Positions 1-64,000 of a stretch of DNA of 64,000 nt are shown here, piece by piece. How positions within the stretch are numbered: the stretch's first letter is position 1; each line of letters starts with the position of its first letter. Both the position numbers and the translations under genes were made by a program. The DNA is from Betaproteobacteria bacterium RIFCSPLOWO2_12_FULL_68_20 (GTDB lineage: Bacteria; Pseudomonadota; Gammaproteobacteria; Burkholderiales; SG8-39): NCBI GenBank assembly GCA_001770655.1, contig MERQ01000106.1, positions 1-64,000 on the forward strand, read 5' to 3'. The notes beneath the pieces are model-generated. The model did not search any database. It was not told the DNA's origin and worked only from the letters and a program-made list of their open reading frames with translations.

Positions 1-2
1 AC

Positions 3-806
3 GATCTCATCGACGGCGGGCAGGGCAACGACATCGTGCGCGGGCACCGGGGGGCGGACGTGGTGCTCGGCGGTGCGGGGGACGACCTCGTGGAAGGGGG
101 CCTGGGCGAGGACAGCCTCTCCGGGGGCACGGGGAACGACGTGCTGCGGGGCGGGCAGGGCGACGACTCGCTCGACGGGGGCGACGGAACGGATGTGGCC
201 GAGTACTCGGGCTCCTATGCCGACTACCGCATCACCTGGATGGAGGAGGGCTTCTTCATCGCCGATTCCGCCGCCGGGCGCGACGGGACCGACTTCGTCG
301 CCAACGTCGAGAAGCTCACCTTCCGCGATATCTCGCTCATCGAGACGGACCTCGTCAGTCCCATGCCGGTGCGCGACGTGCTCGGTGTGGACAAGACGGG
401 CGCGGCGATCGAGCGCGATGCCGCCACCCTCCGCATCGGCCAGGCGCAGCTCGTGGCGAACGACAAGGATTTCCAGGGCGGGACGCTCACCGTCACCGCG
501 GTCTCGGATTGGAGCGGCGGCACCGCGAGCATCGAGGGCGGCACTGAGGACATCATCTTCACGCCGAGCGCGGGCTTCGACGGGGTCCTCGGTTTCAAGT
601 ACACCATCAAGGACGCGCAGAACAATCTCGCGGCGCAGGTCGTGGACCTCTCGAGCGGCGAGACCGCGAAGGCGAGGTGGCGTATTCCTACTGCGGTAGT
701 AATACCCGCGGGGGATTGCGGCGGGGGCGGGATTCGTTCAGCCTTGACGGGACAAGAAAGCTTTCCTCTGGGAGGAGGGGTGGCGCGATGGCGTCGAATT
801 TCCTGA
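3..806 (+). CDS. RTX calcium-binding repeat protein, C-terminal part (5' end outside window, 3' end disrupted)
   Basis: The frame is open from the first bases of the window, so the gene begins upstream. About 20 glycine/aspartate nonapeptide repeats of GGxGxD type (for example GGAGDD, GGTGND, GGQGDD) bind calcium and form a beta-roll in this family. They are followed by a segment with VEKLTF and then a cadherin-like/Ig-like fold region with FTPSAGFDGVLGFKYTIKDA near bases 550-615. Family-like sequence stops at about base 670 (SSGETAKA). The remaining 45 codons are Gly/Arg-rich and look like random extension, so the true downstream part was probably lost by a frameshift or rearrangement. Such proteins are normally exported by type I secretion; no HlyB/HlyD genes are in the window. 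Confidence 0.75.
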   Translation, partial: DLIDGGQGNDIVRGHRGADVVLGGAGDDLVEGGLGEDSLSGGTGNDVLRGGQGDDSLDGGDGTDVAEYSGSYADYRITWMEEGFFIADSAAGRDGTDFVANVEKLTFRDISLIETDLVSPMPVRDVLGVDKTGAAIERDAATLRIGQAQLVANDKDFQGGTLTVTAVSDWSGGTASIEGGTEDIIFTPSAGFDGVLGFKYTIKDAQNNLAAQVVDLSSGETAKARWRIPTAVVIPAGDCGGGGIRSALTGQESFPLGGGVARWRRIS

Positions 807-967
807 AGCAGTCCAAGCCTACGTTCGGCTGGCCCGGCGCCATAGCTGGCGCCGGGATCTGCCATCTCGCCGCCACAATGAGCGAGGAAACTCGGGTTCG
901 CCTCGCGAAGGGCGCCGCTGTGGATAACGCTCAACCCGCAGGGCTTGCACCTAAGAAACGCCTCGAA
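677..967. other. Rearranged stretch without a convincing gene
   Basis: About 300 bases between the last recognisable residue of the first RTX gene and the left 28-bp inverted repeat. A 99-codon open frame (677-976) crosses it, but it has no family resemblance, no visible ribosome-binding site and an atypical composition. The stretch contains a GTGGATAAC-type motif and an imperfect inverted repeat (GGCGCCATAGCTGGCGCC at about 836-853). I read it as junction DNA left by an insertion or recombination event, not as a gene. Confidence 0.4.
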
Positions 968-995
968 ACTGTCTAGACGAGTGGGGCCACTTCTC
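968..995 (+). repeat. Left 28-bp inverted repeat (IS-end-like)
   Basis: The repeat has the form ACTGTCTA, six variable bases, then TGGGGCCACTTCTC. The same 28-bp unit with the same spacing occurs in reverse complement at 3130-3157, matching at 22 of 28 positions with all differences in the central six. This is the pattern of insertion-sequence terminal repeats. No transposase lies between the two copies. RTX-tail homology starts almost exactly at the inner edge of this repeat. Confidence 0.6.
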
Positions 996-1057
996 CTTCC
1001 GCAGGTACCGATACCGCCTTCCTCGATGTCGGATGGAAGCAAGGCACCGTCACGCTC

Positions 1058-1564
1058 ATGACCGGAACCGGTAGCACACCCACCGCCGGAACCCAAATCT
1101 GGAACACCGAGTACGTGACGCTTCTCGGACTGGGTGACTACGGAATCGATGGTTCCTCTGCGGCGAATCGCCTCGTCGGCAATATCGGATCGAATAGGCT
1201 GGACGGAGGCACCGGAAACGACACGCTAACGGGCGGAGCGGGGGAGGATCTGTTTGTTTTTTCGGCTGCCCCATCGAGCAACGTCGATCACATCACGGAC
1301 TTCGCTCTGTCGAGCGACAAGATCGTTCTGGACGATGTGATCTTTTCGGCCATCGGCCCCACGCTCGATGCGAGCGAGTTCCGCGCGGCGGCCGGGGCGA
1401 CGACCGGAGCCGACGCGGACGACCGGATCATCCTCAATCTGACGAACGGGGTGCTCTACTACGACGCCGACGGCAATGACGCGGGCGCATCGGCCGCGTT
1501 CACCCGGATCGACAATTCGGAGGCGTGGGCAGCGCTCAGCGCGTCGGATTTCCTGATCGCTTAG
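1058..1564 (+). CDS. RTX protein C-terminal fragment, copy 1
   Basis: It encodes a terminal RTX domain: GGTGNDTLTGGAGEDLFVFS, then the DHITDF motif and LDD, then the acidic C-terminal region ending near ASDFLIA. This type of tail carries the uncleaved type I secretion signal. Homology to the tail at 3409-4479 extends upstream of this ATG to about base 998 (SAGTDTAFLDVG matches SSGTDIVYLDVG of the other copy), just inside the 28-bp repeat. An in-frame stop sits at 974-976. The gene therefore looks 5'-truncated by an insertion or recombination event. The last 29 bases overlap the convergent gene on the minus strand. Whether the fragment is expressed is unknown. Confidence 0.6.
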   Translation: MTGTGSTPTAGTQIWNTEYVTLLGLGDYGIDGSSAANRLVGNIGSNRLDGGTGNDTLTGGAGEDLFVFSAAPSSNVDHITDFALSSDKIVLDDVIFSAIGPTLDASEFRAAAGATTGADADDRIILNLTNGVLYYDADGNDAGASAAFTRIDNSEAWAALSASDFLIA

Positions 1565-3059
1565 CCCTTGCGCGCTCGGCGAGCAGACGCCCGGCCTCGG
1601 CGATTACGCTTTCCCAATCGCCCGCGCGCGGCTGGCGCAGGATACGCATCGTGGGATACCAATGGGTGGCGGCGCCCGAGTCACCCCACCGCCAGTCGCC
1701 GAACCAGCGGTTCAGAAGCCAGACTTCCCACCCCATCGCGCCGGCGAGATGCGCTGGCGCAGTGTCGACGCTGATAAGCAGGTCAAGTTGCGCGATCAGG
1801 GCCGCGGTGTCCGCGAGATCGGCGATCGGACGGAGCGGTGCCTCGACACGCGGCGGCAAGGCGGTGGGGGCGACGCCGTACTGACAGCAGACGAGCCGGA
1901 CGCCGGGGATCTTGGCGAGCGGCGCGAGTTGCCGCGCCGAGAGCGAACGAAGCCCGTCGTCCCGGTACGCGCCGCTGCCCGCCCAGCAGACCCCGACCCG
2001 CAGCTGCGCCGGACTGTCCGGCAGCGACGCTTCGTCCTTCCACGAGATATACGGGATGCGCGCCATGCCCCCGGAGCCGTCCTCGCCGAGCAGGCGCGGC
2101 AGGCTCATCACGTGGCACCAGCAATCGTACGCGGCGCGCGGGATCGGCTCGCCGTCGCCGTACACGCGGCGCAGGTACCGCTGTGCTCTGAGCAGACGCT
2201 CGAGCGCCTGCGGGACGGCGATCGAGACCTCTTTTCCGGTCGCCGAAAGGACCGCTGCGTAGCGCAGCGCCATCAGGGTATCGCCGAACCCTTGCTCGTG
2301 CACGAGCAGCACGCGCCTGCCGCCCAGCGCGCCGCCCTTCCACTCCGGCTGGTAGAGCGGCGGATCAGGCACGTACCACTGCGCAAGGATGCGGCTCTGC
2401 TGGCGGCGCGCCTCGTAGGCGTCGAAGCCTTCGCGGTACTTGCCGGCGCGCAGGTAGTTGTCCGCGAGTTCCAAGCGAAAGTCGCGGTCGGAGACGCGTT
2501 GCGCCTGCCCTTCGAGTAGTTCGATCGCGTCTGCGCTCCGGTTCTGCGCAAGCAGCGCGCTGGCGAGAGGCCCGACGAGCAAGGATTCGTTCGGCCAGGA
2601 CTGCAGCCCCGCTCGCGCCTCGCGTTCCGCCGCCGCGGGATCGCCGGAGGCGAGCAGCGCCCCGCAGTAATACGCGCGCAGGCTCGCGCTCCCGGGTCTG
2701 AGCACGATCGCCCTGTGTAGGTGCGCGAGCGCGACCTCAAGGCGGCCGAGTCGGCGCTGCAATTGCCCGAGCGCGACGTGGGCTTTCGCATCCTCGGCAT
2801 TCGCTTGCACCGCGAGCTCGAGCCACTGCTGCGCCCCGTGCAGCTGCCCGGCGTAGGCTGCCGCGCGCCCGATCCAGCACGCATACGCCGGATCCGCGCC
2901 CGAGGCCTCGCAGACGCGCCGCGCCTCGGCGAGCGCCTCGGCGAAGCGGCGGGAGTCGAGCAGGGCTCTGACGCTGGGCGCGGGAACGGGCGCGACGACG
3001 CCGCTCGTGCTGTCGAGCCGCGCGCGTACGCGCTTGAGCAGGGGATCCTCGGAAGACAC
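1536..3059 (-). CDS. TPR-containing glycosyltransferase-like protein, copy 1
   Basis: The product has 507 residues. Residues ~25-220 are tetratricopeptide repeats (for example FAEALAEARRVCEASGADP and GRLEVALAHLHRAIVLRPG). The C-terminal half resembles the GT-B/heptosyltransferase-like domain often fused to TPRs. Its signature pieces are HEQGFGDTLMALRYAAVL and, near the end, LISVDTAPAHLAGAMGWEVWLL followed by WFGDWRWG and WYPTMRILRQPRAGDW. The likely role is transfer of a sugar to a protein or surface polymer. The start is GTG at 3059 (no upstream alternative fits the paralogue). It is a paralogue of the gene at 4451-5977, and both lie tail-to-tail with an RTX C-terminus. Confidence 0.75.
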   Translation of the reverse strand: MSSEDPLLKRVRARLDSTSGVVAPVPAPSVRALLDSRRFAEALAEARRVCEASGADPAYACWIGRAAAYAGQLHGAQQWLELAVQANAEDAKAHVALGQLQRRLGRLEVALAHLHRAIVLRPGSASLRAYYCGALLASGDPAAAEREARAGLQSWPNESLLVGPLASALLAQNRSADAIELLEGQAQRVSDRDFRLELADNYLRAGKYREGFDAYEARRQQSRILAQWYVPDPPLYQPEWKGGALGGRRVLLVHEQGFGDTLMALRYAAVLSATGKEVSIAVPQALERLLRAQRYLRRVYGDGEPIPRAAYDCWCHVMSLPRLLGEDGSGGMARIPYISWKDEASLPDSPAQLRVGVCWAGSGAYRDDGLRSLSARQLAPLAKIPGVRLVCCQYGVAPTALPPRVEAPLRPIADLADTAALIAQLDLLISVDTAPAHLAGAMGWEVWLLNRWFGDWRWGDSGAATHWYPTMRILRQPRAGDWESVIAEAGRLLAERARAKRSGNPTR

Positions 3060-3129
3060 GGCCGCAGACTAGATTACCCGGCGGTTCGGCTGACGAGCAT
3101 CACCCTCGCCTCGGCAATCGCGCTGAGAA

Positions 3130-3157
3130 GAGAAGTGGCCCCAAGAATTTAGACAGT
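3130..3157 (-). repeat. Right 28-bp inverted repeat (IS-end-like)
   Basis: Read on the minus strand this is ACTGTCTA, six bases, then TGGGGCCACTTCTC, the mirror of 968-995. Together the two repeats bound a 2.19-kb segment that carries the RTX tail 1 and the TPR-glycosyltransferase 1. No obvious target-site duplication flanks the pair. Confidence 0.6.
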
Positions 3158-3210
3158 CCGGTAAGTGTAATCTCGGCCCCGAGGGGCGACGGAATCGCCG
3201 GTACGCACGG

Positions 3211-3312
3211 AGACGACGACGGCAGTGGTGCGGGCCCATCGACCGCGTTCACCTAGGGTAGACGATTTCGAGGCGTAGGTCGCGCTCAGCGAGAGCGAGG
3301 AATCGGCGAGAT
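3211..3312 (+). pseudogene. Decayed third RTX C-terminal tail
   Basis: The DNA from about 3211 aligns by eye with the last ~100 bases of RTX tail 1 (about 1460-1560). Shared blocks include CCGCGTTCACC, GGAGGCGT/GAGGCGT and CGCTCAGCG in the same order. This copy has in-frame stops (for example TAG in CACCTAGGG) and at least one single-base indel, so it cannot encode the tail. The remaining gap bases 3060-3129 and 3313-3393 hold no gene; the latter contains frameshifted RTX-like codons leading into the next fragment. Confidence 0.55.
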
Positions 3313-3408
3313 GAGCGAAGGGCACGGAGCACAGATTACCTTCTGCGATATCGTTGAGGAAGAAATGCGATCGCACGACTACCGTGTCGGTGAGATAACC
3401 TCGGCGAC

Positions 3409-4479
3409 GTGGTGATCGAGTCGGGGTCCGATACGCTCGATGTAGTGCAAAGCTCGGTGAGCTATGCCTTGAGCGGTGGGCTGGAGAACCTGACGCTGAC
3501 GGGCAGCTCGTCGATCGACGGGGCGGGCAACGAGCTCAATAACCTCCTCGTCGGCAACGCCGGGGCGAACGTGCTGAACGGCTTGGCCGGAGCGGACACG
3601 ATGCAGGGCATGGCCGGGGCCGACACCTACTACGTCGATGATGCGGCGGACGTAGTGGACGAGTCGCCCACGCAGGCGGGGGGCGTGGACACGGTGTTCT
3701 CGGAGGTGGACGTGAATCTCACGGACGCCGTGCACTTCAAGGGCACGCTGGAGAACGTGACCCTGCTAGGGAGCGCAGATCTCGATGCCACGGGCAACTC
3801 CTCGGCCAACGCACTTGTCGGTAATCTCGGTCAGAACGAACTGGCCGGAGGGACCGGCAACGACACGTACTACGTGGATCGCAGCGACTCCGTGGCGGAG
3901 GCTTCCTCTTCCGGCACGGATATCGTGTACCTGGACGTGGGGGTTGCGAACGGCACCACGGAAGTGAAAAGTGGCCCGCTGCCGGGGTCGATCCCGACTG
4001 CGGAGGTCGAGCTGTGGAACGTCGAGAACGTGACGCTCCTCGGCATGGGCGACTTCGGGATCAAGGGATCCGCCGCGGCGAACAAGCTGGTCGGCAATAT
4101 CGGCTCGAACCGGCTGGACGGCGGAACGGGAAACGATACGCTCACCGGCGAGGCGGGGGACGACCTGTTCACGTTCTCGACCGCCTTATCGAGCAACGTC
4201 GACCACATCACGGACTTCCAGGTGTCCGGCGACCTGCTGGCCTTGGACGATGCGATCTTCTCGGCGATCGGCAGCGCGCTCGACGCGAACGAGTTCCGCG
4301 CCGCGGCAGGGGCCACTTCAGGCGCAGACTCCGACGACCGGATCGTTCTCAACACCTCGAACGGCAATACGTACTACGACGCCGACGGCAACGGCGCCGG
4401 CGCATCGGTGCTATTCGCCGTGATCGATAACTCAGGGGCGTGGACCATTCTTACGCACGCAGACTTCGCGATTGTTTAG
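3409..4479 (+). CDS. RTX calcium-binding protein C-terminal fragment, copy 2
   Basis: The fragment has 356 residues. It begins in mid-repeat (VVIESGSDTLDVVQSSVSYAL), a sequence normally found deep inside hemolysin-type proteins, followed by ENLTLTG, LVGNAGANVLNGLAGADTM and TYYVDDAADVV modules. It ends in the same tail as copy 1 (VGNIGSNRLDGGTGNDTLTG, DHITDF, EFRAAAGAT, YYDADGNGAGAS). Homology continues upstream to 3394, where the frame meets a stop at 3391. The bases before that read as RTX codons in another frame, so the gene is 5'-truncated and frameshifted. The C-terminal secretion signal appears intact. It overlaps the convergent TPR gene by 29 bases, exactly as copy 1 does. Confidence 0.65.
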   Translation: MVIESGSDTLDVVQSSVSYALSGGLENLTLTGSSSIDGAGNELNNLLVGNAGANVLNGLAGADTMQGMAGADTYYVDDAADVVDESPTQAGGVDTVFSEVDVNLTDAVHFKGTLENVTLLGSADLDATGNSSANALVGNLGQNELAGGTGNDTYYVDRSDSVAEASSSGTDIVYLDVGVANGTTEVKSGPLPGSIPTAEVELWNVENVTLLGMGDFGIKGSAAANKLVGNIGSNRLDGGTGNDTLTGEAGDDLFTFSTALSSNVDHITDFQVSGDLLALDDAIFSAIGSALDANEFRAAAGATSGADSDDRIVLNTSNGNTYYDADGNGAGASVLFAVIDNSGAWTILTHADFAIV

Positions 4480-5977
4480 CGGCTAACCGCTGGGCCAGCA
4501 TCGTCCGTGCTCGGGCGATTGGGCTGTCCCAATCCCCGGCGCGCGGCTGGCGCAGGATTCGCATGGTCGGGTACCAATAGGTCGTATCGCCAGATGTGCC
4601 CCACCGCCAGTCCCCGAACCACCGCGCAAGCAACCACACTTCGCGGCCCATAGCCCCCGCCAGGTGCGCCGCTGCGGTGTCAACGCTGATAAGTACGTCA
4701 AACTGAGAAATGAGCGCCGAGGTATCGGCAAGATCGACTATCGCCCGAGGCGGCGGCCGGATGAATCCAGGAAGCGCGGAAGGCTCGACGCCGTATTGAC
4801 AACTGGTGAGCTGTAGACGGGGTACCTCGGCGAGCGGCGCAAAGCGATGAAGCGAAATCGAGCGAAGCGGCTCCTCGGGATTGTCGGTGCTGCCTGCCCA
4901 GCATAACCCCACCTTGAGAGCTGACGGCGAAGCGTGCAGACGCATTGTGTCGTCGTTGAATGCGGCGAGGTAGGCTTTGCGTGGCATGGGGCCTGAACCG
5001 TCCTCGCCGAGCAGCAACGGCAAGCTCATCGTGAAGCACCAGCAATCGTAGGCGCGGCGCGGGATAGCTTCACCGTCGCCGTATACGTGCTGCAGGAAAT
5101 CCTGCGCGCCGAAAAATCGAAGCATCGCCTTCGGCACAACTGCGGAGATCCTTTGCCCGCGGGCGGCGAGTGTCCAAGCGTAGCCCATCGCCTGGAGCGT
5201 ATCGCCCAGCCCTTGTTCGTGTACGACCAGTAGCTGCCGTCCGGCGAGCGCATCGCCGTGCCATTCTGGTTTGGATAGCACCGGATCCCGAACCTGTTCC
5301 CGGTGAAGGCTGGGCCTTCGGCGTATCTCGAAGGCCTTGAAGCCGGCGAGGTAGTTTCCCGCACGGAGATACACATCAGCCAGTATCCAGGCAAGGTCGC
5401 GATCGTCTTTCGATTTCAGGCTTTCCTCGAGTAGCCGTATCGCCTCCGCGCCGCGCCCTTGTGCCTGGATTGTGCGCGCGAGCGCGGCAACGCACACGGA
5501 ATGGCCGGGGGATATCGCCAGCCCGGTGCGGGCCTCCCTTTCGCCGTCTTCCGGCTGTCCGTTTTCGAGCAGCGCCTCGGCGCAACCGGCGCGAAGCATC
5601 GGATTACGGGGCTGCAGTTCGACCGCTTTGCGGTAGTGTGCCACTTGCGCCGCCTTGTCGCCCAAGTGCTTGCTGACGAGGGCGAGCGCCGCGTGCGCCC
5701 TGACGTCCAGCGGATTCGAACCAAGGGCAATCTCCAGCCAAGGCTTCGCCTGCACGGGCCGTCCCACCAAAGCTGTTGCAAATCCGATCCAGTAGGCATG
5801 TGCGGGGTCCGCACCGGACGCCTCACAGGCGGCCCGCGCTGCGCCGACCGCCTCCGGAAAACGTCTCTCGTCGATGAGCCTTCGAACAGCAGGCAGTTCA
5901 ATCGGTGCCACATCGCTCGAATCCCCTAGACGTCGGCGGACCTTTTCAAACAGCGGATCGTCAACAAAAGGAAGCAC
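4451..5977 (-). CDS. TPR-containing glycosyltransferase-like protein, copy 2
   Basis: The product has 508 residues and is a full-length paralogue of the gene at 1536-3059, with shared architecture and many shared blocks (CEASGADPAHAYWIG, VYGDGEAIPRRAYDCWC, LGEDGSGPM, LISVDTAAAHLAGAMGREVWLL, WYPTMRILRQPRAGDWDS). An N-terminal TPR superhelix of about 220 residues is followed by a glycosyltransferase-like domain with HEQGLGDTLQAMGYAW. The start is GTG at 5977, which aligns with the GTG start of copy 1. Position next to RTX tails suggests that it glycosylates or helps assemble such surface or secreted proteins; this is inference. Confidence 0.75.
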   Translation of the reverse strand: MLPFVDDPLFEKVRRRLGDSSDVAPIELPAVRRLIDERRFPEAVGAARAACEASGADPAHAYWIGFATALVGRPVQAKPWLEIALGSNPLDVRAHAALALVSKHLGDKAAQVAHYRKAVELQPRNPMLRAGCAEALLENGQPEDGEREARTGLAISPGHSVCVAALARTIQAQGRGAEAIRLLEESLKSKDDRDLAWILADVYLRAGNYLAGFKAFEIRRRPSLHREQVRDPVLSKPEWHGDALAGRQLLVVHEQGLGDTLQAMGYAWTLAARGQRISAVVPKAMLRFFGAQDFLQHVYGDGEAIPRRAYDCWCFTMSLPLLLGEDGSGPMPRKAYLAAFNDDTMRLHASPSALKVGLCWAGSTDNPEEPLRSISLHRFAPLAEVPRLQLTSCQYGVEPSALPGFIRPPPRAIVDLADTSALISQFDVLISVDTAAAHLAGAMGREVWLLARWFGDWRWGTSGDTTYWYPTMRILRQPRAGDWDSPIARARTMLAQRLAAKQSRSLRA

Positions 5978-6059
5978 GGCGCAGAGATTGAGTGCTTAAA
6001 CTTTAGGGATCGATGCTAATCCTTGCCGACGGGCAATTCCAGTCGGCATCATTCGCCCT

Positions 6060-7214
6060 ATGTCCACCATGCCTCACGGCCGGCCGCTGCGCCGCCATTG
6101 GTTGCTCGACGAAGGCCTGCGCTTCCTGAACCACGGCTCCTACGGCGCCACGCCGCGCGCCGTGCTCGATGCCCAGGCGCAATGGCGCAGCCGCATGGAG
6201 CGCCAGCCCGACCGCTTCATGGTCACGGAGCTGCCCGCCGCGCTGGAGGCCGCCGCGGCGCGGCTCGCGGAGTTCGTCGGCGCGCTGCCGGGCTCGCTCG
6301 CGTTCGTCGAGAACGCAACCGCGGGCGTGAACACAGTGCTGCGCTCGCTCGATTTCGCTCTCGGCGACGAGATCGTCCTTTCGCGGCACGCCTATACGGG
6401 GATTCGCAACGGCGCGCAGTACGCCGCTACACGAAGCGGCGCGCGCATCGTCGAGGCGCAAACACCTTTCCCGGTCACGGACTCCGCTGCGATCGCCGAC
6501 GCCTACGCGAGCGCGATCGGCAACCGCACCCGGCTCGCGATCGTGGACCACATCGGCTCGCCCACCGCGCTCATCCATCCCGTGGCCGAGATCGTGCGCG
6601 CGTGCCGCGCACGCAACGTGCCGGTGCTGGTGGACGGCGCGCACGCGCCGGGCTCGCTCGAGCTCGATCTCGCCGCGCTGGACGCCGACTGGTACACCGG
6701 CAACTGCCACAAGTGGCTCTACGCGCCGAAAGGCTGCGCGTTCCTCTGCACCGCGCCGCGCGCGCAGGAGGTGACGCGCCCGCTCGCGATCTCGAATTTC
6801 GCCGGCGAGGGCTACTGGCGCGAATTCTCCTGGACCGGCACGCGCGACCCGAGCGCGTTCCTGTCTGTGACCGCGGCGCTCGACTTCTGGACCGAGATGG
6901 GCGGCGCGGCGATCCCGGCCTGGAACCACCGCCTCGTCGTAGAGGCGGCAGCGAAGATCAATGCAGCCTGGGGCACCGAGCCGACCGCTCCGGAAGCGAT
7001 GCTCGCCGGCATGGCGACGCTGAAGCTCCCGTGGGCGGGCGAAGCCACGCAGGCGATCGCCGACCGCGTGCACGACTGGCTGCTCGCCGAGCGGCGGATC
7101 GAGGTGCCGGTGCTCGCCTTCGACGGGGCGCTGTGGTGCCGGATCTCCGGCCAGATCTACAACGACCTCGCTGACTACCTCGCGCTCGGCGAGGCAATGC
7201 CGCAGGCGTTGTAA
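6060..7214 (+). CDS. PLP-dependent aminotransferase class V (isopenicillin-N epimerase/CefD-like)
   Basis: A 384-residue fold-type I PLP enzyme. The N-terminus LNHGSYGATPRAV and the segment AFVENATAGVNTVLRSL are typical of the CefD/cysteine-desulfurase-like subgroup. Asp192 in VDGAHAPGSL should contact the PLP ring nitrogen, and Lys218 in GNCHKWLYAPKG is the expected Schiff-base lysine. The length fits the family. Substrate cannot be read from sequence; family members include epimerases, desulfurases and ergothioneine/hercynine lyases. It stands alone between a minus-strand TPR gene and the convergent CoxL gene. The ATG at 6060 is the first start after the short intergenic gap. Confidence 0.8.
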   Translation: MSTMPHGRPLRRHWLLDEGLRFLNHGSYGATPRAVLDAQAQWRSRMERQPDRFMVTELPAALEAAAARLAEFVGALPGSLAFVENATAGVNTVLRSLDFALGDEIVLSRHAYTGIRNGAQYAATRSGARIVEAQTPFPVTDSAAIADAYASAIGNRTRLAIVDHIGSPTALIHPVAEIVRACRARNVPVLVDGAHAPGSLELDLAALDADWYTGNCHKWLYAPKGCAFLCTAPRAQEVTRPLAISNFAGEGYWREFSWTGTRDPSAFLSVTAALDFWTEMGGAAIPAWNHRLVVEAAAKINAAWGTEPTAPEAMLAGMATLKLPWAGEATQAIADRVHDWLLAERRIEVPVLAFDGALWCRISGQIYNDLADYLALGEAMPQAL

Positions 7215-7269
7215 AGACCTTTCCGTAGCGCGTCAGCCGAGCATCCGCTTCGCAGGCGCTTTATGCAAA

Positions 7270-7288
7270 TTGTAAATTCAACTTACAA
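7270..7288. promoter_or_regulatory. AT-rich near-palindrome between convergent genes
   Basis: The sequence TTGTAAATTCAACTTACAA has perfect 6-base arms TTGTAA/TTACAA and 16 of 18 symmetric positions around one central base. It is flanked by a GCAAAT direct repeat. It is strikingly AT-rich for this genome and resembles a dimeric repressor operator. It lies at the 3' end of two convergent genes, where no promoter is expected, so its role is unclear. Confidence 0.3.
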
Positions 7289-7306
7289 TCTGCAAATAGC
7301 AGCTCT

Positions 7307-9583
7307 TCAGCGCTGCGCCCGCAGCGCCCGCCACACCCGCGGCGCCGTAAGCGGCATGTCGAGATGCGCGACTTTCAGCGCGTCCACCACCGCGTTCACC
7401 ACCGCCGCCGGAGCGCCGACCGCCCCCGCCTCGCCCGCACCCTTCACCCCGAGCGGATTGGTCGTGCACGGCACGTCGCGGAACTCGCAGTCGAGCGATG
7501 GCAGGTCGTCCGCGCGAGGCAGCGCGTAGTCCATGAAGGAGCCCGACAGGAGCTGCCCGGAGTCCGGGTCGTAGACCGTGTGCTCGAGAAGCGCCTGGCC
7601 GATGCCTTGCGCGGTGCCGCCGTGCACCTGGCCCGCGGCGAGCAGGGGATTCAACGTGAAGCCGAAATCGTCCACCACCGTGTGGCGCAGGATCTCGACC
7701 CGGCCGGTATCGCGATCGATCTCCAGCTCGCAGATGTGGCAGCCGTTCGGGTAGGTGTAGGCCTTCGAGGCGCGGGTGTGGCTCGCTTCGAGGCCTCCGC
7801 CGCCGCGCGCCACCTCGCCGAGCGAGACGCGCCGGTCGGTGCCCGCGACGCGAAACTCGCCCTTGACGTATTCGATGTCCGCGGCGGCCGCTTCGAGCAG
7901 GTGCGAGGCGATGTCCTTGCCCTTCTCGATCGCCTGGTCGGCAGCGCCCGCGGCGGCGAGCCCGCCCAGGGCGAGGAACCTCGAGCCGCCGGTGAGTCCG
8001 GAGGGAGTGAGGTCGGTGTCGCCCTGCACGACGCGGATGCGCGAGGCGTCGATGCCGAGCTTCTCGGCGAGGAGCTGCGTGAAGATCGTCGCGTGCCCCT
8101 GGCCGTTGTCCTGCATGCCCGAGTAGAGCGTCGCCGTGCCCTCGGCGTCGATCTTCAGCACCACCGTGTCGCCGATGTCGCCGCCGCCGCAGCGCTCGAT
8201 GTATACGGCGAGCCCGATGCCGCGCAGGCTCCCGCGGCGCGCGCTTTCCTCGCGCCGTGCGGCGAAGCCCGCCCAGTCGGCCTTTTCCATTGCGCGCTGC
8301 ATGATCCCGGCGAAGTCGCCGCTGTCGTACACGCTGCCGATTTTCGTGTCGTACGGCATTTCCTCCGGCTTCACGAAATTGCGCCGGCGCAGCTCGTCGG
8401 GGGCGAGCCCCAGCTCCCTCGCCGCGGCGTCCACGATGCGCTCGACGAGATAGATGCCCTCGGGCCTGCCGGCGCCGCGGTAGGCGTCCACCGGCACGGT
8501 GTTGGTGAGCACCGCCTTCACGTCGAGCGCGATCGCCGGGATGCGGTAGGTACCCGAGAGCACCGGCGCGGCGAGCTGCGGAATGAACGGGCCGAAGTTC
8601 GACAGGTACGCACCCATGTTGGCGTAGGTGGTGACGCGCAGCGCGAGGAAACGCGCGTTCCCGTCGAGCGCGAGCTCGGCGATCGAGACGTTGTCGCGAC
8701 CCTGCACGTCGGACAGGAACCCTTCGCTCCGCTCGGCGGTCCAGCGCACCGCGCGCTTCAGGCGCCGCGAGGCCCACACTGTGAGCGGCTGCTCGGGGTG
8801 GAGGAAGATCTTCATGCCGAAGGCGCCGCCCACCTGGCGCGACACGCACCGGAGCTGCGCGGGCTCCAGCTTGAGGAGCTGCACGATCTGGTCGCGGATC
8901 AGTCCCGGCCCCTGCGTGGGGGTGTAGAGCGTAGAGCGCCCGCTCGCCGCGTCGTAGTCGGCGAGCGCCGAACGCGGCTCCATGGGGTTGGCCACGAGGC
9001 GGTTGTTGACGAGCCTGAGGGTGACGACGCGCGCGGCGCGCTTGAACGCTTCGTCGACCGCCGCCTTGTCGCCGGTGCGCCAGTGAAACGCGAGGTTCCC
9101 CGGCGCCTTCTCCCACAGGCGCGGCGCGCCCTCCTGCGCCGCCGCCCAGGTGTCGGTGACCGCGGCGAGCGGCTCGTACTCGATCTCCACCAGCTCGGCC
9201 GCGTCGCGCGCCTGCTGCAGGGTCTGCGCCACCACCATCGCCACCGGGTCGCCTGCGTGCCGCACCCGCTCCAGCGCGAGGACCGGGCGCGGGGTATCGG
9301 CGCGCTGGGTGCCGTCCACGTTCTGCACCGGGATCATGCACAGGATGTTGCCGAGCCCGTCCGCCTGCGCGTCGCGGCCGGTCAGGACCGCCAGCACCCC
9401 CGGCGCGGCCCGGGCGCGGGCGGTATCGACCGAGACGATGCGCGCGTGGGCGTGCGGCGAGCGCACGATGGCGGCGTGCGCGGCGTCCTTCAGCTCGATG
9501 TCGTCCGTGTAGCAGCCGCGCCCGCTCAAGAGGGCGGCATCCTCGATGCGGCGGATCGATTGGGAGGAAGCGAACTGAGGCAT
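7307..9583 (-). CDS. Molybdenum hydroxylase large subunit (CoxL/XdhA family, form II CoxL-like)
   Basis: The product has 758 residues and binds the molybdopterin-cytosine dinucleotide cofactor in xanthine dehydrogenase/CO dehydrogenase-type enzymes. Visible motifs are GGAFGMK at 252-258, AYRGAGR at 367-373 (the form II loop; true CO dehydrogenases have AYRCSFR), QDNGQGH, and GVKGAGE with the catalytic Glu at about 718. The start is taken at 9583 (MPQFASS) because the upstream in-frame extension has no homology and would run into the vapB promoter region. The medium FAD subunit and small 2Fe-2S subunit normally encoded alongside are absent here, so it is an orphan subunit. The substrate is unknown (aldehyde or N-heterocycle likely). 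Confidence 0.85.
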   Translation of the reverse strand: MPQFASSQSIRRIEDAALLSGRGCYTDDIELKDAAHAAIVRSPHAHARIVSVDTARARAAPGVLAVLTGRDAQADGLGNILCMIPVQNVDGTQRADTPRPVLALERVRHAGDPVAMVVAQTLQQARDAAELVEIEYEPLAAVTDTWAAAQEGAPRLWEKAPGNLAFHWRTGDKAAVDEAFKRAARVVTLRLVNNRLVANPMEPRSALADYDAASGRSTLYTPTQGPGLIRDQIVQLLKLEPAQLRCVSRQVGGAFGMKIFLHPEQPLTVWASRRLKRAVRWTAERSEGFLSDVQGRDNVSIAELALDGNARFLALRVTTYANMGAYLSNFGPFIPQLAAPVLSGTYRIPAIALDVKAVLTNTVPVDAYRGAGRPEGIYLVERIVDAAARELGLAPDELRRRNFVKPEEMPYDTKIGSVYDSGDFAGIMQRAMEKADWAGFAARREESARRGSLRGIGLAVYIERCGGGDIGDTVVLKIDAEGTATLYSGMQDNGQGHATIFTQLLAEKLGIDASRIRVVQGDTDLTPSGLTGGSRFLALGGLAAAGAADQAIEKGKDIASHLLEAAAADIEYVKGEFRVAGTDRRVSLGEVARGGGGLEASHTRASKAYTYPNGCHICELEIDRDTGRVEILRHTVVDDFGFTLNPLLAAGQVHGGTAQGIGQALLEHTVYDPDSGQLLSGSFMDYALPRADDLPSLDCEFRDVPCTTNPLGVKGAGEAGAVGAPAAVVNAVVDALKVAHLDMPLTAPRVWRALRAQR

Positions 9584-9684
9584 GAAGGGAGACGTTCCGG
9601 AAGTGACTGCCGCTGCGATTCTATTCCGGCGCCACGCACGCCTGCAGCGATTGGCGGCCTGTTTCGCGACAGCGTAGAATCGCC

Positions 9685-9706
9685 CATACACATCAGGAGG
9701 TGTATG
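9685..9706 (+). promoter_or_regulatory. Inverted repeat over vapB start, likely VapBC operator
   Basis: Perfect 7-base arms CATACAC (9685-9691) and GTGTATG (9700-9706) enclose the Shine-Dalgarno AGGAG. The vapB ATG (9704-9706) is part of the right arm. A TAGAAT -10-like box lies just upstream at 9675-9680. VapB antitoxins usually autoregulate through such repeats. The same repeat could also fold in mRNA with the start codon paired. Confidence 0.5.
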
Positions 9707-9907
9707 GTGCGGACGAACATCGTGCTCGACGAAAAGCTCGTGCGGGAGGCCATGAGGCTCGCGAACGTCAAGACCAAGCGCGAGGCGGTGCACATCGCGC
9801 TCGAGCGCTTCGTGCGCAGCGGCAGGCAGCGCCGCTTGCTCGAGCTCCAGGGCACCGGCGGCGTGCGCAAAGACTACGACTACAAGGAGGCGCGGTCGGC
9901 CGGCTGA
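9704..9907 (+). CDS. vapB: VapB-type antitoxin
   Basis: A 67-residue protein with the N-terminus MVRTNIVLDEKLVREAMRLA, typical of the VapB subfamily with a ribbon-helix-helix DNA-binding domain (strand TNIVLD, then helices around LVREAMRLANVKTKREAVHIALERFV). The basic C-terminal half should wrap the toxin. AGGAGG lies 3 bases before the ATG. The stop codon shares one base with the vapC start (TGATG), so the pair is translationally coupled. It is expected to bind its own promoter at the overlapping inverted repeat. Confidence 0.85.
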   Translation: MVRTNIVLDEKLVREAMRLANVKTKREAVHIALERFVRSGRQRRLLELQGTGGVRKDYDYKEARSAG

Positions 9908-10314
9908 TGGTCCTGGTGGATACCTCGGTCTGGGTGGACTACTTGCGCGGGACCGCGACGCCCCAGGTCCGGGCGTTGAAAGAACTGCTTGCCGGCGAAG
10001 ACATCGTCGGAACCGCGCCGATCATCCTCCAGGAGATCCTCCAGGGGGCGGATTCGCAGGAGCGCTTCGACAAGTGGCGCCGTTACTTCGCCGACCTGTG
10101 GTGCTACACGACGAAGGACCCGGTGGACACGCACGTCGCCGCCGCGCGTCTTTACCAGAGCTGCCGCCGCGCGGGCACGACGCCGCGCAGCAGCAACGAT
10201 TGCCTGGTCGCGCAAATCGCGATCGAGAACGACGTGACGCTGCTGCACAGCGACCGGGATTTCGACGCCATCGCGAAGGCCGTTCCGGAGCTCAAGCTGT
10301 ACCCCGCGGCATAG
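9907..10314 (+). CDS. vapC: VapC-type PIN-domain ribonuclease toxin
   Basis: A 135-residue PIN-domain toxin. The acidic metal-binding residues are visible: Asp5 in MVLVDTSVWVDYL, Glu in IILQEILQG (about residue 43), Asp in SSNDCLVAQIAIEN, and the final acidic residues in LLHSDRDFDAIAK. Members cleave tRNA or rRNA when freed from VapB. It is coupled to vapB through TGATG and is followed by the convergent RTX gene 18 bases away. Confidence 0.88.
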   Translation: MVLVDTSVWVDYLRGTATPQVRALKELLAGEDIVGTAPIILQEILQGADSQERFDKWRRYFADLWCYTTKDPVDTHVAAARLYQSCRRAGTTPRSSNDCLVAQIAIENDVTLLHSDRDFDAIAKAVPELKLYPAA

Positions 10315-10332
10315 CCGGGTCGCTTTTCCGGC

Positions 10333-13300
10333 TCAGAAGATGAAGTCGGTGCCCTCGGTAAGCGTCGGCGCGGTCACCACCAGCACGCTCAGGTCCCCGG
10401 CCGGGTCGTAGATGCCGTTGCGGTTGTAGTCGAGGATCAGGGTGCGGCTGTCGGTGTTGAAGACTGCGTTCCTCAGCCCGTCGTCGGGCAGCACGTCGTC
10501 GAAGTTCGTGTTGTTCGCCTCGCCGTAGTAGTCCCCGGCGAACGAGGCGATGAAGATCTCGATGCGGTCACCCCCGGCGCCCGTCTGGAAGTCGTTGATG
10601 GTGTAGCCGCGCCCGGTCCAGTCGTTGCTGCCGAAGCGGAACACGTCGTCGCCCGCGGAGTTGTCGCCGGAGAAGAAGGTCGCGTCCGCGTTGGCGTTGA
10701 CGAACACGGTGTGGCCGGCGTCGTTCAGCTTGAGGATGTCGATGCCGTTGTCGTACGAGATGTTGAGCCCGCCGGAGAGCAAGGCGGCGGTGTCGAGGTC
10801 CGCCGTGCCGGTGCCCTCGATGATGAGCTGGTCGCCCTCCGCGCCGAGATCGATCGTGGCGCCGGCGAGCTGCGCGTTGCTCGCGGTGACCTCGTCGTCG
10901 CCGTCCCCTGCGCTCACGCTCTGGCCCGGGGCGCCCAGAAAGACGTAGTCGGCTTCGACGTTGCCCTGATAGCTCTGCGCGGCGTTTGCGCCGAGATGCG
11001 CGCGGTTGCTCCCCGAGATCGCGGCGATGGAAAGCGCGTCGTCGTTGGCGGTGAGCTCGGCGCTGTTTTCCAGCTGCACGTTCTCGAACGAGACGAACGT
11101 GCCCTCGAACATGTTGACCAGAGTTCCGTCCACCACCAGCGTGTCGGTGCCGTTGCCGCCGTCCGCCGAGTCGTCGGAAAAATCGAACGTGCCGTCCTGG
11201 AAGATGACGGTGTCGTTGCCTTCGCCGCCGACGATGTCGTCGGGGCCGGGCTGGGCGAAGATCGTGAGCCCGCCGCCCCCGGCGGCCGTGTCCTCGATCT
11301 CGACGAACACCGTCTGGCCGTTCTTGGTCGCGTGCCAGGTGGTGAAGCCGCCCGAGACCGTGTCCTCGACCCAGGTGCCGGCGAGGTCCACGGTGTCGCC
11401 CGCGTCGCGCTCGACGCGCAGCGTGGCGTCCTTGCCGAGGTTGTACTTCACGTCGTCGAAGTTGAGGCGCAGCGTGTTGTCGCCGGTGCCGGTGATGTCG
11501 ATCGTCTCGACCGAGCGCAGCGCCGTGTTGCTGATCGCGGTGAGAGCGAGCGTCTGGTCCGCGCCGGCGAGGAGCAGCGTGTCGCTGCCCGCGCCGCCCT
11601 GGATGCGGTCGCCTGCCGCGAAGTCGATGAACACGTCGTCGCCGGCGCCGCCGAGCAGCTGGTCGTTGCCGGCGCCCCCGGTGAGGGTGTCGTTGCCCGG
11701 CCCGCCGGCGAGCGCGTCGTTGCCGGCGCCGCCGTCCACGCTGTCGCCGAAGCGGGTGGCGAGGATGCGGTTCGTGCCGTCGCTGCCCGTGATCTCGAGC
11801 GCGTTCTGCGCGAGCGAGGCGCGCAGGTCGAGGCCGAGCAGCTCGACCGCCTCGATCCCCGTCCATTCCGGCGCAAACGTTCCGCTGACGCCAAAGCGCA
11901 CGGTGTCGAAACCGTCGCCGCCGTCGAAGTCCGTGTCGGCGACCCCGGAGAACGTATCGTTGCCGGCGCCGCCGATGAAGTGAACGCCGGCGCTTTCGGT
12001 CGTGAAGCTGTCGTCGAACTCCGTCCCGGTGAGCGTCAGGCCGGAGCTTGCGCCCGTGGTCGTGAGTCCCTCGATTGCGAGACCGATCGGAGAGGACGAG
12101 GCGTCGAAGTCGATGAAATGCGGAACGGCACTGGCTCCGGTGCCGCCGTGGAGGACCGACACATTCAGGACCTCGATGCCCGCGATGTTCCCGGGAAGCG
12201 ACGCCGACGCGTCCGTCCTGAAGACGAACCTCAGCGTGTCCGTGCCGCTCGTCCCGCTGTCGTTGAGAACGAACAGGGGATCGACCGGGTTGAGGAAGAA
12301 ATCGGTGAGGTCATAGAAATCGGAGCCCTCCTCGCCGTCCAAGTCGTCGGCGTCGCCGCCGCCGAGCTCGGAAAGTAGGTCGTTGCCCGTGCCGCCGCGA
12401 ATGGTGTCGTCGCCGTCGTTGCCGGAGAGCCCGTCGTTGCCGCCCCCGCCAAGGAGCAAGTCGTCATTGATCGTGGCGATGATGCTGCTGTTGGCGTCGT
12501 TGCCGGCGAATACGAGTCCGGTGGTCGTCACGTTGAAGGCTTCCAGCCTCACCGCGTTCGGATTGCCGGCGGCGAACTCGATCCGCTCGATGCCGGCCAC
12601 CTGGTCGTTCGAGATCTTGAAATTGAGGTTCTGCGCTGCGGGATCGAACAACAGAGTGTCCATGCCGCTGCCGCCGTCCACGAAGTCGTTGGGCGTGAGC
12701 GCGCCGTTCGCGCCCACCGTGCCGATGTCGGCCAGCGCACGGAAGACGAAGACGTCGTTGCCCGACCCTCCGGACAGACTGTCTTGACCCTTGCCGCCCT
12801 CGATCGTGTCGTTGCCGCTCCCGCCCGTGAGGCTGTTGAATCCGTTGCTTCCGGTGAGGAAGATGCCGCTCGCGAGCGCCGAAGCATCGATATGTCCGGA
12901 GGCCGGGAGGACCTTGGCTTCCTCCACGGCCGTACCCGGAGCGAGCAGCAGCGTCTGATTGGCAACCGGCGTATCGAAGAAGATCCTGTCGACTCCCGCC
13001 CCGCCCTGGATGACCTCGGTCGCGCCGTGATCGAGCGGCGAGGAGATGAAGAAGTAGTCGTCTCCGCCGCCCCCGAGCATGGTGTCGGCAAACTTGGTGC
13101 CGCGGAAGGTGTTCGTGCCGTCGTTGCCGACGAGAGTCAGCGCGTTGGGCGCAGCGGTCGCCACCAGATTAAGGTTGGCGGTCGTTCCGCTCGAGTCGCC
13201 GTCGGCATCGCTCACGCGAACGGTCTCGACCTTCGTGTTCGCGTTCAGAGTGAGGCTCTGGCCAGCAGTGATGGCGGTAAACCGGATCTCGTCGCTTCCC

Positions 13301-14064
13301 TCCTGGCCGTCGATCTTTTCAGTCCCGGGAAGCTCGCCGGGAACGCTGAACAGGAAGACGTCGTTGCCGCCACCTCCCCGCAGTTGGTCCGCGCCCGCGC
13401 CGCCGGTCATCGTGTCGGCGAAATCGGTGCCGATCAGGATGTTGACCCCCGAGTTGCCGGTCATCTCGAGTCCCGCGTCGTTGAAGATCGCGGAGGCGTC
13501 CACATTAATCGCGTTCGCGCCCTGGATGTCGACCAGCTCTACCGAGGTTGCCGCAGTGAGGACCACGGTTCCGGCGTTGCCGGACACGCGCACCCGGTCG
13601 AACCCGTCCTCGCCGTCGATGCTCACCGCGCCGAAATTGGTGGCGGTATTGAGGGAGAAGACGTCGTTTCCGCCACCGCCGTAGAGATCGTCGCCGCCGA
13701 CGCCCACCGCGATGGTGTCGCCGAATTCCGAGCCGACGATCAGGTTGACCGCGGCGTTGCCGAAGATCGTCAATCCGTTCACGGCCCCGGAGGCGTCGAT
13801 GTCGAGCGGATTGTTGTTGATCGCCGCGGGGATCGTCGCGGTGACGGCGGTGCCGCCCCCGATCGTGACCAGCTCGATACCGGTGATGTTGGCGCCGATG
13901 AAGAGGATGTCGCCCGGCGTGGTGCTGCCGAAGCGCAGCTCGTCCGAGAATGCGCCGCCGTCGATCGTCCCGGTGAGCGCGTGCTCTCCGAGCGTGACGA
14001 GGATGATGTCCCCTGTTGAGGTGCCTGTGATGCTGTTCGACGCGGTCTTGGTGAATCCGGCCAT
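10333..14064 (-). CDS. Large modular RTX calcium-binding protein
   Basis: A 1243-residue acidic, glycine/aspartate-rich protein. Modules of very roughly 100 residues recur. Each has a beta-rich segment around VELVDI/ETVRV/VEEAKV, then LTGNDGTN-like residues, then a GT(D/K)FADTM-GGxGxD calcium-binding block. Clear nonapeptide runs include GGPGNDTLTGGAGNDQLLGG near the middle. There is no N-terminal signal peptide. The C-terminus (DYNRNGIYDPAGDLSVLVV, then TDFIF) fits the uncleaved type I secretion signal, so export to the surface or medium is expected, with folding on external calcium. A run of G just upstream of the ATG at 14064 serves as ribosome-binding site. The gene is divergent from a two-component system. 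Confidence 0.8.
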   Translation of the reverse strand: MAGFTKTASNSITGTSTGDIILVTLGEHALTGTIDGGAFSDELRFGSTTPGDILFIGANITGIELVTIGGGTAVTATIPAAINNNPLDIDASGAVNGLTIFGNAAVNLIVGSEFGDTIAVGVGGDDLYGGGGNDVFSLNTATNFGAVSIDGEDGFDRVRVSGNAGTVVLTAATSVELVDIQGANAINVDASAIFNDAGLEMTGNSGVNILIGTDFADTMTGGAGADQLRGGGGNDVFLFSVPGELPGTEKIDGQEGSDEIRFTAITAGQSLTLNANTKVETVRVSDADGDSSGTTANLNLVATAAPNALTLVGNDGTNTFRGTKFADTMLGGGGDDYFFISSPLDHGATEVIQGGAGVDRIFFDTPVANQTLLLAPGTAVEEAKVLPASGHIDASALASGIFLTGSNGFNSLTGGSGNDTIEGGKGQDSLSGGSGNDVFVFRALADIGTVGANGALTPNDFVDGGSGMDTLLFDPAAQNLNFKISNDQVAGIERIEFAAGNPNAVRLEAFNVTTTGLVFAGNDANSSIIATINDDLLLGGGGNDGLSGNDGDDTIRGGTGNDLLSELGGGDADDLDGEEGSDFYDLTDFFLNPVDPLFVLNDSGTSGTDTLRFVFRTDASASLPGNIAGIEVLNVSVLHGGTGASAVPHFIDFDASSSPIGLAIEGLTTTGASSGLTLTGTEFDDSFTTESAGVHFIGGAGNDTFSGVADTDFDGGDGFDTVRFGVSGTFAPEWTGIEAVELLGLDLRASLAQNALEITGSDGTNRILATRFGDSVDGGAGNDALAGGPGNDTLTGGAGNDQLLGGAGDDVFIDFAAGDRIQGGAGSDTLLLAGADQTLALTAISNTALRSVETIDITGTGDNTLRLNFDDVKYNLGKDATLRVERDAGDTVDLAGTWVEDTVSGGFTTWHATKNGQTVFVEIEDTAAGGGGLTIFAQPGPDDIVGGEGNDTVIFQDGTFDFSDDSADGGNGTDTLVVDGTLVNMFEGTFVSFENVQLENSAELTANDDALSIAAISGSNRAHLGANAAQSYQGNVEADYVFLGAPGQSVSAGDGDDEVTASNAQLAGATIDLGAEGDQLIIEGTGTADLDTAALLSGGLNISYDNGIDILKLNDAGHTVFVNANADATFFSGDNSAGDDVFRFGSNDWTGRGYTINDFQTGAGGDRIEIFIASFAGDYYGEANNTNFDDVLPDDGLRNAVFNTDSRTLILDYNRNGIYDPAGDLSVLVVTAPTLTEGTDFIF

Positions 14065-14122
14065 GGCGTCCCCCCGATCCTGGTGACCCGGCCTTTGTAG
14101 GCGCCGCGCCCACCGGCGTCCA

Positions 14123-14159
14123 TTGGCCGGAAGGCCAAGCGGCTTGTCCTTTGGGCCAA
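14123..14159. promoter_or_regulatory. TTGGCC inverted repeats in the RTX/two-component divergent promoter region
   Basis: TTGGCC (14123-14128) and GGCCAA (14133-14138) form a perfect dyad with a 4-base spacer. A third half-site GGCCAA lies at 14154-14159. They fall in the 150-base divergent region between the RTX gene and the response regulator. A NarL/LuxR-type dimer could bind here and control both directions; this is inference from position and symmetry. Confidence 0.4.
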
Positions 14160-14214
14160 TATGCGGCGCGCGGACCGCGCCTTTAGGCTGGAATCCGTGA
14201 CAAACTTCTCACCG

Positions 14215-14835
14215 ATGTCGCGCATCCTGATCGTGGACGACCATCCGCTCTACCGCGAGGGCATGGTCGGCGCGCTGAAGAAGGAGCTCTCCGACGCCGA
14301 GGTGCTCGAGGCGGGAAGCGCCGAGGAAGGCTTCGCGCTGCTCGAGGCGCGCCACGACGTGGACATGGTGCTGATCGACCTGCGCCTTCCCGGCATGGAC
14401 GGCTTCGCCGCGCTGGCGCAGTTCGGCGCCAACCATCCTTCGGTGGCGCGCGTGCTGCTGTCCGGCTACGACGAGCCCGATCTCGCGCGCCGCGCCTTCG
14501 ACTCGGGTGCTTCCGCCTTCATCCACAAGTCGATGACCGTGGGCGAGGTGGCGCGCGCGCTGCGCGTCGTGCTCGACGGCGGGGTGTACCTGCCCGAGCC
14601 GGGCGCCGCCGCCCCCGAAGGCAGCCCGCTCACGCTGCGCCAGCTCGAGGTGCTGCGGCTGCTGGGCGAGGGCTACACCAACAAGGAGATCGCCAACGCG
14701 CTCGACATCACCGAGCGCACCGCCAAGGCGCACGTGGCGGCGATCTTCGAGGCGCTCGGGGCCGACAACCGCACCCAGGCGGTGGTCGCGGCGCAGCGCA
14801 TGGGCCTCATCGGCAGCGCAGTGTCGCGCGCATGA
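14215..14835 (+). CDS. NarL/LuxR-family response regulator
   Basis: A 206-residue protein. The receiver domain (residues 1-120) has the acidic pocket IVDDHP, the phosphoacceptor Asp in MVLIDLRLPGMDG, and the Lys in FIHKSM. A LuxR-type helix-turn-helix follows (LTLRQLEVLRLLGEGYTNKEIANALDITERTAKAH). The start at 14215 (MSRILIVDD) was chosen because it fits the family; the longer upstream frame adds an unconserved leader. Its last bases overlap the kinase start (ATGA), so the two are one operon. It probably acts on the divergent RTX promoter. Confidence 0.85.
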   Translation: MSRILIVDDHPLYREGMVGALKKELSDAEVLEAGSAEEGFALLEARHDVDMVLIDLRLPGMDGFAALAQFGANHPSVARVLLSGYDEPDLARRAFDSGASAFIHKSMTVGEVARALRVVLDGGVYLPEPGAAAPEGSPLTLRQLEVLRLLGEGYTNKEIANALDITERTAKAHVAAIFEALGADNRTQAVVAAQRMGLIGSAVSRA

Positions 14836-16604
14836 ACGCCGGCGGCTCGCTCGAGCGGCGCGTCGAGATCGACCGCGTCCGGGCGCTCTACCGCCAGGGA
14901 CCGCTCGCCTCGTTCGTCGCCGTGGTGATGGGCGCGCTGATCCTGTGGGTGCTGTGGACGCGCGCCTCGCACGCGATGCTCGCCGCCTGGTACGCGCTCG
15001 TCCTCGCCAACCAGGCGGTGCGCATCGTGCTCTGGTGGGCGTTCCGGCGCGCCGCGATCGAGAGCGAGACGGATGCCGCGCGCTGGGCGAAGCGCTACAT
15101 GTGGAACATGGCCGCGGGCGGAGTCTTTTTCGGCGCGCCGGCGCTGGTCTTCTTTCCCGCCGATCCGCTCGGGCAGACGTTCCTGCTGATCGTGATCGCC
15201 GGCATGGCCGCGGGCTCGATCACCGCCAACGCCTTCCACCCGCAGAGCATGATCGCCTATCTGGTGCCGCTGCTCGGGCAGCCCTTCGCGCGCCTCGCCA
15301 CCCTCGGCGGGCTGGAGTACGGCCTGATCGCGTTCTCCTTCGCCTTCTACCTCGCGGTGATCGTCGGCTTCGGCCGCAACCAGGCGCGGCTGATCCGCGA
15401 CTCGATCGCCGCCGCGCACGAGAAGGAGGACCTGGTCGAGGAGCTGCGCGAGAAGCGCGCGGCTGCCGAGGCGGCGCAGAAGACGGCCGAGCAGGCGAGC
15501 CTCGCCAAATCGCAGTTCTTCGCCGCCGCGAGCCACGACCTGCGCCAGCCGCTCCACGCGCTGGGGCTGTACGCGGCAACGCTGCGCGAGGGCGCGCGCC
15601 AGGGCGAGGACGCGCGCCGCGTGGACCAGATCCTCTCCAGCGTGGACGTGCTGGAGTCGCTGTTCGACGAGCTGCTCGACATCTCGCGCCTGGACGCCGG
15701 CTACGTCACTGCAAAGCCGGCACACGCCTCGGCACGGCAACTGCTCGCGAAGCTCGAGTCCACCTACGCTCCTCTCGCGCGTCGCGGCGGGCTGGAACTG
15801 CGCGTGCGTGCATCGACGGCGACGGTGCACGCCGACCCGGTGCTGCTCGAGCGCGTGCTGGGAAACCTGCTCTCGAACGCGATCCGCTATACCGAGCGAG
15901 GCGGCGTGCTCACCGGCGCGCGGCGCCGCGGCGCGCAGGTGGCGCTCGAGGTGTGGGACACCGGCAGCGGCATTCCGGCCGCGGAGCACGAGCGGGTGTT
16001 CGACGAGTTCTACCAGCTCGCCAACCCCGAGCGCGACCGGCGCAAGGGGCTCGGGCTCGGCCTCGCCACGGTCAAGCGCATCGCCGATCTGTCCGGATGG
16101 CGCATCGAGCTGCGCTCGCGCCCGGGCCGCGGGACGCTCTTCCGCGTGCTGGTACCGGCCGGCGACGCGGCGAAGGTCGAGGTCCCCGCGGCGGCACCGG
16201 TGGCCGAAGACCTCGACGCGCTCGCCGGCAAGGTGGTGGCGGTGGTCGAGGACGAGAGCGCGGTGCGCGAGGGCATGAGCGAGCTGCTGCAGAAGTGGCG
16301 CTGCCGCGTCGTGACGGGCGGCGACGCCGAGGAGGCGCGCCGCGCGCTGGAGAGCGAGCGCCTCGGTCCCGACCTGATCGTGGCCGACTACCGGCTGCGC
16401 GAGCACCAGACCGGGATCCAGGCGATCCGGCTCCTGCGCCAGCGCTTCGGCGAGGCGACGCCCGCGGTGCTGATCTCGGGCGACACCGCGCCCGAGCTGT
16501 TCAGGGCGGCCAAGGAGGCCGGCCTGGTGTTGCTGCACAAGCCCGTGCAGCCCGCGCGGCTGCGCGCCGCCTTCACGCACCTGGTGGTGTCGCGCGCCGC
16601 GTGA
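14832..16604 (+). CDS. Hybrid sensor histidine kinase with C-terminal receiver
   Basis: A 590-residue inner-membrane protein. About six hydrophobic helices occupy residues 25-182. A coiled linker (LVEELREKRAAAEAAQK) leads to the HisKA box with His235 in ASHDLRQPLHAL. An HATPase domain follows with NLLSNAIRYTERGG, DTGSGIP and GLGLGLATVKR. A receiver domain occupies roughly residues 465-585, with EDES and ADYRL carrying the acceptor Asp. The overall layout resembles 7TM/MASE-like quorum or redox sensing kinases; the ligand is unknown. It overlaps the regulator gene by 4 bases. Confidence 0.85.
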   Translation: MNAGGSLERRVEIDRVRALYRQGPLASFVAVVMGALILWVLWTRASHAMLAAWYALVLANQAVRIVLWWAFRRAAIESETDAARWAKRYMWNMAAGGVFFGAPALVFFPADPLGQTFLLIVIAGMAAGSITANAFHPQSMIAYLVPLLGQPFARLATLGGLEYGLIAFSFAFYLAVIVGFGRNQARLIRDSIAAAHEKEDLVEELREKRAAAEAAQKTAEQASLAKSQFFAAASHDLRQPLHALGLYAATLREGARQGEDARRVDQILSSVDVLESLFDELLDISRLDAGYVTAKPAHASARQLLAKLESTYAPLARRGGLELRVRASTATVHADPVLLERVLGNLLSNAIRYTERGGVLTGARRRGAQVALEVWDTGSGIPAAEHERVFDEFYQLANPERDRRKGLGLGLATVKRIADLSGWRIELRSRPGRGTLFRVLVPAGDAAKVEVPAAAPVAEDLDALAGKVVAVVEDESAVREGMSELLQKWRCRVVTGGDAEEARRALESERLGPDLIVADYRLREHQTGIQAIRLLRQRFGEATPAVLISGDTAPELFRAAKEAGLVLLHKPVQPARLRAAFTHLVVSRAA

Positions 16605-16678
16605 GCGCCTGTTCCCGGCGGCATCGTCGGCGGTAGAATCTCGGCCCTTTCACAGTCACCCAATCATCGAGGACCGGC

Positions 16679-17701
16679 ATGGACAAGCAACTCCTATCCA
16701 GGACAGCGGCCGCGATGGTCGCAAAAGGCAAGGGCATCCTCGCCGCCGACGAGTCGAGCGGCACCTGCGAGAAGCGCTTCCAGTCGATCGGTGCGGAATG
16801 CACCGGGGAGAGCCGCCGCGTCTACCGCGGGCTGCTGTTCGGTACGCCCGGGGTGGAGCAGTTCGTCTCGGGCGTGATCCTGTTCGACGAGACCGCGCGC
16901 CAGAAGGCGAACGACGGCGCGCCGTTCCCGGAGTATCTGGCGAGAAAGGGCATCATCCCGGGCATCAAGGTCGACAAGGGCACGGTCGACATCCCCTTCA
17001 GCGCCGGCGAGAAGGTGACCGATGGCCTGGACGGGCTGCAAAAGCGGATGAAGGAGTACTTCGACATGGGCTGCCGCTTCGCCAAGTGGCGCGCGGTCAT
17101 CACGATCGGCGAGGGCATCCCCACCCATACCTGCCTCTACGCCAACGCGCACGCGCTCGCGCGCTACGCCGCGATCTGCCAGGAGGCGTCGATCGTGCCG
17201 ATGATCGAGCCCGAGGTGCTGCTCGAGGGCAGCCACACGGCCGAGCGCTCGGAAGCGGTGCATGAAGAGACGCTGCGGGCGACTTACGCCGCCATGGCGG
17301 CCTACCGCGTCTCGATCGAGCACCTGATCCTGAAGACCAGCATGGTCGTCTCGGGCAAGGCATGCCCGCGCCAGGCGAACGTGGACGAGGTCGCCGAGCG
17401 CACCGTGCGGGTGCTCAAGCGCACCGTTCCGGCGGCGCAGCCGGGCGTGGTGTTCCTCTCGGGCGGCCAGTCCGACGAGGCCGCTACCGCGCACCTGAAC
17501 GCCATGGCCTCGACGAAGGGGCTGCCCTGGCCGCTCACGTTCTCGTACTCGCGCGCGCTGCAGAATCCGGCGCTCAAGACATGGAAGGGCCAGGCGGCGA
17601 ACATCGCGGCCGCGCAGAAGGCGTTCTACCACCGTGCGCACATGAACGGCCTCGCCTGCCAGGGCAAGTGGAAACCCGAGCTCGAGCGGCAAGCCGCCTG
17701 A
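16679..17701 (+). CDS. Fructose-bisphosphate aldolase class I
   Basis: A 340-residue class I (Schiff-base) aldolase that interconverts fructose 1,6-bisphosphate with glyceraldehyde 3-phosphate and dihydroxyacetone phosphate in glycolysis and gluconeogenesis. Family motifs are [11 protein letters not shown] at 19-29, [29 protein letters not shown] and HLILKTSMV with the expected Schiff-base Lys219. Length is normal for the eukaryote-like class I type found in some betaproteobacteria. A -10-like TAGAAT lies at 16634-16639, 40 bases before the ATG. purC follows after a 29-base gap. Confidence 0.93.
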
Positions 17702-17712
17702 AAACAGGGACA

Positions 17713-17738
17713 GACCACGTTTCCCGGGAAATGCGGTC
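17713..17738. repeat. Palindromic repeat (REP-like) over the purC start codon
   Basis: The left arm GACCACGTTTCCC (17713-17725) abuts the right arm GGGAAATGCGGTC (17726-17738), with 11 of 13 positions complementary. The preceding CAGGGACA is shared with the palindrome before dnaG. The purC ATG (17731-17733) lies inside the right arm. Confidence 0.6.
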
Positions 17739-18627
17739 AGCCCCTCTCTACGAATCCGAGATCAAGAGCCTGCCGCGCCTCGGGCGCGGCAAAGTGCGCG
17801 ACATCTACGCAGTGGGGGAGGACAGGATGCTGATCGTGACGAGCGACCGGCTCTCGGCGTTCGACGTCGTGCTCTCCGACCCCATTCCCGACAAGGGGCG
17901 GGTGCTGAACCAGATGGCCGACTTCTGGTTCGAGAAGCTCGCGCACATCGTGCCGAACCAGCTCACCGGGATCGACCCGGAATCGGTGGTGAGCGGCGCC
18001 GGCGAGAAGGAGCAGGTGCGCGGCCGCTCGGTGGTGGTGAGGAGAATGAAGCCGCTGCCGATCGAGGCGGTGGTGCGCGGCTATCTCATCGGCTCGGGCT
18101 GGAAGGACTACCAGGCTACGGGAAAAGTCTGCGGCATCGAGCTGCCGGAAGGCCTGCGCCAGGCCGAGAAGCTTCCGCAGCCGATCTTCACGCCGGCGAC
18201 CAAGGCCGAGGAGGGGCACGACGAGAACATCGGCTTCGAGCAGGTCGAGAAGCTCGTCGGAAGGGAGCTCGCGGCGAAGGTGCGCGACACGAGCCTGCGG
18301 CTCTACCAGGAAGCGTCCGAGTACGCGGCGTCCAAAGGCATCATCATCGCCGACACCAAGTTCGAGTTCGGGCTCGACCCGAAGGGAAGCCTGGTCCTCA
18401 TCGACGAGGTGCTCACGGCCGATTCGTCCCGCTTCTGGCCGGCGGACTCGTACCGGGTCGGCGCCTCGCCGCCCTCGTTCGACAAGCAGTACGTGCGCGA
18501 CTACCTCGAGACGCTCGACTGGGACAAGACGCCGCCGGCGCCCAGACTCCCGCCCGAGGTGATCGCGAAGACGTCGGAAAAATATCGCGAGGCGCTCGAG
18601 CGCCTGACGGGGAGAAAGCTCTCATGA
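17731..18627 (+). CDS. purC: Phosphoribosylaminoimidazole-succinocarboxamide (SAICAR) synthase
   Basis: A 298-residue enzyme that joins CAIR with aspartate using ATP in purine biosynthesis. Family signatures are [66 protein letters not shown] and [12 protein letters not shown]. The start ATG at 17731 gives the usual N-terminus (about 12 residues before LPRLGRGK), and no other good start lies nearby. It has no convincing Shine-Dalgarno because the palindromic repeat occupies that position. Its stop overlaps purE (ATGA). Confidence 0.95.
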
Positions 18628-19112
18628 GCAAGCGCGTCGGGATCGTGATGGGCTCGGCTTCGGACTGGGAGGCGATGAAGGCAGCCGCGAAAATGCTCGA
18701 GGAGTTCGGCGTGTCCTACGAGGCGAAGACGATGTCGGCGCACCGCTCGCCGAAGCTGGTCGCCTCGTGGGCCTCGAGCGCCGCGCAGCGCGGGCTGAAG
18801 GCGATCATCGCCGGGGCTGGCGGCGCGGCACACCTCGCGGGGGTGGTCGCCGCGCACACCACGCTGCCGGTGCTCGGCGTGCCGATCGCCACCAAGAGCC
18901 TGCACGGGCTCGATTCGCTGCTCGCCACGGTGCAGATGCCGAAAGGCGTGCCGGTCGCGACCTTCACCATCGGCGAGACGGGCGCGGCGAATGCGGCGCT
19001 CTATGCGGTGGCGATGCTCGCACTCTCGGATGCGCGGCTGGCGAAAAAGCTCGCCGCCTTCCGCAGAAGGCAGACCGCGGCGGTGCGCAAGGCGAAGCTA
19101 CCCAAGCCGTGA
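18624..19112 (+). CDS. purE: N5-carboxyaminoimidazole ribonucleotide mutase
   Basis: A 162-residue class I PurE that converts N5-CAIR to CAIR, the step immediately before PurC. Motifs are [19 protein letters not shown] (active-site His) and [26 protein letters not shown]. The ATG overlaps the purC stop by 4 bases, and the end overlaps the next gene (GTGA), so the three are translationally coupled. PurK, the usual partner, is not next to it. Confidence 0.95.
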
Positions 19113-20050
19113 CGCCTGAAGTCGCCCGCGCGGCGGAGCTCCTGCGCGCGGGCGGTCTGGTCGCGTTTCCCACCGAGACGGTTTACGGCCTCGGCGCCGA
19201 CGCGTCGAACGCAGCCGCGGTTGCGCGCCTCTATGCCGTCAAGCGCCGTCCGCCCGGCCACCCGGTGATCGTGCATTTCGACTCCGCCGAGCGCGCTTTC
19301 GCCTGGGCGCGCGAGGTTCCCGAAGCTGCGTGCAAGCTCGCAGCACGCTTCTGGCCCGGCCCGCTGACTCTCATCCTCAAGTGCTCGCCGCTCGCCAAGG
19401 ACTTCGTCACCGGAGGCCAGGACAACGTCGGCGTGCGGGTTCCGTCTCACCCGGTGGCGCATGAAATGCTCGCCGCGTTCGGCGGCGGCGTCGCCGCGCC
19501 CTCGGCGAACCGCTTCGGCCTGGTGTCGCCCACCACCGCGGCGCACGTGCGGGAGGATCTCGGCAACGAAGTGGATCTGGTCCTCGAAGGCGGGCCGAGC
19601 GAGGTCGGGATCGAATCGACGATCCTGGATCTCTCGGGAGACGTGCCGACGCTTCTCAGACCTGGGCATATCTCGAAGCAGGAGTTGGAGCAGGTTATCG
19701 GGCGCACGATCCGAGACAAGGGACCGATTGCGCCCGCGCATCCGGGCGGGCTGGAGCGCCATTACGCGCCGCGCACGCTGGTGAAGCTCGTCCCGCCGCA
19801 CGCGCTCGACGCCGAGATCGCGCGGCTTGGCGTGAAGGTAGCGGTACTCGCGTTCTCGCGCCCCGACGAGCGCGTGGACTTCTGGCTGCGCATGCCGCGC
19901 GAGCCGGCCGGGTACGCGCACAAGCTCTACGGCGCGCTGCGCGAGCTCGACACGTCGGACTGCGATGCAATTCTTGTCGAGGCGCCGCCCGATGCGCCCG
20001 AGTGGGCGGCGGTGCGCGACCGGCTGCGGCGCGCGTGCGGCGAAGCGTAG
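19109..20050 (+). CDS. L-threonylcarbamoyladenylate synthase (Sua5/YwlC type)
   Basis: A 313-residue protein that makes threonylcarbamoyl-AMP for the t6A37 tRNA modification; TsaD, encoded at 34639-35655, uses this product. The N-terminal YrdC domain carries LVAFPTETVYGLGADA, KRRPPGHPVIVH, RFWPGPLTLIL and VAAPSANRFGLVSPT. The C-terminal SUA5 extension (from about HYAPRTLVKL to the end) distinguishes it from short TsaC. The GTG start at 19109 overlaps the purE stop and is the first codon consistent with the domain. Confidence 0.9.
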   Translation: MTPEVARAAELLRAGGLVAFPTETVYGLGADASNAAAVARLYAVKRRPPGHPVIVHFDSAERAFAWAREVPEAACKLAARFWPGPLTLILKCSPLAKDFVTGGQDNVGVRVPSHPVAHEMLAAFGGGVAAPSANRFGLVSPTTAAHVREDLGNEVDLVLEGGPSEVGIESTILDLSGDVPTLLRPGHISKQELEQVIGRTIRDKGPIAPAHPGGLERHYAPRTLVKLVPPHALDAEIARLGVKVAVLAFSRPDERVDFWLRMPREPAGYAHKLYGALRELDTSDCDAILVEAPPDAPEWAAVRDRLRRACGEA

Positions 20051-20051
20051 A

Positions 20052-20426
20052 ATGAAACGCATGAGACTCCTCGCATCGCTCGCGGTCTGCGCGCTCGCCG
20101 CGGCCTGCTCGCACGCGCAGATCGACGCGCGCAGCAACACCGTGTCGGGCGCCGCGGCGCCCGCGCCTGGAACTTCGGTGGCGAGCGGAGCGACCGGGCT
20201 GAGGATCCAGGGCGGATCGATCGCGACCGTGATCGCCGCGGGCGTGATCGCGGCGGCGGCGATGGAGAGCGCTCGCGAAGAGCAGCGCTGGCCGAGCTTC
20301 CGGGAATCGTACGCGCCGTTCCTGGGCCCGACGCCCGCGCCCGAGCTCGCTCGCGGGCGCCTCGTCAACGAGCAGGACTGCACCCGGCCGATCGAGGATT
20401 GGTCGGCGAACCTGCGCTGCCGCTGA
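20052..20426 (+). CDS. Small predicted lipoprotein of unknown function
   Basis: A 124-residue protein starting MKRMRLLASLAVCALAAACSHAQ, a signal peptide with a lipobox (LAAAC), so it should be lipid-anchored at the envelope. A second hydrophobic, Ala/Ile-rich stretch (GGSIATVIAAGVIAAAAM) is near the middle. Two cysteines in the last 30 residues (QDCTRP, NLRCR) could form a disulfide. A second ATG nine bases downstream is an alternative start. It follows the Sua5 gene by one base and probably belongs to the same transcript. I do not recognise the family. Confidence 0.65.
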   Translation: MKRMRLLASLAVCALAAACSHAQIDARSNTVSGAAAPAPGTSVASGATGLRIQGGSIATVIAAGVIAAAAMESAREEQRWPSFRESYAPFLGPTPAPELARGRLVNEQDCTRPIEDWSANLRCR

Positions 20427-20430
20427 TTTC

Positions 20431-21945
20431 CTAGGCGCGCTTCGGTCCCGGCGTTCCGTCCTCGACCACGAACGATGCGAGCGTGCCGCATGCCGCCTCG
20501 CGCCTCTGCACCGTCTCCATCGCGCGCAGATCGACGCGCATCAGCGTCGGCGTGACCTCCACGCGCGTATAGCCGCGGAAGCGGCTGTCGACGAGGAGCA
20601 TGTGCGGGTTGTCGGCGCGGTACTGATCGAGCCGCACCTGCGGCCAGGCCTGCGAGGTGATCGAGGTGCCGACGAGCTCGCTGGCGACCACCGGCGAGGC
20701 GGAGTCGTCGAAATCGAGCTTGAGCTCGTTGACGTTGAACGAATGCACGTCGCCGCCGATCGCGACGGGATTGGCGATGCGCCGCTCGGCGAGAAAATCG
20801 AGCAGGCGCTTTCGCGCCGCCGGATAGCCGTCCCAGCCGTCGGTCCAGGCGCGGCGCCCGGGCCCGGGCTTTTGGTCGAACTGGGCCATCGGCGTCTGCT
20901 GCGCGAGCACGTTCCAGCCGGCGCGCGACTCGGCGAGCGAGTTCTCCAGCCAGCGCTCCTGCGCGCGGCCGAGGATCGTGCGGTTCGGGTTCGAGAGCCG
21001 CACGCACTCCTCGATGTCCACCGTGTTCGAGCCGCCGCGCCGCCCCGGGCGCGGGCAGGCGTGCCAGGAGCGGTACTGCCGGTCGTCGAGCACGTGGAAG
21101 CGCGCGAGCGCGCCCCAGTCGAGCCGCGTGTAGATGCGCATGTCGGGGCCTTGCGGACGCATGCGCTCCGGAAGCGGCATGTGCTCGTAGTAGGCGCGGT
21201 AGGCCGCCGCGCGGCGCAGGAGAAAGCTCTCGCGGTCCATGCCGTCCTCGGGACGGTCGTCGGCGTAGTCGTTGTCCACCTCGTGGTCGTCCCAGGTCAC
21301 GATCCACGGGCAGGCGGCGTGCGCGGCCTGCAGATCGGGGTCGCTCTTGTAGAGCGCGTAGCGCGCGCGGTAGTCCTCGAGCGTGTAAGGCTCGCCGGCG
21401 TCGTGCTTGCGCACGTGGTCCCTGCCCCAGGACGACTCGTAGATATAGTCGCCGAGGAAGGCGACGAGGTCCGGCTCGTCGGCGACGACGTGGCGCCAGG
21501 CGCCGTAGTACCCCTGCTCGTAATGCTGGCAGGAGGCGAACGCGAACTTGAGCCGCCCGGGGTCCGAGCCGGCGGCCGGAGCGGTGCGCGTGCGGCCGAT
21601 CGGGCTCTGCGCGCCCGCGGCGGTGAAGCGATAGAAGTATCGGCGCGCGGGCTCCAGGCCGTTCGCCTCGACGTGCACAGAGTGCGCCCATTCGGGGCTC
21701 GCCTCGGTGCTGCCGCTCGCGACGACTTGGCGCATTGCCTCGTCCTGAGCGATCTCCCAGCGCACCGCGACGGCGACCGGAGCGAGAAGTCCCGTGAGGC
21801 GCGTCCAGAGCACCACGCCGGAAGGCGTCGGGTAGCCCGAGGCAACCCCGAGCGAGAAAGGAAAGGAAGCTTGTGCGCGAAGCGGGACCGCGCGCGCCGC
21901 GCCGAGCGCGACGAGCGCCCGGAGGAAACGGCGGCGATCGAGCAT
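20431..21945 (-). CDS. phoD: Alkaline phosphatase D-like (PhoD family) phosphoesterase, Tat-exported
   Basis: A 504-residue protein. The N-terminus MLDRRRFLRALVALGAARAVPLRAQ is a twin-arginine signal, so the enzyme should be exported folded. A PhoD N-terminal beta domain is followed by the metallophosphoesterase domain with FASCQHYEQGYYGAW, DLVAFLGDYIYE, WDDHEVDNDYADD and GGDVHSFNVNEL carrying the metal ligands. The family hydrolyses phosphodiesters and phosphomonoesters with iron/calcium cofactors. It converges with the lipoprotein gene and diverges from the UxaA-like gene with only 38 bases between starts. Confidence 0.9.
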   Translation of the reverse strand: MLDRRRFLRALVALGAARAVPLRAQASFPFSLGVASGYPTPSGVVLWTRLTGLLAPVAVAVRWEIAQDEAMRQVVASGSTEASPEWAHSVHVEANGLEPARRYFYRFTAAGAQSPIGRTRTAPAAGSDPGRLKFAFASCQHYEQGYYGAWRHVVADEPDLVAFLGDYIYESSWGRDHVRKHDAGEPYTLEDYRARYALYKSDPDLQAAHAACPWIVTWDDHEVDNDYADDRPEDGMDRESFLLRRAAAYRAYYEHMPLPERMRPQGPDMRIYTRLDWGALARFHVLDDRQYRSWHACPRPGRRGGSNTVDIEECVRLSNPNRTILGRAQERWLENSLAESRAGWNVLAQQTPMAQFDQKPGPGRRAWTDGWDGYPAARKRLLDFLAERRIANPVAIGGDVHSFNVNELKLDFDDSASPVVASELVGTSITSQAWPQVRLDQYRADNPHMLLVDSRFRGYTRVEVTPTLMRVDLRAMETVQRREAACGTLASFVVEDGTPGPKRA

Positions 21946-21983
21946 GCGAATACAATAACGGCTCCCCGATTCCGGAAGATGAC

Positions 21984-22265
21984 ATGATTCATTTCGTCGT
22001 GCACGAGAAAGGCGACGGCGTCGGCGTCGTCGTGGTCGAGGGCGTGAAGTCCGGCCAGGAGATCTCGGGCTGGATCATGGAGGACGACAAGGACCTGAAG
22101 GTGCTCGCGAGGAACGACATCCCGATCGGCCACAAGCTCGCGCTCAGGGACTACGCGGCGGGCGACACGGTGATCAAGTACGGCGTGGACATCGGAAAGG
22201 TGGTCGCGCCAATCAAGACGGGCGAGCACGTGCACATTCACAATCTCAAGACCAAGCGGTGGTAG
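21984..22265 (+). CDS. suyA: UxaA-family small subunit (SAF domain), SuyA-like
   Basis: A 93-residue stand-alone SAF domain, corresponding to the N-terminal part of altronate dehydratase UxaA and to the alpha subunit of (R)-sulfolactate sulfo-lyase. The motifs [40 protein letters not shown] and [12 protein letters not shown] are typical. It partners with the large subunit two bases downstream. GGAAG precedes the ATG by 6 bases, and a TACAAT box lies at 21951-21956. Substrate assignment is uncertain: split UxaA pairs also act on sugar acids. Confidence 0.7.
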
Positions 22266-22267
22266 GA

Positions 22268-23437
22268 ATGGACCTCTCGAAAGCGGGCTTCTGGGGCTAC
22301 CGGCGCGAAAACGGCCGCGTCGGCGTGCGCAACCACGTCGCCATCCTGCCGGTGGACGACCTCTCGAACGCCGCCGCGCAGGCGGTCGAGAACAACATCA
22401 AGGGCACGATGGCGCTGCCGCATCCCTACGGGCGGCTGCAGTTCGGCGCCGACCTGGATCTTCACTTCCGGTCGCTGATCGGCGCGGGCTCCAACCCGAA
22501 CGTCGCCGCGGTGGTGGTGATCGGCATCGAGGACACCTGGGCGAAGCGGGTCGCCGACGGCATCGCCGCGACCGGCAAGCCCGTGTCGTTCTTCGGCATC
22601 GAGCTGCACGGCGATCACGAGACGATCAAGCGCGCCTCGAAGGCGGCGAAGGAATACATGCAATGGTCCTCCGAGCTGCGGCGCGAGGAGCGGCCCCTCA
22701 AGGACCTGTGGGTGTCCACCAAGTGCGGCGAGTCCGACACCACCTCGGGGCTCGGCGCGAACCCCACGGTGGGCAACGTCTTCGACAAGCTCTACCCGCA
22801 CGGCGTGACGCTCGTTTTCGGCGAGACCACCGAGCTCACGGGCGGCGAGCACCTGGTCGCCGCGCGCTGCCGCAACGACGAGGTCAGGAAGAAGTTCCAG
22901 TTCGTCTTCGACCGCTACCAGCAGGTGATCGAGCGCCACAAGACGAGCGACCTCATGGACTCGCAGCCGACCAAGGGCAACATCGCCGGCGGCCTCACTA
23001 CCATCGAGGAAAAGGCGCTCGGCAACATCCAGAAGATCGGCAGGAAATGCCTGGTGGACGGCGTGCTCGACAAGGCCGAGACCCCGACCGGGCCGGGCCT
23101 GTGGTTCATGGACTCGTCTTCCGCCGCAGCCGAGATGGTGACGCTGTGCGCGGCGAGCGGGTTCGTGGTGCACCTTTTTCCCACCGGGCAGTGCAACGTG
23201 ATCGGCAATCCGATCCTGCCGGTGATCAAGCTCTCGGCCAACCCGCGCACCGTGCGCACGATGGCCGAGCACATCGACGTCGACGTATCCGGCCTGCTGA
23301 GGAAGGAGCTCACTCCCGACCAGGCGGGCGACAGGCTGCTCGAATGCATGTTCCGTACTGCGAACGGCCGGCTCACCGCGGCGGAAGCGCTCGGGCACCG
23401 CGAGTTCGTGCTCACGCGCTTGTACGAGAGCGCCTGA
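22268..23437 (+). CDS. suyB: UxaA-family large subunit, SuyB-like lyase
   Basis: A 389-residue catalytic subunit of a split UxaA-type enzyme. The motifs [74 protein letters not shown] and [13 protein letters not shown] match what I recall of the beta subunit of sulfolactate sulfo-lyase, which splits 3-sulfolactate to pyruvate and sulfite. Altronate-type dehydration remains possible. The conserved cysteines suggest an iron cofactor. The ATG at 22268 is preferred over GTG at 22259. It is the second gene of the catabolic cluster. Confidence 0.7.
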
Positions 23438-23471
23438 ACGGTATCATCCCGGTATATCGCCGGAGAGCACT

Positions 23472-23693
23472 ATGGATATCCGCAAAATCGTTCACTCCGA
23501 CCCCGAAATCCTCGGCGGCGTGCTTGTGTTCGTCGGCACCCGCGTCCCTGTGAAGACGCTGTACGACTACCTCGAAGCGGGGGATTCGCTCGACGAGTTC
23601 CTGGACGACTTTCCGGGTGTGACGCGCGAGCAGGCCGTCGCTGCGCTCGAGCTGGGACGGGAGATGACCGAGGCGCATGCGGCTGCTGCTTGA
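23472..23693 (+). CDS. DUF433-family antitoxin
   Basis: A 73-residue protein with the DUF433 pattern: VHSDPEILGGVLVFVGTRVPVKTLYDYLEAGDSLDEFLDDFPGVTREQ, a winged-helix-like antitoxin fold. It is paired with a DUF5615 PIN-like protein whose start lies 17 bases inside this gene. GGAGAG precedes the ATG. The pair is inserted in the catabolic cluster, 34 bases after the SuyB-like gene. Such pairs are usually classed as VapBC-like toxin-antitoxin systems. Confidence 0.8.
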   Translation: MDIRKIVHSDPEILGGVLVFVGTRVPVKTLYDYLEAGDSLDEFLDDFPGVTREQAVAALELGREMTEAHAAAA

Positions 23694-24006
23694 CGAATGC
23701 GTGCCCCGAAAGCTGAAGCAGGATCTGGTGGGGCACGATGTCAGCACGGCGCGCGAGATGGGGTGGTCGGGCAAGCGGAATGGAGAGCTGCTCGCCGTGA
23801 TGCGCCAGCAGCGCTTCGAAGCATTCGTCACCGTCGATCAAAACGTCGAGTTCCAGCAGAACGTGAGGGCCTCCGGCATCGCCGTCATCGTCATCGCTGC
23901 GCGCACTAACCGGCTGAAGGAGCTGCGCCCGCTCGTGCCGGCCGTCCTGCGGACGCTATCGGCCATAAAGCCCGGAGAGCTCCAGCGCGTGAGCGGCCCG
24001 CATTGA
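23677..24006 (+). CDS. DUF5615 PIN-like toxin
   Basis: A 109-residue protein with LLLDECVPRKLKQDL and, later, AFVTVDQNVEFQQN, the two acidic motifs of the DUF5615/Mut7-C-like PIN domain. Members are presumed ribonucleases held in check by DUF433 antitoxins. It overlaps the antitoxin gene by 17 bases. Its stop codon overlaps the TTG start of the following iron-sulfur subunit gene (TTGA), so the toxin is directly coupled to a metabolic gene, which is unusual. Confidence 0.8.
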   Translation: MRLLLDECVPRKLKQDLVGHDVSTAREMGWSGKRNGELLAVMRQQRFEAFVTVDQNVEFQQNVRASGIAVIVIAARTNRLKELRPLVPAVLRTLSAIKPGELQRVSGPH

Positions 24007-24722
24007 CCGATCGCGCACTGAAAGCGCGCGTCTGGCGGGGCGCAGCCGAGGGAGCGTTTCGGGAGTACGAGGTCCCGCGGCACGCCAGCCAGACCGTGCT
24101 GGACGTCGTGACTCACATCCAGCGTGTGCTCGATCCGACGCTCGCCTACCGCTACGCCTGCCGCGTCGGCATGTGCGGCTCATGCGCCATGACGGTGAAC
24201 GGCGTACCGCGCTGGACCTGCCGCACGCACGTGGACAAGGCGGCGAAGAACGATCGGATCGAGATCGCGCCGCTCAAGAACCTCCCGGTGATCCGCGACC
24301 TGGTGACCGACATGCGCGAGTTCTTCGACAAGTGGGCGCGCGCGAAGGGTCGCTTCGAGGGGAACCGGACGAAGAAGGACGATTTTGCCCGGGTCCGCCC
24401 GGAATCGGCGGCGCGCATGCAGGCTGACGCGGGGATCGAGTGCATCGGCTGCGGCGTGTGCTACGGCGCCTGCGATGTGGTGTCCTGGAACCGCGACTAC
24501 CTCGGCCCGGCCGCGCTCAACCGCGCCTGGACTCTGGTCATGGACGCACGCGCAACCGGGCGCGCGGAACGTCTGCGCGCCGTGGCGGGCGACGCGGGCT
24601 GCCACGCCTGCCACACGCACATGAGCTGCACCGAGCGCTGCCCCAAGAACCTGTCCCCGACCGCGGGGATCGCGGGCCTGAAGCGCGCGGTCGCGAAGGC
24701 CGCGTTGCGCGGCGAGCTGTGA
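24003..24722 (+). CDS. Succinate dehydrogenase/fumarate reductase-like iron-sulfur subunit
   Basis: A 239-residue SdhB/FrdB-type protein carrying electrons between flavoprotein and membrane anchor. The [2Fe-2S] ligands are in YACRVGMCGSCAM and TC (Cys53, 58, 61, 73). The [4Fe-4S] and third-cluster ligands are in CIGCGVCYGACD and CHACHTHMSCTERCPK. The start is TTG at 24003, overlapping the toxin stop; no ATG or GTG is available before the first cluster. Anchors follow directly; the flavoprotein is 4.4 kb downstream. Differences from the housekeeping SDH context suggest a specialised dicarboxylate oxidoreductase. Confidence 0.85.
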   Translation: MTDRALKARVWRGAAEGAFREYEVPRHASQTVLDVVTHIQRVLDPTLAYRYACRVGMCGSCAMTVNGVPRWTCRTHVDKAAKNDRIEIAPLKNLPVIRDLVTDMREFFDKWARAKGRFEGNRTKKDDFARVRPESAARMQADAGIECIGCGVCYGACDVVSWNRDYLGPAALNRAWTLVMDARATGRAERLRAVAGDAGCHACHTHMSCTERCPKNLSPTAGIAGLKRAVAKAALRGEL

Positions 24723-25057
24723 GCGCGAGGACGGAAACCATTCTTTGGATCGCGCAGCGCGCGAGCGCGGCGCTGCTCGCCGCCTGCGTGCTTGTGCACC
24801 TCGCCACCGTGATCTACGCGGTGCAGGGCGGGCTCAGCGCCGCCGAGATCCTCGGCCGTACCCGCGGCAACGGCGCCTGGTTCGCGTTCTATTCCGTCTT
24901 CGTGCTTTCGGCCGCGCTGCATGCGCCGATCGGCCTGAGGAGCGTGTTTTCCGAATGGTTCGGGTGGCGCGGCGCCTCGCGCGACATCGCGCTGGCGCTA
25001 TTCGCCATGTTCATCGCCTGGATGGGCATGCGCGCGGTGATCGCGGTCTTCGCATGA
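24719..25057 (+). CDS. FrdC/SdhC-like membrane anchor subunit
   Basis: A 112-residue membrane protein with three hydrophobic segments (about residues 8-32, 50-72, 88-110). Histidines in HLATVIYA and LHAPIGLRS could ligate heme b. It has the layout of a fumarate-reductase/SDH cytochrome b subunit. The GTG start overlaps the stop of the iron-sulfur subunit (GTGA), and its own end overlaps the next anchor (ATGA). Confidence 0.75.
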   Translation: MSARTETILWIAQRASAALLAACVLVHLATVIYAVQGGLSAAEILGRTRGNGAWFAFYSVFVLSAALHAPIGLRSVFSEWFGWRGASRDIALALFAMFIAWMGMRAVIAVFA

Positions 25058-25383
25058 CGAACAACCACCCCGCGTACTGGGCTTTTCTGGTGCACCGCGT
25101 CTCTGGAATCGCGCTCGCGCTGTTCCTTCCCGTGCACTTCTGGGCGCTCGGCCAGGCGCTCGAGGGCGCCGCGCGGCTCGACGCGTTCCTCGCCTGGACC
25201 GAGCAGCCGCTCGTCAAGTTCGCGGAATGGAGCCTGGTGCTGCTCCTCGCCGCGCATCTCGCCGGCGGGCTGCGCGTCCTGGCGCTGGAATTCCTGCCTT
25301 GGCGCGACTGGCAGAAGACGCTCGCAGCCATCGCGGCCGCGGTCTCGCTCGCCGTAGGCTTGGCATTCGCGCTGGCGCTGTAG
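25054..25383 (+). CDS. FrdD/SdhD-like membrane anchor subunit
   Basis: A 109-residue protein with three predicted transmembrane helices. The N-terminal YWAFLVHRVSGIALALFLPVH is the typical SdhC/D entry helix with HRxSG, a conserved quinone/heme-site motif, and the second helix carries AAHLAGGLR. With 24719-25057 it should anchor the iron-sulfur and flavoprotein subunits and pass electrons to quinone. It is coupled to the preceding gene by a 4-base overlap. Confidence 0.75.
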   Translation: MTNNHPAYWAFLVHRVSGIALALFLPVHFWALGQALEGAARLDAFLAWTEQPLVKFAEWSLVLLLAAHLAGGLRVLALEFLPWRDWQKTLAAIAAAVSLAVGLAFALAL

Positions 25384-25419
25384 TTAAATGGACGCGCAAG
25401 TCATTCAGAGGAGAACGAA

Positions 25420-26382
25420 ATGAAGCTCGGATCCTTCCTGTCGCTTGCCCTCGGCATGCTGGTGGCGGCGTCGGCGTCGGCGCAGGGCTGGCCGAGCAAG
25501 CCGGTGAGGTTCATCGTGCCCTTCGCACCGGGCGGCGCGACCGACATCTCGGCGCGGCTGCTGGGCGAGAGGCTCACGCAGGCGTGGGGCCAGACGGTGA
25601 TCATCGAGAACCGCAGCGGCGCGGCGGGAGGGGTCGGGGCGGCCGAGGCCGCGCGAGCGAGCCCCGACGGCTACACGCTGTTCTTCCCCTCCGGCTCGGT
25701 GATGACGGCGAACCAGCACGTCTACGCCAAGCTCAACTACAACCCGGAGAGGGATTTTGTCCCGGTGACGAACGTCGTTACCGGTCCGCAGGTGCTCGCG
25801 GTGCCGGCGAATTCTCCGTTCAAGACGGTCGCGGACTTGATTGCGGCCGCAAAAAAGGATCCCGGCAAGCTGACATTCGGGCACGCCGGGATTGGCTCGC
25901 AGACTCACTTGGCGGGGGAGAATTTCCTGTACCAGGCCAAGATCAACGCGGTAGCGGTCCCGTACAAGGGGGAAGGTCCCGCGCTCGCCTCCTTGGTGGG
26001 CGGCGAGACCTCCTTTGCCATGACCAACCTCGCCGCGACGATCAGCCATATCAACGCCGGGCGGCTGCGCGCGCTCGGAGTGACCAGCAAGGATCCGGCG
26101 CCGCAGCTCCCGGGCGTGCCGCCGATCGGCAGGACGGTGAAAGGCTTCGAGAACTACGGCTGGTTCGGCATCGTGGCGCCGACCGGAACGCCCGCGGCGA
26201 TCGTGCAGAAGGTGTACCAGGACACGAAGAAGGCGCTCGACTCGACCGAGCTGAAGGCGCGCTTTTTCGCGCAAGGCCTCACACCAGTGGGCGACACTCC
26301 CGAGCACATGGGCAAGGCGATGAAGGCCGAAAGCGAGCTGTGGGCGAGAGTGGTGAACGAACGCAAGATCCAGGTGAAGTGA
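25420..26382 (+). CDS. Bug-family tripartite tricarboxylate transporter receptor
   Basis: A 320-residue periplasmic solute-binding protein with signal peptide MKLGSFLSLALGMLVAASASAQ. The family signature is WPSKPVRFIVPFAPGGATDISARLLGERL, then SGAAGGVGAAEAARASPDGYTLFF. Bug proteins bind carboxylates (citrate, succinate-like compounds, aromatic acids). No TctA/TctB permease genes are nearby, which is common for betaproteobacterial Bug receptors. Its position between the FRD-like and fumarase-like genes suggests that it captures the carboxylate this cluster degrades. GAGAACG lies before the ATG. Confidence 0.88.
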   Translation: MKLGSFLSLALGMLVAASASAQGWPSKPVRFIVPFAPGGATDISARLLGERLTQAWGQTVIIENRSGAAGGVGAAEAARASPDGYTLFFPSGSVMTANQHVYAKLNYNPERDFVPVTNVVTGPQVLAVPANSPFKTVADLIAAAKKDPGKLTFGHAGIGSQTHLAGENFLYQAKINAVAVPYKGEGPALASLVGGETSFAMTNLAATISHINAGRLRALGVTSKDPAPQLPGVPPIGRTVKGFENYGWFGIVAPTGTPAAIVQKVYQDTKKALDSTELKARFFAQGLTPVGDTPEHMGKAMKAESELWARVVNERKIQVK

Positions 26383-26386
26383 TCGG

Positions 26387-27262
26387 TTGAAAATCGAACC
26401 CAAGCAGATCGAGGAGGCGGCGAAAGAGCTCTACATCCGGGCGCTCAAGCTGCTTCCGCCCGACGTGAAGCAGGGCTTCGACGCGCTCGCGAAGAGCGAG
26501 TCCGATGCCGGGGCGAAGCGCATGCTCGGCACCATGATCGCGAACATCAGGGTCGCCGAGGACACCGACAACCTGCTGTGCCAGGACACCGGCATCCCGA
26601 TCTACAACGTCTGGATCGGGCGCGGCGTCGAGGTGGACGGCGTGGCGATGAAGGAGGCGATCCGGCGCGGCTGCGCGCGCGCCACGCGCGAGCACTCGTT
26701 CCGCTCCTCGATCGTGCATCCGACCACGCGCGTGAACGAGCAGACCTCCACCGGCCGCGGCGTGCCGGTGATCCACGTGGACTTCACCGACGAGCCCGAG
26801 ACGCTCGCGATCGAGATGGTGCCGAAAGGCTCCGGCTCCGAGAACAACTCGTGGCTGAGGATGGCGGTGCCGGCCGAGGGCGTCGAGGCGATCAAGACCT
26901 TCGTGGTGGACTGCGTGCTCGAGGCGGGCGGCAAGACCTGCCCGCCGACCATCGTCGGGGTCGGGGTGGGCGGCACCGCGGACCTGTGCGTGCACCTCGC
27001 CAAGACGGCCGCCACGCGGCCGCTCGGCACGCGCTGCGACGATCCCGAGGGCGCGAAGCTGGAGCAGGAGCTCTCGCAGGCGGTCAACATGCTCGGCGTC
27101 GGGCCGCAGGGCCTCGGCGGCGACTCGACCGCGTTCGCGGTGCACGTCGAGACGGCGGCTACCCACATCACCATGAATCCGGTGGCCGTGAACATGCAAT
27201 GCCACTCGGCGCGCCGGGCGCGCGCCACCCTCACGCCGAAAGGCCTCGCATATGGTTTCTAG
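26387..27262 (+). CDS. Class I fumarase / L-tartrate dehydratase-like alpha subunit
   Basis: A 291-residue subunit of an oxygen-sensitive [4Fe-4S] hydro-lyase (FumA N-terminal/TtdA family). Likely cluster cysteines are in LLCQDTGIP, GGKTCPPTIVGVGVGGTADLC and NMQCHSARRARA. It would add or remove water on a fumarate-like compound together with the beta subunit at 27829-28437. The start is TTG at 26387, immediately after the Bug gene. The cluster places it with an FRD-like complex, consistent with a dehydrogenase-then-hydratase sequence. Confidence 0.85.
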   Translation: MKIEPKQIEEAAKELYIRALKLLPPDVKQGFDALAKSESDAGAKRMLGTMIANIRVAEDTDNLLCQDTGIPIYNVWIGRGVEVDGVAMKEAIRRGCARATREHSFRSSIVHPTTRVNEQTSTGRGVPVIHVDFTDEPETLAIEMVPKGSGSENNSWLRMAVPAEGVEAIKTFVVDCVLEAGGKTCPPTIVGVGVGGTADLCVHLAKTAATRPLGTRCDDPEGAKLEQELSQAVNMLGVGPQGLGGDSTAFAVHVETAATHITMNPVAVNMQCHSARRARATLTPKGLAYGF

Positions 27263-27824
27263 GATTTTCCTGATCGCGGCCTTGCTCCTCGCCATGCCGC
27301 TCCAGGCAGCCGAAGTGGCCGGCGTGAAGATCGACGAGCGCGCGCGCGTCGGCGATTCCGACCTGGTGCTGAACGGCGCCGGGCTGCGCAAGCGCGTGTT
27401 CTTCCAGGTCTACGCCATGGGCCTGTATCTTGCCGAGAAGAAGCCCGCCGCAGCCGACGCGATCGCGCTCGCCGGCCCGAAGCGCGTGGCGATCCACATG
27501 CTGCGCGACGTCGATGCCGCCACCTTTACCGACGCGCTGGTCGAAGGCATGCGGCCGAACCACGACGAAGCGACCATGAAGACGCTCGAGCCGCGCATCG
27601 CCGAGCTCGCCGCGATCATGGCGCAGCTGAAGGAGGCGAAGTCGGGAATGCAGATCCTGCTCGACTGGCGGCCGGGGACCGGCACGATCATCAGCGTCGA
27701 CGGCAAACCGCGCGGCGGGCCGATCGGCGGCGAGGACTTCTACCGCGCGCTCCTCCGCGTCTGGCTCGGCGAGCGCCCGGTGCAGGACGACCTGAAGAAG
27801 GCGCTGCTCGGCGAGCCGCAATAG
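27252..27824 (+). CDS. Chalcone isomerase-like periplasmic protein
   Basis: A 190-residue protein with a signal peptide (MVSRIFLIAALLLAMPLQAAE) and the bacterial chalcone-isomerase-like pattern: GVKIDERARVGDSDLVLNGAGLRKRVFFQVYAMGLYLAEKK and later IHMLRDVDAATFTDALVEGM, with ILLDWRPGTGT and GEDFYRALLRVWLG near the end. Bacterial members are of unknown function and are not expected to act on flavonoids. It overlaps the alpha subunit gene by 11 bases and lies between the two hydro-lyase subunits, an odd place that suggests co-expression. Confidence 0.8.
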   Translation: MVSRIFLIAALLLAMPLQAAEVAGVKIDERARVGDSDLVLNGAGLRKRVFFQVYAMGLYLAEKKPAAADAIALAGPKRVAIHMLRDVDAATFTDALVEGMRPNHDEATMKTLEPRIAELAAIMAQLKEAKSGMQILLDWRPGTGTIISVDGKPRGGPIGGEDFYRALLRVWLGERPVQDDLKKALLGEPQ

Positions 27825-27828
27825 CGCG

Positions 27829-28437
27829 ATGGCTCACCACGAGCTCCGGCCGCCGATCAGCGAGGCGCAGGTGCGGCTGCTGCGCGTGAACGACACGGTC
27901 ACCCTGAACGGCACGCTTTACGGCATCCGCGACGCGACGCAAATCCACATGTTCGACCGCGGACGCAAGACGCGATTCGATCTTTCCGGGCACGCGGTGA
28001 TCCACACCGCGCCGAACGTGAGGCGGGTCGAAAAAAGCGCCGCGCACCCGGCCGGATACGCGCCGGTGTGCATCGGCACCACGACCAGCGACCGCATGGA
28101 GCGCTTCACGCTGCCGCTCATGCGCGAATACGGCGTGCGCCTCGTCATCGGCAAGGGCGGGCTGCGCGATGCCTCGGCGGCGGCCTTTCGCGAGCTGGGC
28201 GGCGCCTATGTCGCGATCATCGGCGGCACCGCGGCGCTCGAGACCACCTGGGTCGAGGCGATCGAGGACGTGGACCTGGACGATCTCAATCCCGAGTCGC
28301 TGTGGAGGTTCCGGGTCAAGGGCTTCGGGCCGCTGCTCGTCGCCATGGACAGCCACGGCGCGAGCCTCTACGCCGAGGTGAAATCCGCCGCCCGGGCGCG
28401 CCGGGCCGCGGCGCTCGCGCGCCTGGGCGTCCGGTAG
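27829..28437 (+). CDS. Class I fumarase / tartrate dehydratase-like beta subunit
   Basis: A 202-residue FumA C-terminal/TtdB-family subunit. Motifs include LRPPISEAQVRLLRVNDTVTLNGTLYGIRDA, CIGTTTSDRME, IGKGGLRD and YVAIIGGTAALETTWVEAI, which form the substrate-binding swivelling domain. It pairs with 26387-27262. The ATG starts four bases after the chalcone-isomerase-like stop. Specific substrate (fumarate, tartrate, mesaconate or a substituted fumarate) cannot be read from the sequence. Confidence 0.85.
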   Translation: MAHHELRPPISEAQVRLLRVNDTVTLNGTLYGIRDATQIHMFDRGRKTRFDLSGHAVIHTAPNVRRVEKSAAHPAGYAPVCIGTTTSDRMERFTLPLMREYGVRLVIGKGGLRDASAAAFRELGGAYVAIIGGTAALETTWVEAIEDVDLDDLNPESLWRFRVKGFGPLLVAMDSHGASLYAEVKSAARARRAAALARLGVR

Positions 28438-28457
28438 AAACCGCGCTTCCGGGCGAT

Positions 28458-28477
28458 TGACTCATGTATATGAGTCA
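28458..28477. promoter_or_regulatory. Perfect inverted repeat upstream of second vapBC, likely operator
   Basis: Arms TGACTCAT (28458-28465) and ATGAGTCA (28470-28477) are perfect and separated by GTAT. The site ends 14 bases before the antitoxin start, where a VapB-type autorepressor is expected to bind. Confidence 0.55.
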
Positions 28478-28491
28478 TCTAGCATACTGAT

Positions 28492-28749
28492 ATGAGCAAA
28501 AGGCTCCAGGTGCTGCTGGAGGAGTCCGAGATGCGCGAGCTGCGCCGCTTGGCGCGGCGCTCGAACACCACCGTGGCAGAGTGGGTGCGCCGGGCGCTCC
28601 GCGCTGCGCGGCGCAGCGAGCCTTCGCGCGACGCGGACCGCAAGCTCGCAGCCGTGCGCGCCGCCGCCAAGCACTCGTTCCCGAGCGGGGATATCGACCG
28701 GATGCTCGCCGAGATCGAGCGCGGCTACGGCTCGAGCGTCGGCACTTGA
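28492..28749 (+). CDS. Ribbon-helix-helix antitoxin (VapB-like)
   Basis: An 85-residue protein. The N-terminus [37 protein letters not shown] is a ribbon-helix-helix/CopG-like DNA-binding domain. The C-terminal part, [18 protein letters not shown], is a typical toxin-neutralising tail. It overlaps the toxin gene by 4 bases (TTGA). The 8-base-arm palindrome just upstream is the likely autoregulatory site. It is the second toxin-antitoxin module inside the catabolic cluster. Confidence 0.8.
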
Positions 28750-29141
28750 TATTCGTCGATTCCAACGTGCCGATGTATCTGGTCGGCGCGGACCATCCGA
28801 ACAAGGTGGCCGCGCAGCGTCTGCTCGAGCGCGCGATCGCGCAGGGCGAGAGGCTGGTCACCGACGTCGAGGTCCTGCAGGAGATACTGCATCGCTATGT
28901 CGCGATCGCGAGACGAGATGCGGTCCAGCCGGCGTTCGACGCCCTGCTGAACGCAGTGGACGAGGTTTTCGCGATCGAGCTGCGCGACGTGGAAAAGGCG
29001 AAAGACCTGCTGCAAGGGTCGCCCGGCCTTTCGGCGCGCGATGCGATTCACGTCGCCCTGATGGAGCGCAACGACGTGTCCGACATCCTGACTTTCGACG
29101 CCGGCTTCGATCAGGTACCGGGCATTCGCCGTGTGCTCTAG
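28746..29141 (+). CDS. PIN-domain ribonuclease toxin (VapC-like)
   Basis: A 131-residue PIN protein with [12 protein letters not shown] (first Asp), [13 protein letters not shown] (Glu), [14 protein letters not shown] and [16 protein letters not shown] (final Asp pair). The start is TTG at 28746, which overlaps the antitoxin stop and restores the usual N-terminus. It is expected to cleave structured RNA when released. The flavoprotein gene follows after nine bases in the same direction. Confidence 0.82.
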
Positions 29142-29150
29142 GCAAAGCTG

Positions 29151-30875
29151 GTGCGCGAGCTGTCCACCGACATCCTGATCCTTGGCTCCGGCGGAGCGGG
29201 GCTCTTCGCCGCGCTGCACGCGCACCAGGCCGCGCCGGAGCTCTCGATCGCGGTCGCCGTGAAGGGCCTGCTCGGAAAATGCGGCTGCACGCGCATGGTC
29301 CAGGGCGGCTACAACGTCGCGCTCGCGAAGGGCGATTCGGTCGAGCGCCACTTCATGGACACGATCGAGGGCGGCAAGTGGCTGCCGGACCAGGAGCTGG
29401 CGTGGAAGCTGGTCACGCTCGCGATCGAGAGAATTCACGAGCTCGAGAACGAGCTGGGCTGCTTCTTCGACCGAAATCCCGACGGCACCATTCACCAGAA
29501 AGCGTTCGCCGGGCAAACGTTCGACCGCACGGTGCACAAGGGCGATCTCACCGGCATCGAGATCATGAACCGGCTCGCCGAGCAGGTGTGGGCGAGGAAC
29601 ATCGCGCGCCTGGAGGAGCACCGCGCGGTCGAGCTCGTCAAGACGACTTCGGGCGAGGCGCTTGCCGGCGTGCTCATGATCGACATGCGCACGGGCGAAT
29701 ACGTCTTCGCGCGCGCGAAGGCCGTGCTGCTCGCCACCGGCGGCGGCCCGACCATGTACCGCTACCACACGCCATCGGGGGACAAGAGCTGCGACGGGCT
29801 GGCGATGGCGCTGCGCGCGGGGCTGCGGCTCCGCGACATGGAGATGGTGCAGTTCCATCCGACCGGTCTGCTCGCGGGCGAGCACACGCGCATGACCGGC
29901 ACGGTGCTCGAGGAAGGCCTGCGCGGCTCGGGCGGGTATTTGCTGAACGGTGCGAAGGAGCGATTCATGCATCGGTATGACCCGAGGCTCGAGCGCGCCA
30001 CGCGCGACGTGGTCTCGCGCGCGATGTTCGGCGAGATGCGCGCCGGGAGCATCTCCCCGAACGGCGGGCTCTACATCGCGATGGCGCACCTCGGGCCGGA
30101 CAGGGTGAGAAAGGAATTCAAGGGCATGGTCGAGCGCTGCGCCGATTGCGGCTTCGATCTCGCCGGCGGGCTGGTCGAGGTGGTGCCGACCGCGCACTAC
30201 ATGATGGGGGGAGTCGAATTCGCCGCCGATTGCTCGACGGAGCTGGCGGGGCTGTTCGTCGCTGGCGAAGACTCGGGCGGGGTGCACGGCGCGAACCGCC
30301 TCGGCGGCAACGGCGTCGCCAACTCCACCGTGTTCGGCGCAGTTGCTGGCGACTGCATGGCCGGATGGGTGAGAAAGGAGGGCTCCTACCGAGACCCCGA
30401 CCGCGGTCAGATCGACGCCGCGGTCGCGCGCTGCGACCGGCCGTTCAGGAAGGGCCTGCGCGGCGGGAGCCCGGAATCCCTGCGCGAGAAGCTCTACGAC
30501 ACGATGTGGGACAAGGTCGGCATCATGCGCGACGCGGCGGCGCTTGAGGCCGCGGAGCAGGAGCTGGCGCGGATCGACGTGGAGCTCGACGATCTCGCGC
30601 TCGCCGATTCGAGCCGGGCGTTCAATCTCACCTGGCACGACTGGCTGAACCTGAAAAGCCTCACGGCGGTGAGCCGCGCCATCTGCGCGGCGGCGATCGG
30701 GCGTACGGACTCGCGCGGGGCGCACTTCCGTTCCGACCATCCCGAGCCCGGAGCGCTCGAGCACTCGACGTACACCAGCGTGCGCCAGGCGGGCGAGCGC
30801 ATCGAGGTGGCGATGAAGCCGGTCGCCTTCACGCGCGTGCGGCCGGGCGAGACGCTGCTCAAGGATGCCGCCTAG
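29151..30875 (+). CDS. Fumarate reductase/succinate dehydrogenase-like flavoprotein subunit
   Basis: A 574-residue FAD protein. The N-terminal dinucleotide-binding motif is ILILGSGGAGLFAALHA. Other family blocks are MVQGGYN, VLLATGGG, MEMVQFHPTGLLAGEH, EEGLRGSGGYLLNGAKERFM, PTAHYMMGGVEF and LFVAGEDSGGVHGANRLGGNGVANSTVFGA. The GTG start at 29151 directly precedes the FAD motif. It should partner with the B, C and D subunits at 24003-25383, separated from them by the receptor, hydro-lyase and toxin genes. Separation and sequence differences from housekeeping SdhA suggest a modified dicarboxylate substrate. Its end overlaps the next gene by 11 bases. Confidence 0.85.
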   Translation: MRELSTDILILGSGGAGLFAALHAHQAAPELSIAVAVKGLLGKCGCTRMVQGGYNVALAKGDSVERHFMDTIEGGKWLPDQELAWKLVTLAIERIHELENELGCFFDRNPDGTIHQKAFAGQTFDRTVHKGDLTGIEIMNRLAEQVWARNIARLEEHRAVELVKTTSGEALAGVLMIDMRTGEYVFARAKAVLLATGGGPTMYRYHTPSGDKSCDGLAMALRAGLRLRDMEMVQFHPTGLLAGEHTRMTGTVLEEGLRGSGGYLLNGAKERFMHRYDPRLERATRDVVSRAMFGEMRAGSISPNGGLYIAMAHLGPDRVRKEFKGMVERCADCGFDLAGGLVEVVPTAHYMMGGVEFAADCSTELAGLFVAGEDSGGVHGANRLGGNGVANSTVFGAVAGDCMAGWVRKEGSYRDPDRGQIDAAVARCDRPFRKGLRGGSPESLREKLYDTMWDKVGIMRDAAALEAAEQELARIDVELDDLALADSSRAFNLTWHDWLNLKSLTAVSRAICAAAIGRTDSRGAHFRSDHPEPGALEHSTYTSVRQAGERIEVAMKPVAFTRVRPGETLLKDAA

Positions 30876-31395
30876 CAACTGGCCGGACGAGATTCACCGC
30901 GTGCTCGCGGCGCAGCGCGTGCGCATCGTCGGCTACGTGCCGGACGCAGGCCACAAGCGGCTGATCGAGCTGTGCCATGCGGATGCAGGGATTCGCGCAG
31001 TGCCGCTCACCACCGAGGAAGAGGGCATCGGTCTCGCCGCCGGCGCCTGGCTCGGCGGCGAGAAAACCGCGCTTCTCATGCAGTCGAGCGGCGTCGGCAA
31101 CCTGATCAACGTCCTCGGCACGGTGAAAACGTGCCGCTTTCCGCTCCTGATGATCGTCACGATGCGGGGCGAGCAGGGCGAGTTCAATCCCTGGCAGTTG
31201 CCGATGGGGCGGGCCACGGCGGCGGTGCTCGGCGCGATGGGCGTCTCCGTCGAAGCCGTGTCCTCGGCCTCCGAGGCCGCGTCGACCATCGAAACGGCTG
31301 TTCGGAAGGCGTTCGATGCCCAAGAGTCGATCGCGGTCCTGATCTCGCAGCGAATGATCGGCATCAAGAGCTTCGAGGAGCAGGCGAACCAGTGA
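30865..31395 (+). CDS. TPP-dependent decarboxylase alpha subunit (ComD/sulfopyruvate decarboxylase-like)
   Basis: A 176-residue protein corresponding to the N-terminal pyrimidine-binding domain of TPP enzymes. PLTTEEEGIGLAAGAWLGGEKTALLMQSSGVGNLINVLG carries the catalytic Glu and fits the two-subunit sulfopyruvate/phosphonopyruvate decarboxylase group. The beta subunit follows with a GTGA overlap. Full TPP enzymes carry both domains in one chain, so the split form is diagnostic of this group. The true 2-oxo acid substrate is unproven. Confidence 0.75.
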   Translation: MPPSNWPDEIHRVLAAQRVRIVGYVPDAGHKRLIELCHADAGIRAVPLTTEEEGIGLAAGAWLGGEKTALLMQSSGVGNLINVLGTVKTCRFPLLMIVTMRGEQGEFNPWQLPMGRATAAVLGAMGVSVEAVSSASEAASTIETAVRKAFDAQESIAVLISQRMIGIKSFEEQANQ

Positions 31396-31967
31396 GCGCG
31401 ACGCTGCACCGGCGCGAGGTGGTGAAGGCGCTCCTGGAAAATCGCGGCGGGCTGCTGGTGGTCGCCGGGCTGGGCTCGACCGCCTGGGACTGCACCGCGG
31501 CCGGCGATTCGGACCTCACGTTCCCGCTGTGGGGCGCGATGGGGCAGGCGGCGATGACCGGGCTCGGGCTCGCCCTGGCGCGCCCCGAGCGGCGCGTGCT
31601 CGTCGTCACCGGCGACGGCGAGATGCTGATGGGGCTCGGCTCGCTCGCCACGATCGGCGTGCAGAAGCCCGCCAACCTCACGGTGGTCGTGATCGACAAC
31701 GAGCGCTACGGCGAGACCGGCATGCAGGCGACGCATACCGCGCACGGCGTGGACCTTGCCGCCGTCGCGAAGGCTTGCGGATTCGGCGAATCGAGGACCA
31801 TCGTCAATTCGAGCCAGGTCGGCTCGCTGCGATCATTGATCCACGAGCGGCCCGGACCGCACTTTGCCGCGGTCAAGGTCCTCGCCGAAAGGCTGCCGCT
31901 CGTGCTCCCGCCGCACGACGGCGTGCACCTGAAAGATCGATTCCGCCGCGCCCTGCCCGGCGGCTAG
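31392..31967 (+). CDS. TPP-dependent decarboxylase beta subunit (ComE/sulfopyruvate decarboxylase-like)
   Basis: A 191-residue TPP-binding domain. The cofactor motif is GDGEMLMGLGSLATIGVQKPANLTVVVIDNERYGETG (GDG through N, about residues 75-110). GAMGQAAMTGLGLALARP precedes it. It pairs with 30865-31395 to decarboxylate a 2-oxo acid such as sulfopyruvate. The GTG start overlaps the alpha-subunit stop. It is the last gene of the cluster; the following gene is convergent. No sulfoacetaldehyde acetyltransferase or sulfolactate dehydrogenase gene is in the window. Confidence 0.75.
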   Translation: MSATLHRREVVKALLENRGGLLVVAGLGSTAWDCTAAGDSDLTFPLWGAMGQAAMTGLGLALARPERRVLVVTGDGEMLMGLGSLATIGVQKPANLTVVVIDNERYGETGMQATHTAHGVDLAAVAKACGFGESRTIVNSSQVGSLRSLIHERPGPHFAAVKVLAERLPLVLPPHDGVHLKDRFRRALPGG

Positions 31968-31970
31968 CGC

Positions 31971-32639
31971 TCAGCCGACGTGCTGCTTCAGGAACGCCAG
32001 CGTGCGTTCCCGGGCGAGCTTCGCGCTCGGCGCGTCGTAGGAGGCGCGCTGGTCGCAGTTGAAGCCGTGGTCCGCGGGGTAGATGTGCACGATCTGCTGC
32101 GGGTGCGCCGCGGCGAGCTTCTTTACGCCTTCGAGCGGGATCATGTGATCGCGCTCGCCGAAGTGCAGCATCGCGGGACACTTCGGCTGCTCGCCGATCG
32201 CCTCGTGCACGCCCCCGCCGTAGTAGGGCACCGAGGCGGCGAGCCCCGCGACTCGCGCCGCGGAGATCCAGGCCACGTAGCCGCCCCAGCAGTAGCCGAC
32301 GATCGCGACCTTGCCGCCTTCGGCGGCGGCCTTCACCGCGGCCTCGACGTCCTTCACCACGGTGTCGTTCGCCATCTTCGCTCGCAGCTCGCGTCCCTTC
32401 GCGATGTCGTCGGGCGAGTAGCCGAGGTCGACGTTCCTCTGCGCGCGGTCGAACAGCGCCGGCGCGATCGCGAGATAGCCGTCCTTCGCATAGCCGTCGG
32501 CGACCGACTTGATATGGCTGTTGACGCCGAAGATTTCCTGGATGACGACGATCCCGCCCCTGGGCTTGCCGGACGGATCGGCGCGATAGGCGCCGAGCTT
32601 GTGGCCGTCTGGAGCGGTGAGTTCGATCATCTTTCCCAT
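31971..32639 (-). CDS. Dienelactone hydrolase-family protein
   Basis: A 222-residue alpha/beta hydrolase. The nucleophile is the Cys in VGYCWGGY (family GxCxGG), with Asp in GERDHMIP and His in ADHGFNCD completing the triad. VVIQEIFGVN near the N-terminus forms the oxyanion region. Family members open dienelactones in chlorocatechol degradation, but many have broad esterase roles, so the substrate is open. It is cytoplasmic with no signal. GGAGGA precedes the ATG on the minus strand. It is convergent with the decarboxylase and divergent from xerD. Confidence 0.88.
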   Translation of the reverse strand: MGKMIELTAPDGHKLGAYRADPSGKPRGGIVVIQEIFGVNSHIKSVADGYAKDGYLAIAPALFDRAQRNVDLGYSPDDIAKGRELRAKMANDTVVKDVEAAVKAAAEGGKVAIVGYCWGGYVAWISAARVAGLAASVPYYGGGVHEAIGEQPKCPAMLHFGERDHMIPLEGVKKLAAAHPQQIVHIYPADHGFNCDQRASYDAPSAKLARERTLAFLKQHVG

Positions 32640-32694
32640 GGCGAGTCCTCCTCTGGAAGGGCCGGCTATTCTAGCGGCGGCCGGTAGAATCGCG

Positions 32695-32776
32695 ATAAAT
32701 GGGGTCAGAACAACATTTCCGCAGGCGCACCACGATGGCGGCGAAATCGAGGAAAAGTTGTTCTGACCCCATTTAT
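32695..32776. repeat. Long inverted repeat (REP-like) inside the 5' end of xerD
   Basis: Two 26-base arms, 32695-32720 and 32751-32776, are complementary at 25 positions and enclose a 30-base loop. Each arm carries GGGGTCAGAACAAC or its complement. The first in-frame ATG of xerD (32699) lies in the left arm and a second ATG (32735) in the loop, so the element is translated as part of the gene or supplies its start. It shares core bases with the palindromes at purC and dnaG. Confidence 0.65.
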
Positions 32777-33658
32777 CCGGGCGCGGGGGATGCGGCGCTG
32801 CTCGACGAATTCTGCGACGCGCTGTGGCTCGAGGACGGGCTGGCCAGGAACTCGATCGAGTCCTACCGCCGCGACCTCGAGCTGTTCGCCGCCTTCCTCG
32901 GCGAGCATGGGCTTGCGCGCGCCGCGGAGGCCGAGCTGTTCGCGTTTCTCGCCTCGCGCAGGGGCCGTGCCTCCAGCGCGGCGCGGCTGGTCTCGAGCCT
33001 GAAGCGCTTCTACCGCTACTGCATGCGCGAGCGCAAAATCGCCGCGGATCCCACCCTCAGGCTCGATCCGCCGAAGCGCGCGCCGCGCTTTCCAAGGAGC
33101 CTGTCGGAAGCCGACGTCGAGGCGCTGCTCGCCGCGCCCGACACGCGCACGCCGCTCGGCATGCGCGACCGCGCGATGCTCGAGGCGCTCTACGCGACGG
33201 GGTTGCGCGTCTCCGAGCTGGTGGCGCTGAAGAGTTTCGAGGCGAACCTCGACGCGGGCGTGGTGCGGGTCCTCGGCAAGGGATCGAAGGAGCGGCTGGT
33301 GCCCCTGGGCGAGGAGGCGGTGCACTGGGTGAGCCGCTATCTGGAGGAAGCGCGCCCGGTGCTGGCGAAGCGCAAGGTCGCGGACGCGCTCTTCGTCACC
33401 GGCCGCGGCGCCGCCATGACGCGGCAGGCGTTCTGGTACCGCATCCGCGGCTACGGCGCGCGCGCGACTCCGGGCAAGCGGCTCTCGCCGCACGTGCTGC
33501 GCCATGCGTTCGCGACGCATCTCATCAACCACGGCGCCGACCTGCGCGTGGTGCAGATGCTGCTCGGCCACGCCGACATCTCGACTACCCAGATCTACAC
33601 CCACGTCGCGCGCGAGCGCCTGAAGGCGCTGCACGCGAAGCATCATCCGCGCGGTTAG
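32699..33658 (+). CDS. xerD: Tyrosine recombinase XerD
   Basis: A 319-residue protein from the first ATG. The SAM-like N-terminal domain begins around ALLDEFCDALWLEDGLARNSIESYRRDLELF. The catalytic domain has ATGLRVSELVAL (Arg), GKGSKERLVPLG (Lys), HVLRHAFATHL (HxxR), LGHADISTTQIYTHV (His and Tyr nucleophile). It resolves chromosome dimers at dif with XerC. The first ~30 codons are encoded by the palindromic repeat and have no family homology. Start is therefore uncertain: ATG 32699 or ATG 32735. Confidence 0.9.
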   Translation: MGSEQHFRRRTTMAAKSRKSCSDPIYPGAGDAALLDEFCDALWLEDGLARNSIESYRRDLELFAAFLGEHGLARAAEAELFAFLASRRGRASSAARLVSSLKRFYRYCMRERKIAADPTLRLDPPKRAPRFPRSLSEADVEALLAAPDTRTPLGMRDRAMLEALYATGLRVSELVALKSFEANLDAGVVRVLGKGSKERLVPLGEEAVHWVSRYLEEARPVLAKRKVADALFVTGRGAAMTRQAFWYRIRGYGARATPGKRLSPHVLRHAFATHLINHGADLRVVQMLLGHADISTTQIYTHVARERLKALHAKHHPRG

Positions 33659-34020
33659 CCGCGCTTTCGCTCGATCGACACGCCGACCAGGCGCGCGTTG
33701 GCGAGCACGCCGAGCTTCGCCGCGCTCACTCTGACCCAGGGGGCGTGAAACCGGTCGGTCAGAAGGCGCGCGATGCGCTCGGCGAAGGTCTCCACCAGGC
33801 GGAAATGCCCGCTCGCCGCGAGGTCGCGGATTGCTCCCGTCACCTGCTCGTAGTCGATCGTGTCGGCCACTTTGTCGCTGGCAAATACCGCATCGCCCGG
33901 CAATCCGATGTCGAGGTCGATCGACACCGTCTGGCGCACGTGGTGCTCGCGCCTGTGGATGCCGATCACCATCTCCACGCGCAGATCGCGGACCTGGATG
34001 AAATCCATCGCCAAGCGCAT
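33655..34020 (-). CDS. folB: Dihydroneopterin aldolase
   Basis: A 121-residue FolB-type enzyme of folate biosynthesis that splits dihydroneopterin to 6-hydroxymethyl-dihydropterin and glycolaldehyde. The pattern VRDLRVEMVIGIHRREHHVRQTVSIDLDI, TIDYEQV, LVETFAERIA and AAKLGVLANARLVGVSIER fits the family. The start at 34020 is used; ATG at 34008 (MDFIQV) is an alternative closer to typical FolB. It converges with xerD with a 4-base overlap and is divergent from plsY, the usual neighbour pairing in proteobacteria. Confidence 0.9.
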   Translation of the reverse strand: MRLAMDFIQVRDLRVEMVIGIHRREHHVRQTVSIDLDIGLPGDAVFASDKVADTIDYEQVTGAIRDLAASGHFRLVETFAERIARLLTDRFHAPWVRVSAAKLGVLANARLVGVSIERKRG

Positions 34021-34037
34021 TGTATTATGCGGCTCGC

Positions 34038-34646
34038 ATGCAGACCGCCGTCGCGGCGCTCGCCGCGTACCTGCTCGGCTCGATCTCGCTCGCGATCGTG
34101 GTGAGCCGGCTGATGGGGCTGCCGGATCCGCGCACCTACGGCTCGCGCAATCCCGGCGCGACCAACGTGCTGCGCTCGGGGAGCCGGCTCGCCGCTGCGC
34201 TCACGCTCGCGGGCGACACGGCAAAGGGCTGGCTCGCGGTCTGGCTGGTTGCGCTCACCATCGGGCAGGGCGCGGCGGCGGGCTTGGATGTGCCGTTCGC
34301 CGCGCTCGGGGTCGTGCTCGGGCACGTATTTCCGCTCTATCACCGCTTCGCCGGCGGGAAAGGCGTCGCCACCGCTGCGGGCGCGCTGCTGGGGCTCGAC
34401 TTGTGGCTGGGCGCGGCAACGATTGCGACCTGGATCGCGATCGCGGCGTTTTTCCGCTACGCGTCGGCTGCGTCGCTCGTCGCCGCGCTGTTCGCGCCCG
34501 CGTACGCCTGGTGGCTGTTCGGATTGCGGCCGGTGCTTCCCGTGGTGGCGGCGATGGCGCTGCTGATCGCCTGGCGGCACAAGGACAATATCGGCCGCCT
34601 CGTCTCGGGCACCGAGTCGCGCATCGGCGAGCGAAGAGCTAGCTGA
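34038..34646 (+). CDS. plsY: Glycerol-3-phosphate acyltransferase PlsY
   Basis: A 202-residue integral membrane protein with five predicted helices. It transfers an acyl group from acyl-phosphate to glycerol 3-phosphate at the start of phospholipid synthesis. Conserved loops are visible: [36 protein letters not shown], and the final [16 protein letters not shown]. The start at 34038 (MQTAVAAL) precedes the first helix; the longer upstream frame would add a non-homologous leader. It converges with tsaD with an 8-base overlap. Confidence 0.93.
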
Positions 34647-35655
34647 GCGCCCCGAGCTCCCAGCGCGGCCGGACCGTGAACGAGTGCGGCCCGCCTTTCA
34701 CCGCCCCTTTGGCCAGCCGCAGTGCGGCCGCAAGCGCGATCATCGCGCCGTTGTCGGTGCACAGCTCCGGCTCCGGGTAGTAGACGTCGAAGCCGCTTCG
34801 CGCAGCGGCGGCGTCCAGCGCGCCGCGCAATTGCCGGTTGGCGCCCACGCCGCCCGCGACGACCAGGCGTGTCAGGCCGGTCGCTTCCATCGCGCGCGCG
34901 CACTTCGCCACCAGCACCTCCACCACCGCGTCCACGAAAGCGCGCGCCACGTCGGCGAAGAAGCGCTCGTTCGGCTCGGCCCCCCGCACCAGCATCAGCA
35001 CGGCTGTCTTCAGCCCCGAAAAGCTGAAATCGAGATCGCCGCTCGCGATCATCGGGCGCGGCAGCCGGTAGCGGCCCGGGGTCCCGGCATCGGCGAGCCT
35101 GGAGAGCTCCGGTCCGCCGGGATAGCCGAGGCCGAGCAATTTCGCTGTCTTGTCGAAGGCCTCGCCCGCCGCGTCGTCGAGCGTCTCGCCGAGGAGCGCG
35201 TAGCGCCCGACCCCGTCCACGCGCACGAGCTGGGTGTGGCCGCCCGAGACGAGCAGCGCGACGAACGGAAACCGTGGAGCGCGCACCGAGAGCAGCGGCG
35301 AGAGCAGGTGCCCCTCGAGGTGGTGGATGCCGATGGCGGGAATGCCGCGCGCGAGCGCCAGAGCATGCGCGAACGAGGCGCCGACGAGCAGCGCACCGGC
35401 GAGCCCGGGTCCCTCGGTATAGCCGATGCCGGCCAGATCGTGCGCGCTGCGCCCGGCGCGCTCGAGCAGCCCCCGGGCGAGCGGCACGAGGCGCCGCACG
35501 TGGTCGCGCGAGGCGAGCTCGGGGACCACGCCGCCGTAGGCCTCGTGCATCGCGGCCTGGGTGTGCACCGCGTGGCCGAGAAGGCGCCGCGCGGCCCCGT
35601 CGTAAAGCGCCACGCCGGTGTCGTCGCACGAGGTTTCGATGCCCAGGATCAGCAC
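34639..35655 (-). CDS. tsaD: tRNA N6-adenosine threonylcarbamoyltransferase TsaD
   Basis: A 338-residue ASKHA-fold enzyme that transfers the threonylcarbamoyl group to A37 of ANN-reading tRNAs with TsaB/TsaE. Motifs are [41 protein letters not shown] (metal-binding histidines), [28 protein letters not shown] and [13 protein letters not shown]. The start is GTG at 35655, one codon before the conserved LILGIETS; no ATG is available in frame. It is divergent from rpsU, as in many proteobacteria. Confidence 0.95.
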
Positions 35656-35668
35656 GGGCCGATTTTGA

Positions 35669-35674
35669 TACAAT
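35669..35674 (+). promoter_or_regulatory. Candidate -10 box for rpsU operon
   Basis: TACAAT lies 29 bases before the rpsU ATG in the short tsaD-rpsU divergent gap. No clear -35 is visible because upstream bases are tsaD coding sequence. It is the best promoter-like match in the gap. Confidence 0.35.
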
Positions 35675-35703
35675 TCGCCCCCTCTTCGAGATCCGGGAAC
35701 CGG

Positions 35704-35916
35704 ATGCCGACCGTACGAGTCAAGGAAAACGAGCCGTTCGAGGTGGCGATGCGCCGCTTCAAGCGCACCGTGGAGAAGACCGGTCTCCTCACCGAGCTGC
35801 GCGCGCGCGAGTACTACGAGAAGCCGACCAGCGAACGCAAGCGCAAGCTTGCCGCCGCGGTCAAGCGCCACCACAAGCGCCTGCGCAGCCAGATGCTGCC
35901 GCAGAAGATGTATTGA
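35704..35916 (+). CDS. rpsU: 30S ribosomal protein S21
   Basis: A 70-residue basic protein, full-length for bS21: [27 protein letters not shown], then [25 protein letters not shown]. It sits on the small subunit platform and helps initiation. It is the first gene of the macromolecular synthesis operon rpsU-yqeY-dnaG-rpoD. A hairpin (GCCGCC, six-base loop, GGCGGC at 35922-35939) follows the stop and may set its relative expression. Confidence 0.97.
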
Positions 35917-35946
35917 AGTAAGCCGCCGCTTCTGGCGGCAAGTCCT

Positions 35947-36393
35947 ATTTCCCTCAAGCAACGAATCCAGGAAGACATGAAGGCGGCGATGCGCGCCAGG
36001 GACGCCGCGCGCCTGTCGGCGCTGCGGCTGCTGCTCGCCGCGCTCCAGCAAAGGGAAGTGGACGAGCGCGTCGAGCTCAGCGACGCCGACGTGGTGTCGG
36101 TGGTCGAGAAGCTGCTCAAGCAGCGGCGCGAATCGATCGCCCAGTTCGAAAAGGCGGCCCGCACCGACCTCGCCGAGGCCGAGAAATACGAGGTGCAGGT
36201 GCTTGGCGCATACCTGCCGCAGCAGATGAGCGAGGCCGAGGTGGCGCGGGCGGTGGAGACGGCGCTCGCCGAGGCGGGCGCCTCGGGCCCGAAAGACATG
36301 GGCAAGGTGATGGGCCTGCTGAAGGCCCGGCTCGCCGGGCGCGCCGACATGGGCAAGGTGTCGGCGCTCGTGAAGACCAGGCTTTGGGGCTGA
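35947..36393 (+). CDS. GatB/YqeY domain protein
   Basis: A YqeY-family protein with the tail domain also found in GatB, thought to act near tRNA. Motifs are [59 protein letters not shown] and [30 protein letters not shown]. The first ATG is at 35977, but ten conserved family residues (SLKQRIQED) are encoded in frame just upstream, preceded by ATT at 35947 where family members have Met. I therefore place the start at the rare codon ATT; with ATG 35977 it would be 138 residues. It lies between rpsU and dnaG. Confidence 0.85.
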
Positions 36394-36412
36394 AGCCTTA
36401 GCCGGAAAATCA

Positions 36413-36452
36413 GGGACAGACCACATTTTCAGTGGAAAATGTGGTCTGTCCC
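36413..36452. repeat. Perfect palindromic repeat abutting the dnaG start codon
   Basis: An 18-base left arm (36413-36430, GGGACAGACCACATTTTC) and its exact complement (36435-36452) enclose a 4-base loop AGTG. The dnaG ATG begins at the next base, 36453, so the repeat occupies the whole ribosome-binding region. The sequence belongs to the same family as the purC-start repeat. Confidence 0.7.
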
Positions 36453-38231
36453 ATGATCCCCGATTCCTTCAAGCAGGACCTTCTCAACCGCGTCGACATT
36501 GTCGAGGTGGTCTCGCGCTACGTCCGCCTGAAGAAAGGCGGCGCGAACCACCTCGGGCTGTGCCCGTTCCACGCCGAGAAGACGCCTTCTTTCGCCGTGA
36601 GCCCGGCGAAGCAGTTCTACCACTGCTTCGGCTGCGGGGCGCACGGCAACGCGATCGGTTTCCTGATGGCGTATGCGGGGCTCGGCTACGTGGACGCCGT
36701 CAGGGACCTTGCCGGGTCGGTCGGAATGCAGGTGCCGGAGTGGCGGCCGCGCACGCCCGAGGAAGCGGCCCGCCAGGAGCGCGAGACCGATCTGTACGGC
36801 GTGATGGAGAAGGCGATGGAGTTCTACCGCTCCGAGCTGAAGAAGTCGCCGCGCGCGATCGAGTACCTGAAGGGCCGCGGGCTCAGCGGCGAGATCGCGG
36901 CGCGCTTTCGCATCGGCTACGCCCCCGACGACTGGCAGGCGCTCAGGACTGCGTTTCCCGGCTACGAGGACAAAGCGCTCGTCGAGTGCGGCCTGGTGGT
37001 CGAGAACGAAGGCAAGCGCTACGACCGGTTCCGCGACCGCGTGATCTTCCCGATCCTGAGCGCCCGCGGCCTCGTGATCGGGTTCGGCGGCCGCGTGATC
37101 GGGGAAGGCGAGCCCAAGTACCTCAACTCGCCCGAGACGCCGATTTTCGAGAAGGGGCGAGAGCTCTACGGGCTCGCGCAGGCGCGCGACGCGATCCGCT
37201 CCGCCGGCCGTGCGCTCGTGGTCGAAGGCTATCTGGACGCGGTCGCGCTCGCCCAGTTCGGCGTCGGGTACGCGGTGGCGACGCTCGGCACGGCGACCAC
37301 TCCGGTGCACGTGTCGAAGCTGCTCCGGCTCGCCGACGAGCTGGTTTTCTGCTTCGACGGCGACGCGGCCGGCAGGAAGGCGGCGTGGCGCGCGCTCGAG
37401 GTGAGCCTGCCGCTCGCGCAGGACCACAAGCCGATCCGGTTCCTGTTCCTTCCCGAAGGCGAGGACCCGGACAGCTACGTGCGCTCGCGCGGCGCCGAGG
37501 CGCTCGAGAAGCTGGTGCGCGGGGCGCAGACGCTCTCGGAGTTCCTGATCGGCGGGCTGCGCGCGCAATCGGACCTGGCGACCCCGGAGGGACGCTCGGG
37601 ATTCCTCGCCGCGGCGAAGCCGTACATGCAGGGGATCGCGGCAGCGGGCTTGCAGCTTCAGGTACTCAAGGAGATGGCGGGTCTCGCGCGCGTGTCGCAG
37701 GACGAGGCCGAAACGCTGCTCGAGCTTCGCAAGGCCCCTTCCTATGCGCGGCGCGCTCCGGCGCCCGTGCGGGCCCCGACCACCACGAACCTGGAGTGGA
37801 AGCTGCTGCGTTTCCTGCTGCTCCGCCCGCAGCGCGCGAGCGAGCTTGATCTGGCGCTCGTCGACCCCAATCTACCGGAATCGGCGGCGCTTGCCGCGTT
37901 TGCGGCATGGTGCCGCGACGCGGCGCCCCCGGAGCGCGTCGAGCACGCGCTGCTGATCGAGAGATTCGCCGAGACCCCACACGCGCCGCTGCTTTTCGAG
38001 GTCCAGCAGTCACTGCTCGAGCTGAGGCTCACCGCCGAGGAGGCGGACGTCGAGATCGAGAACTGCCTGCGGGGGCTGCGGGTCAAACGTACCGGGGAGA
38101 CGCTCGAGGCGCTGCGCCGGCGCGTCGAGCGCGGCGAGGCCGGACGCGAGGAGCTCGCCGAGTACTCGCGCAAGCTGCGGGAATTCGAGGAAATGAAGCG
38201 CGGCAGGTCCGAAGGGCGCGCATTGTTATAA
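36453..38231 (+). CDS. dnaG: DNA primase
   Basis: A 592-residue primase. The CHC2 zinc-binding domain has [11 protein letters not shown] and CFGCG (Cys37, His40, Cys58, Cys61). The TOPRIM domain contains [16 protein letters not shown] and [14 protein letters not shown] with the metal-binding acidic residues. The C-terminal third is the helicase-interacting domain. The start ATG 36453 ([20 protein letters not shown]) matches the family; upstream GTG 36432 would read through the palindrome. No Shine-Dalgarno is seen between the palindrome and the ATG. It makes RNA primers for replication. Confidence 0.96.
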
Positions 38232-38232
38232 T
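38227..38232 (+). promoter_or_regulatory. Candidate -10 box (TATAAT) for rpoD overlapping the dnaG stop
   Basis: A perfect TATAAT coincides with the dnaG termination codon, 49 bases before the rpoD ATG. No good -35 is seen in the dnaG coding sequence. An internal rpoD promoter within this operon is known in other proteobacteria. Confidence 0.35.
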
Positions 38233-38280
38233 GGACGGTTTTCGGCGATTTTTGTTCGAACGGGGGCGGAGAGGGAACGG

Positions 38281-40485
<2,205 letters not shown>

Positions 40486-40525
40486 TACACTTCTGGTGCG
40501 GTCCTGAGCGGCGGCTTACTCCCGC

Positions 40526-40547
40526 GGTCGCGGGCTTGCCCGCGACC
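40526..40547. repeat. GC-rich hairpin (REP-like) after rpoD
   Basis: Nine-base perfect arms GGTCGCGGG and CCCGCGACC enclose CTTG. No T-run follows, so it is not a standard terminator. It resembles short intergenic REP hairpins and may protect the rpoD mRNA 3' end. Confidence 0.45.
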
Positions 40548-40589
40548 GGCGCTTGCTGGACCGTGTTGTCAATTCAACAGGAGTTCACC

Positions 40590-40742
40590 ATGACTGATGC
40601 TTCGCACGGGGGTGCGGCGAAGGCTCAGCAACCGCTGACCTTTAAGGAGATGACGCCGCCTCAGAAATTCCGCTTCGTACTGAAGGTCGCGGTGTGCATT
40701 CTTTCTTTCGGCTTCGTCTATCCGAACGTCATGAGCGATTGA
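40590..40742 (+). CDS. Small single-helix membrane protein of unknown function
   Basis: A 50-residue protein. A polar N-terminus (MTDASHGGAAKAQQPLTFKEMTPPQKF) leads to one hydrophobic segment RFVLKVAVCILSFGFVYPNVM near the C-terminus. AGGAG lies 7 bases before the ATG, and a strong terminator follows the stop, which together support a real gene. I do not recognise a named family. Confidence 0.65.
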   Translation: MTDASHGGAAKAQQPLTFKEMTPPQKFRFVLKVAVCILSFGFVYPNVMSD

Positions 40743-40761
40743 GCGGGGACCGGAAAACGCG

Positions 40762-40785
40762 AAGGGCCGCGCGAGCGGCCCTTTT
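40762..40785 (+). terminator. Rho-independent terminator
   Basis: Stem AAGGGCCGC / GCGGCCCTT with GCGA loop, followed by TT and a T-rich tract. It ends the small membrane protein transcript just before the tRNA gene. Confidence 0.8.
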
Positions 40786-40809
40786 CGTTTGCGGCGTAAC
40801 ATTCCGGCC

Positions 40810-40883
40810 GGGCCGGTAGCTCAGGTGGTCAGAGCAGGGGACTCATAATCCCTTGGTCGTTGGTTCGAATCCAACCCGGCCCA
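40810..40883 (+). tRNA. tRNA-Ile2 (anticodon CAT)
   Basis: A full cloverleaf of 74 bases: acceptor GGGCCGG/CCGGCCC, D-arm with GCTCAGGTGGTCAGAGC, anticodon loop CTCATAA, and T-loop TTCGAAT. The anticodon is CAT. The anticodon and variable context (GACTCATAATCC, TTGGTCG) match bacterial tRNA-Ile2, whose C34 becomes lysidine by TilS, better than elongator tRNA-Met. The 3' CCA is not fully encoded (the bases after the discriminator A are CCG). Confidence 0.85.
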
Positions 40884-40893
40884 CCGCGGCGAA

Positions 40894-41631
40894 TCACGCG
40901 CCGCGCGCCGCCTTGCGCTCCAATAGGCGCTGGAAATTGTCGAGCGACACGAGGTGCAGGTAGATGCGCGCCATCAGGCCCTTGCGCATCAGGTTCTTGA
41001 TCTGCGCGGCGTTCAGCGGCTCGAGCTTCTTCTCGTCCACGCGGTGCATCCCCGTGAGGTGCATGCCGCCGCCCTTGTCGAGCGTCGCTTGCATGGTGAA
41101 CGGCTCGAGCAGGCCGTAGTCGGCGAGGATCGAGCACATCTCGCGGCTGCGCTCGAGGTCGGCCTCGTACTCGGAGAGCAGCCGCTCGATGCCCTTCCAT
41201 TTCTCGACCGGCTCGCCCTTGACGTCGAACATCGTCTCGCCCGCGCCCTCGTCGAGGTATTCCTTCTCGACGCAGATCAGCCGGTTCTTCTGCTCGACCT
41301 TGTTCAGGTTCACCTTCGCCATGCAGAACGGATAGCGTCGCGCGTAGGCCGGCACGTACACGCCGCGCACCCAGGCGCCGTCGGCGAAAAACAGGTTCTC
41401 CCCTGCGGCGATGCCGAGCACCGCGACCGGGGCGAAGGTCTTGCCCTGGTCGCCGGAGGTGAATACGATGGGATAGTCGCGCGCGACAAGCTGGAACTCG
41501 GTGTAGCTGATCGGGATGGCATTGCCGCGCTGCGCGAATGCCGGGACTTCCCCGGGCGCGAGCAGGCGCACCTTGTGCGTTTTCAGGAACGGGACGACTT
41601 CCTTATAGCCGAAGGGTGGAGCGATTTGCAT
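40894..41631 (-). CDS. SapC-family protein
   Basis: A 245-residue soluble protein of the SapC type (named after the Campylobacter surface-array locus). Typical pieces are the N-terminal YKEVVPFLKTHKVRLL, AIPISYTEFQLVARDYPIVF, VLGIAAGENLFFADGAWVRGVYVPAYARRYPF and a C-terminal basic helix region (LMRKGLMARIYLHLVSLDNFQRLLERKA). Function is not established; it is often found near surface-layer or tryptophan-halogenase-like genes. It is encoded opposite to and between two tRNA genes. Confidence 0.85.
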   Translation of the reverse strand: MQIAPPFGYKEVVPFLKTHKVRLLAPGEVPAFAQRGNAIPISYTEFQLVARDYPIVFTSGDQGKTFAPVAVLGIAAGENLFFADGAWVRGVYVPAYARRYPFCMAKVNLNKVEQKNRLICVEKEYLDEGAGETMFDVKGEPVEKWKGIERLLSEYEADLERSREMCSILADYGLLEPFTMQATLDKGGGMHLTGMHRVDEKKLEPLNAAQIKNLMRKGLMARIYLHLVSLDNFQRLLERKAARGA

Positions 41632-41704
41632 GCGCGCATGATAGCGGACCGGTCGGCGGGTGTCGCGAGCAGCGCTTGTGCTGTAAAATCCGGCCCCTTC
41701 CCGC

Positions 41705-41780
41705 GGGGTGGTAGCTCAGCTGGGAGAGCGCGGCGTTCGCAATGCCGAGGTCGAGGGTTCGATCCCCTTCCACTCCACCA
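41705..41780 (+). tRNA. tRNA-Ala (anticodon CGC)
   Basis: A 76-base cloverleaf with encoded CCA. Acceptor GGGGTGG/CCACTCC contains the G3:U70 wobble pair that specifies alanine. The anticodon loop is TTCGCAA, giving CGC. The T-arm is GAGGGTTCGATCCCCTT. A TAAAAT -10-like box lies at 41684-41689, and a strong terminator follows. Confidence 0.93.
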
Positions 41781-41789
41781 CCTGATCCG

Positions 41790-41818
41790 AAGGGGCCGGC
41801 GCGAGCCGGCCCTTTTTT
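41790..41818 (+). terminator. Rho-independent terminator after tRNA-Ala
   Basis: Stem GGGGCCGGC / GCCGGCCC with GCGA loop followed by six T residues. Confidence 0.88.
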
Positions 41819-41970
41819 GTTCCTGCGGATCGGACTCCGGGATAAATCGCGCGCTCGTCAGAGTGTGTCAGATTGCCGTCCCGGCGCGCGAATAAGCACC
41901 CTCGGCCGCGTGCTCGCTCTGGAAAAACGCGCCAGAATGGGTCGCGATACGACGTTTGGCCGGAGGACGC

Positions 41971-42411
41971 ATGACTGCCCGCCGCATCCTGCTCGCCGAG
42001 GACAACCCGAACGACGTCGAGCTGACGCTCGCGGCGCTGTCGCGGCACGGCATCGCGAATCAGATCGATATAGCGCGCGACGGCGCCGAGGCGCTCGATT
42101 ACCTGTACCGCCGCGGTGCCTTCGCCGATCGTCCGTCCGTGGACCCCGTGCTGTTGCTGCTCGACCTCAAGATGCCGCGCGTGGACGGCCTCGAAGTGCT
42201 GCGCGCCGTGAAATCGGATTCCCGGCTCAAGACCATCCCGGTCGTGGTGCTGACCTCGTCGCGCGAGGGCCCGGACATCGCCACGAGCTACCAGCTGGGC
42301 GTGAACGCGTACGTGGTGAAGCCGGTCCAGTTCGACGAGTTCGTCGATGCAGTGAGCCAGCTGGGCCTTTTCTGGCTCCTCGTCAACGAGCCTCCGGTGG
42401 CGGGGAGTTGA
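41971..42411 (+). CDS. CheY-like single-domain response regulator (Rcp1 type)
   Basis: A 146-residue receiver domain without an output domain. The acidic pocket is LLAEDNPNDVELT, the phosphoacceptor Asp is in LLLLDLKMPRVDGLEVL, and the switch residues are in VVVLTSS and YVVKPVQFDEF. The insertion RRGAFADRPSVDP before the acceptor strand is typical of phytochrome-associated Rcp1-like regulators. GGAGG precedes the ATG by 4 bases. The hybrid kinase gene follows after four bases, so this is the first gene of a three-gene phosphorelay operon. Confidence 0.88.
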   Translation: MTARRILLAEDNPNDVELTLAALSRHGIANQIDIARDGAEALDYLYRRGAFADRPSVDPVLLLLDLKMPRVDGLEVLRAVKSDSRLKTIPVVVLTSSREGPDIATSYQLGVNAYVVKPVQFDEFVDAVSQLGLFWLLVNEPPVAGS

Positions 42412-42415
42412 GGTC

Positions 42416-43891
42416 TTGGAAGCGCTGCGCGTGCTGCTGCTGGAGGACGATCCGGCCGACGCGGAGCTTGCGCTCGCCGCGCTCGCCGAGGGCGGCATCC
42501 GTTGCGAGCCGACCGTGGTGGCGGGCCGCGCGGCGTTCGAGACCGCGTACGCACCGGGCAGCTTCGACCTCGTGCTCGCGGACTACAAGCTTCCCGACTA
42601 TACCGGCCTCGAGGCGCTCCAGTTCGTGCGCCGCCAGGAAGCGCTCGTGCCCTTCGTGCTCGTCTCGGGCACCATCGGAGAGGAGCTCGCGGTCGAAACG
42701 CTGCGCGCCGGCGCAACCGACTACGTGCTCAAGGACGGCCTCGCGCGCGTCGCGCCCGCGGTGCGGCGCGCGCTCGAGGAGCGGCGCAGCCGCGAGCAGC
42801 ACCTCGCGACGCAGAGCGCGCTCGAGCAGTCCGAGCGCCGCTACCGCGCCATCGTCGAGGATCAGTCCGAGCTGATCGTGCGGCTGCTGCCCGATTTCAC
42901 GATCTCGTTCGTCAACCCCGCCTGGTGCGAGTTCTTCGGTCGCCGGCCCGAGTCGCTGATAGGCAGGAGCATCCTCGACGTGGTGGGCGAGGCGCGCCGC
43001 GAAGAAATGCGCCGCTCGCTCGGCCGCCTCGGCCCCGAATACGTCGTGGTCGAGCGCGACGCGCAGGTCGCCGACGGCGGCGGCCGGCTGCGCTGGATGC
43101 ACTGGGTGTCGCGCGGCGTCTTCGACGAGGACGGGCGGCTGACCGAGATCCAGTCGGTCGGGCGCGATGTCACGGAGCTGCACCAGTCGCTGGAGGCGCT
43201 CAGGTCGGCACAGGTGCGCCTGCGCGGCCTGTCGCGCCGGCTGCTCGACGTGCAGGAGACGGAACGCCGGCACCTGGCGCGCGATCTGCACGACGACGTC
43301 GGCCAGGCGCTCACCGCGCTCAAGATCCACCTCGAATCGGCCGCGCGCTCGGGCGGCGGCGCGGTGCGCGCCGAACGCATCGAGGAATGCGCCAGGACGG
43401 CCGGGCAGGCGCTCGAGCGGGTGCGGCTGCTCTCGCTCGGACTGCGCCCGCCGCAGCTCGAGGATCTCGGCCTGGCGGCGGCGCTGCGCGCGCACCTCGA
43501 TCGCCAGGCGCGGCTGGGTCAGCTCACGCCGCACTTCGAAGCCGGCGACGCCCCGCGCGAGATCGACGCCGGGATCGAGATCGCCTGCTTTCGCGTCGCC
43601 CAGGAGGCGATCACGAACGTGCTGCGCCACGCAAAGGCGCGCGACCTGTGGCTGCGCCTGTTCACCGCCGGCGGCCGGCTCGCGCTTTCGGTGCGCGACA
43701 ACGGCGCCGGCTTCGACCTGGAGGCGGCGCGGCGCCGCGGCGCCTCGGGCGCGAGCCTCGGCCTGGTCGACATCGAGGAGCGTATCGCGCTCGCCGGAGG
43801 CACGCTCGAGTTGCGTTCGGCGCCGGGCCAGGGGACGGTAGTGCTGGCGACCTTTCCGCTCCAGCGCGGAGCAAGCGTGGAGGGCGCTTGA
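42416..43891 (+). CDS. Receiver-PAS-histidine kinase (NarX/UhpB-type HisKA_3)
   Basis: A 491-residue soluble protein. Residues ~5-125 are a receiver (LLLEDDPADAELAL, LVLADYKLPDYTG, VLVSGT, YVLKDGL). A PAS domain occupies ~140-265 (YRAIVEDQSELIVRLLPDFTISFVNPAWCEFFGR). The HisKA_3 dimerisation domain has ERRHLARDLHDDVGQALTALK with the phosphoacceptor His. The ATPase domain has EAITNVLRHAKA, VRDNGAGFD and LGLVDIEERIALAGGTL. The start is TTG at 42416, just before the receiver. It probably receives phosphate or protein signals from 41971-42411 and phosphorylates the NarL-type regulator that follows. Confidence 0.88.
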   Translation: MEALRVLLLEDDPADAELALAALAEGGIRCEPTVVAGRAAFETAYAPGSFDLVLADYKLPDYTGLEALQFVRRQEALVPFVLVSGTIGEELAVETLRAGATDYVLKDGLARVAPAVRRALEERRSREQHLATQSALEQSERRYRAIVEDQSELIVRLLPDFTISFVNPAWCEFFGRRPESLIGRSILDVVGEARREEMRRSLGRLGPEYVVVERDAQVADGGGRLRWMHWVSRGVFDEDGRLTEIQSVGRDVTELHQSLEALRSAQVRLRGLSRRLLDVQETERRHLARDLHDDVGQALTALKIHLESAARSGGGAVRAERIEECARTAGQALERVRLLSLGLRPPQLEDLGLAAALRAHLDRQARLGQLTPHFEAGDAPREIDAGIEIACFRVAQEAITNVLRHAKARDLWLRLFTAGGRLALSVRDNGAGFDLEAARRRGASGASLGLVDIEERIALAGGTLELRSAPGQGTVVLATFPLQRGASVEGA

Positions 43892-44547
43892 TGTCCGAGA
43901 AGCCGATCCGGGTCATCCTGGCGGACGACCATGCGCTGGTGCGCGCGGGCATCCGCTCGCTGCTCGGCGCGATGGCGGGCGTCGAGGTCATCGGCGAGGC
44001 CTCGAGCGGCGAGGACGCGGTCGAGCTGGCCGGCAGGGAGAATCCCGACGTGGTGCTCATGGACATCGCGATGAAGGGCATGACTGGGCTGGAGGCGACT
44101 GCGCGCATCCGCCAGCGGCAGCCGCAAGTGCGGGTGCTGGTGCTGTCGATGCACTCTAGCGAGGAGTACGTGCTGCAGGCGCTGCGCGCGGGCGCCGCGG
44201 GCTACCTGCTCAAGGACGCGGCCACGGCCGAGCTGGAGCTCGCGCTGCGCAGCGTGATGCGCGGGGAGACCTGGCTCAGCTCCGCGGTGTCGCGCCAGGT
44301 GGTGGACGGCTACGTGCAGAGGATGGGCGGCGATTCGGGAAGCGAGGCCCTCACCGCGCGCCAGCGCGAGGTGCTGAGGCTGCTCGCGGGCGGCAAGAGC
44401 ACCAAGGAGATCGCGTTCATCCTCAACCTGTCGGTCAAGACGGTGGAGACGCATCGCTCGCAGATCATGGAGCGGCTCGGCATCCGCGACGTCGCGGGGC
44501 TGGTGCGCTACGCCATGCGCACCGGGCTGGTTCCTCCGGAAGGCTGA
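43891..44547 (+). CDS. NarL/FixJ-family response regulator
   Basis: A 218-residue DNA-binding regulator. The receiver carries [28 protein letters not shown] and YLLKDAA. The LuxR-type helix-turn-helix is [45 protein letters not shown]. Its ATG shares one base with the kinase stop (TGATG). Targets are unknown. Confidence 0.9.
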
Positions 44548-44551
44548 GCGC

Positions 44552-44878
44552 CTACGGCCGCGGCTTTTCCAGCCGCCGCGCGAACACGCTCATCTCCTTT
44601 TCGGCCTGGCGGTCGCCCTTCGAGCGTGCGGCTTCGATCCCCGAGCGGTAGGCCTCGAGCGCCTCGGCCGCGCGGCCCGCGTCGACGAGCGATCTTCCGA
44701 GCGCCTTCCACGCCGCCGAGTAGGCGGGGTCGCGCGACACCGCCTCGCGCAGCTGCGCGATCGCACGCTCCAGATCTCCCGCTCTTGCGTGCTCGATCCC
44801 GAGCGAGTAGCGCAGCAGCGCGCCGTCGCGCGGCGTGCCGATCAGCTTCTCCAGGTTGGCGATGATCGGCGAGGGCAT
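44552..44878 (-). CDS. Small TPR protein
   Basis: A 108-residue cytoplasmic protein composed of about two and a half tetratricopeptide repeats ([65 protein letters not shown]), ending in a charged helix. It probably mediates protein-protein contacts. It is divergent from ridA by 18 bases and converges with the NarL-type gene. The ATG at 44878 starts the first repeat helix. Confidence 0.75.
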
Positions 44879-44896
44879 TGCGCTAAGATACCCGCC

Positions 44897-45274
44897 GTGA
44901 AGGCCGCGATCCAGACGCCGGAGGCGCCGGGCGCCATCGGCACCTACTCCCAGGCGGTGCGCGCAGGCGACACCGTGTATCTGTCGGGCCAGATCGGCCT
45001 CGACCCGGCGACGATGCAGCTCGCCGAGGGAATCGAGGCGCAGATCCATCGCGTGTTCAGGAATCTCGCGGCGGTCGCCAAGGGCTCGGGCCTGGGTCTC
45101 GAGCACGCGGTGCGCATGACCGTCTACCTCACCGACCTCGTGCATTTCGCCAAGGTGAACGAGATCATGGCGCAGTACGTCCGGCAGCCCTACCCGGCGC
45201 GCGCCGCGGTCGGCGTCGCGAGCCTTCCGCGCGGCGCGCTGGTCGAGATCGACGCGATCCTGCATTCGGGGTGA
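44897..45274 (+). CDS. RidA-family reactive intermediate/imine deaminase
   Basis: A 125-residue YjgF/RidA protein that hydrolyses reactive enamines and imines such as 2-aminoacrylate. The signatures are [26 protein letters not shown] and [21 protein letters not shown], with the conserved Arg and Glu of the active site. The GTG start at 44897 is used because the homology begins there. Its end overlaps the recG start by four bases. Confidence 0.9.
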
Positions 45275-47289
45275 AAGCCGCGGGGCTCGCGCGCAAGCTC
45301 GACAAGCTCGGGCTGCGCTCGCGCTTCGATCTCGTGCTTCACCTGCCGCATCGCTACGAGGACGAGACCGCGCTCACCGCGCCCGACGCGGCGCCGCCGG
45401 GAAAGCCCGTGCTGGTGCAGGCGAAGGTCGAGCGCGCGGAGATCGCCTACCGGCCCCGCCGGCAGCTGGTCGTGCACGCGCAGGGGCTGGTGCTGCGCTT
45501 CTTCAACTTCTACCAGAGCCAGCTGACGCAGTTCCGGCGCGCCGCCGCCGAAGGCTTGCTCGTGCGCGCTTTCGGCGAGGTGCGGCCGGGCTGGTTCGGC
45601 GCCGAGATGGCGCACCCGCGCTACCGGCTGGTGCACGAAGGCGAGCCGCTGCCCGATGCGCTCACGCCGATCTATCCGACGACCGCGGGTCTGGCGCAGG
45701 CGGCGCTGCGGGGCCGCGTGCTCGAGGCGCTCGACGAAGCCGGGCTCGAGGATACGCTGCCGGAGGAACTGCGGCGCCGCCACGGGCTCGCAGGCTTCGC
45801 CGAGAGCGCACGCCTGCTGCATCGGCCGCCGCCGGGCGCCGACCTCGCCTCGCTCGTCGAGCGCACGCATCCCGCGTGGCGGCGCATGAAGTTCGACGAG
45901 CTGCTCGCGCAGCAGCTCTCGATGCGCTTCGCCTACCGCAAGCGCCGCGAGCGGCGCGCCCCGATGCTCGCGGGCGACGGGCGGCTGGTGCGGGAATTTC
46001 TCGCCAGGCTTCCGTTCCGCCTGACGCGCGCGCAGCAGCGCGCGATGGGCGAGGTGCTGCGCGATCTCCGGGAGCCCCATCCGATGCAGCGGCTGCTGCA
46101 GGGCGACGTCGGCAGCGGCAAGACCATCGTCGCGGCGATCGCCTGCCTGGCGGCGGCGGACGCGGGCTGGCAGGCGGCGGTGATGGCGCCGACCGAGATC
46201 CTCTCGGAGCAGCACTGGCGCAAGCTCGCCGGCTGGTTCGAGCCGCTCGGCGTGCGCATCGCGTGGCTGCACGGCGCCCTCGCGGCGAAGGAAAAGCGCG
46301 CGGCGCTCGCCGCGCTTCGCTCGGGGGAGGCGCCGCTCGCCGTCGGCACGCACGCGCTGGTGCAGGAAGGCGTGGAATTCGCGCGCCTCGGGCTGGCCGT
46401 CGTGGACGAGCAGCACCGCTTCGGGGTCGAGCAGCGCCTGATGCTGCGCAAAAAGGCCGAGGAGGCGGTGCCGCACCAGCTGATGATGAGCGCGACGCCG
46501 ATCCCGCGCACGCTCTCGATGAGCTACTACGCGGACCTCGACGTGTCGCTGATCGACGAGCTGCCGCCCGGGCGCCGGGCGGTCGCGACGCGGCTGGTTT
46601 CCGCCGCACGGCGCGCCGAGGTGCTCGCGCGCATCCGCGAGGCCTGCGCCGAGGGGCAGCAGGCCTACTGGGTCTGCCCGGTGATCGAGGAATCGAAGGA
46701 GGGCGAGCTGCAGACTGCGCTGGACACCCACGCCGCCCTGGTGAAAGAGCTGAAGGGCCTGCGGGTCGGGCTGCTGCACGGCCGCATGCCGTCCGCGGAA
46801 AAGGCCGCGGCAATGCAGGCCTTCGCCGCAGGCGGAATTCAGCTCCTTGTCTCGACCACCGTGATCGAGGTGGGCGTGGACGTGCCGAACGCCTCGCTCA
46901 TGGTGATCGAGCACGCCGAGCGCTTCGGGCTGGCGCAGCTGCACCAGCTGCGCGGCCGGATCGGGCGCGGGGCGCGCGAAAGCGTGTGCATTCTGCTCTA
47001 CGCCGCGCCGCTTTCGGCGGCGGCGCGCGGCCGGCTGAAAATCATCTACGAGAACGCCGACGGATTCGAGATCGCGCGGCGCGACCTCCTGCTGCGCGGT
47101 CCCGGCGAGTACCTCGGCGAGCGGCAGAGCGGCGCGCCGCTGCTGCGCTTTGCCGACCTCGAGCGCGACGAGCCGCTCATCGCCGCCGCGCGCGAGGCAG
47201 CCGCTGAGCTGATCGCGCGCGATCCCGCGGCGGGGCGGCGCCATGTCGAGCGCTGGCTCGGCGCCAGGCAGGATTACGTGCGGGTCTGA
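45271..47289 (+). CDS. recG: ATP-dependent DNA helicase RecG
   Basis: A 672-residue branch-migrating helicase for stalled forks and recombination. An N-terminal wedge/OB domain ([23 protein letters not shown]) precedes helicase motifs: Q-like [15 protein letters not shown], Walker [13 protein letters not shown] box [58 protein letters not shown]. The GTG start overlaps the ridA stop. Confidence 0.96.
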
Positions 47290-47304
47290 GATACTTCGCG
47301 GTGC

Positions 47305-48189
47305 ATGGACCCGGGGTTCATCGTCAAGCGGCTCGACGCCTACGAGCGTCTCATCAGGCTCGACAAGCCGATCGGAGCGCTGCTGCTGCTCTGGCCGACG
47401 CTGTGGGCGGTGTGGCTCGCCTCAGGCGGCTGGCCCCGGCCCGATATCCTCGTCATCTTCGTCGTCGGCACGCTGCTCATGCGCTCGGCGGGTTGCGCGG
47501 TGAACGACTGGGCCGACCGCCATTTCGACGCGCACGTCGAGCGCACCCGCTCGCGGCCGCTCGCCGCGGGCGAGATCAGGCCCGCGGAAGCGCTCGCGGT
47601 CGGCGCGGCGCTCGCGGCCTGCGCGTTCGCGCTGGTGCTGTTCCTCAATCCGTTCGCGATCGCGCTCTCCTTCGCCGGGCTCGCGATCGCGGCGGCCTAT
47701 CCCTTCACCAAGCGTTTCTTCGCCATGCCGCAGCTCGTGCTCGGGATCGCCTTCGGCTTCGGCATCCCGATGGCCTACGCGGCGATCCAGGGGCGGCTTC
47801 CCGCCGCCAGCTGGCTGCTGCTCGCCGCCAACGTTTGCTATTCGTTCGCCTACGACACCGAGTATGCGATGGTGGACCGCGACGACGACGCCAGAATCGG
47901 CATCCGCACCTCCGCGCTCGCGCTCGGCCGCTGGGACGTCGCCGCGGTGATGGCGAGCTACGCGGCGATGCTCGCGGCGCTGTCCGGGATCGGCGCGATG
48001 CTGCGCCTCGGCTGGCCCTACAACGCGGGGCTCGCGGCGGCCGGCGCGATGATGGTCTATCATTGGTTCCTGATCCGCGGCCGCACGCGCCAGGGCTGCT
48101 TCAGGGCCTTCCGGCACAACAACTGGGTCGGCGCCGCCGTCTTTCTCGGTATCGTCTTCTCCTACCCGATCGAGCTGCCGTGGAAGTGA
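47305..48189 (+). CDS. ubiA: 4-hydroxybenzoate polyprenyltransferase
   Basis: A 294-residue membrane enzyme with eight to nine helices that attaches the isoprenoid chain to 4-hydroxybenzoate in ubiquinone synthesis. The Asp-rich substrate motifs are NDWADRHFDAHVERTRSRPLAAG (NDxxDxxxD) and DTEYAMVDRDDDARIG. It is followed by a small membrane gene and ubiD, so two adjacent ubiquinone steps are encoded together. Confidence 0.95.
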   Translation: MDPGFIVKRLDAYERLIRLDKPIGALLLLWPTLWAVWLASGGWPRPDILVIFVVGTLLMRSAGCAVNDWADRHFDAHVERTRSRPLAAGEIRPAEALAVGAALAACAFALVLFLNPFAIALSFAGLAIAAAYPFTKRFFAMPQLVLGIAFGFGIPMAYAAIQGRLPAASWLLLAANVCYSFAYDTEYAMVDRDDDARIGIRTSALALGRWDVAAVMASYAAMLAALSGIGAMLRLGWPYNAGLAAAGAMMVYHWFLIRGRTRQGCFRAFRHNNWVGAAVFLGIVFSYPIELPWK

Positions 48190-48743
48190 GCCAAGCAGGC
48201 GCCCCGATCGCGCGCTTCGACTTCGCGGGCGGCGCGCTGCGCGGCACGCACCTCACGCTGTACCCGAACTGCATCGTGCACCGCGGCGATGCGCAGCTCG
48301 AGACCGTGCCGCTGGCGGCGATCGCGTCCGCGCGGGTGGGCTTCGAGCGCGATGCCCGCGCGATCGGCCGGGGGGCGTTCCTGATCGTCCTCGCGCTCGC
48401 GCTCCTCGCCGTTGGCGGACCCCTGGCGAGCCTCGCCGGCGGCGCGGCGGGTGAAATGGCGTCACAGCTGAGGAGCAATGCGCCCGCCGCCGGCCAGGGG
48501 ATCGCCGGGGTGCTGCTCGCGACGTTCAGGTTCCTCGAGGCGGTGGCGAACCTTTTTCCCGCGCTCGCCGCCGCGCTCGGCCTCGGGGGCCTCGCGTCAG
48601 CGATCCTCGGCTGGCTTGGCGCGACCACCCTCACGCTCACGATCGCCGCGTCCGAGCGCCCGTACGCGGTGCGCGGCCGCAACGAGACGCTGCTCGACTT
48701 CGCCGAGGCGCTCGCCGAGCGACTGATGCTGCTCAAGCGCTGA
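48186..48743 (+). CDS. Small integral membrane protein of unknown function
   Basis: A 185-residue protein with an N-terminal soluble beta-rich part (ARFDFAGGALRGTHLTLYPNCIVHRGDAQLETVPLAAIASARVGFERD), two hydrophobic regions (about residues 60-85 and 115-150), and a C-terminal charged segment. The N-terminal part resembles PH-like small-molecule or lipid-facing domains, but I cannot assign a family. The GTG start overlaps the ubiA stop by 4 bases, and ubiD follows by nine bases, so it is co-expressed with ubiquinone genes. Confidence 0.65.
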   Translation: MSQAGAPIARFDFAGGALRGTHLTLYPNCIVHRGDAQLETVPLAAIASARVGFERDARAIGRGAFLIVLALALLAVGGPLASLAGGAAGEMASQLRSNAPAAGQGIAGVLLATFRFLEAVANLFPALAAALGLGGLASAILGWLGATTLTLTIAASERPYAVRGRNETLLDFAEALAERLMLLKR

Positions 48744-48752
48744 GAGGCCGAC

Positions 48753-50216
48753 GTGGCGTATTCCGACCTGCGCGAATTCGTGGCGCAACTCGAGGGCCGC
48801 GGCGAGCTGAAGCGCGTCGCCGCCGAGGTGTCGCCGCGGCTGGAGATGACGGAAATCTGCCACCGCGTTCTGCGCTCGGGCGGGCCCGCGGTCCTGTTCG
48901 AGCGGCCGCGGGGACATTCGATCCCGGTGCTGGCGAACCTCTTCGGCACCGTGGGTCGCGTCGCGGCTGCGATGGGTGTGCCAGACGTCGCTTCGCTGCG
49001 CGAGATCGGCAGGCTGCTTGCCTACCTCAGGGAGCCCGATCCGCCGCGCGGCCTGCGCGACGTCTGGGAGAAGCTGCCGATCTACAGGCAGGTGATGAAC
49101 ATGGCGCCGAAGCTGCGCTCGGGCGCGCCGTGCCAGGAAATCGTCTGGCAGGGCAGCGAGGTGGACCTCGCGCGGCTGCCGGTGCAGACCTGCTGGCCCG
49201 AGGACGCGGGTCCGCTCATCACCTGGGGCCTCACCGTGACGAAAGGGCCGGCAAAGCCGCGGCAGAACCTCGGCATCTACCGCCAGCAGGTGCTCGGCCC
49301 GAACCGCGTGATCATGCGCTGGCTCGCGCATCGCGGCGGAGCTCTCGACTATCGTGACCACCAGGCCGCGCATCCGGGAGAGCCGTTTCCGGTCGCGGTG
49401 GCGCTCGGCGCCGACCCGGCGACCATCCTCGCCGCGGTGACCCCGGTTCCGGACACGCTCGGCGAGTACCAGTTTGCGGGTTTGCTGCGCGGCGCGCGCA
49501 CCGAGCTCGTCAAGTGCCTCGGCAGCGGGCTGCAGGTGCCGGCCTCGGCCGAGATGGTGCTCGAGGGCGCAATCCATCCGAACGACACCGCCGAGGAGGG
49601 CCCGCACGGTGACCACACCGGCTACTACAACGAGGCGGAGAGCTTTCCGGTGCTGACTCTCGATCGCATCACGATGCGCCGCGACCCGCTGTACCACTCC
49701 ACCTATACCGGCAAGCCGCCCGACGAGCCGGCGATGCTGGGCGTGGCGCTGAACGAGGTGTTCGTGCCGGTGCTCGCGAAGCAGTACCCGGAGATCGTGG
49801 ACTTCTACCTGCCGCCCGAGGGCTGCTCGTACCGGCTCGCCGTGGTGAGCATTAAGAAGCAGTACGCGGGCCACGCCAAGCGCGTCATGTTCGGCATCTG
49901 GAGCTTCCTGCGCCAGTTCATGTACACCAAGTTCATCGTGGTCACCGACGACGACGTGGACGTGCGCGACTGGAAGGAGGTGGTCTGGGCGATCGCGACG
50001 CGCGTGGACCCGGCGCGCGACACGCTGATCGCCGAGAACACCCCGATCGACTACTTGGATTTCGCGAGCCCGGTCGCGGGACTGGGCTCGAAGATGGGCA
50101 TCGACGCCACCGCCAAGTGGCCGGGCGAAACCGCGCGGCGCTGGGGCCGGCCGATCGTCATGGACCCCGAGGTGAAGCGCCGCGTCGACGCATTGTGGAA
50201 GGACCTCGGCCTCTAG
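48753..50216 (+). CDS. ubiD: 4-hydroxy-3-polyprenylbenzoate decarboxylase
   Basis: A 487-residue UbiD that uses prenylated FMN (from UbiX) to decarboxylate the polyprenylated ring. Family blocks include [89 protein letters not shown] and [20 protein letters not shown]-like sequence near the end. The start is GTG at 48753. The last 59 bases overlap the convergent dacB gene. Confidence 0.95.
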
Positions 50217-51675
50217 GCGCCTTCGGCTCCCCGGCGGCGGCGCCGTCGCCCGGCGCCTCGTATACCCAGCCGAGCAGCGCATCGAGCGCGGGCTGCGCCA
50301 GCGGCGCGTTCGGGTGGTTGACGATCATCACCGCCGCCTGTCTCCGCCCGGCGCGGTCGAGCACGTAACCGGCGATCGCGCGCACGTCGGCGAGCGTGCC
50401 GGTCTTGACGTGCGCCTGGCCGGCGACCGGCTCGCCGTGCATGCGCCGGCGCAGCGTGCCGTCCACCGCCACGAGCGGGAGCGATGCGATGAACTCCGGC
50501 ATCGCGGCGCCGTGGTACGCGGCGACGAGCAGCCGCGCGAGGCTCTCGGCGCTGATGCGCTCGATGCGCGAGAGCCCCGAGCCGTTCTCGATCACGAGCT
50601 CGGGGAACTCCAGGCCTTTGCGCGCGAGCGATGTCCGCACCGCCTGGAACGCGGTCTCGGGACGGGCGGGGGCGCCGCCGGACTCGGCCCCCAGCGTCAG
50701 GTAGAGCTGCCGCGCAATGACGTTGTTCGAGAACTTGTTCATGTCGCGCACGATCTCGGAGAGCGTCGCGGATTCGTGCGTATGGACGATGCGCGCTTCG
50801 CCCGGGGTGATGCCGTCCCGCGCCGCGCCGTCCCAGCGCCCGCCGAGCTCCGCCCAGAGCTGCCGGAACAGCCCTCCCACGTAGTCGCGATGGCTGAAGA
50901 GCGACACGTTCCAGGCGCGCTCGCCGCAGCTTTCGGCGTATGTCCCGGCGAACACCGCCTGCATCCCCGCGCCGGGCGGCGCGGCGCGGCGGAACTCGGG
51001 TCGCAGCTTCGCGCGCCAGTCGCCGCAGGGACCGTTCGAGAGCTTGAGGGAGCTCACGACTTCCAGCGCCTGCGGGCGCGGCTCGGCGAGCACGCGCACC
51101 GCGTTCGCCTCGGGCTCCGGCACGAACTGGAAGCGCACCGACTTGTAGTTGACGAGCAGTGCGTCGGGCCCCACGTTGTACGGGCGCAGCGGCTCGTCGT
51201 CGAAGCGCCCGGGGTCGTGATTCGCCGCGTCGAAATGCGTGCGATCGAGAATCAGGTCGCCGCGCAGCTCGCGCACCCCGCGGCTGCGCACCCCGCGCAG
51301 CATCAGCCAGAAGCTCTCGAGCGTGAGCTTCGGGTCGCCGTAGCCCTTCAGGATCAGGTGCCCGGTGAGCGCGCCGTCGGTGAGCGTGCCGGCCGAATAG
51401 ACCTCGGTCTTCCAGCGATACGCGGGCCCGAGGAGCTCGAGCGCCGCGTAGGTCGTCACGAGCTTCATCACCGAGGCCGGATTCATCGGCTCGGCGGCGT
51501 TCACCGCGAGCGACGGGCGGGTCGCCTCCACGTCCTGCACCACCACGGCGACGGCCGAAGGCGGAACGCCGGCGCCGCGCAGCGCCCGGAGGACGGGAGG
51601 CGGCAGAGCGTCGGATTGCGCGAGCGCGCCTGCCGCGACGCAACATAGAACAATGGCGGAGGCGATGCGAAACAC
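50158..51675 (-). CDS. dacB: D-alanyl-D-alanine carboxypeptidase/endopeptidase (PBP4 family)
   Basis: A 505-residue periplasmic penicillin-binding protein with signal peptide [20 protein letters not shown]. The catalytic SxxK is SVMK at 68-71, SxN is SNN in [13 protein letters not shown], and KTG is in [17 protein letters not shown]. It trims or cleaves peptidoglycan cross-links. The start is GTG at 51675. A Gly/Arg/Pro-rich C-terminal tail of about 30 residues is encoded opposite the end of ubiD and is probably non-essential. Confidence 0.93.
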
Positions 51676-51708
51676 GCGACGAATTCTAGTGGAGCGCCTG
51701 CCAACCCC

Positions 51709-51737
51709 TTGAAAGTCCTGGGCCCCGGCACTATCAT
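51709..51737 (+). promoter_or_regulatory. groESL promoter
   Basis: TTGAAA (51709-51714), 17 bases, TATCAT (51732-51737) fits a sigma-70 promoter. The preceding C gives CTTGAAA, which also fits the -35 of a heat-shock sigma-32 promoter. It lies immediately before the CIRCE element. Confidence 0.65.
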
Positions 51738-51763
51738 TGGCACTCGCGATAGGGGAGTGCTAA
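51737..51763. promoter_or_regulatory. CIRCE operator (HrcA site) upstream of groESL
   Basis: TTGGCACTC-N9-GAGTGCTAA matches the CIRCE consensus TTAGCACTC-N9-GAGTGCTAA except for one base in the left arm. HrcA represses groESL here and is released on heat stress. hrcA is not in the window. Confidence 0.92.
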
Positions 51764-51835
51764 CAGCCTCTAGAGTTCAGGGTTGAGCGAATCTCAACCC
51801 ATTGTATTTGAGCGTGTTTTTTCTTGGAGGAACCA

Positions 51836-52129
51836 ATGAAAATCCGTCCGCTGCATGATCGCGTGATCGTCAAGCGCATCGAAGAAGAGCGCAAATCGGC
51901 CGGTGGCATCGTGATCCCGGACACCGCCGCCGAAAAACCCGACCAGGGCGAAATCGTCGCCGTCGGCAAGGGCAAGAAGGACGACAACGGCAAGCTCATC
52001 CCGCTCGACGTCAAGGTCGGCGACCGCGTGCTGTTCGGCAAGTACTCGGGCCAGACCGTTAAGGTGAAGGGCGACGAGCTGCTCGTGATGCGCGAGGAAG
52101 ACATCATGGGCGTCATCGAAGGCGCCTGA
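51836..52129 (+). CDS. groES: Co-chaperonin GroES
   Basis: A 97-residue heptameric lid of the GroEL chamber: [35 protein letters not shown] (mobile loop follows) and [39 protein letters not shown] precedes the ATG. First gene of the CIRCE-controlled groESL operon; 44 bases separate it from groEL. Confidence 0.98.
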
Positions 52130-52164
52130 GTCCCGGTCGCGAACGCAAACCAGAATCCAGCTAG

Positions 52165-53823
<1,659 letters not shown>

Positions 53824-53844
53824 CTGGAGGAAGCCTCCGGACAG

Positions 53845-53869
53845 AAGGGGCGCTTCGGCGCCCCTTTTT
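53845..53869 (+). terminator. Rho-independent terminator of groESL
   Basis: Stem AAGGGGCGC / GCGCCCCTT with TTCG loop, followed by a T-rich run. Confidence 0.9.
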
Positions 53870-53900
53870 ATTTATAATCCGCCGCTTCCTACCGCAGCAC

Positions 53901-53976
53901 GGCCAAGTAGCTCAGTTGGTAGAGCAGCGGACTGAAAATCCGTGTGTCGCTGGTTCGATTCCGGCCTTGGCCACCA
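53901..53976 (+). tRNA. tRNA-Phe (anticodon GAA)
   Basis: A 76-base cloverleaf with encoded CCA: acceptor GGCCAAG/CTTGGCC, D-arm GCTCAGTTGGTAGAGC, anticodon loop CTGAAAA giving GAA, T-loop TTCGATT. A TATAAT box lies 23 bases upstream (53873-53878). Confidence 0.96.
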
Positions 53977-53981
53977 TTCCT

Positions 53982-54142
53982 TCAATCGCGCACATCCTGT
54001 CGCGCTCGGTACCAGCGCAGGATGCGCACTTCGCCTCGAACGTATCGATAGGTAATCACGTGACCGGTGCGCTGAATAGGGTGGCGGCGAACATATGTAT
54101 GCAAGAGTTTTCACGAGCGCGGCCGACGCCCGCGCCGACCAT
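53982..54142 (-). pseudogene. Decayed ParE/RelE-type toxin remnant
   Basis: From an ATG directly after the antitoxin stop, the frame reads VGAGVGRARENS and then leaves family sequence. In a neighbouring frame the DNA reads LLHTYVRRHPIQRTGHVITYRYVRGEVRILRWYRARQD and a stop, which resembles the C-terminal half of ParE/RelE toxins. The remnant is about 53 codons instead of about 95, lacks the N-terminal helices and carries a frameshift, so it should be non-functional. Confidence 0.5.
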
Positions 54143-54397
54143 CTAGGCGGCTTGCTTGTGCCGGCGCGCATGCGATGCGATCGCGGCGCGCGCCCGTCTC
54201 ATCGCTTCCTGATGCGGAACAGTCCGCCGCGCGGCGAAATCAGCGTCCCCGGCGCGGCTTTCACGCACGTCCTCTTCGCACGCCTCGAATCCATCGCGCA
54301 GGACGAATCTGAGCATGGCCTGCGGCGTGCGCCCAGCCTCGGCGGCCAGGCGCTGCAGTCGGCGCTGCTGTGCGGCATTAAGTGCGAGTGGTCGCAT
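54143..54397 (-). CDS. Antitoxin-like protein of a broken toxin-antitoxin pair
   Basis: An 84-residue protein, MRPLALNAAQQRRLQRLAAEAGRTPQAMLRFVLRDGFEAC, with a short strand and two helices as in ribbon-helix-helix ParD-like antitoxins, then a charged tail rich in Arg/Ala. It is followed immediately (TAGATG) by the toxin remnant, which supports the assignment. With the toxin dead it may persist as an orphan DNA-binding protein. Confidence 0.6.
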   Translation of the reverse strand: MRPLALNAAQQRRLQRLAAEAGRTPQAMLRFVLRDGFEACEEDVRESRAGDADFAARRTVPHQEAMRRARAAIASHARRHKQAA

Positions 54398-54501
54398 ACC
54401 TAAGACATTCTAGCAATTCCCTTCTCAGGGTTGAAGGCCGCTGCTTTGAGGCGTAGCATCGATTCGCAGGTCAGGGAGCAACGGTAGAAAGGAGTCCTGT
54501 C

Positions 54502-54660
54502 ATGTGCGATTGGACGGAATGGCAATTGATCGCAGAGCGGGAGAAGCTCGAGAAGGCGCGGGCCGAGGAGCTGAAGCGGTTGAATGAAACACGCGCCCCG
54601 GCCCGCAAGCCCGAGAAGGAGAAGGAACCGGAGCCGCAACCGGATGCGGTCCCGGTCTGA
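54502..54660 (+). CDS. Small charged hypothetical protein
   Basis: A 52-residue protein: an N-terminal MCDWTEWQLIAEREKLEKARAEELKRLNE amphipathic, coiled-coil-like helix and a Pro/Glu/Lys-rich tail (EKEKEPEPQPDAVPV). AAAGGAG lies 7 bases upstream of the ATG, and a strong terminator follows the stop. It resembles no family I can name. Confidence 0.55.
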   Translation: MCDWTEWQLIAEREKLEKARAEELKRLNETRAPARKPEKEKEPEPQPDAVPV

Positions 54661-54823
54661 AACGAAAAGCCCCGCAGCCGCGGGGCTTTTGCTTTTCATG
54701 CTCGTTTCCTCGCTGCTCGCCGCGGGCTGCGCCGAGCGACCCACTATCGGCATCGAGATCACCAACGCGCCGCGACCCCACGGCGACTGCATCCCCGGCT
54801 CGGCCACCAGGCCCTGCCCGTAG
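54641..54823 (+). CDS. Small predicted lipoprotein
   Basis: A 60-residue frame from ATG 54641 reads MRSRSETKSPAAAGLLLFMLVSSLLAAGC, a basic n-region, hydrophobic core and lipobox LAAGC, then a short mature part with two more cysteines (GDCIPG, RPCP). It starts inside the preceding gene (20-base overlap), and the terminator-like hairpin at 54665-54690 lies within it. A shorter start at 54698 would leave a weak signal peptide. Existence as a gene is plausible but not certain. Confidence 0.45.
   Translation, partial: RMRSRSETKSPAAAGLLLFMLVSSLLAAGCAERPTIGIEITNAPRPHGDCIPGSATRPCP
54665..54690 (+). terminator. Terminator-like hairpin
   Basis: Stem AAAAGCCCCGC / GCGGGGCTTTT with AGCC loop, followed by GCTTTT. 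It would end transcription from the 52-residue gene and also lies inside the predicted lipoprotein frame. Confidence 0.7.
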
Positions 54824-54824
54824 G

Positions 54825-55793
54825 TCAGCGACCGGCGATGTCGCACACCGCGGTCCACGCACCGTCGTGGAATTCGATGTCGCTGACGAGCTTCGTGCCG
54901 TATTTCGCCAGCTCGCGCACTTTCTCGTCGACCGCTTCGCGCGTCGGTCCGGTGACGATGCGCTTCAGCCCGGCTTCCTCCACCTTGCAGGCCTCGGGCG
55001 GCACCTGGGGGTGAGTGCAGGAAGCCATCCACTTGTTGCCGACCTGGGTGACGTCGGAAAGGATCTGCGCGCCGATTCCGGCGAGCCGCGCGAGCGCTTC
55101 CTCGACCGCGTCGCGGTTCGCTGCCGACACGATCAGCTTCGCCCCGGCGTCGAAGACCTTCGCCGGCTCGCGAACCCGGCGCTCCTGCCCGCCGGGAGGA
55201 GGCGCCGCCTCGGGCCGGCTGACGCGTCGCCGCTCTCCCGCGCCGGATCGTTCCAGCCGCGCGCTTTCGGCGAGGGAGTACACCTCGTGCTCGCGCACGT
55301 GCTTGTCGGTGCGCGTGCCGAGGATGCTGAACAGATTCGCGTAGTCGCCGGGAAGGCGCGACACCACTTCGTAGAACGGACGCGACGCGAGCAGTTGGCC
55401 GGGCTGCGCGAAACTCATCACGCGCTGCGCCGCGTTGATGCCGTCGCCGACAATGTTCATCTGCGCGTTGATGTCCCACACCAGCTTGACCGGGCCAAGG
55501 TTGATTCCCATGCGCACGGCGAGTAGCTCGGCCGGCAGCGACGCGATGTAATTGCGCACCGCGATCCCCACGAACAGCGCGTCCTCCGGATCGCCGAGGA
55601 AGGCGATGGCCGCCCCGTCCCCTGTGTCAAGGACGATGAAATCGCGCGGCGGCACCGCTTCCAGGCCGCGCGCGAGAATCTCATTGAACATCTGCTTGAT
55701 GCGCTGCTGATCGTCCAGGGACCTTTTCGAGTATTCGAAGATGTCGAGGAACAAGACGCTGCACACCAGCGTTCGTGCGGTGGTCTCGGCCAT
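54825..55793 (-). CDS. Class III adenylate/guanylate cyclase-domain protein
   Basis: A 322-residue protein. Residues ~8-165 form a class III nucleotide cyclase homology domain: CSVLFLDIFEYSK carries the first metal Asp, DTGDGAAIAFLGD the second, followed by VRMGINLGPVKL and NIVGDGINAAQRVMSFA. The C-terminal part holds two tandem copies of a ~65-residue beta/alpha unit (KLIVSAANRDAVEEALARLAGIGAQILSDV and KRIVTGPTREAVDEKVRELAKYGTKLVSDI). No membrane segment is seen. Its ATG overlaps the ketosynthase stop by one base, so it is the last gene of an ACP-ketosynthase-cyclase operon. Product (cAMP or cGMP) and activity are unproven. Confidence 0.8.
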   Translation of the reverse strand: MAETTARTLVCSVLFLDIFEYSKRSLDDQQRIKQMFNEILARGLEAVPPRDFIVLDTGDGAAIAFLGDPEDALFVGIAVRNYIASLPAELLAVRMGINLGPVKLVWDINAQMNIVGDGINAAQRVMSFAQPGQLLASRPFYEVVSRLPGDYANLFSILGTRTDKHVREHEVYSLAESARLERSGAGERRRVSRPEAAPPPGGQERRVREPAKVFDAGAKLIVSAANRDAVEEALARLAGIGAQILSDVTQVGNKWMASCTHPQVPPEACKVEEAGLKRIVTGPTREAVDEKVRELAKYGTKLVSDIEFHDGAWTAVCDIAGR

Positions 55794-57028
55794 CAGGCGC
55801 GCTCCGCGACGAGCACCACGTTCGAGCCGCCGAAGCCGAACGAGTTCGACATCACCGCGCGCGGCGGATCGATGTGCTGCGCCTTGATCGCGACGTGACG
55901 CAGCGCGCACGCCGGGTCAGGCTGCTCGAGAAATCCCGTGGGAGGGAGAATTCCTTCCTCGAGCGCGAGCAGCGTCGCTGCGAATTCGAGCGCGCCCGCG
56001 CCGCCGAGCAGGTGCCCGTGCAGCGACTTGGTCGAGCTCACCCAGAGTTCCTTCGCCGCGTCGGCGAACACGGCGTTGATCGCCTCGGCCTCGACCACGT
56101 CGCCCACCGCGGTCGCGGTGCCGTGCGCGTTGAGGTAACCGATGGCACTGGGCTGCAACCCTGATTCCTCGAGCGCGGCGCACATCGCGCGCACCTGCCC
56201 GTCGCGGTCCGGGCGCGACATGTGGGTCGCGTCGCAGCTGTTTCCGTATCCTGTGAGCAGCCCGTGGATGCGCGCGCCGCGCAGCCGCGCAGCCGACTCC
56301 TCCTCGAGCACCAGCGCCGCCGCGCCCTCGCCGAGCACCAGCCCCGAGCGCCGCTTGTCGAACGGCTTGCAGCTCGCCGCCGGATCAGAAGGGTCCGCCG
56401 GCGCGAGCGTGCGCAGCGCCTGCCAGGCGGCGAGCACGCCGGGAACCAGGAGCGCTTCCGATCCGCCCGCGACGACCGCATCGGCGCGCCCGGCCGCGAT
56501 GGCGCGCATCGCCTCCCCCAGCGCCATCGCCGAGGACGAGCACGCGGTGGAGAAGTTGGCGAAAGGTCCGCGCAGCCCGAAGCGCACCGCGACGTTCGAG
56601 CCTGCGGCGTTGTTCATCGCCATCACGACCGCGAGCGGACGCCCGCGCCACTCCTTGTCGACGAACAAGCGCCTGTAGCTCGTCTCCAGCGTCTGCGCGC
56701 CGCCCATGCCGGTGCCCCAGCAGACCCCGATGCGGTTCCGGTCGCAGCGCGCGACGTCGAGCCCGCTCGCGGCGAGCGCCTGCGCGGCCGCCGCGATTGC
56801 GAGCTGCGACACGCGATCGAGGTTCGCGATCTCGGCTTCCTTGAACAGCGGCGCCGGGTCCCAGTCGACCATCGCCCCGACCTGCGCGCCTGAACCCTGC
56901 GCAAGCTCCTCGGGCAGCCGCCGGATGCCGGGGCGGCCTTCGGCGAGCGAGCGATTGAATTCCCGGACCGAGTTGCCGAGCGGCGAGACGACGCCGATCC
57001 CGGTGATCGCGGCGCGGCGCAGGCCCAT
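55793..57028 (-). CDS. Beta-ketoacyl-ACP synthase (FabF-like)
   Basis: A 411-residue condensing enzyme. The catalytic Cys163 is in FSTACSSSAMAL, and the two histidines are in NAHGTATAVGD and STKSLHGHLLGGAGALE, completing the Cys-His-His triad. SNSFGFGGSNVVLV closes the fold. It elongates an acyl chain on ACP. The directly preceding gene encodes a dedicated ACP. Absence of reductase or dehydratase genes argues for a specialised role rather than primary fatty-acid synthesis. Confidence 0.9.
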   Translation of the reverse strand: MGLRRAAITGIGVVSPLGNSVREFNRSLAEGRPGIRRLPEELAQGSGAQVGAMVDWDPAPLFKEAEIANLDRVSQLAIAAAAQALAASGLDVARCDRNRIGVCWGTGMGGAQTLETSYRRLFVDKEWRGRPLAVVMAMNNAAGSNVAVRFGLRGPFANFSTACSSSAMALGEAMRAIAAGRADAVVAGGSEALLVPGVLAAWQALRTLAPADPSDPAASCKPFDKRRSGLVLGEGAAALVLEEESAARLRGARIHGLLTGYGNSCDATHMSRPDRDGQVRAMCAALEESGLQPSAIGYLNAHGTATAVGDVVEAEAINAVFADAAKELWVSSTKSLHGHLLGGAGALEFAATLLALEEGILPPTGFLEQPDPACALRHVAIKAQHIDPPRAVMSNSFGFGGSNVVLVAERA

Positions 57029-57041
57029 CGCGCGGCGGCGC

Positions 57042-57287
57042 TCAGGCCTTGCCGGCGGCGGCCAGCGCTGCGGCGACCTGGCGCTCGAGGTCGGCGAGGG
57101 TCTTGATGCCTCTCAGGTCGTCATCGGAGACGCTGACGCCGAACTCTTCCTCGACCTTGAACATGAACTCGATGAAGCTGAGCGAATCGATGCCGAGCGT
57201 GTCGAGCGGCGCGCTCGGGTCGAGGCCGCCCGGATCGATCGAGAACTCCTTGGCGGCCATTTCCTTGATGCGGGAAAGCGTGTCCAT
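57042..57287 (-). CDS. Acyl carrier protein
   Basis: An 81-residue ACP. The phosphopantetheine site is Ser35 in LGIDSLSFIEFMFKVEEEFG, close to the DSL consensus. Helices I-IV fit the family (IKEMAAKEFSIDPGG, LDTLGIDSLSFIEF, DDDLRGIKTLADLERQV). It lies 13 bases upstream of the ketosynthase and is divergent from hemA. It differs in sequence from housekeeping AcpP, suggesting a dedicated partner. Confidence 0.88.
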   Translation of the reverse strand: MDTLSRIKEMAAKEFSIDPGGLDPSAPLDTLGIDSLSFIEFMFKVEEEFGVSVSDDDLRGIKTLADLERQVAAALAAAGKA

Positions 57288-57350
57288 GCGCCCGGATTAT
57301 AGTCTGCGGTGATTTGATCTCGCGCAAACGGCCGGCCGGAGCAAACCCCT

Positions 57351-57356
57351 TATAAT
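57351..57356 (+). promoter_or_regulatory. Candidate -10 box for hemA
   Basis: A perfect TATAAT lies 27 bases before the hemA GTG start. No strong -35 is visible at the usual distance. Confidence 0.45.
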
Positions 57357-57382
57357 CTGCGCAGTTAACCGAATCCTGCCGC

Positions 57383-58645
57383 GTGTCGCTCTACGCCCTC
57401 GGGCTGAACCACCACACCGCGCCGCTCGCGATGCGCGAACGCGTGGTGTTCCACGTCGAGAAGCTCTGCGACGCGCTCGGCGAGCTCACGCGCGGCCGCG
57501 GCGCGGCCGAGGCGGCGATCCTCTCCACCTGCAACCGCACCGAAGTGTACTTCTCGGCGGGCCAGCCGCGCGCGGCCTTCGAGCCGCAGGCGGTCCAGGC
57601 GTGGCTCGCCGAGTACCACAAGCTCAGGCCCGCCGAGCTATCGCCCTACCTCTACACGCTGCCGCACGAGCAGGCGGTGCGGCACGCGTTTCGCGTCGCC
57701 TCCGGCCTCGATTCGATGGTGCTCGGCGAGCCGCAGATCCTCGGCCAGATGAAGGAGGCGGCGCGAGCCGCCGAGTCGGCAGGCACGCTCGGCACGCTGC
57801 TGCACAAGCTGTTCCAGCGCTCGTTCGCGGTGGCGAAAGAGGTTCGCTCGACCACGCGCGTCGGCGCGAACAGCGTGTCGATGGCGGCCGCCGCGGTGAA
57901 GCTCGCGGCGCGCATCTTTCCGAGCCTCGCCGAGCAGCGCGTGCTCCTCATCGGCGCGGGCGAGATGGTCGAGCTCGCCGCGACGCACTTCGCGGCGCAG
58001 AGCCCGGAGCGCATCACGGTCGCGAACCGCACGCTCGAGCGCGCCCACCAGCTGGCGCACCGCTTCAGTGCGCGGGCGATCGAGCTGCGTGAACTCGCCA
58101 CCGAGCTGCACGAGCACGACATCGTCGTGTCCTGCACGGCCTCCTCGCTGCCGATCCTCGGCACGGGGCTGGTCGAGCGGGCGCTGCGAGCGCGCCGCCA
58201 CCGCCCGATGTTCATGGTCGATTTCGCCGTGCCGCGCGACATCGAGCAGGAAGTGGGCGAGCTCGACGACGTGTTCCTGTACACCGTGGACGATCTCGCG
58301 GGAATCGTGTCGGCGAACCTGGACGAGCGGCGCTCGGCGGTCGAGCAGGCCGAGGCGATCATCGAGACGCAGGTCGGCCAGTTCATGCACTGGATGCGCT
58401 CGCGAGAGACGGTGCCGCTCATCCGGACGCTGCGCGAGCGGGCCGACGAGGCGCGGCGCCACGAGCTCGAGCGGGCGCTCAAGCTGCTGCACAAGGGCGA
58501 AGACCCGAAGCAGGTGCTGGAGAGTCTCTCGCAGGGAATCACCAACAAGCTGATGCACGCGCCGACGCAGGCGCTCAACGAGAGCCGCGGCGAGGAGCAG
58601 CGCCTGCTCGCCGGGATCATCGAGCGGCTCTACCTCAAGCATTAG
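57383..58645 (+). CDS. hemA: Glutamyl-tRNA reductase
   Basis: A 420-residue enzyme that reduces glutamyl-tRNA to glutamate-1-semialdehyde, the first committed step of C5 tetrapyrrole synthesis. The N-terminal catalytic domain has [17 protein letters not shown] and [12 protein letters not shown] with Cys50 as nucleophile. [38 protein letters not shown] and the NADPH fold [17 protein letters not shown] follow, then the helical dimer domain. The start is GTG at 57383. It begins the hemA-prfA-prmC-grxD series typical of betaproteobacteria. Confidence 0.96.
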
Positions 58646-58677
58646 CTGGCGCGGCGGTTCGCGCCCGGCCACGCGCC

Positions 58678-59763
58678 GTGAAACCCACTTTGCGCTCCCG
58701 CCTCGACGGCCTCGCGGGCCGTCTCGAGGAGCTGAACCGTCTGCTCGCGGCCGAGGACGCGGCGCGCGACCTCGAGCAGTTCAGGAAGCTGTCGCGCGAG
58801 CACGCGGAGGCCACCGGGCTCGCGTCGCTCTACGAGCGCTGGCGCCAGGCCGAGCGCGACGCCGAGGCGGCGCGGGAAATGGCCGCCGACGCCTCGATGA
58901 AATCGTTCGCGGACGAGGAGCTGAAGGCCGCGCGCTCGAACATGGAGCGGCTGGAGGCGGAGCTGCACAAGGCGCTCGTGCCCAGGGACCCGTACGACGA
59001 CCGCAACATCTTTCTCGAAGTTCGCGCCGGGACCGGAGGCGACGAGTCGGCGCTGTTCGCGGGCGACGTGTTCCGGATGTACGCGCGCTACGCCGAGCGC
59101 CAGGGCTGGCAGGTCGAGATCATCTCGGAGAGCCCCTCCGAGCTCGGCGGCTACAAGGAGGTGATCGCGCGCGTGGTCGGCCAGGGTGCGTACTCGAAGC
59201 TGAAGTTCGAATCGGGTGGCCACCGCGTGCAGCGCGTGCCCGCGACCGAGGCGCAGGGACGCATTCACACCTCGGCCTGCACGGTCGCGGTGCTGCCGGA
59301 GGCGGAAGCGATCGACGACGTCGCGCTCAACCCGGCGGAGCTGCGCGTCGACACCTTCCGCGCCTCGGGCGCGGGCGGCCAGCACGTGAACAAGACCGAA
59401 TCGGCGATCCGCATCACCCATCTTCCGACGGGGATCGTGGTCGAGTGCCAGGACTCACGCTCGCAGCACAAGAATCGCGAGAGGGCGCTTTCGGTGCTCG
59501 CGGCGCGCATCAAGGACCGGCAGCAGCGCGAGCGGCAGGCGAAGACCGCGTCCACCAGGAAGCTGCTCATCGGCTCGGGCGACCGCTCCGAGCGGATCCG
59601 CACCTACAACTTCCCGCAGGGCCGCGTCACCGACCACCGCATCGGCCTGACGCTGCACAAGATCGACCGCATCATGGACGGGGAGCTCGACGAGTTGCTC
59701 GAGGCGCTCGGCGCCGAGCACCTGGCCGAGCAGCTCGCGCAGCTCGACGCAGAAGCGGCATGA
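58678..59763 (+). CDS. prfA: Peptide chain release factor 1
   Basis: A 361-residue RF1 that ends translation at UAA and [25 protein letters not shown] carries the GGQ that triggers hydrolysis, and the region [25 protein letters not shown] includes the PxT anticodon-recognition motif (here PATE). The start is GTG at 58678. Its end overlaps prmC by four bases (ATGA), and PrmC methylates the GGQ glutamine. Confidence 0.96.
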
Positions 59764-60557
59764 CGGTCGTCGAGGCGCTTGCCTCGGCGAGGATCGACGC
59801 CCGGGAGGCGCGGCTGCTTCTGGCCGAAGCCTCCGGGTTCTCGGAGGCGAGCGTTCTGGCACATCCGGAACGCGAGCTTCCTCAAGAAATCCTTTCCCGG
59901 TTTCGGGAAATGTCCGAACGGCGGGCGCGAGGGGAGCCTGTCGCGTACATCCTCGGCCGCAGGGAGTTCTACGGGTTATCGCTTGCGGTAAATCCGGCGG
60001 TGCTGATCCCGCGGCCGGAGACCGAGCTGCTCGTCGAGCTGGCGCTCGAGCGAAATCCCGCCTCGGTGCTGGATCTCGGAACCGGATGCGGCGCCGTCGC
60101 GCTCGCGATCAAGCGGCACCTGCCGCGCTCGCGCGTGATCGCGGTGGAGGCGAGCGCCGCCGCGCTGGTTGTCGCGAGGCACAATGCCGCGAACCTCGGA
60201 CTGGACGTCGAACTTCGCCACGGCAAATGGTTCGAGCCGGTCGCCGAGCGTTTCGCGCTTATCGCCTCGAATCCTCCGTACGTCGCGCAAGACGACCCGC
60301 ACCTTCGCGACGGCGATCTCCGCTTCGAGCCGAAGCAGGCGCTGGTCGGCGGCGCGGATGGCCTCGACGCGATCAGGGTGATTGCGCGCGGCGCGCCCAC
60401 GCATCTGACCCCCGGGGGCTGGCTGCTCGTGGAGCACGGAATCGGGCAGGAGGACGCCGTGCGCTCGCTCCTCGGATCGGCGGGCCTTGAAGATCTCCGT
60501 ACCTGGCCCGACCTCTCCGGCATTGCCCGGGTCAGCGGAGGAAGGTTAGAATCCTGA
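59760..60557 (+). CDS. prmC: Release factor glutamine N5-methyltransferase
   Basis: A 265-residue SAM-dependent methyltransferase. [20 protein letters not shown] binds SAM, and the NPPY motif (ASNPPYV) binds the glutamine side chain of the GGQ loop in RF1/RF2. [31 protein letters not shown] is the typical linker. It is coupled to prfA, whose product is its substrate. Confidence 0.95.
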
Positions 60558-60584
60558 GCAAATCACTCGGACTTTGGGGGCCTC

Positions 60585-60908
60585 ATGGACGCTCAACAGA
60601 AAATTCGTGAGCAGGTGACCGGAAACCCGGTCGTGCTCTATATGAAGGGTACGCCGCAGATGCCCCAGTGCGGCTTCTCGGCGCTCGCCGTGCAGGTGCT
60701 GCAGGCCTGCGGCGTGACGCAGATCTTCACCGTCAACGTGCTCGCCGAGCCGGAAATCCGCGAGGGGATCAAACACTACGCGAATTGGCCGACGATCCCG
60801 CAGCTCTACGTGAACGGCGAGTTCGTCGGCGGCGCCGACATCGTGAAGGAGATGTACCAGTCGGGCGAGCTGCACAAACTGCTGGAAGGCGCCAAGCAGC
60901 AGGCCTAG
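60585..60908 (+). CDS. grxD: Monothiol glutaredoxin (CGFS type)
   Basis: A 107-residue Grx4-type glutaredoxin. The single active-site motif CGFS is in GTPQMPQCGFSALAVQVL, with WPTIPQLYVNGEFVGGADIVKEMYQSGEL binding glutathione. These proteins carry and transfer [2Fe-2S] clusters rather than reduce disulfides. It is the last gene of the hemA-prfA-prmC-grxD set and is convergent with the kinase genes. Confidence 0.96.
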   Translation: MDAQQKIREQVTGNPVVLYMKGTPQMPQCGFSALAVQVLQACGVTQIFTVNVLAEPEIREGIKHYANWPTIPQLYVNGEFVGGADIVKEMYQSGELHKLLEGAKQQA

Positions 60909-60923
60909 CCCGCCAGCAGCCGC

Positions 60924-62219
60924 TCAGCCCGAAGTCAGCCTGGTGTTGGCCAGGTTGAGCCGCTCGACCAGGATGCCGAGGAAGCCGCGGTCGAACTTGC
61001 CGCGGCAGGCCGCCGAGGCACGCTCCAGGTCCGCCACGCCGATGCGCACGATCGTCGATGCGCGCGCCGCGGCGACGCTCGCCCCGCGCTCGTGGCCGGT
61101 CTGGGAAAGGTAGGCCATCTCGCCGAAGCACTCCCCCGGCCCGAGCAGCGTGAGCAGCTTCTTGTTCTTGGTCACGCGCATCTCGCCCTCGACGATCACG
61201 CAGAAGAAATCGCCCGGCTCGCCCTCGCGCACCAGCGCCGCGCCTGCGGGCACCGCCTCCCACAGGCCGATCCGCACCACCTCCCAGAGCTCGGGATCGA
61301 CGAAGCGCGCGAAGAACGGCATCGCGCGCAGCGCGGCGAACTTGTCGGCCTCCCCGAGCTGCTCGCAGCGCGGCTCGCCCGGGCCCTCGCGCAGCGCCTC
61401 GATCAGCTCCTTGGCGAATTCTTCGCCGCTCTGGTAGCGCCGCGCGGCGTCCTTCTGCATCGCCCGGCGCACGATGCGGTCGAGCGCCTCGGGCACCTCG
61501 CGGCGGTGCGTCGAAGGGGGCGGCGGCTCGTGCTGCGTGATCTGGTAGATGATGCTGAACTTGTTCTCCCCGCGGAACGGCAGCATGCCCGAAAGCAGCT
61601 GGTACATCACCACCCCGAGCGAGTAGAGATCGGTGCGGTGATCCACCAGCTCCTCGCGGATCTGCTCGGGCGACATGTAGGCGGGCGAGCCGATCCCGGT
61701 GATCTGGGTGGTCTCGGCGCCGACGTCGAGCGCCAGGCCGAAGTCGGAGATCCGCACGTCGGTCGGCTCGGCGGCGTAGAGGATGTTGCCCGGTTTGACG
61801 TCGCGGTGCGTGAGGCCGAGCGCCTGCGCATAGGCGAGGGCACGCGCGCACTTGAACGCGATCTCGACCACCTGCCCGACCGGGAGCAGGCTCTGCGCGC
61901 TGCAGAATCGCTCCATGGTGCCGCCCGGCACGTACTCCATCACGATGTAGCCCGAGTCCTCGCCGATTCCCGCATCGTAAATTTGCGCGATGTGCGGATG
62001 CTGGAGCTTCCCGGCGAGCGAGGCCTCGGTGAAGAACAGCTTCCTGAACAGCCGTCCGCGCACCGGATCGCGCAGCGCCTCGGGAAAGATGCGCTTCACC
62101 GCGACCTCGCGGTCGCGGAACGGGTCCTGGCACAGAAACACTTCCGAGGTCGCTCCCTCGCCGAGCTTGCGCACGACCGGGTAGTTGGCGACCCGCTCCG
62201 GAGCGACCGGCTCAGACAC
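60924..62219 (-). CDS. Ser/Thr protein kinase with C-terminal cyclic-nucleotide-binding domain, copy 2
   Basis: A 431-residue soluble protein. The kinase domain (about residues 12-275) has the Gly loop LGEGATSEVF, VAVKRIF, LTHRDVKPGNIL (catalytic loop), ISDFGLAL (DFG) and GSPAYMSPEQ. The C-terminal ~140 residues form a cNMP-binding domain: ALVREGEPGDFFCVIVEGEMRV, LGPGECFGEMAYLS and RGASVAAA with the phosphate-cassette Arg. The start is GTG at 62219, which overlaps the preceding paralogue by 8 bases. The layout is kinase then sensor, the reverse of eukaryotic PKG. No membrane anchor is seen. Confidence 0.85.
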   Translation of the reverse strand: MSEPVAPERVANYPVVRKLGEGATSEVFLCQDPFRDREVAVKRIFPEALRDPVRGRLFRKLFFTEASLAGKLQHPHIAQIYDAGIGEDSGYIVMEYVPGGTMERFCSAQSLLPVGQVVEIAFKCARALAYAQALGLTHRDVKPGNILYAAEPTDVRISDFGLALDVGAETTQITGIGSPAYMSPEQIREELVDHRTDLYSLGVVMYQLLSGMLPFRGENKFSIIYQITQHEPPPPSTHRREVPEALDRIVRRAMQKDAARRYQSGEEFAKELIEALREGPGEPRCEQLGEADKFAALRAMPFFARFVDPELWEVVRIGLWEAVPAGAALVREGEPGDFFCVIVEGEMRVTKNKKLLTLLGPGECFGEMAYLSQTGHERGASVAAARASTIVRIGVADLERASAACRGKFDRGFLGILVERLNLANTRLTSG

Positions 62220-63510
62220 CCGAGATGCGCAGGTTCGCCATCGACAGCCGCTCGACCAGGATCTCCATGAAGGCGCGGTCGAACTTGTGGCGGCAGGCGT
62301 CGGAAGCCTGCGCGAGCCTTTCGGTCGGCACCGAGACGATCTTGGCATCCGACATCACCGTCACGTCGGCGCCGCGCGCGTGCCCGGTCTTGGCCAGGTA
62401 GGCCATCTCCCCGAAAGGCTCGCCGGCGCGCAGCAGGTTGAGGAGCTTGCCCTTCTTCGTGATCTTGACCTGCCCGTCGGCGAGGAAGCAGAAATAATCT
62501 CCCGGCTCGCCCTCCTTCATCAGCCGCTCGCCCGCCGCGGCGTGGCGCCACGAGGAAATCCTCGCCACTTCCCAGATCTCGGCGTCGGAGAACTGCTCGA
62601 AGAAGGGAAGCTTGCGCAGCGTCTCGAACTTTTCGGAATCGGCGAACTCCTGGGCCTTCTGCGCACCCAGGTGCTCGGCCCTGAACACCTCGGCAAGGTC
62701 GAGCGAGAAGTCCTCCCACCTCAGGTAGCGCTTCTCGAGATCCTTCGCCATCGCGCGCCTGACGATCGCGTCCAGGCCCGCGGGAATCTCGGGGCGATAC
62801 GTGGACGGCGGCTCGGGCTCGACGTTGGTGATCTGGTAGATCAGGCTGAAGTTGTTCGCCGCCTGGAAGGGCAGCCGCCCGGTGAGCAGGTGGTGCATCA
62901 CCACGCCCATGGAGTAGACGTCGGTCTGGTGATTCAGCGGGTGCTCCTTCACCTGCTCGGGAGACATGTAGGCGGGGGAGCCGATCGCCGCGATCTGCGT
63001 GGTGTCGCCGGTGGCGATCAGCGCCGCGCCGAAATCGGTGATCTTCACGTCGGTCTCGCCGGTGTGGAGGATGTTCGCCGGCTTGATGTCGCGGTGCGTG
63101 ATGCCCATCTTGTGCGCGAACTCGAGCGCCCGCGTGCACTTGAACACGATCTCGACGGTCCTGTCGAGCGGCAGCAGCGCCTCCGGGCGGCAGAACTTCT
63201 CCAGCGTCCCGCCGTCCACGTACTCCATCACGATGTAGTGCAGCTCGTCGTCCGCGACCGCGTCGTAGATCTGGCAGATGTGCGGGTGCTGGAGCTTCCC
63301 CGCGAGCGAGGCCTCGGTGACGAACAGCTTCCTGAACAGCCTGCCGCGCTCCGGATCGTGGAACGCGTCCGCGAACACCACCTTCACCGCGACGTCGCGC
63401 GTATTGAAAGGGTCGTTGCAAAGATAGACCTCGGAGGTCGCGCCCTCGCCGAGCTTGCGCAGCACCGGGTACTTGCCGACCTGCGTGCGCGTCGCGGCTT
63501 CCGCGGCCAT
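62212..63510 (-). CDS. Ser/Thr protein kinase with C-terminal cyclic-nucleotide-binding domain, copy 1
   Basis: A 432-residue paralogue of the following gene. Kinase motifs: LGEGATSEVYLC, VAVKVVF, ITHRDIKPANIL, ITDFGAALI, GSPAYMSPEQVKEH, DVYSMGVVMHHLLTGRLPF. The cNMP-binding domain has LMKEGEPGDYFCFLADGQVKI, RAGEPFGEMAYLAKTGHARGADVTV, with FGE and the conserved Arg. The strong similarity to the next gene indicates tandem duplication. It lies 9 bases after argH in the same direction. Substrates are unknown. Confidence 0.86.
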   Translation of the reverse strand: MAAEAATRTQVGKYPVLRKLGEGATSEVYLCNDPFNTRDVAVKVVFADAFHDPERGRLFRKLFVTEASLAGKLQHPHICQIYDAVADDELHYIVMEYVDGGTLEKFCRPEALLPLDRTVEIVFKCTRALEFAHKMGITHRDIKPANILHTGETDVKITDFGAALIATGDTTQIAAIGSPAYMSPEQVKEHPLNHQTDVYSMGVVMHHLLTGRLPFQAANNFSLIYQITNVEPEPPSTYRPEIPAGLDAIVRRAMAKDLEKRYLRWEDFSLDLAEVFRAEHLGAQKAQEFADSEKFETLRKLPFFEQFSDAEIWEVARISSWRHAAAGERLMKEGEPGDYFCFLADGQVKITKKGKLLNLLRAGEPFGEMAYLAKTGHARGADVTVMSDAKIVSVPTERLAQASDACRHKFDRAFMEILVERLSMANLRISGV

Positions 63511-63519
63511 CGGGCTTCC

Positions 63520-64000
63520 CTAGGAGCCTGCGGCCAGGCGCTTGCGCGCGCGCGCCGCCGCCGCGCGCACCTGCGCGGGAGCGGTTCCCCCGACGTGGTC
63601 GCGGCTCGCGACCGAGCCCTCCGGCGTGAGCACGCGCCGCGCGTCGGCGCCGATCGCGCGCGAAAACCGCCTGAGCGTCGCGAGCGGCAGCGCAGCGAGG
63701 TCCCGCCCCGCGCGATCGGCCGCGCGCACGACGCGCGCGACGATCTCGTGCGCGTCGCGGAACGGCACGCCCTTGCGCACCAGATAGTCGGCGAGATCGG
63801 TCGCGGTCGCGTGGCCCTCCAGCACGGCGGCGCGCATTGCCGCCGCAACGGGCTTCATGCCCGCCACCAGGCCCTCGAACACCGCGAGCGAGCCCTTCAG
63901 CGTGTCCACCGCGTCGAACAGCGGCTCCTTGTCCTCCTGGTTGTCCCTGTTGTACGCGAGCGGCTGCGCCTTCATGAGCGTGAGCAGGGCGACCAGGCTT
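63520..64000 (-). CDS. argH: Argininosuccinate lyase, C-terminal part (gene continues beyond window)
   Basis: The frame is open to the window edge on the minus strand, so the N-terminal ~300 residues are outside. Visible are [28 protein letters not shown] (a strongly conserved ArgH block), [28 protein letters not shown] and a C-terminal [19 protein letters not shown]. ArgH releases arginine and fumarate in the last step of arginine synthesis. The kinase genes follow with a 9-base gap and may share the transcript. Confidence 0.95.

Follow-up and report, generated by a model that had tools for sequence, protein, structure and literature searches.

What does a betaproteobacterium do with a run of genes that places a fumarate-reductase-like complex and a fumarase-like hydro-lyase beside a probable sulfolactate-cleaving enzyme? 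The genes lie in a window of 64,000 nucleotides (positions 1 to 64,000 of MERQ01000106.1, assembly GCA_001770655.1, Betaproteobacteria bacterium RIFCSPLOWO2_12_FULL_68_20). A first-pass annotation of this DNA proposed a non-housekeeping catabolic cluster in which the FRD-like complex and the fumarase-like enzyme act in sequence and a SuyAB-type lyase releases sulfite, with sulfosuccinate as one candidate substrate. We keep the cluster type, the order of steps and the sulfite release, but not sulfosuccinate as first choice: on balance we lean toward a Krebs-like pathway that degrades a three-carbon sulfonate, of which 3-sulfopropionate (3-SP) is the likeliest.

Open reading frames together with Pfam and NCBIfam matches place every cluster gene between 21984 and 31967 on the plus strand, and the gene overlaps are real (24003-24006, 24719-24722, 25054-25057, 30865-30875, and 31392-31395), as first described. 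All of the parts named at first are present. The split SuyAB-type lyase comprises a SuyA-like small subunit (21984..22265; Pfam SAF domain, 20.8 bits, slightly below the cut-off of 21, adjoining SuyB here and in relatives) and a SuyB-like large subunit, a putative (R)-sulfolactate sulfo-lyase (22268..23437; GD_AH_C, 282 bits). An FrdB-like iron-sulfur subunit follows (24003..24722; Fer2_3), with 12 cysteines by position, sufficient for three clusters, and a TIGR00384 score of 195.6 bits, above the cut-off of 88. Two SDH/FRD-type membrane anchor subunits come next (24719..25057 and 25054..25383; both Sdh_cyt, joined by an ATGA overlap), then a Bug/TctC periplasmic binding protein (25420..26382; TctC, 222 bits). 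The two-subunit class I fumarase-like hydro-lyase has an alpha subunit at 26387..27262 (Fumerase, 294 bits; TIGR00722, 280.1 bits, above the cut-off of 100.65), which falls in a clade that we call type A (support 0.89), and a type A beta subunit at 27829..28437 (Fumerase_C; TIGR00723, 137.9 bits, slightly below the cut-off of 145.15). The distant FrdA-like flavoprotein, a candidate catalytic subunit of a 3-sulfopropionate dehydrogenase, is encoded at 29151..30875 (FAD_binding_2, Succ_DH_flav_C).

Five passenger genes were missing from the earlier list: a toxin-antitoxin-like DUF433/DUF5615 pair (23472..24006; Pfam), a toxin-antitoxin-like RHH/PIN pair (28492..29141; Pfam), and a chalcone-isomerase-like gene (27252..27824; Chalcone_3, 166 bits) that sits between the fumarase-like alpha and beta genes. 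The last label occurs in 7 of 80 related loci in a tally made without an identity floor. Several close relatives (L004, L006, L008, L010, L011, L013, and L171) carry a TAXI-TRAP transporter at the RHH/PIN position.

The cluster, probably catabolic, lies outside housekeeping metabolism. Its identification as the host's housekeeping SDH and fumarase is rejected, since the genome has these enzymes on other contigs: SDH on C71, with mdh and gltA as its neighbours, quinol FRD on C30, and class I fumarase on C69. All three exceed the cut-off in one or more fitting models. The cluster genes are thus not the sole housekeeping set, and in the flavoprotein phylogeny the FRD-like protein falls in a separate clade with a support of 0.999.

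Judged from its sequence, the FRD-like flavoprotein is a member of a separate subfamily. It is 35-36% identical to the host's own SDH and FRD, and against TIGR01812 it scores 422.9 bits, short of the subfamily cut-off of 567.3. The four-subunit architecture, the Fe-S subunit, and most of the catalytic His and Arg residues are those of complex II (SDH/quinol fumarate reductase). In contrast to complex II, the position of the His that links FAD covalently in SDH/FRD is a Cys in all 105 aligned relatives (the host's own SDH and FRD align with a His beside that position), and the Thr before the active-site Glu is a Glu, again in 105 of 105. Of the residues with catalytic roles in SDH/FRD flavoproteins, two His, the GANRLGG Arg, and the second Glu occur in 105/105 and the other Arg in 104/105, and the Thr-Glu motif reads Glu-Glu. 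These counts cover FrdA open reading frames of 540-640 aa only, and the 105 include 66 of the set of 80 relatives, which was itself drawn from 587 relatives.

The UxaA-type enzyme is split into a small SAF subunit and a large subunit, as in SuyAB. A galactarate or altronate dehydratase is rejected by both model score (galactarate dehydratase model, 138.5 bits on the SuyB-like protein versus 730.85 required) and identity to SuyB: the large subunit is 79.8% identical to a SuyB-like protein beside hpsN/hpsO in the hps DHPS cluster of Cupriavidus pinatubonensis HN-2. The pair probably releases sulfite from (R)-sulfolactate. The resemblance extends to the SuyAB and SlcC-ComC systems of sulfolactate mineralisation described for Paracoccus, Chromohalobacter and C. 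pinatubonensis (PMC12421959, PMC12890257), as relatives of the cluster also have TauE-family and sulfolactate-dehydrogenase-like genes. In those systems the starting point is DHPS, cysteate, sulfosugars, or sulfolactate itself; here, the sulfolactate would stem from an FRD-fumarase module. The hydro-lyase shares with class I fumarase and L(+)-tartrate dehydratase a two-subunit Fe-S architecture with the cysteines kept, but forms its own clade, whose type B sister lacks the KGxGSE loop.

A ComDE-like TPP pair was also named at first and is present (alpha, 30865..31395, TIGR03845, 129.9 bits, below the cut-off of 147.95; beta, 31392..31967, TIGR03846, 127.5 bits, below the cut-off of 221.5). A core role for it in the pathway is rejected, because among the 80 relatives it occurs in only three (L007, L008, and L013); a more distant pair, at 36-40% identity, lies near L170. 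The ComDE-like pair is a local, accessory addition outside the core.

The FrdA-like subfamily is linked to sulfonate metabolism. Among the 300 Burkholderiales genomes searched, the FrdA-like protein is encoded in 39, and SuyB accompanies it in 38 of them, compared with 13 of 261 genomes lacking the FrdA-like protein (Fisher p 8e-36; p-values are descriptive only, related species not being independent). The two genes lie within 17 kb on one contig in 30 of the 38. Rhodobacteraceae show a weak association (SuyB in 9/30 genomes with FrdA versus 35/218 without; p 0.07), which we read as reflecting the type B form described below.

Gene neighborhoods were compared only where the FrdA relative had 7.5 kb or more of sequence on either flank, as was the case for 76 of 121 loci. 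The set recurs beyond chance, because 73 of these 76 loci, all from other genomes, carry a fumarase alpha gene, of either type A or type B, no more than 10 kb away; FrdB and membrane anchors recur as well. The search for the same set elsewhere that the first-pass annotation had called for thus found the FRD-like and fumarase-like genes kept together in other genomes, and related clusters appear in many bacteria and at least two haloarchaea. TauE-family, sulfolactate-dehydrogenase-like, and DHPS genes recur near the FrdA-like gene versus none around 20 housekeeping SdhA genes; SuyB and TauE both scored zero in the surroundings (about 20 kb apiece) of these 20, which come from 20 of 55 matched genomes, 8 of them carrying an FrdA-like gene. 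Several loci have Ldh_2 enzymes and HpsN/HpsO-like genes close to FrdA; for the one Ldh_2 tested, the top-scoring NCBIfam model was L-sulfolactate dehydrogenase, with a score below the cut-off. Sulfite oxidase and YeiH genes are also found near the cluster, and 22 of 80 related loci have an acetolactate-synthase-like TPP enzyme. Some of the gene labels were taken from proteins encoded at the annotated plasmid loci, so that these loci match themselves, and five of the ten regions from other genomes (G211, G098, G228, G138, and G064) were chosen with their SuyB status known. In the window itself we recognised no TauE; three TauE-family genes score over the cut-off elsewhere in the host genome, and the family is present in 14 of 14 control genomes.

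Two alternative fumarase types accompany the FrdA relatives. SuyB lies within 10 kb at 28 of 42 type A loci, a count that is one too low since it omits the annotated SuyB of L084, versus 0 of 31 type B loci, and TauE at 21/42 and 19/31, respectively. Hydratase type mostly tracks the FrdA tree: type B tips form one group of 31 (support 0.993) and another of 3 (support 0.669), which requires at least 2 changes, or 3 when branches below 0.8 are collapsed. We therefore reject the idea that FrdA lineages often exchanged their hydratases, and because hydratase type largely follows that tree, only a few independent changes underlie the contrast between types A and B. At type B locus L101, a CoA-acylating methylmalonate-semialdehyde dehydrogenase gene overlaps FumB by one base; this enzyme or a relative lies within 10 kb of 3/31 type B versus 0/42 type A loci (p 0.07). 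Type B locus L103 has a sulfolactaldehyde-reductase-like enzyme and a succinate-semialdehyde dehydrogenase, and TctA tricarboxylate-type transporters stand beside 14 of 37 type B loci. Two haloarchaeal plasmids carry FrdA, FrdB, SuyAB, and TauE and lack FumAB; alongside stands an enzyme of the argininosuccinate lyase family, possibly a non-homologous hydratase. XcbC of bacterial coenzyme M biosynthesis is an argH-family enzyme linked to sulfoacrylate. The haloarchaeal protein belongs to the same superfamily, but falls far below the XcbC cut-off (260 versus 575 bits) and passes the ordinary argH model (323 bits, cut-off 279.5).

3-SP is an isostere of succinate with one carboxylate replaced by sulfonate. 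In the proposed route, membrane-bound FrdABCD would oxidise 3-SP to 3-sulfoacrylate and pass the electrons to quinone, type A FumAB would hydrate the product to 3-sulfolactate, the (R) isomer given malate-like geometry, and SuyAB would split (R)-sulfolactate into pyruvate and sulfite. The sister form with a type B hydratase and no SuyB nearby would hydrate sulfoacrylate at the sulfonated carbon, yielding malonate semialdehyde and sulfite; the semialdehyde dehydrogenases and sulfolactaldehyde-reductase-like enzyme fit 3-SP. Substrate, direction, stereochemistry, and all reactions of the cluster are predictions. Several features speak against the 3-SP route: the ComDE-like pair and the acetolactate-synthase-like TPP enzyme are without a role in it, loss of the FAD-His could tilt the complex toward reduction, and the TctA-type transporters found next to type B loci would fit a trianion like sulfosuccinate as well. 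We also recognised no gene in the window cluster for making 3-SP (an aminotransferase or aldehyde dehydrogenase). The lack of a TauE in the window, the weak association in Rhodobacteraceae, the small number of hydratase changes, and the match of the haloarchaeal enzyme to the ordinary argH model count against the route too. The same chemistry, from 3-SP via sulfoacrylate to sulfolactate, was proposed for homotaurine and 3-SP metabolism of Roseovarius nubinhibens ISM in a thesis by J. Mayer, as cited in PMC11489063. Within the openly licensed literature we found this chemistry mentioned only via that thesis, and no assignment of genes to it.

Sulfosuccinate is the main rival, though an unlikely one. 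The FRD-like complex would produce sulfofumarate. Hydration could yield 3-sulfomalate, which oxidation and decarboxylation would convert to sulfopyruvate and a reduction then to sulfolactate, the SuyAB substrate; alternatively, water added to the carbon that bears the sulfonate would yield oxaloacetate and sulfite. Such a pathway would account for the recurring Ldh_2, 2-hydroxyacid dehydrogenase, and TPP or ComDE-like genes, agrees with tricarboxylate-type transporters close by, and, with oxaloacetate released directly, would account for the absence of SuyB near type B. However, it needs an extra dehydrogenation and decarboxylation, no sulfomalate dehydrogenase was recognised in the window cluster, and the semialdehyde dehydrogenases of L101, L167, L099, and L103 are left unaccounted for. 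The Ldh_2 and 2-hydroxyacid dehydrogenase genes are explicable as the SlcC/ComC sulfolactate racemase couple (PMC12421959), and no gene-level sulfosuccinate pathway was found among the openly licensed literature. We prefer 3-SP because the SuyAB substrate, (R)-sulfolactate, follows directly from it via sulfoacrylate.

SDH requires its FAD-linking His for succinate oxidation, and going by FRD mutants its loss could favour reduction; all 105 aligned relatives lack it. The module might run in reverse, dehydrating sulfolactate and reducing sulfoacrylate to 3-SP as an electron sink, comparable to malate to fumarate to succinate. Many hosts are presumably aerobes, however, the TauE, sulfite oxidase, and YeiH genes in its vicinity suggest that sulfite is released, and the close SuyB linkage would set two routes competing for sulfolactate, so that we consider reversal highly improbable, even with 3-SP a known product of Enterococcus gilvus via another route (PMC11489063). 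The module could also serve an unrelated dicarboxylate (tartrate, methylsuccinate, or tricarballylate) and merely neighbour sulfonate genes: the fumarase-like alpha passes general fumarase models, and the usual ligands of Bug/TTT receptors are carboxylates. SuyB in 38/39 FrdA-bearing Burkholderiales genomes, TauE near both forms versus 0/20 near SdhA, and the FrdA-SuyB-TauE linkage on the two haloarchaeal plasmids make this improbable, and the sulfonate neighbourhood disfavours the tricarballylate and methylsuccinate that were raised initially. Also against it, Paracoccus wurundjeri, likened here by description only, raises a fumarate/tartrate cluster with a TauE homologue on the sulfosugar sulfofucose (PMC12421959).

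3-SP is made by gut Firmicutes from sulfoquinovose-derived DHPS, and from homotaurine (PMC11489063), and its breakdown in Bilophila is called unclear in a 2026 review (PMC12890257). The cluster gives concrete candidate genes for 3-SP breakdown, and the FrdA marker GCTRMVQGG plus EEG[LI]RG sets the candidates apart from the SDH and fumarase names under which databases list them. It is conceivable, at a more tentative level, that a widespread "sulfo-Krebs" module exists, in which type A FumAB would supply sulfolactate to SuyAB, type B FumAB would desulfonate hydrolytically to malonate semialdehyde and sulfite, and the haloarchaeal ArgH-like enzyme would replace the hydratase. The cluster makes it testable whether a fumarase-like enzyme cleaves a C-S bond; if so, type B FumAB, with its remodelled active site, would be a new kind of C-S bond-cleaving enzyme.

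All of the genes named in the first-pass annotation are present on the + strand at 21984-31967, closely spaced and with short overlaps, in a host genome of 3.48 Mb on 109 contigs. They include a SuyAB-like lyase (21984-23437), a fumarase-like hydratase, FumAB (alpha, 26387-27262; beta, 27829-28437), and an FRD-like flavoprotein, FrdA (29151-30875). Passengers lie among them: a DUF433/DUF5615 pair (23472-24006) that separates SuyB from FrdB and whose end overlaps the first bases of FrdB; a chalcone-isomerase-like gene (27252-27824) between the two fumarase subunit genes, with the same label recurring at 7/80 related loci; and an RHH/PIN toxin-antitoxin-like pair (28492-29141). The last occupies the position of a TAXI-TRAP transporter in close relatives (L004, L006, L008, L010, L011, L013, L171), whereas only a Bug receptor is kept in the window operon. 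On the opposite strand is a dienelactone-hydrolase-like gene (31971-32639), which is also downstream of FrdA in L005, L007-L011 and L013 (7/80 loci).

The 106 FrdA family members, including that of the window, form one clade (FastTree support 0.999) that excludes all 20 housekeeping SdhA sequences and three paralogues from the same genome; by sequence, the flavoprotein belongs to a separate subfamily. In 105/105 aligned relatives, Cys (GCTRMVQGG) stands at the SDH/FRD FAD-linking His position and Glu (EEG[LI]RG) replaces the Thr preceding the active-site Glu, while the other positions checked are conserved except for one Arg in one haloarchaeal sequence. The first-pass annotation named as a refuting outcome that the FRD-like subunits and fumarase be the organism's only housekeeping SDH and fumarase. 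This is not the case, as the genome separately encodes an SDH flavoprotein that scores above the equivalog cut-off and whose gene is flanked by those for malate dehydrogenase and citrate synthase; a flavoprotein of quinol fumarate reductase that passes PRK09231; and a class I fumarase in one chain that passes TIGR00722 and TIGR00723. Identity of the window flavoprotein to those of SDH and quinol fumarate reductase is only 35-36%. A single match to SuyB was found in the genome. Hosts of FrdA are Burkholderiales (39/300 genomes), Rhodobacteraceae, other Proteobacteria, Rhodococcus jostii RHA1 and two haloarchaea; it occurs in 30/248 genomes of a Rhodobacteraceae-like family and 11/398 drawn from the phylum. 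The cluster is also present in metagenome bins titled Bordetella parapertussis (L012, L030, L047, L049), a species label that looks doubtful.

3-Sulfopropionate (3-SP) is succinate with one carboxylate swapped for sulfonate. FrdA would oxidize it to 3-sulfoacrylate in an SDH-like step, FumAB of the form found in the window (type A) would hydrate this to 3-sulfolactate as a fumarase does, and SuyAB would yield pyruvate and sulfite. The geometry of L-malate is named (R) in sulfolactate under Cahn-Ingold-Prelog rules. Passages in two papers give (R)-sulfolactate as the SuyAB substrate isomer (PMC11489063; PMC12421959).

Among 300 Burkholderiales genomes, FrdA was found in 39, SuyB in 51 and both in 38 (Fisher p 8e-36; p-values are descriptive, related species being non-independent). 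In these 38, the genes are at most 17 kb apart in 30, far apart in one and on separate contigs in seven. Window SuyB is 79.8% identical to a protein adjoining hpsN and hpsO in Cupriavidus pinatubonensis, where, according to a passage in PMC12890257, SuyAB was identified. Labels linked to sulfolactate or DHPS metabolism across the 80 loci, tallied without an identity floor, were Ldh_2 (42), TauE (27), 2-hydroxyacid dehydrogenase (19), HpsN-like (6) and HpsO-like (6). As a comparison, 20 housekeeping SdhA genes from the same order were examined with their surroundings (about 20 kb each); at the thresholds used, none had SuyB, TauE, Ldh_2, 2-hydroxyacid dehydrogenase, HpsN/O, YeiH or sulfite oxidase nearby. 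Eight of these 20 genomes also have an FrdA-like gene. In the Rhodobacteraceae-like family (248 genomes), 30 have FrdA, 44 SuyB and 9 both (p 0.07), on separate contigs in eight and about 0.5 Mb apart in one. Arylsulfatase-family (11/80, including L012, L020, L036, L037 and L047) and TauD-like dioxygenase (7/80) labels were also seen.

Type A alpha subunits are mostly about 70-85% identical to that of the window and type B about 32-36%; the latter form one clade (support 0.998) and, in the sequences shown, lack the KGxGSE loop that type A and the genome's own fumarase retain. Neighborhoods were compared at the 76 loci in which FrdA has 7.5 kb or more of sequence on either side; 42 of them are type A, 31 are type B and 3 belong to neither type. 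SuyB was placed no more than 10 kb from FrdA in 28/42 type A loci, a count one too low since L084 was missed, and in 0/31 type B (p 5e-10). The corresponding counts are 25/42 and 1/31 for Ldh_2, 21/42 and 19/31 for TauE, 0/42 and 7/31 for YeiH-type exporters, and 0/42 and 3/31 for MMSDH-type semialdehyde dehydrogenase (p 0.07). Because type B loci fall into two groups on the FrdA tree, a 31-tip group (support 0.993) and a weakly supported 3-tip group (0.669), requiring at least two changes of hydratase type, FumAB type largely tracks FrdA lineage, and the A/B contrast depends on few independent events.

Type B FumAB would add water at the sulfonated carbon, giving an unstable hydroxysulfonate that would break down to malonate semialdehyde and sulfite. 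Accessory genes at some other loci bear on the substrate. In Pseudomonas sp. MPC6, a CoA-acylating methylmalonate-semialdehyde dehydrogenase (above the model cut-off) overlaps type B FumB by 1 base, and the 25.6 kb stretch that holds them also contains a sulfite oxidase gene; relatives of the dehydrogenase lie within 10 kb in two further type B loci, L099 and L167. Type B FrdA may instead act on a different substrate from type A, but the residues checked are identical in both forms. For the cluster as a whole, we consider a sulfosuccinate pathway less likely than the 3-SP route, and the reductive direction less likely still.

Two haloarchaeal plasmids carry FrdA, FrdB, SuyAB and TauE, with no FumAB annotated in the cluster stretch; nearby are argininosuccinate-lyase-family proteins (L086:10203-11705, L100:10275-11777) that are 70% identical to each other. 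An acetolactate-synthase-like TPP enzyme family occurs in 22/80 loci (e.g., L012:2723-4408, L088:7317-8918), near both type A (20/42) and type B (9/31); the window has a ComDE-like TPP pair. Type B FumB is followed in 5/37 loci by an amidohydrolase-family gene (L106:15601-16440 and relatives), for which there was no NCBIfam match at 1e-10. The Pseudorhizobium banfieldiae cluster is adjoined by a TRAP transporter, a succinate-semialdehyde dehydrogenase and a sulfolactaldehyde-reductase-like enzyme (below cut-off), extras that would match the needs of growth on 3-hydroxypropanesulfonate or 3-sulfopropionaldehyde.

A passage in PMC11489063 describes bacterial 3-SP degradation as previously unreported but points to a thesis reporting that Roseovarius nubinhibens breaks 3-SP down via sulfoacrylate and sulfolactate; one in PMC12890257 calls the mechanism in Bilophila unclear. 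A fumarate/tartrate cluster of Paracoccus wurundjeri that includes a TauE homologue and is raised during growth on sulfofucose (PMC12421959) may be the type B cluster. In searches of openly licensed papers, we found no gene assignment for 3-SP oxidation. Judging from sequence, the window supplies a candidate gene for each step of the 3-SP route.
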